Virus record (IMG/VR): IMGVR_UViG_3300037493_001708
Coordinates: 1 to 35,980 of that record
DNA from: a virus
DNA: 35,980 nucleotides
Strand: one strand, 5' to 3'
Part shown: positions 1 to 35,980 of the stretch, piece by piece
Position numbering within the stretch: position 1 is the stretch's first letter
How the letters are laid out: each line of letters starts with the position of its first letter
Translations under genes and position numbers: made by a program
Notes under the pieces: model-generated
Databases searched by the model: none
What the model saw: only the letters and a program-made list of their open reading frames with translations
Told to the model about the DNA's origin: nothing

Positions 1-127
1 AAAGCTGGTTTCTTAGCAACTGATGGAACTGTACGTGTTGCAGCTTCAATCTCTGATTCAGATTTAACAGCGGCTAACTTAGTAGCTACTTTAGATGCTT
101 ATGTTACTGCACAACCTGACGAGTTAA
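1..127. repeat. Left copy of 127-bp terminal direct repeat
   Basis: Bases 1-127 are identical to 35854-35980. The repeat lies inside the major capsid gene and the reading frame continues across it, so it reflects the overlap of a closed circular assembly rather than two separate biological repeats. Removing one copy gives a genome of about 35,853 bp. A true short terminal repeat on a linear virion DNA cannot be excluded from sequence alone. Confidence 0.95.
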
Positions 128-540
128 AGTTTATGCCTGATGAATCAAAACGTTTTTATGTTACTGATTCAGTTTATAGAGCATATGAGCGTTATTTATC
201 TTCAACACAATTTAGTGGTGTAGCTGAGCAACGTAATGCTTTAGTAAATGGTATTCCTTCATTAACTTTTAGAGGTATTCCAGTTGTAAACTTAAAAGTT
301 ATTTCTAAATACTTGTTACAAGATTTCAATACAACTTCACCTCAATCGAGTTCAGTAGTTGATAATAGAATTTTGTTAACAGTACCTGAGAATCATTACA
401 TCGCAACTGATACATTAACTGATACAGCTAGAGTTCAAATGTGGTATGAGCCAGTAGAAGACCAAAACTACACACGTTTACGTTATAAGTTAGGATATAA
501 CTACGCATTCGGTGAGTTAAACGTATATGGTGGTTGGTAA
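1..540 (+). CDS. Major capsid protein, C-terminal part (gene crosses the circular join)
   Basis: This is the continuation of the gene that starts at 35368. Position 1 equals 35854, which is in frame (486 bases, 162 codons, after the start). The complete protein is 341 residues and ends GELNVYGGW. An internal ATG at 133 is not the true start. Length, the position directly after a ClpP-like protease with a scaffold-like C-terminus, and the position before a tail-tube-like gene all fit an HK97-fold major capsid protein of a siphophage. The assignment rests on context and general resemblance to Bacteroidota phage capsid proteins; I see no single diagnostic motif. Confidence 0.8.
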   Translation, partial: KAGFLATDGTVRVAASISDSDLTAANLVATLDAYVTAQPDELKFMPDESKRFYVTDSVYRAYERYLSSTQFSGVAEQRNALVNGIPSLTFRGIPVVNLKVISKYLLQDFNTTSPQSSSVVDNRILLTVPENHYIATDTLTDTARVQMWYEPVEDQNYTRLRYKLGYNYAFGELNVYGGW

Positions 541-546
541 TTAATT

Positions 547-566
547 GAGGGGTGTAACAGCCCCTC
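547..566 (+). other. Intercistronic GC-rich hairpin between capsid and tail-tube-like genes
   Basis: GAGGGG (547-552) pairs perfectly with CCCCTC (561-566) around an 8-base loop, just after the capsid stop codon. Only two T residues follow, so it is a poor intrinsic terminator. It could protect the 3' end of the very abundant capsid mRNA, or act as a partial terminator that sets the ratio of capsid to downstream protein. The next gene starts 25 bases further on. Confidence 0.55.
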
Positions 567-590
567 TTAACAATTTAAAATAAAAAGAAA

Positions 591-1157
591 ATGGCAACAT
601 GTAACGACTTAATAAGCGGAATAAACCCTGATTGTGATGCACTTAACAAAGTAGGTGGTGTAAACAAGCGTGTTTGGATTGGCTTAAAATCAAATATCAG
701 TCACACTATTGATTCTAATGGATATGTATCAGCAATTACAATGGGTAATGTTGGTTCAATTTCATCTAAACTTTATAAGTTTATTGGTAAAAGAGATAAA
801 AATTCTTTCTCTTTCCCAATGACTGCAGGAGATAACATTAATACATTTAACCATACAGCGGTTATGCAATTGTATTATTCTAATCCAGCTGAACTTGAAA
901 CACTAAATCAATTGGCAAATGCTGATGATATGGTTGTTTTCATGGAGGGTAACGATGAAAAGATTTATGTATTAGGATTAGGTAAAGGTTTAAACGCTAC
1001 TGCAGGTGAAGGTGGAAGTGGAACATTATTAAATGATTCAACAGCTTACACAATGACTTTAAGCGGTGAGGAAACAACAGCACCTAAAATCTTTAGAACT
1101 AATGCAAGTGCTTCAATCGGTACTTTAACAGCTTACTTAGATAACCTATCTGCTTAA
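591..1157 (+). CDS. Putative major tail (tail tube) protein
   Basis: 188 residues. It starts at an ATG preceded by the A-rich stretch typical of this genome and lies 50 bases after the capsid gene. The protein is rich in Ser, Thr, Asn and Gly, with alternating beta-type patterns and a late segment (about residues 140-175, with TLSGEETTAPKIF) of the sort seen in tail-tube proteins of siphophages. Context supports a highly expressed structural protein: it shares the capsid transcription unit and is followed by a strong terminator at 1178-1211. A head decoration protein is the main alternative. Confidence 0.5.
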   Translation: MATCNDLISGINPDCDALNKVGGVNKRVWIGLKSNISHTIDSNGYVSAITMGNVGSISSKLYKFIGKRDKNSFSFPMTAGDNINTFNHTAVMQLYYSNPAELETLNQLANADDMVVFMEGNDEKIYVLGLGKGLNATAGEGGSGTLLNDSTAYTMTLSGEETTAPKIFRTNASASIGTLTAYLDNLSA

Positions 1158-1177
1158 TAAATAAAGACTAAAATATT

Positions 1178-1211
1178 AAAAGCCTTGCATTAAATTGTGA
1201 GGCTTTTTTTA
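1178..1211 (+). terminator. Intrinsic terminator closing the head/tail-tube unit
   Basis: AAAAGCCTTGCA (1178-1189) pairs with TGTGAGGCTTTT (1196-1207), including two G-T pairs, around a 6-base loop, and the downstream arm runs into a tract of Ts. It separates the structural unit from the glycosyltransferase block, whose own promoter begins two bases further on. Confidence 0.85.
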
Positions 1212-1212
1212 T

Positions 1213-1220
1213 TATATTTG
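1213..1220 (+). promoter_or_regulatory. Bacteroidota -7 box (TATATTTG), leaderless promoter of glycosyltransferase block
   Basis: TATATTTG fits the TAnnTTTG -7 element exactly. It ends 4 bases before the ATG at 1225, so transcription should begin at or next to the start codon and leave no room for a ribosome binding site. It sits immediately after an intrinsic terminator, as expected for an independent unit. No clear -33 TTG is visible at the usual spacing. Confidence 0.7.
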
Positions 1221-1224
1221 CCTA

Positions 1225-2001
1225 ATGAATGGAGAATTAATTACACGTGTTCAAGAAACATTAAAAGAGCCTAAACGTAGGTTAAGTGATTTATTTAATT
1301 TGTGTAAAGAGTTGTGCAACCATTCCATAAACGTTAATTGTAGTTCATGTATTACTGAGGGTGTAATATTACTAAGTAATTGGATTAAAAAGAATAACAT
1401 TCAATTAGAAAATAACAGTTATATGACAAAGGCAGCGAATGGGGAATACGAATTAAAGCCTTTAAAATTATACGTACAAGTTTACGAATGTGGAGATATT
1501 GAAAGGCAAAAGGAGTTAGATGCTTGTTTAAAAATTAACAAAGAACGTAAACACATTTACGAAGTTATTGAGATTAAAGAACGTTTAACTTATGCTCAGC
1601 TATTTGAAATGTTATGCCCTAACTCAATTAACATAATAGCTAATTCAGATATTTACTTTGATGAAACTATTTTGTTTGCAAGGTTTATAAACGAGAATAA
1701 CTGCTACGCTTTATCTCGGTGGGATTACCTGGGGGATAAAATGGCGGTATTATTTAATCGTAAAGATTCGCAAGATGCTTGGATTTTTAACGGGAAACCT
1801 AAGATAATTGGCGGTAACTTTGAACAGGGTAAAGCTGGTTGTGATAATCGAATAGCATACGACATAAGACAATCTGGTTACAACGTACTTAATCCAAGTA
1901 AAACAATACACGCAATACATTTACATTTAACTAATTTAAGAACATACAAGGCTACTGAGAAGATTCCTGAGCCTTATCACTTCATTTTCCCACATTTTTA
2001 A
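1225..2001 (+). CDS. Putative GT-A-type glycosyltransferase
   Basis: 258 residues. The central segment contains INIIANSDIYFDETI (about residues 135-149), whose N-S-D-I-Y-F-D resembles the acidic nucleotide-sugar/metal site of GT-A enzymes. It is followed by SRWD, a Q-D-A-W-I-F motif, an F-E-Q-G-K-A-G-C-D-N-R segment and a late N-P-S-K-T-I-H-A-I-H-L-H motif. I recognise this motif series from hypothetical sugar transferases of viruses and environmental bacteria. The N-terminal 60 residues hold four Cys (C27, C31, C39, C42) that could bind metal. It is the first gene of a sugar-modification unit, and the next gene begins 3 bases after it. Confidence 0.6.
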   Translation: MNGELITRVQETLKEPKRRLSDLFNLCKELCNHSINVNCSSCITEGVILLSNWIKKNNIQLENNSYMTKAANGEYELKPLKLYVQVYECGDIERQKELDACLKINKERKHIYEVIEIKERLTYAQLFEMLCPNSINIIANSDIYFDETILFARFINENNCYALSRWDYLGDKMAVLFNRKDSQDAWIFNGKPKIIGGNFEQGKAGCDNRIAYDIRQSGYNVLNPSKTIHAIHLHLTNLRTYKATEKIPEPYHFIFPHF

Positions 2002-2004
2002 AAT

Positions 2005-2937
2005 ATGAAAGTATTACATTTAGGTTTATGTGTTAATCCACATGGTTTTAGTTCATTTCCACACGCTTTTAAAAAGGTGTTAGGTGAAAGTAATTATAGA
2101 GAATTACAATGTAGCAGCGATACAGCATTTAATCCTAATGCAATAGCAATCTTTAACGAGTTTAAACCCGATCTTGTTTTTATGCAAATACAAGCTGAAA
2201 ACATTATTCACTCTCAAACCTGTGAGTACTTTTTAAGTCATGGCGCAAAAGTAATTAATTGGACTGGAGATAAAAGGCACGTAATACCAAATTGGATGAT
2301 TGACATTGCTCCATTTGTTAGCTTAACAGCTTTCAGTAATATGGATGATGTAAAGATGATGCGCCAAATGGGTTACAAGTCAGAGTATTTAGAGATTGGA
2401 TTTGATGAAGAAATATACACTCCACAAGGTGAAGTTTACCCAATACAAGATATTGTTTTCTTTGCTAATAACTATGGTGTTGGTCATTTCCCTATGAGTG
2501 AATATCGTATTAAGTTAGTTCAATTCTTACGTAATAATTACGGAGATAAATTTGGGGTGTATGGTTCAGGTTGGTCAGATGGAAACGGAAACGCTAACCA
2601 TTCACAACACGTGGAGGCTAAATATTTAAGAGGTGCAAAGATTGTAATTAATTGTTCACACTTTAACGCTGAAAGGTATAATAGTGATAGGCTATTAAGA
2701 ACGCTTGGTACTGGTTCATTTTGTTTAAGTGCTAAACATAATGGAATGGAACAAGATTATACTCATCAAGAACATTTAGCCTACTTTAATACGTTTGAGG
2801 AATTAAGGCATAGAATAGATTTCTATTTAGATAATGAACACGAGCGTAAAAGAATAGCTGAGAATGGCAGAAATTTAGTGTTAAATAGAAATACATTTGT
2901 TCATCAAGTTGAAAATATAATTAAATTAGCGGAATGA
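2005..2937 (+). CDS. Glycosyltransferase, GT-B fold (glycosyl transferase group 1 / CgeB-like)
   Basis: 310 residues. The protein has the two-domain look of GT-B enzymes: an N-terminal Rossmann part (MKVLHLGLCVNPHGF, then F-K-P-D-L-V-F-M-Q) and a C-terminal part with V-Y-G-S-G-W, Y-L-R-G-A-K-I-V-I-N and R-L-L-R-T-L-G-T-G-S-F. These match the donor-binding half of the Glyco_trans_1_2/CgeB-like families, including the closing helix with E-R-K-R-I-A-E-N-G-R. Its stop overlaps the next start by 4 bases (ATGA), indicating translational coupling. Acceptor and sugar cannot be read from sequence. Confidence 0.8.
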   Translation: MKVLHLGLCVNPHGFSSFPHAFKKVLGESNYRELQCSSDTAFNPNAIAIFNEFKPDLVFMQIQAENIIHSQTCEYFLSHGAKVINWTGDKRHVIPNWMIDIAPFVSLTAFSNMDDVKMMRQMGYKSEYLEIGFDEEIYTPQGEVYPIQDIVFFANNYGVGHFPMSEYRIKLVQFLRNNYGDKFGVYGSGWSDGNGNANHSQHVEAKYLRGAKIVINCSHFNAERYNSDRLLRTLGTGSFCLSAKHNGMEQDYTHQEHLAYFNTFEELRHRIDFYLDNEHERKRIAENGRNLVLNRNTFVHQVENIIKLAE

Positions 2938-3674
2938 AAACTTTAGGCTTCATGTCAATTCTTTATGGCAAAGAATATTTAAAAGAATCTTTGTTATCAA
3001 TTCGTGACCACGTTGATAAAATGGTAGTTGCTTACACTTATAACCCATCACATGGACACGTTACAAATATTAAATGCCCTGAATCAGTTGATGAAATACA
3101 CGCTATTTGTGCTGAGGTATTAGGTAGTAAGTTAATTTGGGATGAAAGACAAAGCTATCAAGCTGAGAATTTTCATAGGGCAGTTGCACGTGAATACGCA
3201 AGTGGATACGATTTAATTTTAACCATTGATGCTGATGAGGTATTTGAGCCAACAGAAGTGCAAAATGCTTTGAAATATGCTTTTGAAAACAAACAACGCT
3301 ATTACGGAATTAAAGGATATGTAAACTTTTGGAGGTGCTTTGATTTCGCTTGTTACGATGGGTTCAGACCTATAAGAATAGAGAATTTAAGAAACCATAA
3401 CTCACAACAAAATTTAGAATGCCCATTAACCATTTATCATTTTAGCACAGCACAAAGTGAAACAATAACACGCTATAAGTACACAGCATTTGGTCATGCA
3501 AACGAATTAAAACCTAACTGGCTTAATGGTACTTTCTACGCTTGGGACAGAACAAACCAAATAAAAGATTTACATTGTGTGGCTTACAATCTTTGGAACG
3601 CTGAGCCATTTGATAAAACTAAATTACCTGACTTTTTAAAAAAACATATAAATTATAATAAAGAACTGATATGA
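2934..3674 (+). CDS. Glycosyltransferase family 2-like (GT-A, D-x-D)
   Basis: 246 residues. It begins MKTLGFMSILYGKEYLKESL, an N-terminus typical of GT2-like enzymes that act on remote acceptors. T-I-D-A-D-E-V-F-E-P supplies the D-A-D nucleotide-sugar/metal motif near residue 98, preceded by the catalytic-domain pattern A-V-A-R-E-Y-A-S-G-Y-D-L-I-L. A conserved-looking H-x-F region follows. It overlaps the preceding gene by 4 bases. It belongs to the same sugar-modification unit; target unknown. Confidence 0.75.
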   Translation: MKTLGFMSILYGKEYLKESLLSIRDHVDKMVVAYTYNPSHGHVTNIKCPESVDEIHAICAEVLGSKLIWDERQSYQAENFHRAVAREYASGYDLILTIDADEVFEPTEVQNALKYAFENKQRYYGIKGYVNFWRCFDFACYDGFRPIRIENLRNHNSQQNLECPLTIYHFSTAQSETITRYKYTAFGHANELKPNWLNGTFYAWDRTNQIKDLHCVAYNLWNAEPFDKTKLPDFLKKHINYNKELI

Positions 3675-3738
3675 TAGTAGCACACTATCACGTTGGTATT
3701 TTTGAGTACATACATTTTCCACTATTTTATTTTGCCCT

Positions 3739-4218
3739 ATGCAACAATTAAAAGAATTACCGAACCATTGCTTTAACGCTGGTGAACCTTATTACAACTA
3801 CATAGATATGAGTAAGGCTAAAGACAATCAAACCATTATTGATATTGGAACATACAGAGGCTTTAGTGCTTTTGCTTTTGGTTACAATAAAACTAATGAA
3901 GTTCACAGCTTTGATATTGCTGATTATCGTGAGATTGAGTTTCCTAACAATGTAAAGTTTTATAAAAAAGGTGCTTTACAAATACCAAATGAACTAGTTA
4001 AAAAGGCTAACATTATTTTATTAGATGTTGACCCACACGATGGAGTGCAAGAATTTCCTATCTTTGAATACTTAATTGAATGCGGTTTTAAAGGTACTTT
4101 AGTTATAGATGATGTAATGTTTAACGAAGGAATGGAAAAGTTCTACGATTCAATTCAATACAATAAATACCTTTGCTTTTGGCATCATACAGGAACGGGA
4201 ATAGTAAATATAAAATAA
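3739..4218 (+). CDS. Class I SAM-dependent methyltransferase (small-molecule/sugar type)
   Basis: 159 residues. I-I-D-I-G-T-Y-R-G-F-S-A-F-A is motif I (SAM-binding glycine loop, about residues 34-47). H-S-F-D-I-A supplies the acidic residue after beta-2, and I-I-L-L-D-V-D-P-H-D plus T-L-V-I-D-D-V match the later strands of the Methyltransf_24/macrocin O-methyltransferase-like group. Placed among glycosyltransferases, it probably O-methylates a sugar. The ATG is preceded by TTTG and CCCT, a near-match to the leaderless promoter arrangement seen elsewhere, but the A of the TA is displaced. The 64-base gap before it holds only a 26-codon open frame starting at 3671. Confidence 0.75.
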   Translation: MQQLKELPNHCFNAGEPYYNYIDMSKAKDNQTIIDIGTYRGFSAFAFGYNKTNEVHSFDIADYREIEFPNNVKFYKKGALQIPNELVKKANIILLDVDPHDGVQEFPIFEYLIECGFKGTLVIDDVMFNEGMEKFYDSIQYNKYLCFWHHTGTGIVNIK

Positions 4219-4219
4219 T

Positions 4220-4819
4220 ATGAGTTTAGCAGCTGTTATTGTTGATACTAGAAATGTAAGTTTATTCCAAGTAATAACTGAGCATTTATATTTTTTACCA
4301 AAAGATACAAAACTTTATATTTTTAGTAGTGAGAACCAAAGGCATTTACAACAATTATTAAAATGTGAGTTTCATGTGGTGGATATTAATAGCATTGGTG
4401 ATTATAATAATTTGCTTACAAGTAAATCGTTTTGGGAAAAAATAGAGGAAGAAAATGTACTGATATTTCAAGAAGATAGCAGGTTATTACGCAAAGGAAT
4501 AGAGGCATTTTACGAGTGGGATTACGTAGGGGCATCATGGAAGTTCCCTCCATTTGTTGGTAATGGAGGTTTATCATTTAGGCATAAGTCTAAAATGATT
4601 GAGATAATTGATAGCATTAGTTGGACTGGTGAATTAAACGAAGATATTTACTTTGCTTATGGATGTCAAATGTTAAATTTAAAGTTAGCACCCATTTTAA
4701 TAGCTAATAAATTCAGCGTTGAAACTCAATTTCATCTAGGTTCGATGGGCTTTCACGCTATTGATAAATGGTTAACAGAAGAACAGGTAAAACAAATAAA
4801 AAAACAATATGAAGTTTAG
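4220..4819 (+). CDS. DUF5672-like putative glycosyltransferase
   Basis: 199 residues. A-A-V-I-V-D-T-R at the start, V-L-I-F-Q-E-D-S-R (about residues 90-98), W-D-Y-V-G-A-S-W, N-G-G-L-S-F-R and N-E-D-I-Y-F-A form the ordered motif set I associate with DUF5672, a family found in glycan loci. The Q-E-D-S and N-G-G-x-S-F-R motifs look like donor and acceptor elements of a GT-A-like fold. It starts one base after the methyltransferase stop and overlaps the next gene by 11 bases. Confidence 0.7.
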   Translation: MSLAAVIVDTRNVSLFQVITEHLYFLPKDTKLYIFSSENQRHLQQLLKCEFHVVDINSIGDYNNLLTSKSFWEKIEEENVLIFQEDSRLLRKGIEAFYEWDYVGASWKFPPFVGNGGLSFRHKSKMIEIIDSISWTGELNEDIYFAYGCQMLNLKLAPILIANKFSVETQFHLGSMGFHAIDKWLTEEQVKQIKKQYEV

Positions 4820-5135
4820 ATTAAAAAAAGAGTTTCAAAACTCACAGATTTTTTGTAAAGACAAAAGCGGTAACGAGGTTTTAATTACCTCAGCGGATTT
4901 TAATGATTATTTTGCTGAGTTAATGTTAGCTAACAATCAAGGTCATTTGATTGAACTAAATGCTATGTATGAGCAAATGCTTATCGATGAAAAAAAAACT
5001 TTTCAAAAAGTTACGGAAGATGTTATTGCATTAACTTACGAGCCTCTACCGACCGACTTGAAACCACAAAAAGAAATGCCAAAAAAGAGAGGGTTACGTT
5101 CAGACGCTGGGAAGCCACGAACACAGAAGGCATAA
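4809..5135 (+). CDS. Small basic-tailed hypothetical protein; upstream partner of a frame-shifted GT25
   Basis: 108 residues in the frame of the ATG. The first 60 residues form a compact domain (K-E-F-Q-N-S-Q-I-F-C, then G-H-L-I-E-L-N), and the C-terminus is Lys/Arg/Pro-rich. I do not recognise it confidently. From 4990 to 4998 the gene has a run of nine A. Downstream of that run the -1 frame encodes a GT25 N-terminus that has no start codon of its own. Two products are therefore possible: this 108-residue protein, and a 264-residue fusion. Both frames look protein-like in the overlap. Confidence 0.6.
   Translation: MKFRLKKEFQNSQIFCKDKSGNEVLITSADFNDYFAELMLANNQGHLIELNAMYEQMLIDEKKTFQKVTEDVIALTYEPLPTDLKPQKEMPKKRGLRSDAGKPRTQKA
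4990..4998 (+). other. A9 homopolymer: candidate -1 frameshift or phase-variation site
   Basis: In the zero frame the codons are GAA AAA AAA ACT, giving the slippery form A AAA AAA. A -1 slip continues as AAC TTT TCA and enters the GT25 frame, which stays open to the stop at 5602. The -1 frame is closed by TGA at 4988-4990, so it can only be entered here or by a non-standard start codon. Confidence 0.55.
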
Positions 5136-5602
5136 GTCAAACAACTTATTTAAAAGCTACTGAGATAGCTGCATTGCGTAGCCATAAGGCAATACTTGAA
5201 CACTCTTTAAGCGAAGGTTTGGAGAGTGTTTTTATTATTGAAGATGATGTTGATTTTACTGATAACTTTAAACAAAAGTTAGTTAAATGTTTAGCTGAGT
5301 TACCTCATGATTGGGATGGGCTGCATTTAGGAGGTGAAAGTCCAAATGGGTCGTTATTACATTACTCACCTAACTTATTTAAGTGCCTTGCATCGTGGGG
5401 CGGTTATGGTTATATCGTGAATAAAAGGGTAATTCCTAAACTTATTGAGGCTATAAGTCAAGAAAAGATGCCAGTTGATACTTACTACGCTCGAATGATG
5501 CCTGAGATGAAGTGGTATAAATCAAAAGAAATGCTAGTTAAACACCTTGCAGGTTATTCCACTATACAAAAAAAACATGTTGATTACAAACATTTGTATT
5601 AA
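4997..5602 (+). CDS. Glycosyltransferase family 25 domain (frame entered by -1 shift)
   Basis: The open frame encodes a classic GT25 layout: C-Y-C-I-N-L-R-A-S-T-D-R-L (the family's INL...R start), then F-R-R-W-E-A, then E-I-A-A-L-R-S-H-K-A-I, then F-I-I-E-D-D-V-D-F with the catalytic-type E-D-D, and G-Y-I-V near the end. A TTG at 5174 would give only 142 residues and cut off the INL and RWEA motifs, so it is probably not the real start. No ATG, GTG or TTG precedes the INL motif in frame, which points to synthesis as a fusion with the 4809 gene (63 plus 201 residues). It may transfer a sugar to LPS or to a virion protein. Confidence 0.75.
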   Translation, partial: NFSKSYGRCYCINLRASTDRLETTKRNAKKERVTFRRWEATNTEGISQTTYLKATEIAALRSHKAILEHSLSEGLESVFIIEDDVDFTDNFKQKLVKCLAELPHDWDGLHLGGESPNGSLLHYSPNLFKCLASWGGYGYIVNKRVIPKLIEAISQEKMPVDTYYARMMPEMKWYKSKEMLVKHLAGYSTIQKKHVDYKHLY

Positions 5603-5630
5603 CTAATTAAGTTAGTATAATAATAGTATT

Positions 5631-5638
5631 TATTTTTG
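5631..5638 (+). promoter_or_regulatory. -7 box (TATTTTTG), leaderless promoter of portal unit
   Basis: TATTTTTG matches TAnnTTTG and ends 5 bases before the portal ATG at 5644. It marks a new transcription unit after the glycosyltransferase block. No obvious intrinsic terminator separates the two, only a weak ACTAA/TTAGT inverted repeat just upstream. Confidence 0.65.
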
Positions 5639-5643
5639 TAGTA

Positions 5644-6828
5644 ATGAGCAAAAATAAGTTTAATCATTCGCCAAAACCTATTGTTAAGGGCTTTTCAAAG
5701 GCTAAATCTTTAACATATAAAAATAGGATTGTTAAAATTGTTGAGGATAATAACTCGGATTTAATTAAATACGGGTCAGATAACGCTTTTCCGCAAAAAC
5801 TTATTAAACAATTAGATGAAAGTGGAACAGCAACAAGCTGTATTGATATATTAACTCAATACATTTACGCTAATGGCTTAAAGAATGAGGCTTTAGGCAA
5901 TACAATGATTAATGAGAAACAAAGTTTTAACGAGTTAATTAGTGAGTTAAAGGATTACGTTGCTATATTTCAATCGGTTTGTCTTTATGTTATGCGTGGC
6001 TTGGATGGAAATGTTAGCCAATTAAAGGTAGTACCATTTGAGCAAGTTCGCAGAAGTAACGAGGGAACGTTTTTAATTAACCCTACTTTTGGAGATAAAT
6101 ATAAAAAAGAGAAAACAAAAGAATATCCAGCATTTTATGGGGCAACAATTACACCTCAAAAATTAGCTGAACACATTTCAGATTGGGGCGAAGATAAGGG
6201 AGAGATACTTTATTATTTTCGTAAAAAACCAATGAAAAATATTTACCCAATACCAACTTTTTATAGTTCAATAGAAGATATAAACTCAGATAGTGAGTTA
6301 AGCAAGTACGAATTAGAAACAATCACAAATTCATTCTTAACAAGCGGCATCTTTACTGTTGTAGGTAACTTTGACACCACGACTAAAGATGAAGATGGCA
6401 TGACTGAGCAGGATTACATGGATGAGGCTTTAAATGCTTTTACTGGTAATATTAAAGATGAAAGCGGTGCAAGTGGCAGACAAAAACTATTAATACTACA
6501 AGCTAAGACAAAAGATGAAGTCCCAGTATATCAGTCAATCACAAACGAGGGTGTTTTAAATGCTTCCGACTTAGCGACTAAAAGAATAGCTGAAAAGGTT
6601 TCACGTGCTTTTGGTGTTCCTCCTTTTTTAATTGGATTAGGTGGGAACGTTGGATTTGCAACTAATATAATTGCTGATAACATTAAGCTATTTAACAATC
6701 GTGTTTTATTACTTCAAAACATAATTACGGATGCGTTAGAAACTTGTTTCCCACAAGCTGATTTTGAGTTAACACAATTAAACCAATTTAACATTCAAGA
6801 AAATGTCATACAAGCCCCTAATAATTAA
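5644..6828 (+). CDS. Portal protein
   Basis: 394 residues, a normal portal length. Recognisable portal features are the N-terminal G-S-D-N-A-F-P segment seen in Bacteroidota phage portals, the long helical middle, and the C-terminal crown region R-A-F-G-V-P-P-F-L-I-G (about residues 322-332), a hallmark of phage portals in which the protein commits to the connector. It forms the dodecameric vertex through which DNA is packaged. Unusually, it lies far from the terminase genes and downstream of the capsid gene. It overlaps the next gene by 26 bases. Confidence 0.85.
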   Translation: MSKNKFNHSPKPIVKGFSKAKSLTYKNRIVKIVEDNNSDLIKYGSDNAFPQKLIKQLDESGTATSCIDILTQYIYANGLKNEALGNTMINEKQSFNELISELKDYVAIFQSVCLYVMRGLDGNVSQLKVVPFEQVRRSNEGTFLINPTFGDKYKKEKTKEYPAFYGATITPQKLAEHISDWGEDKGEILYYFRKKPMKNIYPIPTFYSSIEDINSDSELSKYELETITNSFLTSGIFTVVGNFDTTTKDEDGMTEQDYMDEALNAFTGNIKDESGASGRQKLLILQAKTKDEVPVYQSITNEGVLNASDLATKRIAEKVSRAFGVPPFLIGLGGNVGFATNIIADNIKLFNNRVLLLQNIITDALETCFPQADFELTQLNQFNIQENVIQAPNN

Positions 6829-7354
6829 ATCTGACTTTTCAGCTTACTGCAAATTAGGTAAGAATATAACTGATGCGGATTTAGATTTACATATAAGAGA
6901 TGCTCAGGAAGTTGATTTATTCTCATGGGTAAACGATGACTTTTATACTGACTTAATGGATAACTTATCTACTAAGCCACAACTTACAGCTTTGTTTAAT
7001 GATTATGTAAAACCTTATTTAGTATTAACCGCTTACTATAAGTTTTTATTGTGGCATGGAGCAAATGTATCTCAATACGGAGTAAGGCAAAATAGCGAAG
7101 GCACAAGCGAAGAAATAACAGATAAGCGCAGAGGTGAGTTATTAGGAGATATTCAGAGCAAAATAAATGTTTACTTGAATAAGTTAAAGGATAGGTTGCA
7201 TGATGATAATTACACTTACGATTCAGTTGTTTATGATTGGTTTGGAGATTGCGACAAAATACAAATGAAGCCACAAGTAAACGTTAGGCAATTAGGTCAA
7301 ATAAATAGATACCCTAAACATAATTACAGAAGATATGGTCATCAGGAGGATTAA
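6803..7354 (+). CDS. Head-tail connector / adaptor protein (DUF6712-like)
   Basis: 183 residues. The motif A-Q-E-V-D-L-F-S-W-V-N-D-D-F-Y-T-D-L (about residues 34-51) and the following Y-V-K-P-Y-L-V-L-T-A-Y-Y-K-F helix are typical of a small connector family next to the portal in Bacteroidota phages (DUF6712 by memory). It is mostly alpha-helical with a short basic C-terminal tail. Location immediately after and overlapping the portal gene supports an adaptor that binds the portal ring. Confidence 0.65.
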   Translation: MSYKPLIIKSDFSAYCKLGKNITDADLDLHIRDAQEVDLFSWVNDDFYTDLMDNLSTKPQLTALFNDYVKPYLVLTAYYKFLLWHGANVSQYGVRQNSEGTSEEITDKRRGELLGDIQSKINVYLNKLKDRLHDDNYTYDSVVYDWFGDCDKIQMKPQVNVRQLGQINRYPKHNYRRYGHQED

Positions 7355-7670
7355 AGGGGATACGTTCCCTATAAAAGTACAAGTGCTTTCAGAGGATGGA
7401 ACTGCTTTTGATTTAACTTCATGTACTGCATTTCTAACAGTTAAAAAACGTTTGGAAGATGCTGATAGTGCTGCTTTAATTGCTAAAAGTACAACAAGTC
7501 ATGTAAGTGCAACAGAAGGAATAACACAATTTTCTTTATTAGCTACTGATGTTGATTATGTAGGTTCTTTTTATTACGATGTTAAAGTAAAAGATTCAAA
7601 CAATATTATTTATTCAGTTGTTACAAATAGGATAATTTTTGAAAATCACACAACAATAAGAACTTCTTAA
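7335..7670 (+). CDS. Putative baseplate/fibre-associated beta-sandwich protein (BppU N-terminal-like)
   Basis: 111 residues. The start overlaps the previous gene by 20 bases. R-R-I-K-G-D-T-F-P-I-K-V-Q-V at the beginning, a D-L-T-S-C-T-A-F-L-T-V-K segment and F-Y-Y-D-V-K-V near the end resemble the N-terminal domain of upper baseplate proteins (BppU_N) that link receptor-binding fibres to the tail. It directly precedes three fibre-like genes, which fits that role. Confidence 0.6.
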   Translation: MVIRRIKGDTFPIKVQVLSEDGTAFDLTSCTAFLTVKKRLEDADSAALIAKSTTSHVSATEGITQFSLLATDVDYVGSFYYDVKVKDSNNIIYSVVTNRIIFENHTTIRTS

Positions 7671-7671
7671 A

Positions 7672-9516
7672 ATGCCAACACCTTATAAATTAAAGTTACT
7701 AAACGGGGTTCTAAAACTTAAAACGTTTAGCGACCAAGTATTATCTATTCTTGGAATTAAAGATTTAGGAACACGTACTGGAAATGTAACTAATGGAGTT
7801 GTTGATTGGTCTATTCAGCACTTTACTAAAACAACTGCTCAATGGTCAGGCGATACAACCACTATATTATTACAAGGTCAAGTAGGAATTGAAAACACAG
7901 GAACAACTACTTACAAGTTTAAAATAGGTAATGGAATTGATTTATGGAGTGCTTTAGGTTATGCAGGTGGAGGCGGTGATACAAGTACTTTAGTACCTTA
8001 CACAGGTGCAACTACAAATGTTGATTTAGGAGAATTTGAATTAAAAGCAGGTCAAGTTGAGTTTGACCAAACACCAACTGGTACAGCAGGTGTTGCTGTA
8101 ATGCGTTGGAATGATACCGATGGAACTTTAGATTTAGGTTTAAAAGGTGGTAATGTTACACTTCAAGTAGGTCAAGAACAAGTTGTAAGAGTAGTAAACA
8201 AAACAGCTACTAATGTAACTTTATTAGAGGCTAATTACCAAGCTGTAAGGATTACAGGAGCGCAAGGGCAACGATTAAAAGTTGATTTAGCTTTAGCCAC
8301 AAACGACGCATTAAGTGCTGAAACAATTGGACTTGTAACTGAAACAATAAATAATAATCAAGAAGGCTTTATAACTACAAGTGGACTTGTTAGAGGCATA
8401 AATACAACTGGAAGTTTACAGGGCGAAACGTGGGCAGATGGGGACATTGTTTATTTAAGTCCAACAACTGCTGGAAGAATTACTAATATCAAACCATCTG
8501 CACCAAATCATATAGTTATAATAGGCTATGTTATTCACTCTCATATTACGCAAGGTTCTATTTTTGTAAAAGTTGATAACGGTTATGAATTAGAAGAATT
8601 GCACAATGTAAGTTCGACCAATTACACAACTCCAATAGATACTGATAGTGTATTAACCTATGACGTTACAAATTCAATTTGGAAAAGATTGACATTAGCT
8701 AATTTAAGAACTGATATTTTAGATGGGTTTAATACAGTTAATTTAATTCGTCAAGAATTTACATATACAAGTGGCGCACAAACATTCACATTAAGTGATT
8801 CAGCGAGTGCTGTTTATTCGGTTTTTGTGAATGGTCAAGAATTAAGACAAAGCCAATATACAGTTGTAACAACTACCTTAACAATAATTGATACTTTAGA
8901 GGCGAGTGATAGAGTTGATGTTATTTATTCAAATGCAACGCTGGGTATTAATCCAAGCTACACAAAAGCAGAAACAGATACTTTATTAAATGCTAAAGTA
9001 ACTTCAAACACTGCCATTACAGGTGCAACAAAAACAAAAATTACTTATGATGCTAAAGGTTTAGTTACAAGTGGTGCTGATGCAACTACAGCGGACATTG
9101 CTGATAGCAGTAATAAAAGATATGTAACAGATGCTAACTTAGTAGTTATTGGTAATACAAGCGGAACAAATACAGGCGACCAAACGTTTTTAAATCCAAG
9201 AGTTCAAACAGTTACAAGTTCAGCAACTGTAACACCAGTTTCAACAAACGATTTAGTTGTTATAACTGCTCAGGCTGCTGCATTAACTTTAGCAATCCCA
9301 ACGGGAACACCAGTACAAGGTCAAGCATTAATGATAAGAATAAAAGACAATGGAACTGCAAGGGGCATAACATGGACAAGCGGTGCAGGTGGTTATAGAG
9401 CAATTGGAATTACTTTACCAACAACAACTGTAATAAGCAAAACTACTTATGTAGGGTTAATATATAACTCAACAGATAGCAGATGGGATGCAATTGGAGT
9501 AACAACGGAAGCGTAA
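7672..9516 (+). CDS. Tail fibre / receptor-binding structural protein
   Basis: 614 residues, the largest gene of the fibre region. It is rich in Thr, Asn and Gly with repetitive beta-type segments. Recognisable fibre modules include L-V-P-Y-T-G-A-T-T-N-V-D-L-G (about residue 108) and K-I-T-Y-D-A-K-G-L-V-T-S-G-A-D (about residue 458), both recurring in Bacteroidota phage fibres. The C-terminal 100 residues form a separate beta-rich domain, a candidate receptor-contact tip. It starts one base after the preceding gene and ends one base before the next, consistent with one translation block. Confidence 0.75.
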   Translation: MPTPYKLKLLNGVLKLKTFSDQVLSILGIKDLGTRTGNVTNGVVDWSIQHFTKTTAQWSGDTTTILLQGQVGIENTGTTTYKFKIGNGIDLWSALGYAGGGGDTSTLVPYTGATTNVDLGEFELKAGQVEFDQTPTGTAGVAVMRWNDTDGTLDLGLKGGNVTLQVGQEQVVRVVNKTATNVTLLEANYQAVRITGAQGQRLKVDLALATNDALSAETIGLVTETINNNQEGFITTSGLVRGINTTGSLQGETWADGDIVYLSPTTAGRITNIKPSAPNHIVIIGYVIHSHITQGSIFVKVDNGYELEELHNVSSTNYTTPIDTDSVLTYDVTNSIWKRLTLANLRTDILDGFNTVNLIRQEFTYTSGAQTFTLSDSASAVYSVFVNGQELRQSQYTVVTTTLTIIDTLEASDRVDVIYSNATLGINPSYTKAETDTLLNAKVTSNTAITGATKTKITYDAKGLVTSGADATTADIADSSNKRYVTDANLVVIGNTSGTNTGDQTFLNPRVQTVTSSATVTPVSTNDLVVITAQAAALTLAIPTGTPVQGQALMIRIKDNGTARGITWTSGAGGYRAIGITLPTTTVISKTTYVGLIYNSTDSRWDAIGVTTEA

Positions 9517-9517
9517 T

Positions 9518-10309
9518 ATGAATTATTATAACTTAATATCAATGATGCCAAAAGCACCTGCATACGATGCGGATGCACAGGCATTTATTACTGCAACGGG
9601 TATAAGTGGCACAAATGCAAGTGCAATAAATACTTTAGTAATTGATTTAAAAGCGGCAAGTATATGGACTAAAATGCATGCTCTTTATCCTATAATTGGT
9701 GGTTCAGCAACGAGCCACAAAATTAATTTAAAAGACCCGAGGGATTTAGATGCAGCATTTAGGTTATCATTTATAGGTGGAGGTACTCATAGCGCAAATG
9801 GTTATTTACCAAATGGAGTTAATTCTTATGCAAATACTTTTTTTAATCCATCTGCAATAACTAATAATAATCACATGTCAATTTATATTAGAACAAATAT
9901 AAACGAAGCAAAGGAGGATATAGGGATTTTCAGTGGCACAAACGGATTTGGTATTGATTCGAGGGCAGCAAATGTAGCTTATTATTTAAATCATTCAAGT
10001 CTTGGTGGTACATTTGTAAGTTTTGCCAATACAGATTCAAGGGGATTTCATATTAATACAAGAAATTCATCATCAAGCCATAAAGGATTTTTAAATGGCG
10101 TTTTAAAGGGTACAAATACAGTTGTAGGCACAACTTCAATATCTTTAAATATTTATATCGGTTGCAGAAATAATGGAGGAGTTGCCACTTTTTATTCATC
10201 TAAAGAATGCGCCTTTGCTTCAATGGGTGATGGTTTAAGTGATGCAGAAGCCTTATCATTTAGAACAGCAGTTCAAACGTATCAAACAACTTTAGGTCGC
10301 CAAGTATGA
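9518..10309 (+). CDS. Tail protein with LamG/concanavalin-like domain
   Basis: 263 residues. The first 70 residues include D-A-Q-A-F-I-T-A-T-G and a W-T-K-M-H-A-L-Y-P segment common in Bacteroidota phage tail proteins. The rest (N-S-Y-A-N-T-F-F-N-P, M-S-I-Y-I-R, K-G-F-L-N-G-V-L-K-G, I-Y-I-G-C-R-N-N-G) follows the strand order of LamG-like carbohydrate-binding folds. The C-terminal A-L-S-F-R-T-A-V-Q-T-Y-Q-T-T-L helix is typical of this family. Likely role: glycan recognition at the tail tip. Its stop overlaps the next start by 4 bases. Confidence 0.65.
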   Translation: MNYYNLISMMPKAPAYDADAQAFITATGISGTNASAINTLVIDLKAASIWTKMHALYPIIGGSATSHKINLKDPRDLDAAFRLSFIGGGTHSANGYLPNGVNSYANTFFNPSAITNNNHMSIYIRTNINEAKEDIGIFSGTNGFGIDSRAANVAYYLNHSSLGGTFVSFANTDSRGFHINTRNSSSSHKGFLNGVLKGTNTVVGTTSISLNIYIGCRNNGGVATFYSSKECAFASMGDGLSDAEALSFRTAVQTYQTTLGRQV

Positions 10310-10569
10310 TAACATTAAAAGATATAACAAGAGCAGAATGGACTACCTATGTAGGACTTCTTACAGAAATTCAAAAAGATGAATTAGTAGGGCAATTATA
10401 TACTGATGATTCTTATTTCAATCCGATACAAGACCTTAATAATAATTGGGTTATTTCAGTTGAAGAAATGGAATTTTGCACAAATGAATTATTTTTTTGG
10501 GTTAAAGATTTGCCGTTAATTATATACGAGCCAAAAACTGAACCACCATTCCCACCGATTAAATTATAA
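10306..10569 (+). CDS. Small hypothetical protein of the fibre block
   Basis: 87 residues, overlapping the upstream gene by 4 bases. It has an acidic, aromatic-rich C-terminal half ending in a proline-rich segment (E-P-P-F-P-P-I). I do not recognise a family. Its place between two fibre-like genes suggests a fibre assembly chaperone or a small structural component, but nothing in the sequence proves this. Confidence 0.65.
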   Translation: MITLKDITRAEWTTYVGLLTEIQKDELVGQLYTDDSYFNPIQDLNNNWVISVEEMEFCTNELFFWVKDLPLIIYEPKTEPPFPPIKL

Positions 10570-10572
10570 AAC

Positions 10573-11112
10573 ATGATAACAACGAATAAAATACCATTAG
10601 GGCAATTAGAAAGCGAAGTAAGCCAAACGATAACCAACGGAGTAACAGATAAAGCACCAAGTGAGGATGCGGTGTTTGATGCGTTAGCTTTGAAACAAAA
10701 CTCTTTTACATTTTCTTGCTCTTTACCCTCCAGTAGTCCTGCTGATTCTACAACTTATTATTTCGGTGCAAGACCAGTTGTTTTAACTCAAAATACATCT
10801 GCTAATGCCAATAGATTTTGGATTCCAAATGGATATACAAAAATTGATTTGGTTGGTGTTGCTTTTATAACTACGGGTGCTGGGTCAAGTGAAAATGTTG
10901 ATTTATATTTAAGGCTTAATAATACTACTGATTATTTAATAGGTACTTTTCCTATTATTATTTCTACTACAGGCAATCCTTTTGTTTTTTTATCACCAAA
11001 TATAAGTGGATTAACTTCCTCAGATTTTTTTGAGTTTAAAGTAGTTTGCCCTGCATGGGTTACAAATCCAACTTCAATTACTACTAATTTATTTGCTAAA
11101 ATTTCTATATGA
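10573..11112 (+). CDS. Putative short tail fibre or decoration protein
   Basis: 179 residues. The N-terminal segment I-T-N-G-V-T-D-K-A-P-S-E-D-A-V (about residues 21-35) is a trimeric-fibre linker motif frequent in Bacteroidota phages. The remainder is a beta-rich domain without recognisable catalytic residues. It starts 3 bases after the previous gene and overlaps the next small gene by 4 bases (ATGA). Confidence 0.6.
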   Translation: MITTNKIPLGQLESEVSQTITNGVTDKAPSEDAVFDALALKQNSFTFSCSLPSSSPADSTTYYFGARPVVLTQNTSANANRFWIPNGYTKIDLVGVAFITTGAGSSENVDLYLRLNNTTDYLIGTFPIIISTTGNPFVFLSPNISGLTSSDFFEFKVVCPAWVTNPTSITTNLFAKISI

Positions 11113-11282
11113 AAGAATATATTATAAAATACGAACCTATTAAAATAAATAAGGTTGTAATAAATAAATGGAATATTTACTATTTAATTGATGGTAATTT
11201 TGAAACTATAGAATTTTATAAAGACGATTTAAGAGTTTTAGAAATAAGAGAGGGATATTTAAAGCACAAAGATAGTTTATGA
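11109..11282 (+). CDS. Small hypothetical protein, 57 residues
   Basis: The ATG overlaps the preceding stop by 4 bases, and the stop overlaps the next start by 4 bases, so the frame is tightly embedded in the operon. The protein is Lys/Ile/Tyr-rich, beginning M-K-E-Y-I-I-K-Y-E-P-I and containing Y-Y-L-I-D-G-N-F-E-T-I-E-F-Y. It has no transmembrane segment and no family I can name. Perfect coupling on both sides is the main support. Confidence 0.65.
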   Translation: MKEYIIKYEPIKINKVVINKWNIYYLIDGNFETIEFYKDDLRVLEIREGYLKHKDSL

Positions 11283-11491
11283 TGCAAGAAATTGATAACA
11301 CTAACAACAATTTAATACTTGGATTTGCTGTATTTTCTTTTAAAGTATTGGCGGTGTTAAGTATGCACGAGGGCTTAGATTTGGCTTTAACTTGCTTATC
11401 TATTATTTCAGTTATATTGCTAATCGTGATTAACTTTAAAAAAGCTTGGAATGTAATTTTTAAACCAAAAACAAAAGAAGATGAAAATTAA
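11279..11491 (+). CDS. Holin-like small membrane protein
   Basis: 70 residues with two hydrophobic segments (about residues 12-29 and 34-52) joined by a short loop, and a charged C-terminal tail (K-P-K-T-K-E-D-E-N). This is the topology of small class II holins. It overlaps the L,D-transpeptidase-like lysis gene by 11 bases, which strengthens a lysis role. A second small membrane protein at 11900 could equally be the holin, with this one as antiholin. Confidence 0.55.
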   Translation: MMQEIDNTNNNLILGFAVFSFKVLAVLSMHEGLDLALTCLSIISVILLIVINFKKAWNVIFKPKTKEDEN

Positions 11492-11903
11492 AGTAGTACG
11501 TCAAGTGTTTACCGACAAAAGTACAATCGGTTCTTTGTATGTAAATGATGTATTTTTTTGCTATACTTTAGAAGATAAAGATAGGGGATTAGACCAAAGT
11601 CAATCACTTATAATGATTCAAGCTAAAAAGCTGTTTGGTATTACTGCCATTCCTTATGGCAAGTATCCTTTAATCGTAAACAAGTCCCCAAAGTTTGGGC
11701 GGTTGTTGCCCCGTTTACAAGGTATAAAAGGTTTTGATGGGGTTTTAATACATCGTGGCAACAGTGCTGAACATTCACATGGTTGTATTTTAGTAGGCTA
11801 TAAAAAGGGAGTTGATTGTATAATGGAGAGTACTAAGGCTGAGGCTGACTTAATTACTATTTTACAAAGAGAAAGTACACATACAATTGAAATAGTAAAA
11901 TGA
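11481..11903 (+). CDS. DUF5675 protein, L,D-transpeptidase-like; candidate lysis enzyme
   Basis: 140 residues. The pattern Y-T-L-E-D-K-D-R, G-I-T-A-I-P-Y-G-K-Y, then G-V-L-I-H-R-G-N and E-H-S-H-G-C-I-L-V-G (H91; S99-H100-G101-C102) matches DUF5675 as I know it. The S-H-G-C motif plus upstream His resembles the Cys-His active site of YkuD L,D-transpeptidases. Placed between two small membrane proteins, it is the only visible candidate for a peptidoglycan-active enzyme in the genome. There is no signal peptide, so it would need the holin to reach the wall. The enzymatic assignment is inference. Confidence 0.7.
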   Translation: MKIKVVRQVFTDKSTIGSLYVNDVFFCYTLEDKDRGLDQSQSLIMIQAKKLFGITAIPYGKYPLIVNKSPKFGRLLPRLQGIKGFDGVLIHRGNSAEHSHGCILVGYKKGVDCIMESTKAEADLITILQRESTHTIEIVK

Positions 11904-12181
11904 AAAAAATACTAAATGATTTTAAAAACAATCTAAGCGGATCGTTTAAGTTTGACAAAGGCGGTTACTCAGCAAGAAAACTAACAAGTGCAACTATTAT
12001 ATTAATGGTTGTAATTGCTCATTCGATTTGGCTAAAGCATTGTTTTGTTCATGAAGATTTTAGCCTACTAAGTGAGGTGTTGATTATTGATTATGGCTTT
12101 GTTGCTGCATTGTTAGGCATGACAACTTATAGCCAAAACGTATTAAATAAACAAAATAAAAATGACACTAAAGCTGAATAA
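11900..12181 (+). CDS. Small membrane protein of the lysis block (second holin candidate)
   Basis: 93 residues with two hydrophobic segments (about residues 30-47 and 60-78), a basic N-terminus and a polar C-terminus. It overlaps the upstream lysis gene by 4 bases and the downstream spanin-like gene by 20 bases. The topology suits a holin or antiholin. No family recognised. Confidence 0.55.
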   Translation: MKKILNDFKNNLSGSFKFDKGGYSARKLTSATIILMVVIAHSIWLKHCFVHEDFSLLSEVLIIDYGFVAALLGMTTYSQNVLNKQNKNDTKAE

Positions 12182-12656
12182 ACAAATGGTAGTACTGGCG
12201 GTTGCTATATTGGTGGTTTGCTTATTGCTATTTGATAAGTGCCAAAACAAAGGCGAGGTTATTACCCACAATGGTACTGATAGCTTAAAGCAAGTAATTG
12301 CCAGTCAAACAAGGATAAAGGATAGTTTACTAATAGCGGTTAAAAAAAAAGATACTTTAAGAGTTGAGGTAATTAAGAGGTATAAAGTACTAAAACACGA
12401 TACTATTTATGCTAACATTTGCGCTCCTATAATTAAATTATGCGATTCTATAATATTAGTTGATTCTTCATTAATAACCGATTTAAAGCACGTTATTAAA
12501 GTTGATAGCGGAATAATAGCCAACTACAAAAAAGTAGCTGAAACGGATTCCAATACAATCGTGGGGCTTAATAATGAGGTTAAGAAACACAAAAAGCATA
12601 AACGCTGGTTAATCGGTGGGTTAATTGCAACGGGTGTTATTGCTATACTGAAATAA
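12162..12656 (+). CDS. Spanin-like protein with N- and C-terminal membrane segments
   Basis: 164 residues. An N-terminal hydrophobic helix (about residues 9-25) is followed by a long polar, helical, valine/isoleucine-rich coiled-coil-type stretch, and then a C-terminal hydrophobic helix (about residues 149-163). A protein tethered at both ends with a periplasmic coiled coil is what an outer/inner membrane-fusing spanin would look like. There is no clear lipobox, so a classical two-component i-spanin/o-spanin pair is not evident. It is the last gene of the rightward late operon and converges with the methyltransferase on the other strand 5 bases away. Confidence 0.5.
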   Translation: MTLKLNKQMVVLAVAILVVCLLLFDKCQNKGEVITHNGTDSLKQVIASQTRIKDSLLIAVKKKDTLRVEVIKRYKVLKHDTIYANICAPIIKLCDSIILVDSSLITDLKHVIKVDSGIIANYKKVAETDSNTIVGLNNEVKKHKKHKRWLIGGLIATGVIAILK

Positions 12657-12661
12657 AATGT

Positions 12662-13336
12662 CTAAAACATTCTTAGTTGACTTTTAAAGTCATTAAACCT
12701 CTTTTCTTGTTTCTCATAATATTCTTGGTCAATTTCAAATCCTACAAAATTAAAGCCATTTTTATACGCTGCAATCCTACTGCTTCCGCTTCCTAAATGA
12801 GTATCTAAAATCAAATCGCCTTCTTTGGCATATTTTGAAAGTAACCAATCGTATAATGCAACAGGCTTTTGTGTTGGGTGTATTCTTTGCTCTTTGTCCT
12901 TCATATTTCCTTGAAGCATTCCAGCCCAGCGAAATTTAAAACGCCTTACTGTAGTACCAAAAGAAGCCCAAGCCATTTCACAATCAGCAAAATCATTTTC
13001 GCCATTCTCTTTATCCCAAATTATCCAACAGCTACTATCATAAGGCATACGGCTAATAAAGTGATTTGCACCCCATACGATTTGATTTTTAGAAATTCTA
13101 AAAAGTTCTTTAAAATATTCAACTTTCGGTGGTTCTTTATCCCAATCCTTTGGAGTATATTTTTGTGCTTTAGCTTGTTTACTTCTACTGTGATTTTTTG
13201 CACCATCTTCTCTTATCCCATAAGGCGGGTCAACTATTGCCAAATCAAAATGGTTATCTGCATAGCGTTTTAAAGCCGTTACACAATCTTCTAAATAAAC
13301 CTCCGATAATGGTTCTTTGATTTTTAGATTGAGCAT
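12662..13336 (-). CDS. DNA methyltransferase (N6-adenine or N4-cytosine), beta-class order
   Basis: 224 residues. D-P-P-Y-G-I (D36-P37-P38-Y39) is catalytic motif IV. L-D-T-H-L-G-S-G-S-S followed by F-V-G-F-E-I-D near the C-terminus is the SAM-binding motif I. Motif IV before motif I marks the beta class. H-P-T-Q-K-P is the conserved motif X of this group. There is no partner restriction enzyme nearby, so it is an orphan methylase, most likely protecting phage DNA from host restriction. It overlaps the upstream gene by 13 bases and ends the leftward early operon. Confidence 0.9.
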   Translation of the reverse strand: MLNLKIKEPLSEVYLEDCVTALKRYADNHFDLAIVDPPYGIREDGAKNHSRSKQAKAQKYTPKDWDKEPPKVEYFKELFRISKNQIVWGANHFISRMPYDSSCWIIWDKENGENDFADCEMAWASFGTTVRRFKFRWAGMLQGNMKDKEQRIHPTQKPVALYDWLLSKYAKEGDLILDTHLGSGSSRIAAYKNGFNFVGFEIDQEYYEKQEKRFNDFKSQLRMF

Positions 13337-13617
13337 ACTTTTGAATATATTGATGAAAGGTTATTAACTTTGTCTAAATTGCATAGCGTTGGGTTCTTAT
13401 GATAGTTATTAATAGCCTCAAATGTTTCTTTCTCAATTTCTTTAACCCGTTCTAAAGTTACAAAGAAACTCATTTCTACATTCTCATTTGTTAAATGATT
13501 CATAATACCACTTACTCTATTAATAGTAGTACCGATTGCCTTTGCTATTTTATCATGTGAGTTACCATCCATAATCATTTTCTTAACTGTTCTTATTTCG
13601 TATGCGGTTGCTTCCAT
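13324..13617 (-). CDS. Small helix-turn-helix-like protein
   Basis: 97 residues. The N-terminal half contains S-H-D-K-I-A-K-A-I-G-T-T-I-N-R-V-S-G-I-M, a good helix-turn-helix pattern (about residues 20-39). The C-terminal half is helical and acidic-basic mixed. It probably binds DNA and may regulate the early operon or prepare DNA for packaging. It overlaps the methyltransferase start. Confidence 0.6.
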   Translation of the reverse strand: MEATAYEIRTVKKMIMDGNSHDKIAKAIGTTINRVSGIMNHLTNENVEMSFFVTLERVKEIEKETFEAINNYHKNPTLCNLDKVNNLSSIYSKVCSI

Positions 13618-13620
13618 TGT

Positions 13621-13806
13621 TTACTTTTTTAGGTTGTTAATAATTGCTTCTTTTACATTATCGTATATAAAGCCTAAGTCATCAATAGCTCTTTCAATTT
13701 CCTCTATTGAGTAGGATTTCTTATCAACTATTTCGTTGTGAATATCGCAGTGATAAGTTTGCCACTTGCTACCTTCACCAAGTCTAAAGCATTTACATTC
13801 TTTCAT
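13621..13806 (-). CDS. Small Cys/His-containing hypothetical protein
   Basis: 61 residues. C4, C6, the pair Y-H-C-D-I-H (about residues 18-23) and basic residues suggest a small metal-binding N-terminal half, followed by an acidic helical part (S-I-E-E-I-E-R-A-I-D-D-L). It sits 3 bases after its upstream neighbour and 3 bases before the next gene, so it is a genuine operon member. Function unknown. Confidence 0.6.
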   Translation of the reverse strand: MKECKCFRLGEGSKWQTYHCDIHNEIVDKKSYSIEEIERAIDDLGFIYDNVKEAIINNLKK

Positions 13807-13810
13807 TTTA

Positions 13811-14059
13811 TTAAAGTTTAGATTTTAAATACTCTATTTGGTTGGTGACGGATTGGATTCTTTCGTTTTTGTAAATAGTGTACCATTTATTTACAATCAA
13901 TGGCATTAATTTTACTTCCTCCAAAACAGACTGCCTGTCCTGAATGGCTAATTCAACGATAAATTTATAAGTTACTATAATGCCTTCGTTATACATTAAC
14001 ATAGCATTTATAGTTGTAATTACAATATCCGCTTCTTGTTTTTGTTCTTCTGTAATCAT
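13811..14059 (-). CDS. Hypothetical helical protein
   Basis: 82 residues, almost all helix-forming, with a Leu/Ile/Val-rich middle and no transmembrane segment or known motif. It is the first gene after a 104-base gap that contains a -7 box (14103-14110) on this strand, so it probably starts a secondary transcript of the leftward early operon. Confidence 0.6.
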   Translation of the reverse strand: MITEEQKQEADIVITTINAMLMYNEGIIVTYKFIVELAIQDRQSVLEEVKLMPLIVNKWYTIYKNERIQSVTNQIEYLKSKL

Positions 14060-14102
14060 GGGGTTATTTGGTTAAATAATTTCAAATTTTGTATTGTGTC
14101 CA

Positions 14103-14110
14103 CAAAAGTA
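14103..14110 (-). promoter_or_regulatory. Internal leftward promoter, -7 box TACTTTTG
   Basis: On the reverse strand TACTTTTG matches TAnnTTTG and is followed by TGGA, as at the main leftward promoter, where TATATTTG is also followed by TGGA. A near-palindrome AAAGCGTTAT directly precedes it and matches 8 of 10 bases of the ATAACGTTAT operator. The start codon at 14059 would lie about 40 bases downstream of the start point. This accounts for most of the gap 14060-14163; nothing else is visible there. Confidence 0.55.
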
Positions 14111-14163
14111 ATAACGCTTTTATTTTATATATTTCCATAGTTGTTGTTTACTTTGTTTGTTGT

Positions 14164-14403
14164 TTATTTGTTTAAAAAGTTAATTAATTCTACTGGCGGC
14201 ATGGTTTCTATTATTGAATCCTGCATTGCATCAATCTCAAATAGCTGCTCAATAGTTAGGCTATCTCTATGCTGTTTTAACTCATATTGGTTAATCGTGT
14301 AGGCTTTACTTTCATTAGCTGAAAGAAGATAGCCAATCCAACATGATAGCCCTACAATTGTAGATAGGGCTAAAATGTTAGTTAGTTTAGTTAGTTGGCT
14401 CAT
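14164..14403 (-). CDS. Small single-pass membrane protein
   Basis: 79 residues with one hydrophobic segment (about residues 11-29, L-A-L-S-T-I-V-G-L-S-C-W) and a polar, acidic C-terminal part. It overlaps the Gp157-like gene by 4 bases (ATGA). No family recognised. A membrane protein among early recombination genes could act in superinfection exclusion, but that is a guess. Confidence 0.55.
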   Translation of the reverse strand: MSQLTKLTNILALSTIVGLSCWIGYLLSANESKAYTINQYELKQHRDSLTIEQLFEIDAMQDSIIETMPPVELINFLNK

Positions 14404-14888
14404 TTTAATTGCAAATTTTTATTAGTAACTAATACAGCACCCTCAACTTCAACACCTTGCTTAATAGCCTCTTTAATAGCTGTTTTGTTAGGTGCGGTTG
14501 TGGTTTTAGTAGTTAAATATTCAGGTGCTAATTGAGCCTCATTTACTATCTCAACTGATTCACTTTTACGGAACGATAATTTTAAAAAGCTGCTATCAAC
14601 TTTCTCGATTCCATAAAGCTGCATAGCATTACTTATAGCTGTTTCCATGCGTTCAATAGCTTTCTCATTACGTTTCTTAATGTCAGTTAATCGTTTGATT
14701 TCTTCATTAACAGCATTTACTTCATGCCCTAATTGTTTAATCACATAGCCATAATTAACTGCTTTCTCTTGGAGTTGCTCTTGGTTTACTTCTAAAGCAT
14801 CAATAAGTTCCTGAGTAAGTTCCCCATCATTAGCACAAAGTTCAGATGCAATGTGTAGGTATTGTTGTTGTATGTTAAATAAGTTCAT
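14400..14888 (-). CDS. Siphovirus Gp157-like protein
   Basis: 162 residues. M-N-L-F-N-I-Q-Q-Q-Y at the N-terminus, a long coiled coil (about residues 30-90: E-K-A-V-N-Y-G-Y-V-I-K, then E-E-I-K-R-L) and a C-terminal F-L-K-L-S-F-R-K-S-E-S-V-E-I are the signature of the Gp157 family. The family usually neighbours single-strand annealing proteins in phage recombination or early modules, as here with ERF. Its precise biochemical role is not established to my knowledge. Confidence 0.85.
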   Translation of the reverse strand: MNLFNIQQQYLHIASELCANDGELTQELIDALEVNQEQLQEKAVNYGYVIKQLGHEVNAVNEEIKRLTDIKKRNEKAIERMETAISNAMQLYGIEKVDSSFLKLSFRKSESVEIVNEAQLAPEYLTTKTTTAPNKTAIKEAIKQGVEVEGAVLVTNKNLQLK

Positions 14889-14890
14889 AA

Positions 14891-15166
14891 TTATTTGTTT
14901 TTTAAATTAGTTAATACTTCTACTGCTTTGTTAAATCTAAGGTCAAATTCTTCTTTAGTCGTGTACTCACTTTCCTTGTGAAATACATTACCCTCAATTA
15001 ACATTAGACATTGGATTTGAGGGTAATCACCTTCTGCTGTTACCGAAATAACATTATCCTTATCTATTGCATAGTAGTAAAATCTACCATGTTGAACTCT
15101 GTAAAACGGGAAGGTAATTTCTATATCTTCCGTTACTGCTGGTTGTAATACTCTTGTGATTTTCAT
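14891..15166 (-). CDS. Hypothetical early protein
   Basis: 91 residues. The middle is beta-rich (I-E-I-T-F-P-F-Y-R-V, then R-F-Y-Y-Y-A-I-D) with a helical C-terminus (F-D-L-R-F-N-K-A-V-E). No family recognised. It lies between ERF and Gp157, 2 bases from the latter, in the same leftward operon, and its start is preceded by the recurrent AAACTAAACAAA leader. Confidence 0.6.
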   Translation of the reverse strand: MKITRVLQPAVTEDIEITFPFYRVQHGRFYYYAIDKDNVISVTAEGDYPQIQCLMLIEGNVFHKESEYTTKEEFDLRFNKAVEVLTNLKNK

Positions 15167-15179
15167 TTTGTTTAGTTTA
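15167..15179 (-). promoter_or_regulatory. Recurrent translation leader TAAACTAAACAAA
   Basis: On the reverse strand the ATG at 15166 is directly preceded by TAAACTAAACAAA, which contains the stop of the ERF gene. The same 13-mer precedes 15747, and a one-base variant precedes 16505. Its conservation in front of three starts without any Shine-Dalgarno sequence suggests a Bacteroidota-type A-rich ribosome binding element. Confidence 0.55.
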
Positions 15180-15747
15180 AAAGTTTAGTTAATTCGTCTA
15201 ATTGTGGTTTCAAAAGTGTGTATTTAGTCAATGCAGCCTTAACCTTATCTTTCTCACCTTTAGCAATAGCATCTAACATAGCAGCAAAAGCCTTATCTGT
15301 TAGCGGTGGTAACTCGGTTGCAGTAGCTGAAAAATGTTTAGGCGGTTCAGTCATTGGCTTTACTTCAACTTTCTTATTATCATTGTCAGCATCTTGCTCG
15401 GTTTCATCTATTAAGAATAAACCATTTAAAGCGTATTTACGAGCGTAACTCGATGCTGTTCCGGTGGTTTGTTCAGCACTCATACCTTTATGTTCTGAAA
15501 GTTCAGCAAAGCCATAAACAAAAATATTTGCTTCACCTACCCAAAGCGATGCGGTTGCTTTTAAGAATAGTTTATTACCAATAGCCTCTATATTATCGGT
15601 AAGGGTTAATAATCCACCATGTTTAAATAGAATAGGTTTTACAGCTTCTAAAATATCTTCAGCACTTCTGTATTTGTAATTGCCAAATTTATTTAAGTTT
15701 CCCTTTGGTACTTTTAATTCGTTTTGGATTTTGATTAGTTCTGTCAT
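15172..15747 (-). CDS. erf: ERF-family single-strand annealing recombinase
   Basis: 191 residues. K-F-G-N-Y-K-Y-R-S-A-E-D-I (about residues 20-32) and the long signature G-M-S-A-E-Q-T-T-G-T-A-S-S-Y-A followed by R-K-Y-A-L-N-G-L-F-L-I (about residues 88-114) are diagnostic of ERF-superfamily annealing proteins. It anneals complementary single strands and promotes recombination or genome circularisation, working with the OB-fold protein upstream. The C-terminal 70 residues form a less conserved region after an acidic linker. The start is preceded by TAAACTAAACAAA (15748-15760). Confidence 0.92.
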   Translation of the reverse strand: MTELIKIQNELKVPKGNLNKFGNYKYRSAEDILEAVKPILFKHGGLLTLTDNIEAIGNKLFLKATASLWVGEANIFVYGFAELSEHKGMSAEQTTGTASSYARKYALNGLFLIDETEQDADNDNKKVEVKPMTEPPKHFSATATELPPLTDKAFAAMLDAIAKGEKDKVKAALTKYTLLKPQLDELTKLLN

Positions 15748-15760
15748 TTTGTTTAGTTTA
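15748..15760 (-). promoter_or_regulatory. Recurrent translation leader TAAACTAAACAAA (ERF)
   Basis: Second exact copy of the 13-base leader, immediately upstream of the ERF start on the reverse strand. It begins with the TAA stop of the DUF3127 gene, so stop and ribosome-binding element are merged. Confidence 0.55.
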
Positions 15761-16036
15761 GAATGGTGAATTTTGAGTTAGTTTAAAAATAGTTAGTGAA
15801 TTGTAATAGCGACCTTTGCTCTCTCTGCCATTTAAGTTCGCTACGATAGTAACAATATCACCTACATTAACGCTATCCAATAGGCTTATCTTATCGTTGA
15901 TAGCTTGGATGCTTATATCCTGAGGATACTTGCTGTCTTGGTCAATTGTTAGCACCACTTCTTTTTTGGCAAATTTGTCGGTTACTTGCTCGGTTGCATT
16001 TAGCACCTTTACTGTTCCTTTGATTTCAATCGTCAT
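15758..16036 (-). CDS. DUF3127 OB-fold protein, probable ssDNA-binding protein
   Basis: 92 residues. I-K-G-T-V-K-V-L, K-K-E-V-V-L-T-I-D, then Y-P-Q-D-I-S-I-Q-A-I-N-D-K-I and G-R-Y-Y-N-S-L-T-I-F-K follow the DUF3127 strand pattern, an OB-fold family of Bacteroidota and their phages. Its place next to ERF fits a single-strand DNA-binding role in recombination or replication. The DNA-binding function is inferred from fold and context. Confidence 0.8.
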   Translation of the reverse strand: MTIEIKGTVKVLNATEQVTDKFAKKEVVLTIDQDSKYPQDISIQAINDKISLLDSVNVGDIVTIVANLNGRESKGRYYNSLTIFKLTQNSPF

Positions 16037-16061
16037 TTTGTTTTTGTTTTTAGTTGTTAAT

Positions 16062-16307
16062 TTACTTATTTATTATTTCTAATGAATCTTTTACGCTTTT
16101 TTGTAACTTAATAAGTGGTTCGCCTTTTACTAATTTAAACCACCATTCGCTTGTATCTTCTAAATCAAAATCATAAGAAAATGTAACCGCTGCATAGTTG
16201 TCGTAAACTTGAACAGCAAAGCTATATTCTTTTCTTGGCTTTATTTCACATTCAGTTATGTAGCTATCAATAACTCCGTAAATGTAATCTTTTGTGAATT
16301 TTCTCAT
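16062..16307 (-). CDS. Hypothetical early protein
   Basis: 81 residues. The sequence alternates short beta-type stretches (Y-S-F-A-V-Q-V-Y, A-A-V-T-F-S-Y-D) with an acidic patch and a C-terminal helix. No known motif. It is the second gene of the leftward early operon, 3 bases after its upstream neighbour, which supports its reality. Confidence 0.6.
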   Translation of the reverse strand: MRKFTKDYIYGVIDSYITECEIKPRKEYSFAVQVYDNYAAVTFSYDFDLEDTSEWWFKLVKGEPLIKLQKSVKDSLEIINK

Positions 16308-16310
16308 CGT

Positions 16311-16505
16311 TTAGATTGATTTGTGATTATTAATAATTTTTGAATGTAATCTTTTAGTTGCTGACTTATAGCCTCTGTCTTGTGATTTGATTAGATCATA
16401 AGTTGGCGCATCTGTAAAGTGCATTAAGATCTCTTTACCATAATAAAGAGTTGATGCTGTCCATTGTCCGTAACCTACTTGTCTGAATGTGATTTGATTT
16501 TTCAT
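16311..16505 (-). CDS. First gene of leftward early operon; small basic hypothetical protein
   Basis: 64 residues, basic, with F-R-Q-V-G-Y-G-Q-W-T-A-S and a Lys/His/Arg-rich C-terminus. First gene behind the divergent, operator-bearing promoter region. The first gene of such operons often takes over host functions, but no motif here supports a specific role. The start is preceded by TAAACTAAACAAT. Confidence 0.6.
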   Translation of the reverse strand: MKNQITFRQVGYGQWTASTLYYGKEILMHFTDAPTYDLIKSQDRGYKSATKRLHSKIINNHKSI

Positions 16506-16531
16506 ATTGTTTAGTTTATTAATTTATTCCA

Positions 16532-16539
16532 CAAATATA
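16532..16539 (-). promoter_or_regulatory. Main leftward early promoter, -7 box TATATTTG
   Basis: On the reverse strand TATATTTG matches TAnnTTTG. It shares 3 bases with the palindrome ATAACGTTAT (16537-16546), so a protein bound to that palindrome would block the promoter. The leader to the ATG at 16505 would be roughly 20-25 bases and contains the A-rich translation element. Confidence 0.7.
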
Positions 16540-16546
16540 ACGTTAT
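16537..16546. promoter_or_regulatory. Operator candidate 1, palindrome ATAACGTTAT
   Basis: A perfect 10-base palindrome overlapping the leftward -7 box. An identical palindrome lies 58 bases away (16595-16604). Two identical palindromes in one divergent promoter region are most simply explained as sites for a dimeric repressor, for which the small helix-turn-helix proteins at 17282 and 13324 or the ribbon-helix-helix protein at 19150 are candidates. Confidence 0.65.
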
Positions 16547-16594
16547 TTATTTAATCACCAAAAAAAAGATATTAACTTAAAATTGTTAATAATT

Positions 16595-16604
16595 ATAACG
16601 TTAT
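16595..16604. promoter_or_regulatory. Operator candidate 2, palindrome ATAACGTTAT
   Basis: Second copy, extended to a 12-base palindrome TATAACGTTATA at 16594-16605. It lies about 20-30 bases upstream of the rightward -7 box (16622-16629), in the -33 region, so occupation would interfere with the rightward promoter while copy 1 blocks the leftward one. Confidence 0.65.
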
Positions 16605-16621
16605 ATTTAATTAATTATTTG

Positions 16622-16629
16622 TAGTTTTG
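16622..16629 (+). promoter_or_regulatory. Rightward early promoter, -7 box TAGTTTTG, leaderless
   Basis: TAGTTTTG matches TAnnTTTG and ends 4 bases before the ATG at 16634, so the transcript should start at the start codon. With the leftward promoter and the two palindromes it forms a compact divergent control region of about 130 bases. Confidence 0.65.
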
Positions 16630-16633
16630 CAAA

Positions 16634-17275
16634 ATGAAAATACTAAATTTATACGCTTGTTTAGGTGGCAACCGATACAAATGGAATGAAGTAAATAACG
16701 ATATTGAAGTAACTGCTATTGAACTTGACCCCGAAGCTGCACGATTATATAAAGAGCGGTTTCCAAATGATAATGTAATTGTAGCAGATGCTCACCAATA
16801 TTTGTTAGACCACTTTAAAGAGTTTGATTTTATATGGAGTTCACCGCCTTGCCCTAGTCATAGTAGAGCAAGGTTTGCCCGTAAAAACACAACATCAGCC
16901 ATTTACCCTGACTTAAAACTATATGAAGAAATAATATTTTTACAAAATTATTTTGAAGGTAAATATTGCATTGAAAATGTTATACCATACTATGAGCCTT
17001 TAATACCAGCAAAGAAAATAGGTAGGCATTTATATTGGACTAATTTTTCTATACCAAATGATTTAGGAGAAAGAAAACATAGTATAATGGAATCAAAAGA
17101 CGAAGTAAGCAAGTGGTGTGAATTTCACGATTACGATTTTAGAAAGTATAAAGGCGAACAATCAGTACAAAAAATGGCTCGTAACTTAGTAGATTATGAA
17201 GCTGGGAAAACTATTTTTGAAACTGCATTAGGAATAATTAAAAAAAGTAAATCAACACAATTAACATTAATATAA
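16634..17275 (+). CDS. DNA (cytosine-5) methyltransferase
   Basis: 213 residues, short for the family. N-L-Y-A-C-L-G-G-N is a divergent motif I. A-I-E-L-D-P-E-A-A supplies motif II. W-S-S-P-P-C-P-S-H-S (P72-C73) is the catalytic Pro-Cys motif IV, and I-E-N-V (E114-N115-V116) is motif VI. The compact size suggests a small target-recognition region. There is no cognate nuclease, so it is probably an orphan phage methylase for restriction evasion. First gene of the rightward early region, with the helix-turn-helix gene 6 bases downstream. Confidence 0.88.
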   Translation: MKILNLYACLGGNRYKWNEVNNDIEVTAIELDPEAARLYKERFPNDNVIVADAHQYLLDHFKEFDFIWSSPPCPSHSRARFARKNTTSAIYPDLKLYEEIIFLQNYFEGKYCIENVIPYYEPLIPAKKIGRHLYWTNFSIPNDLGERKHSIMESKDEVSKWCEFHDYDFRKYKGEQSVQKMARNLVDYEAGKTIFETALGIIKKSKSTQLTLI

Positions 17276-17281
17276 ACAAAT

Positions 17282-17464
17282 ATGAAACTATCAGAGGAAC
17301 ACGTTAAATACTACGATCTAAAAAAAGTACATGGCTCACAAAAAAAGCTAATGGCACTATGTGGAGTTAAATACCAGTCCACAATGTCAGAAATACTTAA
17401 AGGACATCGGCACGTTGCCCCTGCTAAAATTGGGGTTATTATTGACTATCTTAATGGGTTGTAA
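17282..17464 (+). CDS. Small Cro-like helix-turn-helix regulator
   Basis: 60 residues. The span H-G-S-Q-K-K-L-M-A-L-C-G-V-K-Y-Q-S-T-M-S (about residues 17-36), followed by E-I-L-K-G-H-R-H-V, has the layout of Cro/CI-type DNA-binding helices with the recognition helix around residues 30-38. Position next to the operator-bearing divergent promoter and behind a methyltransferase makes it the best candidate for the ATAACGTTAT-binding repressor. Its TAA stop (17462-17464) lies inside the TAAC of the first cassette-like element. Confidence 0.7.
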   Translation: MKLSEEHVKYYDLKKVHGSQKKLMALCGVKYQSTMSEILKGHRHVAPAKIGVIIDYLNGL

Positions 17465-17588
17465 CGATCCGCCGCTTGTAGCAGTTGGGAAAAATAAGCC
17501 AAGACATTAAATTAATAACTAATAAAACCAAGTACAAAATGGAGATTGAATTTAAGACTGATACCCAATTGCTACAAACGGCTGTTAG
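17461..17588 (+). repeat. Cassette-like recombination element 1 (attC-like fold)
   Basis: GTAAC (17461-17465), five bases, then the arm GCCGCTTGTAGCAGTTGGG (17471-17489); a 74-base loop; then CCCAATTGCTACAAACGGC (17564-17582), one base, GTTAG (17584-17588). The arms match at 17 of 19 positions. Two other elements share the same order and size but have different stems. The upstream stop codon lies in the TAAC, and the start codon of the next gene (17539) lies in the loop. Confidence 0.8.
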
Positions 17589-18264
17589 CACTTGTACGGG
17601 TAATTTACTTGAACTTTTTGCAGGTTCTCGATGTATGGGGCAAGAAGCCGAAAGTTTAGGAATGAATGTTTTTTCAGTTGATTGGACAAATTACGAAAAT
17701 ATAGATTTATCAATTGATATTGAAAATTTGAATAAAGAACAAGTTCCATTTATACCAAGCCACGTACACGCTTCGTTTGATTGCACAACTTATACTATTG
17801 CTGCAATAAGCACTCATAGAAATGGAACAGAACCGAAAAGCGAATATGCTAAAAAATGCGACAAGGTAAATCAACACGTAATTTCATTAATTAAAGATTG
17901 GTTAAAAATCAATCCTAAAATGACTTTTACTTTTGAAAATCCAAGAGGAATGTTAAGACATATGCCGTTTATGCAAGAATTTACAAGGCACACCGTTTGG
18001 TATTGCCAATATGGAGATGATAGAGCAAAACCAACAGATATATGGACTAATTTAAAAAATTGGAAACCAAAAGAAATGTGCAGAAATTACAAATATGATA
18101 AAGATGGAAATATCATTGATAAACATTGCCACCACGAAAGCGCAAGACGTGGAGCAAAAACAGGAACGCAAGGTAAAAAAGGAAGTTACGAACGATCTAA
18201 AATGCCAAAACAATTATGTCACGACTTACTGAAATCGTCTTTAGAAACGATAAACGTAGTATAA
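17539..18264 (+). CDS. Phage cytosine-C5 methyltransferase-like protein
   Basis: 241 residues from the ATG at 17539, chosen over an upstream TTG at 17485 because AAAA precedes it. L-L-E-L-F-A-G-S-R (residues 23-31) is SAM-binding motif I. F-D-C-T-T-Y (80-85) replaces the usual P-C motif while keeping the Cys. E-N-P-R-G (133-137) replaces E-N-V. The rest (H-T-V-W-Y-C-Q-Y-G-D, K-P-T-D-I-W-T-N, K-T-G-T-Q-G, G-S-Y-E-R-S-K-M-P) follows a distinct phage Dcm-like family. Residues 1-15 are encoded inside element 1 and GTT AGC gives V16-S17. The stop is 3 bases before the outer arm of element 2. Confidence 0.8.
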   Translation: MEIEFKTDTQLLQTAVSTCTGNLLELFAGSRCMGQEAESLGMNVFSVDWTNYENIDLSIDIENLNKEQVPFIPSHVHASFDCTTYTIAAISTHRNGTEPKSEYAKKCDKVNQHVISLIKDWLKINPKMTFTFENPRGMLRHMPFMQEFTRHTVWYCQYGDDRAKPTDIWTNLKNWKPKEMCRNYKYDKDGNIIDKHCHHESARRGAKTGTQGKKGSYERSKMPKQLCHDLLKSSLETINVV

Positions 18265-18267
18265 GTG

Positions 18268-18393
18268 CTAACGTTTACGGCTTGGCGAAGTGGGGGAATT
18301 ATACCACAAAAGCCGATTAGAATTACTAATGTTAAATAACAGATAAAAGATGATAGAAAGCAGTCAGCCCCCATTTTGCCAAACCGATGTTAG
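18268..18393 (+). repeat. Cassette-like recombination element 2 (attC-like fold)
   Basis: CTAAC (18268-18272), GTTTA, then CGGCTTGGCGAAGTGGGGG (18278-18296); a 71-base loop; then CCCCCATTTTGCCAAACCG (18368-18386), AT, GTTAG (18389-18393). The arms match at 16 of 19 positions. Two of the three differences are G-T pairs. The bases before CTAAC (AAGTG) complement those after GTTAG of element 1 (CACTT), not those after its own GTTAG. Confidence 0.85.
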
Positions 18394-18661
18394 CGGTAGT
18401 ATAAATGTTACAGCAGGTCGGAATGAAAGATATAGACAAGTTCATTCAAATTCAAAATGGTTTGATAGTTCAGAATACTTTATAATAAAAGACGATTTGG
18501 AATGTATAACGATTAAAAAATGTGGATTACAAATTCCTAAAAATGCCCAGAAATTCACATCGTCTCGACATTTTATGTATGTATCTGAATTGCCATTAGG
18601 TAGATTTGAATTTGATGTTGAGGAAAGTTCGGAGGATGAGTTGGTGATATATTACCGCTAA
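18350..18661 (+). CDS. Hypothetical protein in a gene cassette
   Basis: 103 residues. The ATG lies in the loop of element 2 with AAAAG before it, and the first 13 codons are element sequence, leading into GTT AGC (V-S) at residues 14-15. The cassette-specific part is beta-rich (E-Y-F-I-I-K-D-D-L-E-C-I-T-I-K-K, then G-R-F-E-F-D-V-E) and unrecognised. No alternative ATG exists in frame before residue 70. The TAA stop is inside the CTAAC of element 3. Real function unknown. Confidence 0.55.
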   Translation: MIESSQPPFCQTDVSGSINVTAGRNERYRQVHSNSKWFDSSEYFIIKDDLECITIKKCGLQIPKNAQKFTSSRHFMYVSELPLGRFEFDVEESSEDELVIYYR

Positions 18662-18782
18662 CGGTTAACGCTTGTGGCAGTGGCGATTTGGAACACTACA
18701 CTTGCTTGGCAGATAAAAATAAAATTGAAAAACAAAACTTAATATAAACCACAGACCGCCATTGCCTACAAGCGTATGTTAG
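18658..18782 (+). repeat. Cassette-like recombination element 3 (attC-like fold)
   Basis: CTAAC (18658-18662), GGTTA, then ACGCTTGTGGCAGTGGCG (18668-18685); a 71-base loop; then CGCCATTGCCTACAAGCGT (18757-18775), AT, GTTAG (18778-18782). One arm is a base longer, giving a single bulged base like the extrahelical base of attC sites. The outer flank TACCG before CTAAC complements CGGTA after GTTAG of element 2, across the intervening gene. Confidence 0.85.
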
Positions 18783-18797
18783 TGGCTGGTTTTAAAA

Positions 18798-19103
18798 ATG
18801 ATTGCGATGGAAATATCAAAACCAATAAGCCCGAAAGATACAGAGCGAGAGCCTGAATATGATTTGAATAAGGCGATAGAATACATAAATTCAAAATTAA
18901 TACTTAGAGATTGGCATGACCAAATATTTGAACAATGGAAAGGGTATCATGCCATAATTCTATCGCCTTATGGGGCATACATTAAAGTGATGGATAGAGT
19001 TGTAGAGAAATTCAAATCAGAAGGGTGGGATTGCAAATGGAGTAGCGCTTATGATGCGAGAGGCCCACATTATTGCTTCTACGTGAGCGAGAGCCATTTT
19101 TAA
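18798..19103 (+). CDS. Hypothetical cassette protein
   Basis: 101 residues. Unlike the two preceding cassettes, this gene has its own ATG after the GTTAG (with TAAAA before it), because a stop codon blocks the frame from the element. A second ATG lies 9 bases later. The sequence is mixed alpha/beta with many aromatics (W-H-D-Q-I-F-E-Q-W-K-G, then E-G-W-D-C-K-W-S-S) and ends H-Y-C-F-Y-V-S-E-S-H-F. No family recognised. GTTAGTGGC before it and GCCACTAAC after it (19109-19117) form the cassette ends. Confidence 0.6.
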   Translation: MIAMEISKPISPKDTEREPEYDLNKAIEYINSKLILRDWHDQIFEQWKGYHAIILSPYGAYIKVMDRVVEKFKSEGWDCKWSSAYDARGPHYCFYVSESHF

Positions 19104-19108
19104 AACTT

Positions 19109-19128
19109 GCCACTAACTACTCGCTAAC
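19109..19128 (+). repeat. Left half of a fourth cassette element (truncated array end)
   Basis: GCCACTAAC (19109-19117) is the exact complement of GTTAGTGGC at 18778-18786, closing the third cassette. A second CTAAC follows at 19124-19128. I find no matching second arm downstream. A GTTAG at 19237, inside the next gene, lies at about the right distance but its flank does not pair. The array therefore seems to end in a broken element. Confidence 0.55.
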
Positions 19129-19149
19129 CGCAACAAATATTATAATAAA

Positions 19150-19332
19150 ATGAAACAATATACTGAAAGGCAAACAATTATGATTAGCAAAAAACAAGCT
19201 GAAAGTTTAGCTATTTTAAAAACATACGATGTAAATGTTAGCCAATTTATAAGAATTGCAATAAAAGAGAAACTCCAAAAAGATTGGAAGCAAATAAAAG
19301 AACGTAAAGAAATAATTAAAATGCCTTTTTGA
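19150..19332 (+). CDS. Ribbon-helix-helix-like DNA-binding protein
   Basis: 60 residues. R-Q-T-I-M-I-S-K-K-Q-A-E-S-L (about residues 7-20) would be the beta-strand and first helix, and V-N-V-S-Q-F-I-R-I-A-I-K-E-K-L (about residues 28-42) the second helix, as in CopG/Arc-type proteins. Its position directly before the iteron region makes it a candidate for binding the iterons or for autoregulation. It is followed by a strong terminator. Confidence 0.65.
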   Translation: MKQYTERQTIMISKKQAESLAILKTYDVNVSQFIRIAIKEKLQKDWKQIKERKEIIKMPF

Positions 19333-19336
19333 TATG

Positions 19337-19370
19337 AAAAGCCTCTCAGAAATGGGGGGCTTTTTTGTTT
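19337..19370 (+). terminator. Intrinsic terminator after the ribbon-helix-helix gene
   Basis: AAAAGCC (19337-19343) pairs with GGCTTTT (19358-19364) and the T tract continues. It ends the rightward cassette/regulator region and isolates the origin region from incoming transcription. Confidence 0.8.
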
Positions 19371-19402
19371 TGTACTGATGAAATACCTATAAACATTGAG
19401 AA

Positions 19403-19634
19403 AGTACGATAAAGTACAAAAGTACGATAAAAAGCTACTATTACCCCCTACTATAAGGGAACATATTGTGTGTGTGTATATTTATGTATATTTACACAAA
19501 CGCAAAACTTTTTTTACAATTTAACATTTAAAAGCTGAAAATTATCGTACTATCGTACTTTTATGCTTGTAACCATTGTAAACATTATATTTTTATCAGT
19601 ACGATTTAAGTACACTAAAAAAAATTATCGTACT
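19403..19634. other. Candidate replication origin with six iterons (AGTACGAT / ATCGTACT)
   Basis: The 8-mer AGTACGAT occurs at 19403-19410, 19421-19428 and 19598-19605, and its complement ATCGTACT at 19544-19551, 19552-19559 and 19627-19634. Extra half-sites AAGTAC lie at 19412-19417 and 19608-19613. Between the groups is a very AT-rich stretch with a TGTGTGTGTATATT tract, a plausible unwinding element. The 473-base gap has no gene and is followed by the primase-helicase, the classic arrangement of a phage or plasmid origin. The iterons could instead be operators for the primase promoter. Confidence 0.65.
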
Positions 19635-19659
19635 TTGTATTTTGTATTATAATATTTAT

Positions 19660-19667
19660 TACATTTG
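19660..19667 (+). promoter_or_regulatory. Promoter of leader RNA and primase operon, -7 box TACATTTG
   Basis: TACATTTG matches TAnnTTTG. TTTG at 19634-19637 is 22 bases upstream and could serve as the -33 element; it overlaps the last iteron by its first base. The predicted start near 19671 leaves a leader of about 134 bases, in contrast to the leaderless late units. Confidence 0.65.
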
Positions 19668-19670
19668 CAA

Positions 19671-19791
19671 AATCGGAGTCGTAAACCGAACATATCTCTA
19701 ACATTAAAACATTATAAACCATAATGCTTATTACTTGGGGTTAGAGCCAGGTTGGAGTTTACAACTCAAAATAAGCAGTATGGTTTTTTTT
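19671..19791 (+). ncRNA. Structured leader RNA / attenuator before primase gene
   Basis: A 17-bp stem with one mismatch (19716-19732 with 19770-19786) is followed by eight Ts (19784-19791), which looks like an intrinsic terminator 13 bases before the primase start codon. Its 37-base loop holds a small hairpin, GAGTT-TAC-AACTC (19755-19767). GAGTCGTAAAC near the predicted 5' end (19676-19686) can pair with the loop segment GTTTACAACTC (19757-19767) at 10 of 11 positions, which would form a pseudoknot. It could be a transcription attenuator for replication control or a free small RNA. No known family recognised. Confidence 0.6.
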
Positions 19792-19804
19792 ATTTAAAAC
19801 AATT

Positions 19805-22171
19805 ATGAAAGTAAGTTATTTTAAAAGCAATAAAGCAGTTACACCTGATGAAAGGCCAAAAGATGTTTCCTATTATTTAGATAGGATTCAAAGTGGAACA
19901 CATAAGAAATTAATTACAGATTTAAGGACTGAGGTTAATCCTGACAAGAAAAAGCAATTAAAGAATAAATTACCAGGTGTTACTTTTTGCGGTACTTTTT
20001 CATCGAGAAAAAAGGAAAAACTAAAACAAGGTAGTGGACTTGCTATTTTAGATTTTGATAAATTAAATGATGCTTTTCAGTTTAAAGAAGATCTAAAGTC
20101 AAATGATTTTATCATGGCAGCTTGGATTAGTCCAAGTGGTAATGGAGTAAAAGCACTTGTTAAGATACCTGTTATTGAGAATGATAACGAATATAAGTTT
20201 ATTTTTAAGCAGGTTAAAGAGATGTTTCCATTATTAGATGATAGTGGCTCAGATATTACGAGGTTGTGTTATGAAAGTTATGATGCTGATATTTACATAA
20301 ACTTAGATTCTGAGAAGTTTATTCCTTTATATTCTGAAAAACCTATTGAGGTTATTAATTTAGGAGCAATTACAAATGTTCCTTTAATAGATAATGATGA
20401 AATAGCTAATAGATTAATTAAATGGTTTAAATCAAAGTTTGATAATAATGCAAGAAATTCAAGTCTTTTTAAGTTGGCCATTGCTTTTAATGACTTTGGA
20501 GTTGATAAGATGGTTTGCCAAAGATACCTTCTTAACTTTACTCAAAACGATTTTACAGAAAATGAGATAAATTCATTAATAACATCAGCTTATAAAAACT
20601 CAGCTAACTTTGGTAGTAAGCAATTTGAAGATAAAGAAAAGAGAAAACAAATTGAAAATGCAGTATTAAGTGGTAAAAAGGAAAGTGATGTTATAATTAA
20701 ATTTAAGGAGGTAAATACTGAAAGTTTAGTAAAAGAGATTAAGCTAATTAAAGATAACATTAAGTTTGATGAGTTTTGGAAGTTAGATAAAGAAGGTGAA
20801 ATAAAGATACTTCCTTACCGATTAAAGCTATATCTCGAAAATCTAAACTATTATAAGTTTTACCCATCTGAGAAAACAAAGACTTTTATTTTTGTAAAAA
20901 AGGAAGGTAATTTTTTAGATATATTAACTGAGTATCAAATAAAAGATGAGGTACTAACTAACCTGGTTATTAAAAACCAAATTGATGCTTTTGATGTTGT
21001 GGCCGATAAAACAAGAATTTTTACTAATAACTACCTATCCATGATTGATACTGCTAATGTAGTAATGGATAAAGATAGTAATGATTTTGCCATGATTTAT
21101 TACCAAAACCTGGCACTTAAAATAAACAAGGATTCTATTGAAAAGATTGATTACGATAGTATGAGTTCTTTTGTTTGGAAGTCCCAAGTTATTAAACGTG
21201 ATTATGTTGATGTTGACCATCACGAAAGTCAGTTTAGAAGTTTTATTTGGTTTGCAAGTGGCCAAAATAGAGAAAAATATAACACAATGAAGTCTGTAAT
21301 AGGTTACTTATTACACTCACATAAAACTGCAAGTAATAATAAGGCTATTATTTTTAATGATGAAACAATTAGCGATACTCCAAATGGTGGCAGCGGTAAG
21401 GGTATTATTATTAATGGTATTGGCCACATGAAAAAAACCTCAACAATTGATGGTAAAACTTTTGATTTTAATAAATCATTTGCATTTCAGACTGTAAACA
21501 CAGACACCCAAGTACTTGCATTTGATGATGTTAGAAAGAACTTTGACTTTGAAAGATTGTTTTCAGTAATTACTGAGGGTATAACAATTGAATATAAAGG
21601 CAAGGATGCTATTAAGATACCAGTGCAGGATAGTCCTAAAATTATTATATCAACTAACTATACTATTAAATCAGATGGTGGCAGCTTTCAGAGAAGGATA
21701 TTTGAAATAGAGATGAGCGATTACTTTGGAGTGCATCACACACCATTAGACCAGTTTGGTAACCTACTTTATGATGAGTGGAATATTGATGAGTGGAATA
21801 GGTTTGATAAGTTTATGATTAACTGCCTACAATATTACTTACAAAACGGATTGGTAAAGTCTAAAACAAACAACTTGGAGTTAAGGAAATTCATAAATGA
21901 AACGAGCCAAGAGTTCTATGAGTGGACTAATGATAATCCAATAAGCCATAATATTAGAATAGTTAAGAATGATTTTATGATTGCTTTCTCAAACGAGTAT
22001 CCAGATAGTAAGAAGTTTGTTACAAATAGAACTTTTATTAAGTGGATTAAAAAGTACTGTGAGTATAAAAAGGAAAAGTACGTTGAAGGGAATAGCAATG
22101 GCCAACGTTGGTTTATGATTGAAAATAATAATAATATAGTAAGTAACGAACTTTTAGAAGATCCTTTTTAA
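19805..22171 (+). CDS. Replicative primase-helicase (BT4734-like N-terminus, SF3/DUF5906-type helicase)
   Basis: 788 residues. The N-terminal 170 residues match the BT4734/VirE-N type region: L-D-R-I-Q-S-G, then G-L-A-I-L-D-F-D-K (D83 and D85) and S-P-S-G-N-G-V-K-A-L-V (109-119), which resemble primase metal and nucleotide-binding motifs. The C-terminal half has G-G-S-G-K-G near residues 527-532 (Walker A) and later D-D-V and S-T-N-Y motifs like phage helicase domains of the DUF5906 kind. It would prime and unwind at the origin directly upstream. The gene is probably controlled by the structured leader. Confidence 0.82.
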   Translation: MKVSYFKSNKAVTPDERPKDVSYYLDRIQSGTHKKLITDLRTEVNPDKKKQLKNKLPGVTFCGTFSSRKKEKLKQGSGLAILDFDKLNDAFQFKEDLKSNDFIMAAWISPSGNGVKALVKIPVIENDNEYKFIFKQVKEMFPLLDDSGSDITRLCYESYDADIYINLDSEKFIPLYSEKPIEVINLGAITNVPLIDNDEIANRLIKWFKSKFDNNARNSSLFKLAIAFNDFGVDKMVCQRYLLNFTQNDFTENEINSLITSAYKNSANFGSKQFEDKEKRKQIENAVLSGKKESDVIIKFKEVNTESLVKEIKLIKDNIKFDEFWKLDKEGEIKILPYRLKLYLENLNYYKFYPSEKTKTFIFVKKEGNFLDILTEYQIKDEVLTNLVIKNQIDAFDVVADKTRIFTNNYLSMIDTANVVMDKDSNDFAMIYYQNLALKINKDSIEKIDYDSMSSFVWKSQVIKRDYVDVDHHESQFRSFIWFASGQNREKYNTMKSVIGYLLHSHKTASNNKAIIFNDETISDTPNGGSGKGIIINGIGHMKKTSTIDGKTFDFNKSFAFQTVNTDTQVLAFDDVRKNFDFERLFSVITEGITIEYKGKDAIKIPVQDSPKIIISTNYTIKSDGGSFQRRIFEIEMSDYFGVHHTPLDQFGNLLYDEWNIDEWNRFDKFMINCLQYYLQNGLVKSKTNNLELRKFINETSQEFYEWTNDNPISHNIRIVKNDFMIAFSNEYPDSKKFVTNRTFIKWIKKYCEYKKEKYVEGNSNGQRWFMIENNNNIVSNELLEDPF

Positions 22172-22172
22172 T

Positions 22173-23678
22173 ATGCTTAGAGATTATCAATGGCAATCAA
22201 TTCAAGATATTGAAAGTTGCACAGAAAAAAACGTACTATTACAATTACCTACTGGAGCAGGAAAGACATTTACATTCTGCGAGATTGCCAAAAGGTTTTT
22301 TGCTATTGAAGTTAAAAAGATACTAATTTTAGTACATAGGACTGAATTACTTGAACAAGCAAAAAAGTCTTTAGGCGAAAGATGTTTCTCAATTTCAGAT
22401 GGAATAAAGGTAATACCTAATAATTATGATTATTATGTAGGCATGGTTGAAACAATACATAGAAGGATTAATAAACTTCCAAAGTTTGGGCTTGTTATTA
22501 TTGATGAGTGCCACATTGGAAACTTTAAAAAGATGCCTTTTTTTAATGATGAAAATGTAAAAGTATTGGGTGTAACTGCCACACCAATTGGAACAGAGCC
22601 ATTATGTAATGTATATCAAAAATTATTAATGCCTACTACAATTTCAAATTTAATTGAAAGTGGTTATTTATTAAATGCTAAAGCTTATGGAGTTGCATCT
22701 GATGTTGTTGGTGTTCAGAAGTTTAAAACAAAAGGAGGCGATTTTGATACAAATCAATTAGACCAGTTTTATTCATCAGAGCAAATGGTTTTTAATGTAT
22801 TAAAGGCATACAGGGAATATTCTTTAGATAAGAAAGCACTTATATTCAATGTTAATATTAACCATAATAATTGTGTCTATAATGCTTTTAAAAACGACGG
22901 TTATAATGTTTATTATTTAGACGGATTAACTCCTGCAAACGAAAGGAAGGATATACTTCAAAAGTTTAAATTAGAAGATGATGCCATACTATGTAATGTT
23001 GGTGTGCTTACTACTGGCTTTGATGAGCCAAGTGTTAAAACTATATTCTTAAACAGAGCAACTAAATCACTTGCTTTATATCTTCAAATGATTGGCAGAG
23101 GTTCAAGGCTTTATGAAGGTAAGGAGCATTTTACAATAATAGATTTAGGTAAAAATACTGATAGGTTTGGTTTTTATGATGACTATTACGATTGGGAAAA
23201 GTATTTTAAACAAGGCACTAAATCAGATGGTAATGGAGTTATGCCATCAAAAGAATGTCCAAAGTGTAGTTTTATTCAACATACAAGAAAGTTGATATGT
23301 GAGAATTGTGGCCATAGCTTTGAAGAAGAAAAAGCAAAGCAAGATGCACAAGAAAAAGAACAGAAACTATATTTGCTTATCAAAAAAAATCCTATCAATA
23401 TACCAACAGAAAGGCTTTATGAAGTAGCCGCAGAGAAAGGATGGAAGGAATACGCTATACTTCACAAGGTGGCTGAACATATTGTTAATTACCAAAACAA
23501 GCATAAAGAATTAGTAACTAATGAATATTGTGAAAATATTAGTCTAATTGAGTTATCTAAATGGTGCAAGAAATACAATAAAAAAAACAATCATTGGCAT
23601 AGAAATTTTATAACAACTTTAATAAATGAAAAGCGAAAACTACTTACAGCAACAGATTTACCTTTGGTTCAACAATAA
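22173..23678 (+). CDS. Superfamily 2 DNA helicase (DECH box) with zinc ribbon
   Basis: 501 residues. L-P-T-G-A-G-K-T (25-32) is Walker A, D-E-C-H (111-114) is motif II, T-A-T-P (135-138) is motif III, and Q-M-I-G-R-G-S-R is motif VI. Near residue 370, C-P-K-C and C-E-N-C about 14 residues apart form a zinc ribbon. The group resembles phage and UvrB/RecG-type SF2 helicases linked to replication or repair. It starts one base after the primase stop. Its 3' end overlaps the nuclease gene by 53 bases, suggesting coupled production of helicase and nuclease. Confidence 0.88.
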   Translation: MLRDYQWQSIQDIESCTEKNVLLQLPTGAGKTFTFCEIAKRFFAIEVKKILILVHRTELLEQAKKSLGERCFSISDGIKVIPNNYDYYVGMVETIHRRINKLPKFGLVIIDECHIGNFKKMPFFNDENVKVLGVTATPIGTEPLCNVYQKLLMPTTISNLIESGYLLNAKAYGVASDVVGVQKFKTKGGDFDTNQLDQFYSSEQMVFNVLKAYREYSLDKKALIFNVNINHNNCVYNAFKNDGYNVYYLDGLTPANERKDILQKFKLEDDAILCNVGVLTTGFDEPSVKTIFLNRATKSLALYLQMIGRGSRLYEGKEHFTIIDLGKNTDRFGFYDDYYDWEKYFKQGTKSDGNGVMPSKECPKCSFIQHTRKLICENCGHSFEEEKAKQDAQEKEQKLYLLIKKNPINIPTERLYEVAAEKGWKEYAILHKVAEHIVNYQNKHKELVTNEYCENISLIELSKWCKKYNKKNNHWHRNFITTLINEKRKLLTATDLPLVQQ

Positions 23679-23982
23679 CTATTGCTTAACAAATAATCCA
23701 AACAGAGGCTTAATATTCTCAATTCCCAATGGCGGAACAAGGAATATTCGTGAGGCTATGACTTTTAAAGCAACTGGACTTTTAAAGGGTGCATCCGATT
23801 TGGTCGTAATATTCCCGAATGGTAAACTATGCTTTATTGAATTAAAGACTGACAAAGGTATTCAAAGTGCTGAACAAAAGGATTTTGAGCAAAGAATAAC
23901 AAAAGCTGGTTACGAGTATCATTTGATTAGGTCTTTAGATCAATTTAAGGAGTTGACCCATTTTAACAACTTATTGAAATAA
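23626..23982 (+). CDS. VRR-NUC domain nuclease
   Basis: 118 residues. P-N-G-G (34-37), G-A-S-D (55-58), the catalytic I-E-L-K (E72, K74) and S-A-E-Q (81-84) give the D-(E-x-K)-Q pattern of the VRR-NUC family within the PD-(D/E)xK nucleases. Stand-alone VRR-NUC proteins next to helicases are typical of phages and are thought to resolve branched DNA during replication or before packaging. The overlap with the helicase gene supports a functional pair. Confidence 0.9.
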   Translation: MKSENYLQQQIYLWFNNNYCLTNNPNRGLIFSIPNGGTRNIREAMTFKATGLLKGASDLVVIFPNGKLCFIELKTDKGIQSAEQKDFEQRITKAGYEYHLIRSLDQFKELTHFNNLLK

Positions 23983-23986
23983 TTTG

Positions 23987-23994
23987 TATATTTG
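23987..23994 (+). promoter_or_regulatory. Promoter of terminase unit, -7 box TATATTTG
   Basis: TATATTTG lies just after the nuclease stop and 23 bases before the small terminase ATG at 24018, so the leader would be about 20 bases. It probably starts the late packaging/tail transcript. No good -33 element at the usual distance. Confidence 0.6.
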
Positions 23995-24017
23995 CTTGTT
24001 TTTATCAATAATAAACA

Positions 24018-24323
24018 ATGGCATTTAAGAAAGGACAAAGCGGCAATCCTAATGGTAGAGGTGTAGGAGTGTTAAGCGAAAAGGTAAAAGCTTGGGAACA
24101 GTTAGGCGATTTTATTACTGATGCTGGTGCTATTCGTGTTAAACAGATACTTGCTACTTGCGATGAAGAAACATTCTTAAAGTATTATGGTCAATTTATG
24201 GAATACTTTAAACCAAAACTATCACGCTCAGAGGCAAAGGTTGATGCGAGTTTAAATATGCAAGGCAGCTTAACAATACAAGTTTTAAACGAATCGGATA
24301 ACGAGGCAATAAATAAACTTTGA
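24018..24323 (+). CDS. Putative terminase small subunit
   Basis: 101 residues. It starts M-A-F-K-K-G-Q-S-G-N-P-N-G-R, a motif of the DUF5681 type that often opens small DNA-packaging proteins. The middle is helical and the tail acidic. It overlaps the large terminase by 4 bases (TTGA), and the position directly before the large subunit is the main argument. It should recognise the packaging site and load the large subunit. Confidence 0.7.
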   Translation: MAFKKGQSGNPNGRGVGVLSEKVKAWEQLGDFITDAGAIRVKQILATCDEETFLKYYGQFMEYFKPKLSRSEAKVDASLNMQGSLTIQVLNESDNEAINKL

Positions 24324-25477
24324 AAACTACACACGTATTTAGTAAGTTAGTTCAAGCAGATGAAAGAGTTGTTATAAGTCAGGGAGGTACTTCATCTTCT
24401 AAAACTTATTCAATGCTTCAATTGCTTTATTTAATAGCTTTTAAAAAGCAGGGTGTTATAATATCAATTGTATCAGAAACGCTCCCACATTTAAAGCGTG
24501 GCGCAATGAGGGACTTTTTTAAGATACTATTAGCTGATGGGCTTTACTCTGAAAAATACCACGATAAAACAAATAACATTTACCGAGTAGGTGAAAGCAT
24601 GATTGAGTTCTTTAGTGCTGATAGTGGCGATAAGGTAAGAGGTGCGAGAAGGGATTATCTATTTATTAATGAGTGTAATAACGTTTCATTTGAAACTTAT
24701 AACCAGTTAGAGGTTAGAACAAAGAATCAAATTTTTTTAGATTATAACCCATCACATGAGTTTTGGGTGCATGAATATCTTTTAAAAGATTCAATTAACC
24801 ACCGATTTATTAAATCAACATACAGGGATAACCCATACTTAGATGAAAACATTGTTAAGTCAATCGAAAGCAGAAGGCATATAGACCCAAATTGGTGGCG
24901 AGTGTTTGGTGAGGGTGAGTTAGGGTTTAGTGAATCAATTATATTTACCCATTGGAAACAATGTAAGGTAGTACCAGTAGGTAATGTTGTTTATGGTTTG
25001 GACTTTGGCTACAACCATCCAACAGTATTAGTTAAGGTTACTGAGGCTGATGGAATTTACTATGCTGAGCAATTACTTTATGAAAGCCATTTAACAAATC
25101 AACAGCTAATTGAAAAGCTAAAGGTATTAATACCTAATCGAACAGCTGACATTTGGGCTGACTACTCACGACCTGAGCAAATAAGGGAAATATATTTAGC
25201 AGGGTTTAATATCAAAGATGCCAACAAAGATGTTAAGAAGGGAATAGATAGCGTTAAGTCTAAAGAACTATTTATACATGAAGCAAGTGTTGAGGGAATA
25301 AAAGAGATGAGGTCTTATTCATGGAAGAAAGATAGGAACGATAAGATGTTAGAAGAACCAATAAAGGCTAATGATGACTTTGTTGATGCGTTACGTTATG
25401 CCATTCATTCAAGCACTTATGCAAAAGTTGGATTCATGAAACCAAGATTAAGTAATTTAGGTCAAAATAATTATTAA
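24320..25477 (+). CDS. terL: Terminase large subunit
   Basis: 385 residues from a TTG start that overlaps the preceding stop (TTGA). G-G-T-S-S-S-K-T (22-29) is the Walker A-like motif and D-Y-L-F-I-N-E-C-N (112-120) is Walker B with E118. The nuclease half has V-Y-G-L-D-F-G-Y-N (D228), I-W-A-D-Y (D281) and N-D-D-F-V-D-A-L-R-Y (D352, D353, D356) as the metal-binding acidic cluster. It is the ATP-driven DNA packaging motor and headful or cos nuclease. Length is slightly below the usual 400-450 residues but all motifs are present. Confidence 0.95.
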   Translation: MKTTHVFSKLVQADERVVISQGGTSSSKTYSMLQLLYLIAFKKQGVIISIVSETLPHLKRGAMRDFFKILLADGLYSEKYHDKTNNIYRVGESMIEFFSADSGDKVRGARRDYLFINECNNVSFETYNQLEVRTKNQIFLDYNPSHEFWVHEYLLKDSINHRFIKSTYRDNPYLDENIVKSIESRRHIDPNWWRVFGEGELGFSESIIFTHWKQCKVVPVGNVVYGLDFGYNHPTVLVKVTEADGIYYAEQLLYESHLTNQQLIEKLKVLIPNRTADIWADYSRPEQIREIYLAGFNIKDANKDVKKGIDSVKSKELFIHEASVEGIKEMRSYSWKKDRNDKMLEEPIKANDDFVDALRYAIHSSTYAKVGFMKPRLSNLGQNNY

Positions 25478-25482
25478 ATTTG
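25475..25482 (+). promoter_or_regulatory. -7 box TAAATTTG, leaderless promoter of tail unit
   Basis: TAAATTTG matches TAnnTTTG, overlaps the terminase stop codon and ends 4 bases before the ATG at 25487. It would let tail genes be expressed independently of terminase, at the higher level expected for structural proteins. Confidence 0.65.
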
Positions 25483-25486
25483 CATT

Positions 25487-26041
25487 ATGATTAAAGTAAT
25501 TATCAAAGGTAAAGAATACGATGTGCCAGTATCATGGTCAGAAATTAGCTACGTTAAAGGTGTTGAGGTTATCGAATTAGCAAAACAGGATAAGACAGAT
25601 GAAATACTTTGCGCTTTAATTGGTATTGATATTGAATCATTGCACAGCTTAAAGGCTGATAGTGCTGCTAAGTTGTTTGCGCTAACTGAGTTTGTTTTAG
25701 ATTTATCTATAATGGATAACGATTTACCACAAGATAAGTATAAGGATATTGATTATGGCAGCTTACCTTATGGAGATACTGAGGCTATAAGAATAATAAT
25801 TAACAATGGTAAGGAAAAAGACTTTATGCAGTTAGCACCTGATCTACTAAAAAAGATAACTGGTGATGACATTAGCAACGAACCATTCAGCGAGGTAATT
25901 GGTAGCGTAGGTTTTTTTTTAAATCAATGGATGGATTTTACAAAAAATACTCAGAACTTAACGAAAGCGAAGTTGACCAACGTTCAGAACTCGCAGGAGT
26001 TAGAAGGCTCGAACGATTCGGAAGTTTTGGAACTTGGGTAG
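25487..26041 (+). CDS. Tail assembly chaperone, zero-frame product
   Basis: 184 residues. The opening M-I-K-V-I-I-K-G-K-E-Y-D-V-P-V-S-W-S-E (1-19) is the typical start of a Bacteroidota phage tail assembly protein. After residue 141 the gene crosses a run of nine T. The zero frame continues for about 40 low-complexity residues, while the -1 frame continues into a conserved-looking domain (25918-26175). This is the G/GT arrangement of tailed phages, in which a fixed fraction of ribosomes shift. Six genes lie between it and the tape measure, farther than usual. Confidence 0.7.
   Translation: MIKVIIKGKEYDVPVSWSEISYVKGVEVIELAKQDKTDEILCALIGIDIESLHSLKADSAAKLFALTEFVLDLSIMDNDLPQDKYKDIDYGSLPYGDTEAIRIIINNGKEKDFMQLAPDLLKKITGDDISNEPFSEVIGSVGFFLNQWMDFTKNTQNLTKAKLTNVQNSQELEGSNDSEVLELG
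25912..25920 (+). other. T9 slippery sequence for -1 frameshift in tail chaperone
   Basis: In the zero frame the codons are GGT TTT TTT TTA, which contains T TTT TTT. A -1 shift gives TTT AAA TCA ATG and enters the second frame, open to 26175. The extended product would be about 229 residues. Confidence 0.65.
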
Positions 26042-26175
26042 AGTTAGCAAGGCGAGGTGCTTTAGGTTCTACAATAGATGAAGTACTAAAGCAACCTACT
26101 AGAGTAGTTTATAACCTTATGCTTTACGATAAGCTAAAGGCTCAATATGAAAGTAACTTAATGAAACAAAAGTAA
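25918..26175 (+). CDS. Tail assembly chaperone, frameshift extension (T part)
   Basis: 85 residues in the -1 frame. R-L-E-R-F-G-S-F-G-T-W-V-E-L-A and I-D-E-V-L-K-Q-P-T-R-V-V-Y-N-L-M-L-Y-D-K resemble the second half of tail chaperones in Bacteroidota phages, with a helical C-terminus. An ATG at 25927 could also give a separate protein, but it lies inside the upstream frame without a separate binding site. The extension normally binds the tape measure protein. Confidence 0.65.
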   Translation, partial: FKSMDGFYKKYSELNESEVDQRSELAGVRRLERFGSFGTWVELARRGALGSTIDEVLKQPTRVVYNLMLYDKLKAQYESNLMKQK

Positions 26176-26348
26176 TGGCAATAAGTAAGAGTAAAAACAA
26201 AAGGAACTTAGCTAAACGCAAGATAAGAAAACAAAACGAGTTAAAGGCTGAGCAACTTCATAACGCTGTTGTAATTGCTGCCATGACAAATACTTACGAA
26301 AATAGATTAAACGAATTATTAAAACAAAATCAAAATGACATTAGTTGA
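26175..26348 (+). CDS. Small basic hypothetical protein, 57 residues
   Basis: The ATG shares one base with the preceding TAA stop, and the end overlaps the next gene by 14 bases. The protein is strongly basic at the N-terminus (K-S-K-N-K-R-N-L-A-K-R-K-I-R-K) and helical afterwards (N-E-L-K-A-E-Q-L-H-N-A-V-V-I-A-A-M). It may be a small nucleic-acid- or protein-binding tail assembly factor. No family recognised; tight coupling is the evidence. Confidence 0.6.
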   Translation: MAISKSKNKRNLAKRKIRKQNELKAEQLHNAVVIAAMTNTYENRLNELLKQNQNDIS

Positions 26349-26778
26349 ATCAATTAGAGAATCAATAAACAATTGTACGGATATAAAGAACGCTATGTTT
26401 GTTTATGGTCGTGAATCCGATACAGCATTAGAAGCCGCAAAGGAACAGAACATAGGTACATTTGTTTATTTAGAACCAATTAGCAAAACTATTGCAGTTG
26501 AAGATTCAACTCAAACAGCTAACATAGTAATTGGTTTCTTAACCCAAGACGAACCCGATAGCGCAAGTGATGCTGAGGTAAGCGAGGAAAGTACCTTATC
26601 AATGGAGGAAAAGGTTTACGATATGGAAACCGCTGCCAGTCTTTGGCTTAATTACTTCTTTGACAATTACACTTATCGAATTAATGGAGCGTACACATTA
26701 GCACCTGTATTTAGAATTAAAAACGTAATGACAGGAGTATTATTGACCTTTAGCCTAATAGAGCCTAAACAATGTTAA
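26335..26778 (+). CDS. Putative tail terminator / tail completion protein
   Basis: 147 residues. The compact alpha/beta pattern (an N-terminal helix, strands around F-V-Y-L-E-P-I and I-V-I-G-F-L-T, an acidic loop, a helix, then late strands) is typical of tail terminator proteins. It lies directly before an HK97 gp10-like gene, as in many siphophages. There is no signature motif, so the call is by size and neighbourhood. Confidence 0.45.
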   Translation: MTLVESIRESINNCTDIKNAMFVYGRESDTALEAAKEQNIGTFVYLEPISKTIAVEDSTQTANIVIGFLTQDEPDSASDAEVSEESTLSMEEKVYDMETAASLWLNYFFDNYTYRINGAYTLAPVFRIKNVMTGVLLTFSLIEPKQC

Positions 26779-27317
26779 CACTATCACAGCAAGTTATATT
26801 TGAGGATTTAGCTAAGAAGTTAGTAGCTGAGATTAAACATATCTTAAAGACTAGAAACATACCACGTAAATCAGTACGTTATGAGAAAGGTGAAAGGATA
26901 ACCAGTAACTTTTCAGCACCCGTTAGCGCAACTGGTCGCTTAGCTGAATCGGTTAAGTTTGAGATAACAGAAGATGCAATACTAATAAAAGCGGAATCCT
27001 ACATTTACACTTTAATATATGGAAGGAAACCAACACAATCAAAAGGCGGTTGGTCAAATGCTCAAGAGGATATCAAGAAGTGGATAAGAGCAAAGGGCAT
27101 TCAATCCGATATTAGTGAGAATCAATTAGCTTTTTTAATTACAAGAAAGATAACAAGAGAGGGAAACTCAATCTATTTATTTAGTGGAAGCAATAACTCA
27201 GGGCTTCTAAATAATGTATTAAGTGATGCGCTAAAAAATGAATTTAGTGGTAAATTTACAAAAGATTTAAAAGAGGGAATAATACAGAAGTTTAATGGCA
27301 ACCAACTTAACACTTAA
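26772..27317 (+). CDS. Putative head-tail joining protein (HK97 gp10-like)
   Basis: 181 residues. A long first helix (F-E-D-L-A-K-K-L-V-A-E-I-K), then S-A-T-G-R-L-A-E-S-V-K-F-E-I, Y-I-Y-T-L-I-Y-G-R-K-P and W-I-R-A-K-G-I resemble the HK97 gp10 tail-component fold, where S-G-x-L-x-x-S precedes beta strands and an E/Y-x-G-x motif. It overlaps its neighbours by 7 and 23 bases. Confidence 0.5.
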   Translation: MLTLSQQVIFEDLAKKLVAEIKHILKTRNIPRKSVRYEKGERITSNFSAPVSATGRLAESVKFEITEDAILIKAESYIYTLIYGRKPTQSKGGWSNAQEDIKKWIRAKGIQSDISENQLAFLITRKITREGNSIYLFSGSNNSGLLNNVLSDALKNEFSGKFTKDLKEGIIQKFNGNQLNT

Positions 27318-28077
27318 TACGCAGCCCGAACTTTGGAATAGTGCTTATTCCGATATTACTTATTTATTTGACTTTAATAATGAAACAATAACGGGTGTTA
27401 CTGAGCCAAGCGTTGGAAGTATTAGAGTAACAATTAGTGGAACGTGGGATATTAATCCAAGCGTTAATCAATACCTTTACATTGATAGCGGTGCTTACTT
27501 AGGTGTTCATCGTGTTTTAAGTTCAACTAATACAACTGTTGATTTAAAAACAACTTACACAACAACGCAAACAAGCGGAAACGCAAAGTCTTTACGCTCA
27601 CCAACATTTAGCTTGTACAAAGGTTTTAAGGCAAATGAAGATTTCCCACAAGAACTTCCTTACATTTTAGTTGGAAACTTTAACATGCTTTTTAATTCAA
27701 ACTATCAACTCGAGTTAAATATAAAAGGATTAATACAAAGAATATTTACGATAACAGAACCCGACCTAAATGCTGACTTTGATTTTAGTAGCTTTAATGC
27801 TTTTAGATTAGAGTACGATGGATTGGTAACTGATGTTAGATATGCTCTTAATAGTTCAATAACAACAACTGAGTTAAACAATAGTTATTTAGCAAATGGT
27901 GCTTACTTAGTGCCAACTGAATTACCTATTATGTTTGATTGTGGTATTTCGTTTATGACTAGGTTTGTAAATGGGTTTCCTACATTGCAGATATATAATG
28001 GAGGGGAGCAAACAGTTGTAGGTTTTAGTAATGCTTTTCAAACAAATCAATTTAATCAAGGTTTAGATATAACATAA
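27295..28077 (+). CDS. Tail structural protein (Bacteroidota phage type)
   Basis: 260 residues, beta-rich (I-R-V-T-I-S-G-T-W, T-V-D-L-K-T-T-Y-T). L-Y-K-G-F-K-A and E-L-P-Y-I-L-V-G are family-like motifs. It has no hydrophobic segment or catalytic motif. Position before baseplate-like genes suggests distal tail or tube component. Confidence 0.5.
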   Translation: MATNLTLNTQPELWNSAYSDITYLFDFNNETITGVTEPSVGSIRVTISGTWDINPSVNQYLYIDSGAYLGVHRVLSSTNTTVDLKTTYTTTQTSGNAKSLRSPTFSLYKGFKANEDFPQELPYILVGNFNMLFNSNYQLELNIKGLIQRIFTITEPDLNADFDFSSFNAFRLEYDGLVTDVRYALNSSITTTELNNSYLANGAYLVPTELPIMFDCGISFMTRFVNGFPTLQIYNGGEQTVVGFSNAFQTNQFNQGLDIT

Positions 28078-28078
28078 C

Positions 28079-28591
28079 ATGGCAGTAAAAACAAAAGCGC
28101 AGATACTTGCAGAGATTGCAAGTTTATTAGCAGATAACTCAACTGGAAATATATCCGCTTTGGATGTACGTACCTGTTTAAACGATATTACAGATAGTTA
28201 TGGGGAGGAATTAGAAATAAGCGGAACATTAACAGCCGCTCAAATAAATCTATCATATACAACACCTGTTTCCTTAATTGCTGCTCAGGGAGCAAATACA
28301 ATTATTATACCTAAAAGAACGATATTTATTAGAAATGCGGGGACTGCTTACACAACAACTGGAACTGGTTATATTGAATACAATGGTGGAAATACAATAA
28401 ATGTTGGAATAACAAATGCAGCATTAATTCAAACAAATAAATATATAGTTGTAAATGCGGATTTTACTAAAGGAATTTTAGTATCATCAAGCGAAAATAA
28501 AGCTATTGAATTTACATGCGATGCGGCAATTAGTGGAGGTACAGGAACACTAGATTATTACATTAAATATGAAGTATTAAATTTACCATAA
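28079..28591 (+). CDS. Small tail-associated structural protein
   Basis: 170 residues. The N-terminal 35 residues (K-A-Q-I-L-A-E-I-A-S-L-L-A-D-N-S then I-S-A-L-D-V-R-T-C-L-N-D-I) form an attachment module that recurs in Bacteroidota phage tail proteins. The rest is Gly/Thr-rich beta structure (T-G-T-G-Y-I-E-Y-N-G-G-N) of a small decoration or fibre domain. It begins one base after the previous gene and ends overlapping the next start by one base. Confidence 0.55.
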   Translation: MAVKTKAQILAEIASLLADNSTGNISALDVRTCLNDITDSYGEELEISGTLTAAQINLSYTTPVSLIAAQGANTIIIPKRTIFIRNAGTAYTTTGTGYIEYNGGNTINVGITNAALIQTNKYIVVNADFTKGILVSSSENKAIEFTCDAAISGGTGTLDYYIKYEVLNLP

Positions 28592-29262
28592 TGTCACTAT
28601 ACGATAAAACAATATATCTAAGTGAGAGTGAATTAACGGAAGTTGATTTAGCTTTCTTATACCCATTCAATAGGGTTAAGGTAACATCATCCATACCTGC
28701 TTGGTTTATTGATAATAAAGATGTAAATAATTACTCAACGTTTTGGGAAATAACACCTCCTATTAGTTCAACATTTACTTATAACGTAGATGTTTATTCA
28801 AGTGATGAACCTACATTGTTAGATACTGCGGTTATTACTTTACTTGTTGCTGATATTTACAATAACATTGCTAATTGCTGTTCCGATACAGATACTAATA
28901 TAGTTTGGTTTAATCGTCAGGGCGGTTGGCAGAACTACATATTTAATCAACGCTTTGATAATGCTGTTGAAGTGGGCAAAGCATCTACATTTATTAACAA
29001 CGGGATTGTTAAGTATGCTGACAGAGGTCGAGTGTATAACTCAAAGACTGTTTACATAACAGGATTAAGCAAAACAGAAATAGATTACTTAGATACTTTA
29101 AGATACTCCATACAAGCGTATGAGTTTAATCCAAGTACATCAGCGTTTACACCAATCCTATTAGATAGCACAAACTTTAACAAATACAATAGCAAAGAAA
29201 ATATGTATGAGTTTAATCTTACATACAAGTATGCTACGGAGTTAAACGTACAATTTCAATAA
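28591..29262 (+). CDS. Tail/baseplate protein
   Basis: 223 residues. The N-terminal half is beta-rich. The sequence N-C-C-S-D-T-D-T-N-I-V-W-F-N-R-Q-G-G-W-Q-N (about residues 93-113) is a distinctive motif I associate with Bacteroidota phage tail proteins of unknown precise role. The C-terminal half is beta-strand dominated. It lies directly before the large baseplate-like gene. Confidence 0.55.
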   Translation: MSLYDKTIYLSESELTEVDLAFLYPFNRVKVTSSIPAWFIDNKDVNNYSTFWEITPPISSTFTYNVDVYSSDEPTLLDTAVITLLVADIYNNIANCCSDTDTNIVWFNRQGGWQNYIFNQRFDNAVEVGKASTFINNGIVKYADRGRVYNSKTVYITGLSKTEIDYLDTLRYSIQAYEFNPSTSAFTPILLDSTNFNKYNSKENMYEFNLTYKYATELNVQFQ

Positions 29263-29263
29263 A

Positions 29264-31330
29264 ATGGATATTCTAACAATCAAAATAAACGGGATAGAAT
29301 TGGATTTATATCCCGATGAAAAGGTCGTGCAAACATTTTCTTTATTTAATTTTAATGATATTACTTCTAGGCAATCGGAATACTCAAATAATTTTAAAGT
29401 ACCTAAAACAAATAACAATATTACCATAATTGATTATTCGGATTACATTAATAATACTACACCGTTTCCATTTAAAAAAACTAAAGCTGATATATTTATA
29501 AATGGTTTTTTATTTAAAGTTGGATTTATTGAACTTATTGAAATAAACGACGATATTAATTTAAGATTTTATACTGGCAACATTGGATATTATGACTTTA
29601 TTAAACAAAGAAGTCTAAAAGATATTGACATGAATAATAATCCATCACTTATTACAATTTGGGATTTATTTAATGTAACAGGTTCAAGGGCTGCAACTAG
29701 CGGAGTTTTTTTTCCTTTAGTTGATTATAACGGAATGTCAGATAGTGGAAACTCAGTTGATGTACGTAGGTTACTACCTGCATACTTTAAACTTTCACTA
29801 ATAGAAGCCATGACAAAAGATGCAGGTTATTCTTTAGTAAATGAATTAACGGGCGATGCGTTGTTAGCACTTCAAAGCGATATAGTGCCAACAGCAACAA
29901 ACAAGTTAAATAATGATGCTGATTATATTAACTTAAATAGTTATGAGGGTTCAATGATAGATGGTACTGGAGATACTTTATCACAAGTATTAGGTAATGC
30001 GTGGTCATCATTTATAGCATACGAAACAGATACACATACTCTTTCACCTCAATTTTATAAAGCCTTTAATTTTAGCACCCTTGTAAGTGGAAACCCTGAT
30101 AGGTACGTACAACCATTAAACAACTTAGACTATTATCAATGCGCATTAACTGGTGTTTATAATATTAGCTTTGATTTAGACGTATCGGCTTTATTTTCTG
30201 ATGATTGGAATTCAATACCTTTATATGATTGTAATAGTACTGCTTATTGGTATGTTCAAATAAATGGAAACTTAGTTTATCAAATAGGTAGCATTAATGT
30301 ACTTTACGGATACCCTAGCACAAGTGGTAGTGTAAGTGGAAATTTTACGGGTAACACAAACTTAAATTTAAATACTGGAGATATTGTTAGATTGGTTGTT
30401 GGTTTTAGTTCACAAATACATGTAGGCTCTTTCCTTGGTTCTATAAGTAATACACATACAGCCTCAGCACGTATATCAAATGGCAGCACCTTTGGTATCG
30501 CATTATCTCAAGGAATTACATTTGGCACACAGATTAATCCAGCACAATGTTTACCTGATATAAAGCAAAATGATTTCTTAAAAGATACTTGTATAAGATA
30601 TTGCATTATTCCATTTGTTGATGAAGATGCTAAGATTGTCTATCTTAAAGAATTTAAAAGTGTAAAAGATAACTTAAATAATTATGTAGATTGGTCAAGT
30701 AAAGTTGATGAAACAAACGATGCAGGTTTAACTTTTAAACTTGGCAGCTATGCAAAGAATAATATTTATAAGCATCAAGAAGATAAAAGTGTTGACCCAA
30801 TACCATTAGGCAGCGATGCTGTTGTAATAGTTCAAAATGAAAACTTAATACAAGAAAAGGTTATTTATCAAAGTCCATTTGCTCCGAGTGAAACAATTAC
30901 AAAGCTAGTAACTTCTGAAATGATTGCAATTGATTTACACGATGGTACTACTTTTAAAAAAGATGTTAAGCCTAGATGCTGTTACACTAGGTTAGTAAAT
31001 AGAACCATTAGTTATACAGATGGAACTAACACAACAACAGTAACTACAAATATTCCACATACTTGGTTTATAAGTGGTGCAAGAAATTATAATGCTGGTT
31101 TTGAAATTGGTTTATTAACTGATTATAGTGCTGATTTAATTAGCATCATTCAAAATCCTAAAGTCTTAAAAATAGATATTAAACTAACTTTAATTGATAT
31201 TCTTAACCTTAACTATTTTTACCCAATTTATTTAAGTCAATATAACTCTTACTTTTTTGTTAGTAACGTTAATCAATTTGACTATACAAGTAACGATGCA
31301 ACAGAAGTTGAACTAATAAAATTAACGTAA
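29264..31330 (+). CDS. Large tail/baseplate protein
   Basis: 688 residues. The N-terminal part has I-K-I-N-G-I-E-L-D-L-Y, then S-R-Q-S-E-Y-S-N-N-F-K-V-P-K-T (about residues 36-50), a motif typical of a Bacteroidota phage family near the tape measure gene. The remainder is beta-rich and Asn/Ser/Tyr-rich with few charged clusters, as expected of a tail-tip hub or adhesin platform. No enzyme motif. It ends by sharing one base with the tape measure start. Confidence 0.6.
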   Translation: MDILTIKINGIELDLYPDEKVVQTFSLFNFNDITSRQSEYSNNFKVPKTNNNITIIDYSDYINNTTPFPFKKTKADIFINGFLFKVGFIELIEINDDINLRFYTGNIGYYDFIKQRSLKDIDMNNNPSLITIWDLFNVTGSRAATSGVFFPLVDYNGMSDSGNSVDVRRLLPAYFKLSLIEAMTKDAGYSLVNELTGDALLALQSDIVPTATNKLNNDADYINLNSYEGSMIDGTGDTLSQVLGNAWSSFIAYETDTHTLSPQFYKAFNFSTLVSGNPDRYVQPLNNLDYYQCALTGVYNISFDLDVSALFSDDWNSIPLYDCNSTAYWYVQINGNLVYQIGSINVLYGYPSTSGSVSGNFTGNTNLNLNTGDIVRLVVGFSSQIHVGSFLGSISNTHTASARISNGSTFGIALSQGITFGTQINPAQCLPDIKQNDFLKDTCIRYCIIPFVDEDAKIVYLKEFKSVKDNLNNYVDWSSKVDETNDAGLTFKLGSYAKNNIYKHQEDKSVDPIPLGSDAVVIVQNENLIQEKVIYQSPFAPSETITKLVTSEMIAIDLHDGTTFKKDVKPRCCYTRLVNRTISYTDGTNTTTVTTNIPHTWFISGARNYNAGFEIGLLTDYSADLISIIQNPKVLKIDIKLTLIDILNLNYFYPIYLSQYNSYFFVSNVNQFDYTSNDATEVELIKLT

Positions 31331-33915
31331 TGGCAGAAGAAGTAATAATAAAATTTGATATTGGTGTTGCAACAAATAACATTGCACGTTTAGAGGCTGA
31401 ACTTAAAAAGGTTAAGCAAGAATATAAAGCGGCTGAGATTGGTAGCAAAGATTTCTATAAAGCACAGGATGCTGGTAAGCAATTAACTGAACAGATTAAA
31501 AAACAAAACGATGCTTTAAAGGCAAACACTAATGCTTTAAATGGTATTAACTCAGCTGCTAAGTTTGGTAAGGATAGCTATGGAGCATTAAAGCAAAACA
31601 TAAAAGCTACTAAAGAGGAATTACTTAAATTAGATGTTGGTAGTGAGAAGTTTATTGAAACACAAAAGGATTTAGTTGCTTTAGAGAAAAAACGAATTGA
31701 TGTTGAGAAACAAATACCTTCTTTATTCCAAGAACGTATTAAGGGTGCTATTGATGAATCTAATACTTTACAAGGGTTAAGGGCTGAGATAAAAAAATAT
31801 ACTGATGCTGTTATTGCAGGTGAGGCAGGAGCAGCGGAGAAACTTGCTGAGTTAAAAGATAAATTAGAAGATGTAAAGGATGCGACTAATACTTTTAAGG
31901 GTAGTGGTGTTGAGGCATTGACTAGTTCAATGGGTCAATTAAGGGAATCAATTACTAACTTTGATGGGGGTAAATTTACTACAGCTTTAAAAGGTATTGG
32001 GGGTGCAATGAAAGCCATTCCAATATTCTTAATTATAGAGGGAATTAAATTATTAGTTGAAAACTTTGATGATATATTTAACTTTGCTCAATCATTTACA
32101 GATAGCGCAAAAGAGGTTAAGAAGTTAACAAAAGAATACGAAGCATTACAAATAGCTAATGCCCGTAATACCGCTGTTATTAGTGCAGCTATCACAGTTC
32201 AAGAGGCTGAGTTAAATTTAATGGTTTCACAAGGCGCAAGTAATGATGCTATCTTAAATCAGGAACAAAAAATATACAAAAGCAAATTAGATTTATTAAA
32301 AGTAAAGGCTATTGACTTAAAAGCAAGTGGATTACTGGCAATAGCTAAGAAGCAAGAAATATTAGATAACGATTCTGTTTATGAGGCTGCTTTAAGGTTT
32401 TCAAAAATAGCAGCTAAAACAAAGGCTGAGGAAAATCTTATTGATTTAGTAATTGCAAAAAACAAAAAAGAACGTGCAGAAGAAGCTGATAAACAAATAC
32501 AAGAATCATTCAATGGAGCGATAGCCTTAACCGCTGAATTAACTGCATTGCAATTAAATAATAATGCAAAAATAAACACAAGCATTATAGATAAGGCAAA
32601 CAAATCTATTGATGCCTCACGACAAATTAGACAAGCTGAAATTGATAACATAGAAAATGTTTATCAAAGACAATTAGCACAAATACAATTTGATGAAGAT
32701 ACTGCTTTAGAGGACTTAGCTAAAAATAAAGATTTTTATGCTGAGAAAGCTAAATTAGAAAAGGAAATATTAGAAAAGGCAAGGCAGGAAAATATCATAG
32801 CCGAGCGTGAAAATAAAATTCAATTACAAGCTATTGCAAATGAGTTAAGCCAAGCGCAAATAGATTTAATAAAGAATGATTTTGAACGTAATCAAAAACA
32901 AATAGCACTCAATGAGAAAATAGCTTTAGAAAATGCTGAGAACACAATTATAAACAATGCTGCTTTATTATTTGAAACTAAGAAAAACATTACAGCTAAG
33001 CATGCTGAGGAAGAAAGAAAGTTAGCTTTAGAATATGTTACTAAAGATTTAGAAGCTGAGCAAGAATTAAATATCTTAAAAGCTACTACATACGAGGAAC
33101 AATTTATTGCAAGGCAAGAACAGTTAGCTGAGCAAATAAAAATAATAAAAGCTAACAAGGCTTTAACCGATAATGAAAAGTTATTAGCTATTGCAGAAAT
33201 AAATAAAAAAGAAGTTGATTTAGAACGTGAAAAGGTAGAACAAAAGAAAGCGGTAAGGGATGCTGAGATTCAAATTACAGCTGATGCTTTTACCGCATTA
33301 AATAACTTAGCTATATTATTTACTGATGACCAAAAAGAGTTGGCAAAACTTTCTAAGATTGGTTCTTTAATTAATATAGCTGCAAACACAGCTACTGCAA
33401 TAAGCGGATTAACAGCTATTTCATTTAGTCCACTTGACCCTTTAAACTTAGTAAATCCTTTACAGCCTTACATAAAATTAGCAAGTGGTATAGCAGCTAT
33501 TTCAGCAAATGCAATACAAGCTAAAGCAGTATTAAACTCATTTGAGGAAGGTGGTTATACAGGCGAAGGTCCAGCAAATGAAGTATCAACAAACTTAGGT
33601 TCTAAGCCATACACTTACCATAAGAGTGAGTACGTTATACCTGCAAGGGTATTAGGAACTCCGCAGGGTAATATGTTAGCAGCACAAGCTGAATCAATGC
33701 GTTTAGGTATGAGTAATCCAATGCCTTATATTGGTGGTATGTTTGATGGGGGCTTTACAGCACGTTCAGCAGGGGCTGAGGCTAACAATACAATCAGTAA
33801 CAATGCTATGCTTAATCAGTTGTTAGGTAACTTACCTACACCAGTAGTAAGGGTAACTGATATTAATAAAGTGCAAGGAGATTCAATTAGAGTAAGCCAA
33901 ACAAGTAGCTTATAG
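31330..33915 (+). CDS. Tape measure protein
   Basis: 861 residues, the longest gene. Long helical, Ala/Lys/Glu/Gln-rich coiled-coil regions (about residues 15-190 and 260-650) flank a hydrophobic segment (A-I-P-I-F-L-I-I-E-G-I-K-L-L-V, about residues 230-244). A second Ala/Ile-rich stretch follows near 677-700, then a Gly/Pro-rich C-terminus with G-G-Y-T-G-E-G and E-Y-V-I-P. These are hallmarks of tape measure proteins that set tail length and cross the host membrane. Its position after rather than before the baseplate-like genes is unusual. Confidence 0.85.
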   Translation: MAEEVIIKFDIGVATNNIARLEAELKKVKQEYKAAEIGSKDFYKAQDAGKQLTEQIKKQNDALKANTNALNGINSAAKFGKDSYGALKQNIKATKEELLKLDVGSEKFIETQKDLVALEKKRIDVEKQIPSLFQERIKGAIDESNTLQGLRAEIKKYTDAVIAGEAGAAEKLAELKDKLEDVKDATNTFKGSGVEALTSSMGQLRESITNFDGGKFTTALKGIGGAMKAIPIFLIIEGIKLLVENFDDIFNFAQSFTDSAKEVKKLTKEYEALQIANARNTAVISAAITVQEAELNLMVSQGASNDAILNQEQKIYKSKLDLLKVKAIDLKASGLLAIAKKQEILDNDSVYEAALRFSKIAAKTKAEENLIDLVIAKNKKERAEEADKQIQESFNGAIALTAELTALQLNNNAKINTSIIDKANKSIDASRQIRQAEIDNIENVYQRQLAQIQFDEDTALEDLAKNKDFYAEKAKLEKEILEKARQENIIAERENKIQLQAIANELSQAQIDLIKNDFERNQKQIALNEKIALENAENTIINNAALLFETKKNITAKHAEEERKLALEYVTKDLEAEQELNILKATTYEEQFIARQEQLAEQIKIIKANKALTDNEKLLAIAEINKKEVDLEREKVEQKKAVRDAEIQITADAFTALNNLAILFTDDQKELAKLSKIGSLINIAANTATAISGLTAISFSPLDPLNLVNPLQPYIKLASGIAAISANAIQAKAVLNSFEEGGYTGEGPANEVSTNLGSKPYTYHKSEYVIPARVLGTPQGNMLAAQAESMRLGMSNPMPYIGGMFDGGFTARSAGAEANNTISNNAMLNQLLGNLPTPVVRVTDINKVQGDSIRVSQTSSL

Positions 33916-34098
33916 ATTGTTTTTCTTTTTGTATTCCTCCCAACCAAAAGGGATTTTATCTTTATAATAATTTTTTATTATGTCAGCACCTTTTCGTGAT
34001 GCTTTAGATTCTTCTTGTTCAATATCACACAGAAATTTATGTAACGATGTACTACCTAAACAAACCTGTATTACTCTAAAGTTTTTTGGCTTTGCCAT
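33910..34098 (-). CDS. Lone reverse-strand small protein inside the late region
   Basis: 62 residues from the ATG at 34098. A longer reading from 34128 would begin inside its own -7 box, so the inner start is chosen. The protein is basic and helical (K-N-F-R-V-I-Q-V-C-L-G-S-T-S-L-H-K-F-L, then S-R-K-G-A-D-I-I-K-N-Y-Y-K). Its stop overlaps the tape measure end by 6 bases on the opposite strand. It is the only leftward gene between 19 kb and the end. No family recognised. Independent promoter and isolation suggest a moron or regulator expressed separately from late genes. Confidence 0.65.
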   Translation of the reverse strand: MAKPKNFRVIQVCLGSTSLHKFLCDIEQEESKASRKGADIIKNYYKDKIPFGWEEYKKKNNL

Positions 34099-34125
34099 TT
34101 TAATATAATAACTATTAATACAATG

Positions 34126-34133
34126 CAAATATA
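34126..34133 (-). promoter_or_regulatory. Promoter of the lone reverse-strand gene, -7 box TATATTTG
   Basis: Reverse-strand TATATTTG matches TAnnTTTG. The leader to 34098 would be about 24 bases. It lies 16 bases from the head-unit promoter on the other strand, forming a back-to-back promoter pair, so activity of one could suppress the other. Confidence 0.65.
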
Positions 34134-34149
34134 AAAAAAATATTCAAAT

Positions 34150-34157
34150 TAATTTTG
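34150..34157 (+). promoter_or_regulatory. Head-unit promoter, -7 box TAATTTTG, leaderless
   Basis: TAATTTTG matches TAnnTTTG and ends 6 bases before the ATG at 34164. It would drive protease, scaffold, capsid and tail-tube genes up to the terminator at 1178. Confidence 0.65.
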
Positions 34158-34163
34158 TGTTTA

Positions 34164-35345
34164 ATGAAAATAGCTAAATTAAATATTGAAGGTTATATCG
34201 GTGGGGCGGATATTGTATCTCTATTCTCAGGCGAAGAAACTTTCAACTTATCTAAATATAAAAAGTTTAGAGATTCATTAGAAGATGATGTAACCGATAT
34301 TCACGTTTTTATTAATAGTGGCGGCGGTTCTGTTGTTGAGGGGTGGGCTATTTACGATGCTTTAAAAACAAGCGGTAAAACAATTACTACTATTGGAGAA
34401 GGAATGGTTGGCTCAATAGCTACCATTATTTACATGGCAGGTTCTACTCGAAAACTACACGAAAATTCAAAATTCTTTATTCACAATCCCTACTGGCAAC
34501 CTACTGAGGCTTCACCAATGGAAGGGGATGCACTTATTAATTTAGGTGAGGATTTAAAAAAAGAGCAACAAAAGATATTAGATTTTTACGCAAACCAAAC
34601 AGGAACATCAATTGAAAGCATACAGCCTTTAATGCAAAAGGCTACTGACTTAACAAGTGCTGAGGCTGTAAACATGGGTTTTGCAACAGAGATAATTAGT
34701 TCAAGTGCTAACTACTATAAGTATCAATTAGTAGCTTACGTTGAGCCTAAGAAAGTAGAACAAACAATTAAAAAACAAACAATGGAAAATAAAACAAATG
34801 ATTCTTGGATTTCAAGAAAGTTGACAAAGTTAGCTGCTTTGATTAATGGTGTTACTTTAAACATGGAAATGCCTGTAAAGGATTCAGAGGGTAACGATGT
34901 TACTTTATTTATTGAATCGGAAACAGAAGATTTAACAGGTAAAGCGGCTTACTTAATTGATGCAGAAGGAAACCAAACGACAGCACCTGATGGAGATTAT
35001 ACAGATGCAGAAGGTCGTACAATTAAAGTTGTAGGTGGATTAGTTACTGAGGTTGTTGCTAAGGCAAAAGAAACTAACGAAACAGCACTAACAATTGAAG
35101 AACTTAACGCTAAAATAGCTGAGTTAGAAAATGCAAACACTTCATTAACTTCTGAATTAGAAGCTAAAACAAAAGAGGTTGCATTAATGAATGAGGTTAA
35201 AATAGAATTTGAGAACCTAAAAAAGGTTGTTATCGGTAAGAACGTAAAGTTTGAAGATAGCAAACAAGATTTCTCTAAAGAGAATAGCAGCAAAGTAAAC
35301 TCATACGCTGATCAAATGGCTGCTAGAATTAAAAACAAACACTAA
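34164..35345 (+). CDS. ClpP-like head maturation protease with C-terminal scaffold domain
   Basis: 393 residues from the ATG at 34164; a TTG nine bases earlier overlaps the promoter and is rejected. The N-terminal 200 residues are an S14 ClpP-like peptidase: F-I-N-S-G-G-G-S-V (49-57), G-M-V-G-S-I-A-T with catalytic S84, and F-F-I-H-N-P with H107. The C-terminal part (from about 207) is acidic with a coiled coil (L-N-A-K-I-A-E-L-E-N-A-N-T-S-L) and a basic end, like a capsid scaffold. It processes the prohead and directs capsid assembly. The capsid gene starts 22 bases later. Confidence 0.9.
   Translation: MKIAKLNIEGYIGGADIVSLFSGEETFNLSKYKKFRDSLEDDVTDIHVFINSGGGSVVEGWAIYDALKTSGKTITTIGEGMVGSIATIIYMAGSTRKLHENSKFFIHNPYWQPTEASPMEGDALINLGEDLKKEQQKILDFYANQTGTSIESIQPLMQKATDLTSAEAVNMGFATEIISSSANYYKYQLVAYVEPKKVEQTIKKQTMENKTNDSWISRKLTKLAALINGVTLNMEMPVKDSEGNDVTLFIESETEDLTGKAAYLIDAEGNQTTAPDGDYTDAEGRTIKVVGGLVTEVVAKAKETNETALTIEELNAKIAELENANTSLTSELEAKTKEVALMNEVKIEFENLKKVVIGKNVKFEDSKQDFSKENSSKVNSYADQMAARIKNKH
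34782..35345 (+). CDS. Nested scaffold protein (internal start in protease gene)
   Basis: An in-frame ATG at 34782 is preceded by AAAAACAAACA, almost the same A-rich leader that precedes the capsid ATG (AACAAATAACAAA). It falls at the junction between protease and scaffold domains and would give a 187-residue scaffold without the protease. The arrangement equals lambda C/Nu3, where the scaffold is made from an internal start of the protease gene. It is inferred from domain boundary and leader. Confidence 0.5.
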   Translation: MENKTNDSWISRKLTKLAALINGVTLNMEMPVKDSEGNDVTLFIESETEDLTGKAAYLIDAEGNQTTAPDGDYTDAEGRTIKVVGGLVTEVVAKAKETNETALTIEELNAKIAELENANTSLTSELEAKTKEVALMNEVKIEFENLKKVVIGKNVKFEDSKQDFSKENSSKVNSYADQMAARIKNKH

Positions 35346-35367
35346 TAATTAAAAAACAAATAACAAA

Positions 35368-35980
35368 ATGGCAAACGCAATAACATCAATGACTACCTAT
35401 ACAGGTAAACAAAGCGAGTTCAGAGAACTTGTTATGGAGAAACTACAAGGTTTCTTATCATTAAATGAATTAGGATTCCAAATTATTGAGGATATCCAAT
35501 CAAACAAAATCATGTACAAAGATGCGTACATGGATAAAATTACACGTAAGCGTGTAGGTTGTAACAACACACAAACAGGAACTGGAGTAGCAATATCTTC
35601 ATTTACTTTAGCTGTAACAGATATGCAAGCACAATTAGAGCAATGCGCTGATGTATTTGATGCAACAATTGCAGAAGTATTACGTAAAAAAGGTGCTGAT
35701 ATTAACGACTTAACAGGTACTGAGATTGAATCTTATATTCTTGAAAGAGTTGCTGATGCAGCTGCACGTGATATTTTCCGTATCGTTTTATTAGGAGATA
35801 CAACTTTAACAAACGCTGATTATACAGCTTTTGATGGAGTGTTTAAAAAGGTTAAAGCTGGTTTCTTAGCAACTGATGGAACTGTACGTGTTGCAGCTTC
35901 AATCTCTGATTCAGATTTAACAGCGGCTAACTTAGTAGCTACTTTAGATGCTTATGTTACTGCACAACCTGACGAGTTAA
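35368..35980 (+). CDS. Major capsid protein, N-terminal part (gene continues at position 1)
   Basis: The gene starts at ATG 35368 with an A-rich leader and runs off the end of the window. Because 35854-35980 equals 1-127, it continues in frame to the stop at 540, giving 341 residues. The N-terminus M-A-N-A-I-T-S-M-T-T-Y-T and the helical first 60 residues (F-R-E-L-V-M-E-K-L-Q-G-F-L) would form the N-arm region of an HK97-like capsid protein. Its position immediately after the protease/scaffold is typical. Confidence 0.8.
   Translation, partial: MANAITSMTTYTGKQSEFRELVMEKLQGFLSLNELGFQIIEDIQSNKIMYKDAYMDKITRKRVGCNNTQTGTGVAISSFTLAVTDMQAQLEQCADVFDATIAEVLRKKGADINDLTGTEIESYILERVADAAARDIFRIVLLGDTTLTNADYTAFDGVFKKVKAGFLATDGTVRVAASISDSDLTAANLVATLDAYVTAQPDEL
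35854..35980. repeat. Right copy of 127-bp terminal direct repeat
   Basis: Identical to bases 1-127 and inside the capsid gene, with the reading frame preserved through the join. A repeat of exactly 127 bases is what a graph assembler with word length 127 leaves at the ends of a circular contig, so it is best read as an assembly overlap. Confidence 0.95.

Follow-up and report, generated by a model that had tools for sequence, protein, structure and literature searches.

An integron-like array of hairpin-led gene units in a Flavobacterium-type phage, probably served by a host recombinase

Bacteroidota are regarded as a phylum in which integrons are rare. The hallmark of an integron is a tyrosine recombinase, IntI, encoded next to an attI site at which single-gene cassettes enter to form arrays; each cassette carries an attC site at the 3' end of its ORF, an imperfect hairpin with L and R boxes and with crossover at the G|TT of GTTRRRY (inverse RYYYAAC). 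In one survey, Salinibacter had the only complete integron recorded for Bacteroidetes proper (PMC9024848), and Bacteroidota were not among the taxa covered by published attC models (PMC8352920). Phages are known to harbour CALINs, groups of at least two neighbouring attC sites without an integron integrase, of which Qi et al. (2023, PMC9892861) described 17, tied to classical IntI; IntI1 can use some of these phage sites. A third point of reference is the XerA/XerC/XerD-dif system with its 28-bp dif-like sites.

The DNA considered here, referred to as the window, is the whole 35,980-nucleotide stretch of an IMG/VR record. It represents one phage with a 127-bp direct repeat at both ends, which indicates that the genome is probably complete, and Flavobacterium phages are its relatives. 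It very probably harbours a distinct integron-like array of a Flavobacterium-type phage, with an attI-like 3' end and with units of hairpin plus gene that are driven by a host recombinase.

The array of the window phage

From 5' to 3' the array consists of hairpin 1, a methyltransferase ORF, hairpin 2, a 103-aa ORF, hairpin 3, a 101-aa ORF and finally CCACTAACTACTCG. Three attC-like elements had been marked in the initial annotation, and all three were recovered in place, as listed here with their scores under a covariance model of the family (R1).

16634-17464: C5-methyltransferase-like gene and small repressor-like gene, 5' neighbours of the array
17462..17588, plus strand: attC-like hairpin element 1 (TAAC ... 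GTTAG), R1 83.6 bits; boxes TAAC 17462-17465 and GTTAG 17584-17588
17463..18269, plus strand: cassette 1, element 1 with a DNA methyltransferase gene (PHROG 757); limits set from the TAAC|G breakpoints of other arrays
17539..18264, plus strand: methyltransferase ORF, which begins inside the element 1 loop and reads through the right arm and GTTAG
17584..17593, plus strand: start box GTTAGCACTT, pairing with end box AAGTGCTAAC (18263-18272) of the same cassette
18268..18393, plus strand: attC-like hairpin element 2, R1 100.4 bits; boxes CTAAC from 18268 and GTTAG from 18389
18270..18659, plus strand: cassette 2, element 2 with the 103-aa ORF
18350..18661, plus strand: ORF of cassette 2 (leader MIESSQPPFCQTDVSGS), which begins inside the element 2 loop and has its stop codon TAA within the next CTAAC
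18389..18398, plus strand: start box GTTAGCGGTA, pairing with end box TACCGCTAAC (18653-18662)
18658..18782, plus strand: attC-like hairpin element 3, R1 97.8 bits; boxes CTAAC from 18658 and GTTAG from 18778
18660..19114, plus strand: cassette 3, element 3 with the 101-aa ORF (18798-19103)
18778..18786, plus strand: start box GTTAGTGGC, pairing with end box GCCACTAAC (19109-19117)
19110..19123, plus strand: array terminus CCACTAACTACTCG, which looks like the first half of the attI-like site in chromosomes (CCACTAACTACTTTATA in locus L402, for instance)
19805: primase-like gene, 3' of the array

The arms of the window elements measure ~19 bp and are paired nearly end to end (89% for one computed inverted-repeat pair). 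At its 3' end the array carries CCACTAACTACT, similar to the AACTnnYTTATA site of bacterial chromosomes (see below), and from this resemblance the terminus at 19110..19123 is likely a platform site or the remnant of one. There is no transposase among the cassette ORFs of the window, an Rfam search of the array region returned nothing above the gathering score, and no relatives of cassette 3 were found in viral contigs. An empty site at the exact window locus was sought in phage relatives and none was found; the loci compared contain no homologue of the two flanking small genes.

Elsewhere in the window, the stretch before the primase gene (19404-19636) contains AGTACGATAA / TTATCGTACT several times over, in direct and inverted copies that perhaps form a replication origin or an operator. 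The coding region of cassette 3 contains a perfect 15-bp inverted repeat (18868-18882 / 18957-18971, with 74 bases between), and a run of genes at 1225-5602, its ORFs read by eye only, resembles glycosyltransferases or sugar-modifying enzymes.

A family of folded sites and the boxes around each gene

The window elements are members of a large family of hairpin sites of ~120-127 nt. A pattern built from element 2 matches at least 120 viral contigs, and when 1.2 Mb of related viral DNA was searched for TAAC-arm...arm-GTTAG, the yield was 30 sites per Mb per strand, compared with 0 in shuffled sequence. The length of the elements is near-constant, with a modal distance of 122 between TAAC and GTT. 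That the stems differ while their pairing is kept, as had been proposed from the three window elements, is borne out by an alignment of 36 elements in which 19 of the 20 stem pairs covary, with changes on both sides, and the covariation score reaches 0.703 versus 0.17 after shuffling and at most 0.13 after sliding. The proportion of paired cells (88%) leans high because the aligned elements were selected for pairing; the extent of compensatory change is not accounted for by this selection alone. A G.T pair is conserved on the coding strand in 34 of the 36 sequences. Judged from their sequences, the gene-adjacent box GTTAGnnnnnGT and the in-stem box GCTTGnnnnnGT resemble each other and are arranged as an inverted pair, which would be expected for two half-sites bound by a recombinase. 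The core boxes are GTTAGCA, GTTAGCG and GTTAGTG in the window, and GTTATGC, GTTACCA and GTTGTGT occur elsewhere.

The same site stands in front of unrelated genes, one of the checks suggested at the outset: a near-identical copy of element 2 precedes differing genes in 12 viral contigs, and element 2-type sequence is found before at least seven kinds of gene, with identity stopping at GTT. By reading, the genes behind the shared leader are mostly methyltransferases. In cellular genomes R1 matches 149 of 198 Bacteroidia (the class of Flavobacterium cheongpyeongense as grouped by the search tool, with scoring limited to the top 16 candidates of each genome), and none of 143 Gammaproteobacteria genomes, the class of Vibrio anguillarum, which was itself included and has a true IntI. 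Among 20 mixed non-Bacteroidota genomes there was one weak match, in a Sulfuricella MAG (G219; L297, contig C19). It was considered as a bridge to proteobacterial attC sites and rejected; the contig is AT-rich and Bacteroidota-like, and was thus judged to be probable binning contamination, i.e. a Bacteroidota contig probably binned in error.

Each gene is flanked by boxes that are matched to each other and not to the boxes of the neighbouring genes. In 35 consecutive pairs, nearly all of them taken from viral contigs, the bases after GTTAG agree with the reverse complement of the bases before the next TAAC at a mean of 4.0 of 6 positions (2.6 +/- 0.16 expected; 0 of 2000 shuffles reach 4.0), position 11 is almost always a mismatch, G against A, and pairing resumes beyond it. 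The complementarity across the gene that had been described for the three window genes is correct, and it extends past this fixed mismatch. For 33 phage units, 30 from isolated phages and the 3 of the window, the match amounts to 6.58 of 7 against 3.35 +/- 0.23, a value that leans high since the box helped to choose the element end; the mismatch at position 11, present in 31 of the 33, is unaffected by this choice. Matching of this kind across the gene is what a circular intermediate would produce, as in a circle both half-boxes would flank the hairpin.

The hairpins of phages also seem to be used as a portable translation start. Read-through ORFs of at least 60 codons follow 50 of 116 viral elements versus 7 of 113 chromosomal ones. 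When the start triplet was permuted, ATG gave 50 compared with 36 for GAT, 22 for AGT and 9 for GTA; the excess over some of these controls is only moderate, and the contrast between viral and chromosomal elements together with the shared leader is therefore the better evidence for a start in the hairpin. The leader of the second window ORF recurs in 12 viral contigs, and relatives of the methyltransferase that lie outside cassettes, up to 92% identical, start at their own ATG just past the hairpin-coded leader.

Mobile units and the chromosomal recombinase

Rows of 10-15 such units are found in virulent Flavobacterium phages from the Baltic, described by Nilsson et al. (2020, PMC7077304) in a paper whose main text contains neither 'integron' nor 'cassette'. 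Across ten phages the same units recur in differing number and order, through permutations, gains and losses. The clean presence or absence of single units that had been anticipated for close relatives is seen, for example, between mumin9-1 and mumin6-3, which differ by one clean 506-bp unit and are otherwise >99.8% identical over the 9.5 kb compared; the junction left by its absence reads TAGCGGT-TAACGTT-ATCAGG. The hallmarks of a transposable element are absent, since no target duplication accompanies gained or lost units beyond the shared TAACGTT and, as noted, the cassette ORFs of the window include no transposase. The breakpoints fall in TAAC|G, which defines the mobile unit as a hairpin and its downstream gene, and chromosomes show the same, a 1.44-kb unit that is common to genomes G002 and G096 (97.4% identical) running from TAAC to TAAC. 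Variation is also found where the array ends: the units adjoining the constant, attI-like AACTACAATATTACATG site differ between most of the ten phages, with an extra unit or units at this site in the comparisons of filifjonk9-1 with mumin9-1, snusmum6-1 with mymlan6-1 and lillamy9-3 with sniff9-2. In some cases the element alone has been exchanged among phages, which one simple unit does not explain.

Plating differences between the Baltic phages and their hosts were linked by the authors to a missing methyltransferase, LMO9 phages without one such gene plating poorly on LMO6 (PMC7077304). Among these phages (L427-L436), mumin, filifjonk, tooticki, mymlan and sniff9-2 have an 893-bp unit with a methyltransferase gene (U8), which lillamy9-3 lacks.

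The window phage has three sites within 1.4 kb and no gene for the enzyme that would act on them; a PF00589 search found no such gene in it or in six isolated array-bearing phages, in keeping with the annotation's remark that no integrase was visible. In Bacteroidia chromosomes, by contrast with the phages, the arrays adjoin a ~390-aa tyrosine recombinase. The expected proximity of chromosomal arrays to a recombinase of this class was found on a broad scale, with 117 element matches in 54 recombinase loci (773 kb) versus 0 in the 16 Xer-like loci of the first genome set (288 kb, ~10 kb around the genes), and when 14 flanks of the best recombinase were retrieved blind to arrays, 8 had elements. 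The arrangement is largely uniform: among 34 loci with elements the nearest one lies 3' of the recombinase in the opposite, convergent orientation in 28, and 5' in the same orientation in 5. About one third of the recombinase loci have no element nearby, and most of these reach a contig end within ~1 kb, as is expected beside repeats. A relative of the recombinase query at E 1e-50 occurs in 100 of the 198 Bacteroidia genomes, fewer than the 149 with elements, so that some arrays may be relics or may use another enzyme. In a second recombinase clade (L262, L267, L424, L425, L426) the array lies 5' of the gene and points the same way, and AACTnnYTTATA is missing; this clade perhaps represents a second architecture of the same system.

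The recombinase is devoid of the insertion (patch) that is specific to IntI. The spacing from GKGxKxR to LRHSF is 72-73 residues in 44 members of the family versus 114-115 in two true IntI, and the protein aligns to IntI4 in two parts. In the 16 survey genomes, eleven of which were seen to have elements, no protein reaches the cut-off of the integron-integrase profile TIGR02249; each has tyrosine recombinases that match this profile in part or in two parts, while the true IntI of Vibrio and Sulfuricella score 482-494 bits across its full length. The best NCBIfam match, NF040815, is just below its cut-off, and in a tree the family stands apart both from IntI and from the genomes' own Xer proteins, some key branches being weakly supported. 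The distinct system with a host recombinase that the initial annotation had considered is supported; judged by the usual criteria, the enzyme falls outside the integron integrases.

An attI-like site completes the chromosomal loci. AACTnnYTTATA is conserved in 36 of them beyond the 3' end of the recombinase gene, at a median distance of 106 bp from the stop codon, and runs straight into a variable nnnnnTA. This variable half was compared with the start box of the last cassette in 21 loci and matches it at 4.48 of 5 positions, compared with 1.79 +/- 0.24, so that it marks the point at which a cassette was joined.

A cassette would accordingly consist of a ~120-nt imperfect attC-like hairpin followed by one gene, in an array that ends 3' at an attI-like site. 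Cassettes would be joined and released when strands are exchanged within the box TAAC|G / G|TTA, a site-specific reaction that leaves the halves of a cassette's own box on either side of its gene, where they stay complementary. With no recombinase in the phage, a host enzyme presumably serves the array, most likely the ~390-aa recombinase found beside the same arrays in Bacteroidia; this relative of IntI and XerA would bind the folded site and exchange strands at G|TT. Circles of hairpin plus gene could be released or inserted; new cassettes would enter chiefly beside the attI-like site, and excision and re-insertion would be open to all of them. The hairpin loop of phage cassettes would often supply the start codon and translation start, the arm encoding an N-terminal leader. 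The folding of single-stranded DNA, the circles and the action of the enzyme are proposed from the likeness to integrons, and as to cargo, the many methyltransferases fit a role in protection against host restriction.

Relation to integrons and other readings

Like integrons, the system combines arrays of single-gene cassettes with a tyrosine recombinase encoded beside an attI-like site, next to which cassettes enter, and it has imperfect-hairpin sites with L and R boxes and a crossover consistent with G|TT. It differs in that the recombinase lacks the ~42-aa IntI insertion and falls below the integron-integrase cut-off, GTTRRRY (inverse RYYYAAC) is replaced by a GTTnnnnnnnG(T) box that has a fixed mismatch, the hairpin lies 5' of its gene and not at the ORF 3' end, and the array lies 3' of the recombinase and convergent to it, with the attI-like site 3' and not 5' of the recombinase gene. 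Measured against a strict definition of the integron, an attI-like site and attC sites kept in structure more than in sequence are present, whereas the IntI patch, GTTRRRY and a 3' attC are absent; the system works like an integron without being a strict member by the tests made. The original description of attC-like cassettes consequently stands in its integron-like character, which covariation, matched boxes and breakpoints support, and has to be reversed in its polarity, with the hairpin at the 5' end of the gene and the breakpoints in the left TAAC box. Phage CALINs are alike in being attC arrays without an integrase, in virulent phages, with methyltransferase cargo and with one example from a Bacteroidota phage (P12002L); different are the Bacteroidia-wide site family, its own recombinase, the attI-like site in phages and the live variation among isolates. 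The R1 model has no match in P12002L at E 0.01, and a shorter hairpin of similar build lies there between two genes (L276 38879-38937, minus strand). With XerA/XerC/XerD-dif the catalytic part of the recombinase is shared, but most members have an extra N-terminal stretch, and the sites are ~127-nt hairpins in arrays instead of 28-bp dif-like sequences, with none near Xer genes (16 loci).

An ordinary integron fragment, a CALIN whose sites are used by classical IntI as are other phage attC sites, would have the same kind of architecture (boxes, stem, G|TT) and the precedent of published phage CALINs and of phage attC sites recombined by IntI1, one of them from Polaribacter phage P12002L (PMC9892861). 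We nevertheless regard it as unlikely: the 16 survey genomes, element-bearing ones included, offer no protein at the level of TIGR02249, the arrays adjoin patch-less recombinases, R1 finds nothing in Gammaproteobacteria that include a Vibrio with true IntI, and the polarity of the cassettes is inverted. If units were swapped by homologous recombination through similar hairpin repeats, no dedicated recombinase would be needed; the elements do share sequence, phages of the same host could co-infect, and some alignment blocks stop within shared arm sequence. The exact junctions, however, share only ~7 bp (TAACGTT) while the remainder of the two elements differs, the boxes at the gene ends remain matched, and a recombinase and an attI-like site accompany the arrays, all of which makes this account improbable and somewhat more so than the CALIN.

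The least probable reading, to which we give very little weight, takes the hairpins for RNA control elements, signals of translation or termination whose repetition reflects regulation and not mobility. The G.T pair of the coding strand, the start codons in loops and the frequent read-through of the arm in viral compared with chromosomal elements would suit it, yet it leaves the matched boxes, the TAAC|G breakpoints, the permutation of units and the link to a recombinase unexplained, and as a sole function it is contradicted by the unit differences among isolated phages. A secondary role of the hairpins in expression is compatible with the integron-like reading.

The integron-like reading can be extended beyond the phage. 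It is likely, though less firmly held than the account of the window itself, that a second kind of integron is spread throughout Bacteroidia, characterised by a patch-less recombinase, inverted cassettes and a translation start in the hairpin, and that virulent phages keep an attI-like platform, borrow the host enzyme and in this way change their anti-restriction genes. The literature searched consisted of open-access papers and yielded no description of such a system; a widespread and undescribed integron-like shuffling system of Bacteroidota and their phages is apparently at hand. A cassette system in most of the sampled Bacteroidia genomes would alter how the movement of genes through a dominant phylum is seen, and it would suggest that recombination of folded sites is possible without the IntI insertion. 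In virulent phages, a working cassette platform would explain the clean coming and going of single methyltransferase genes.
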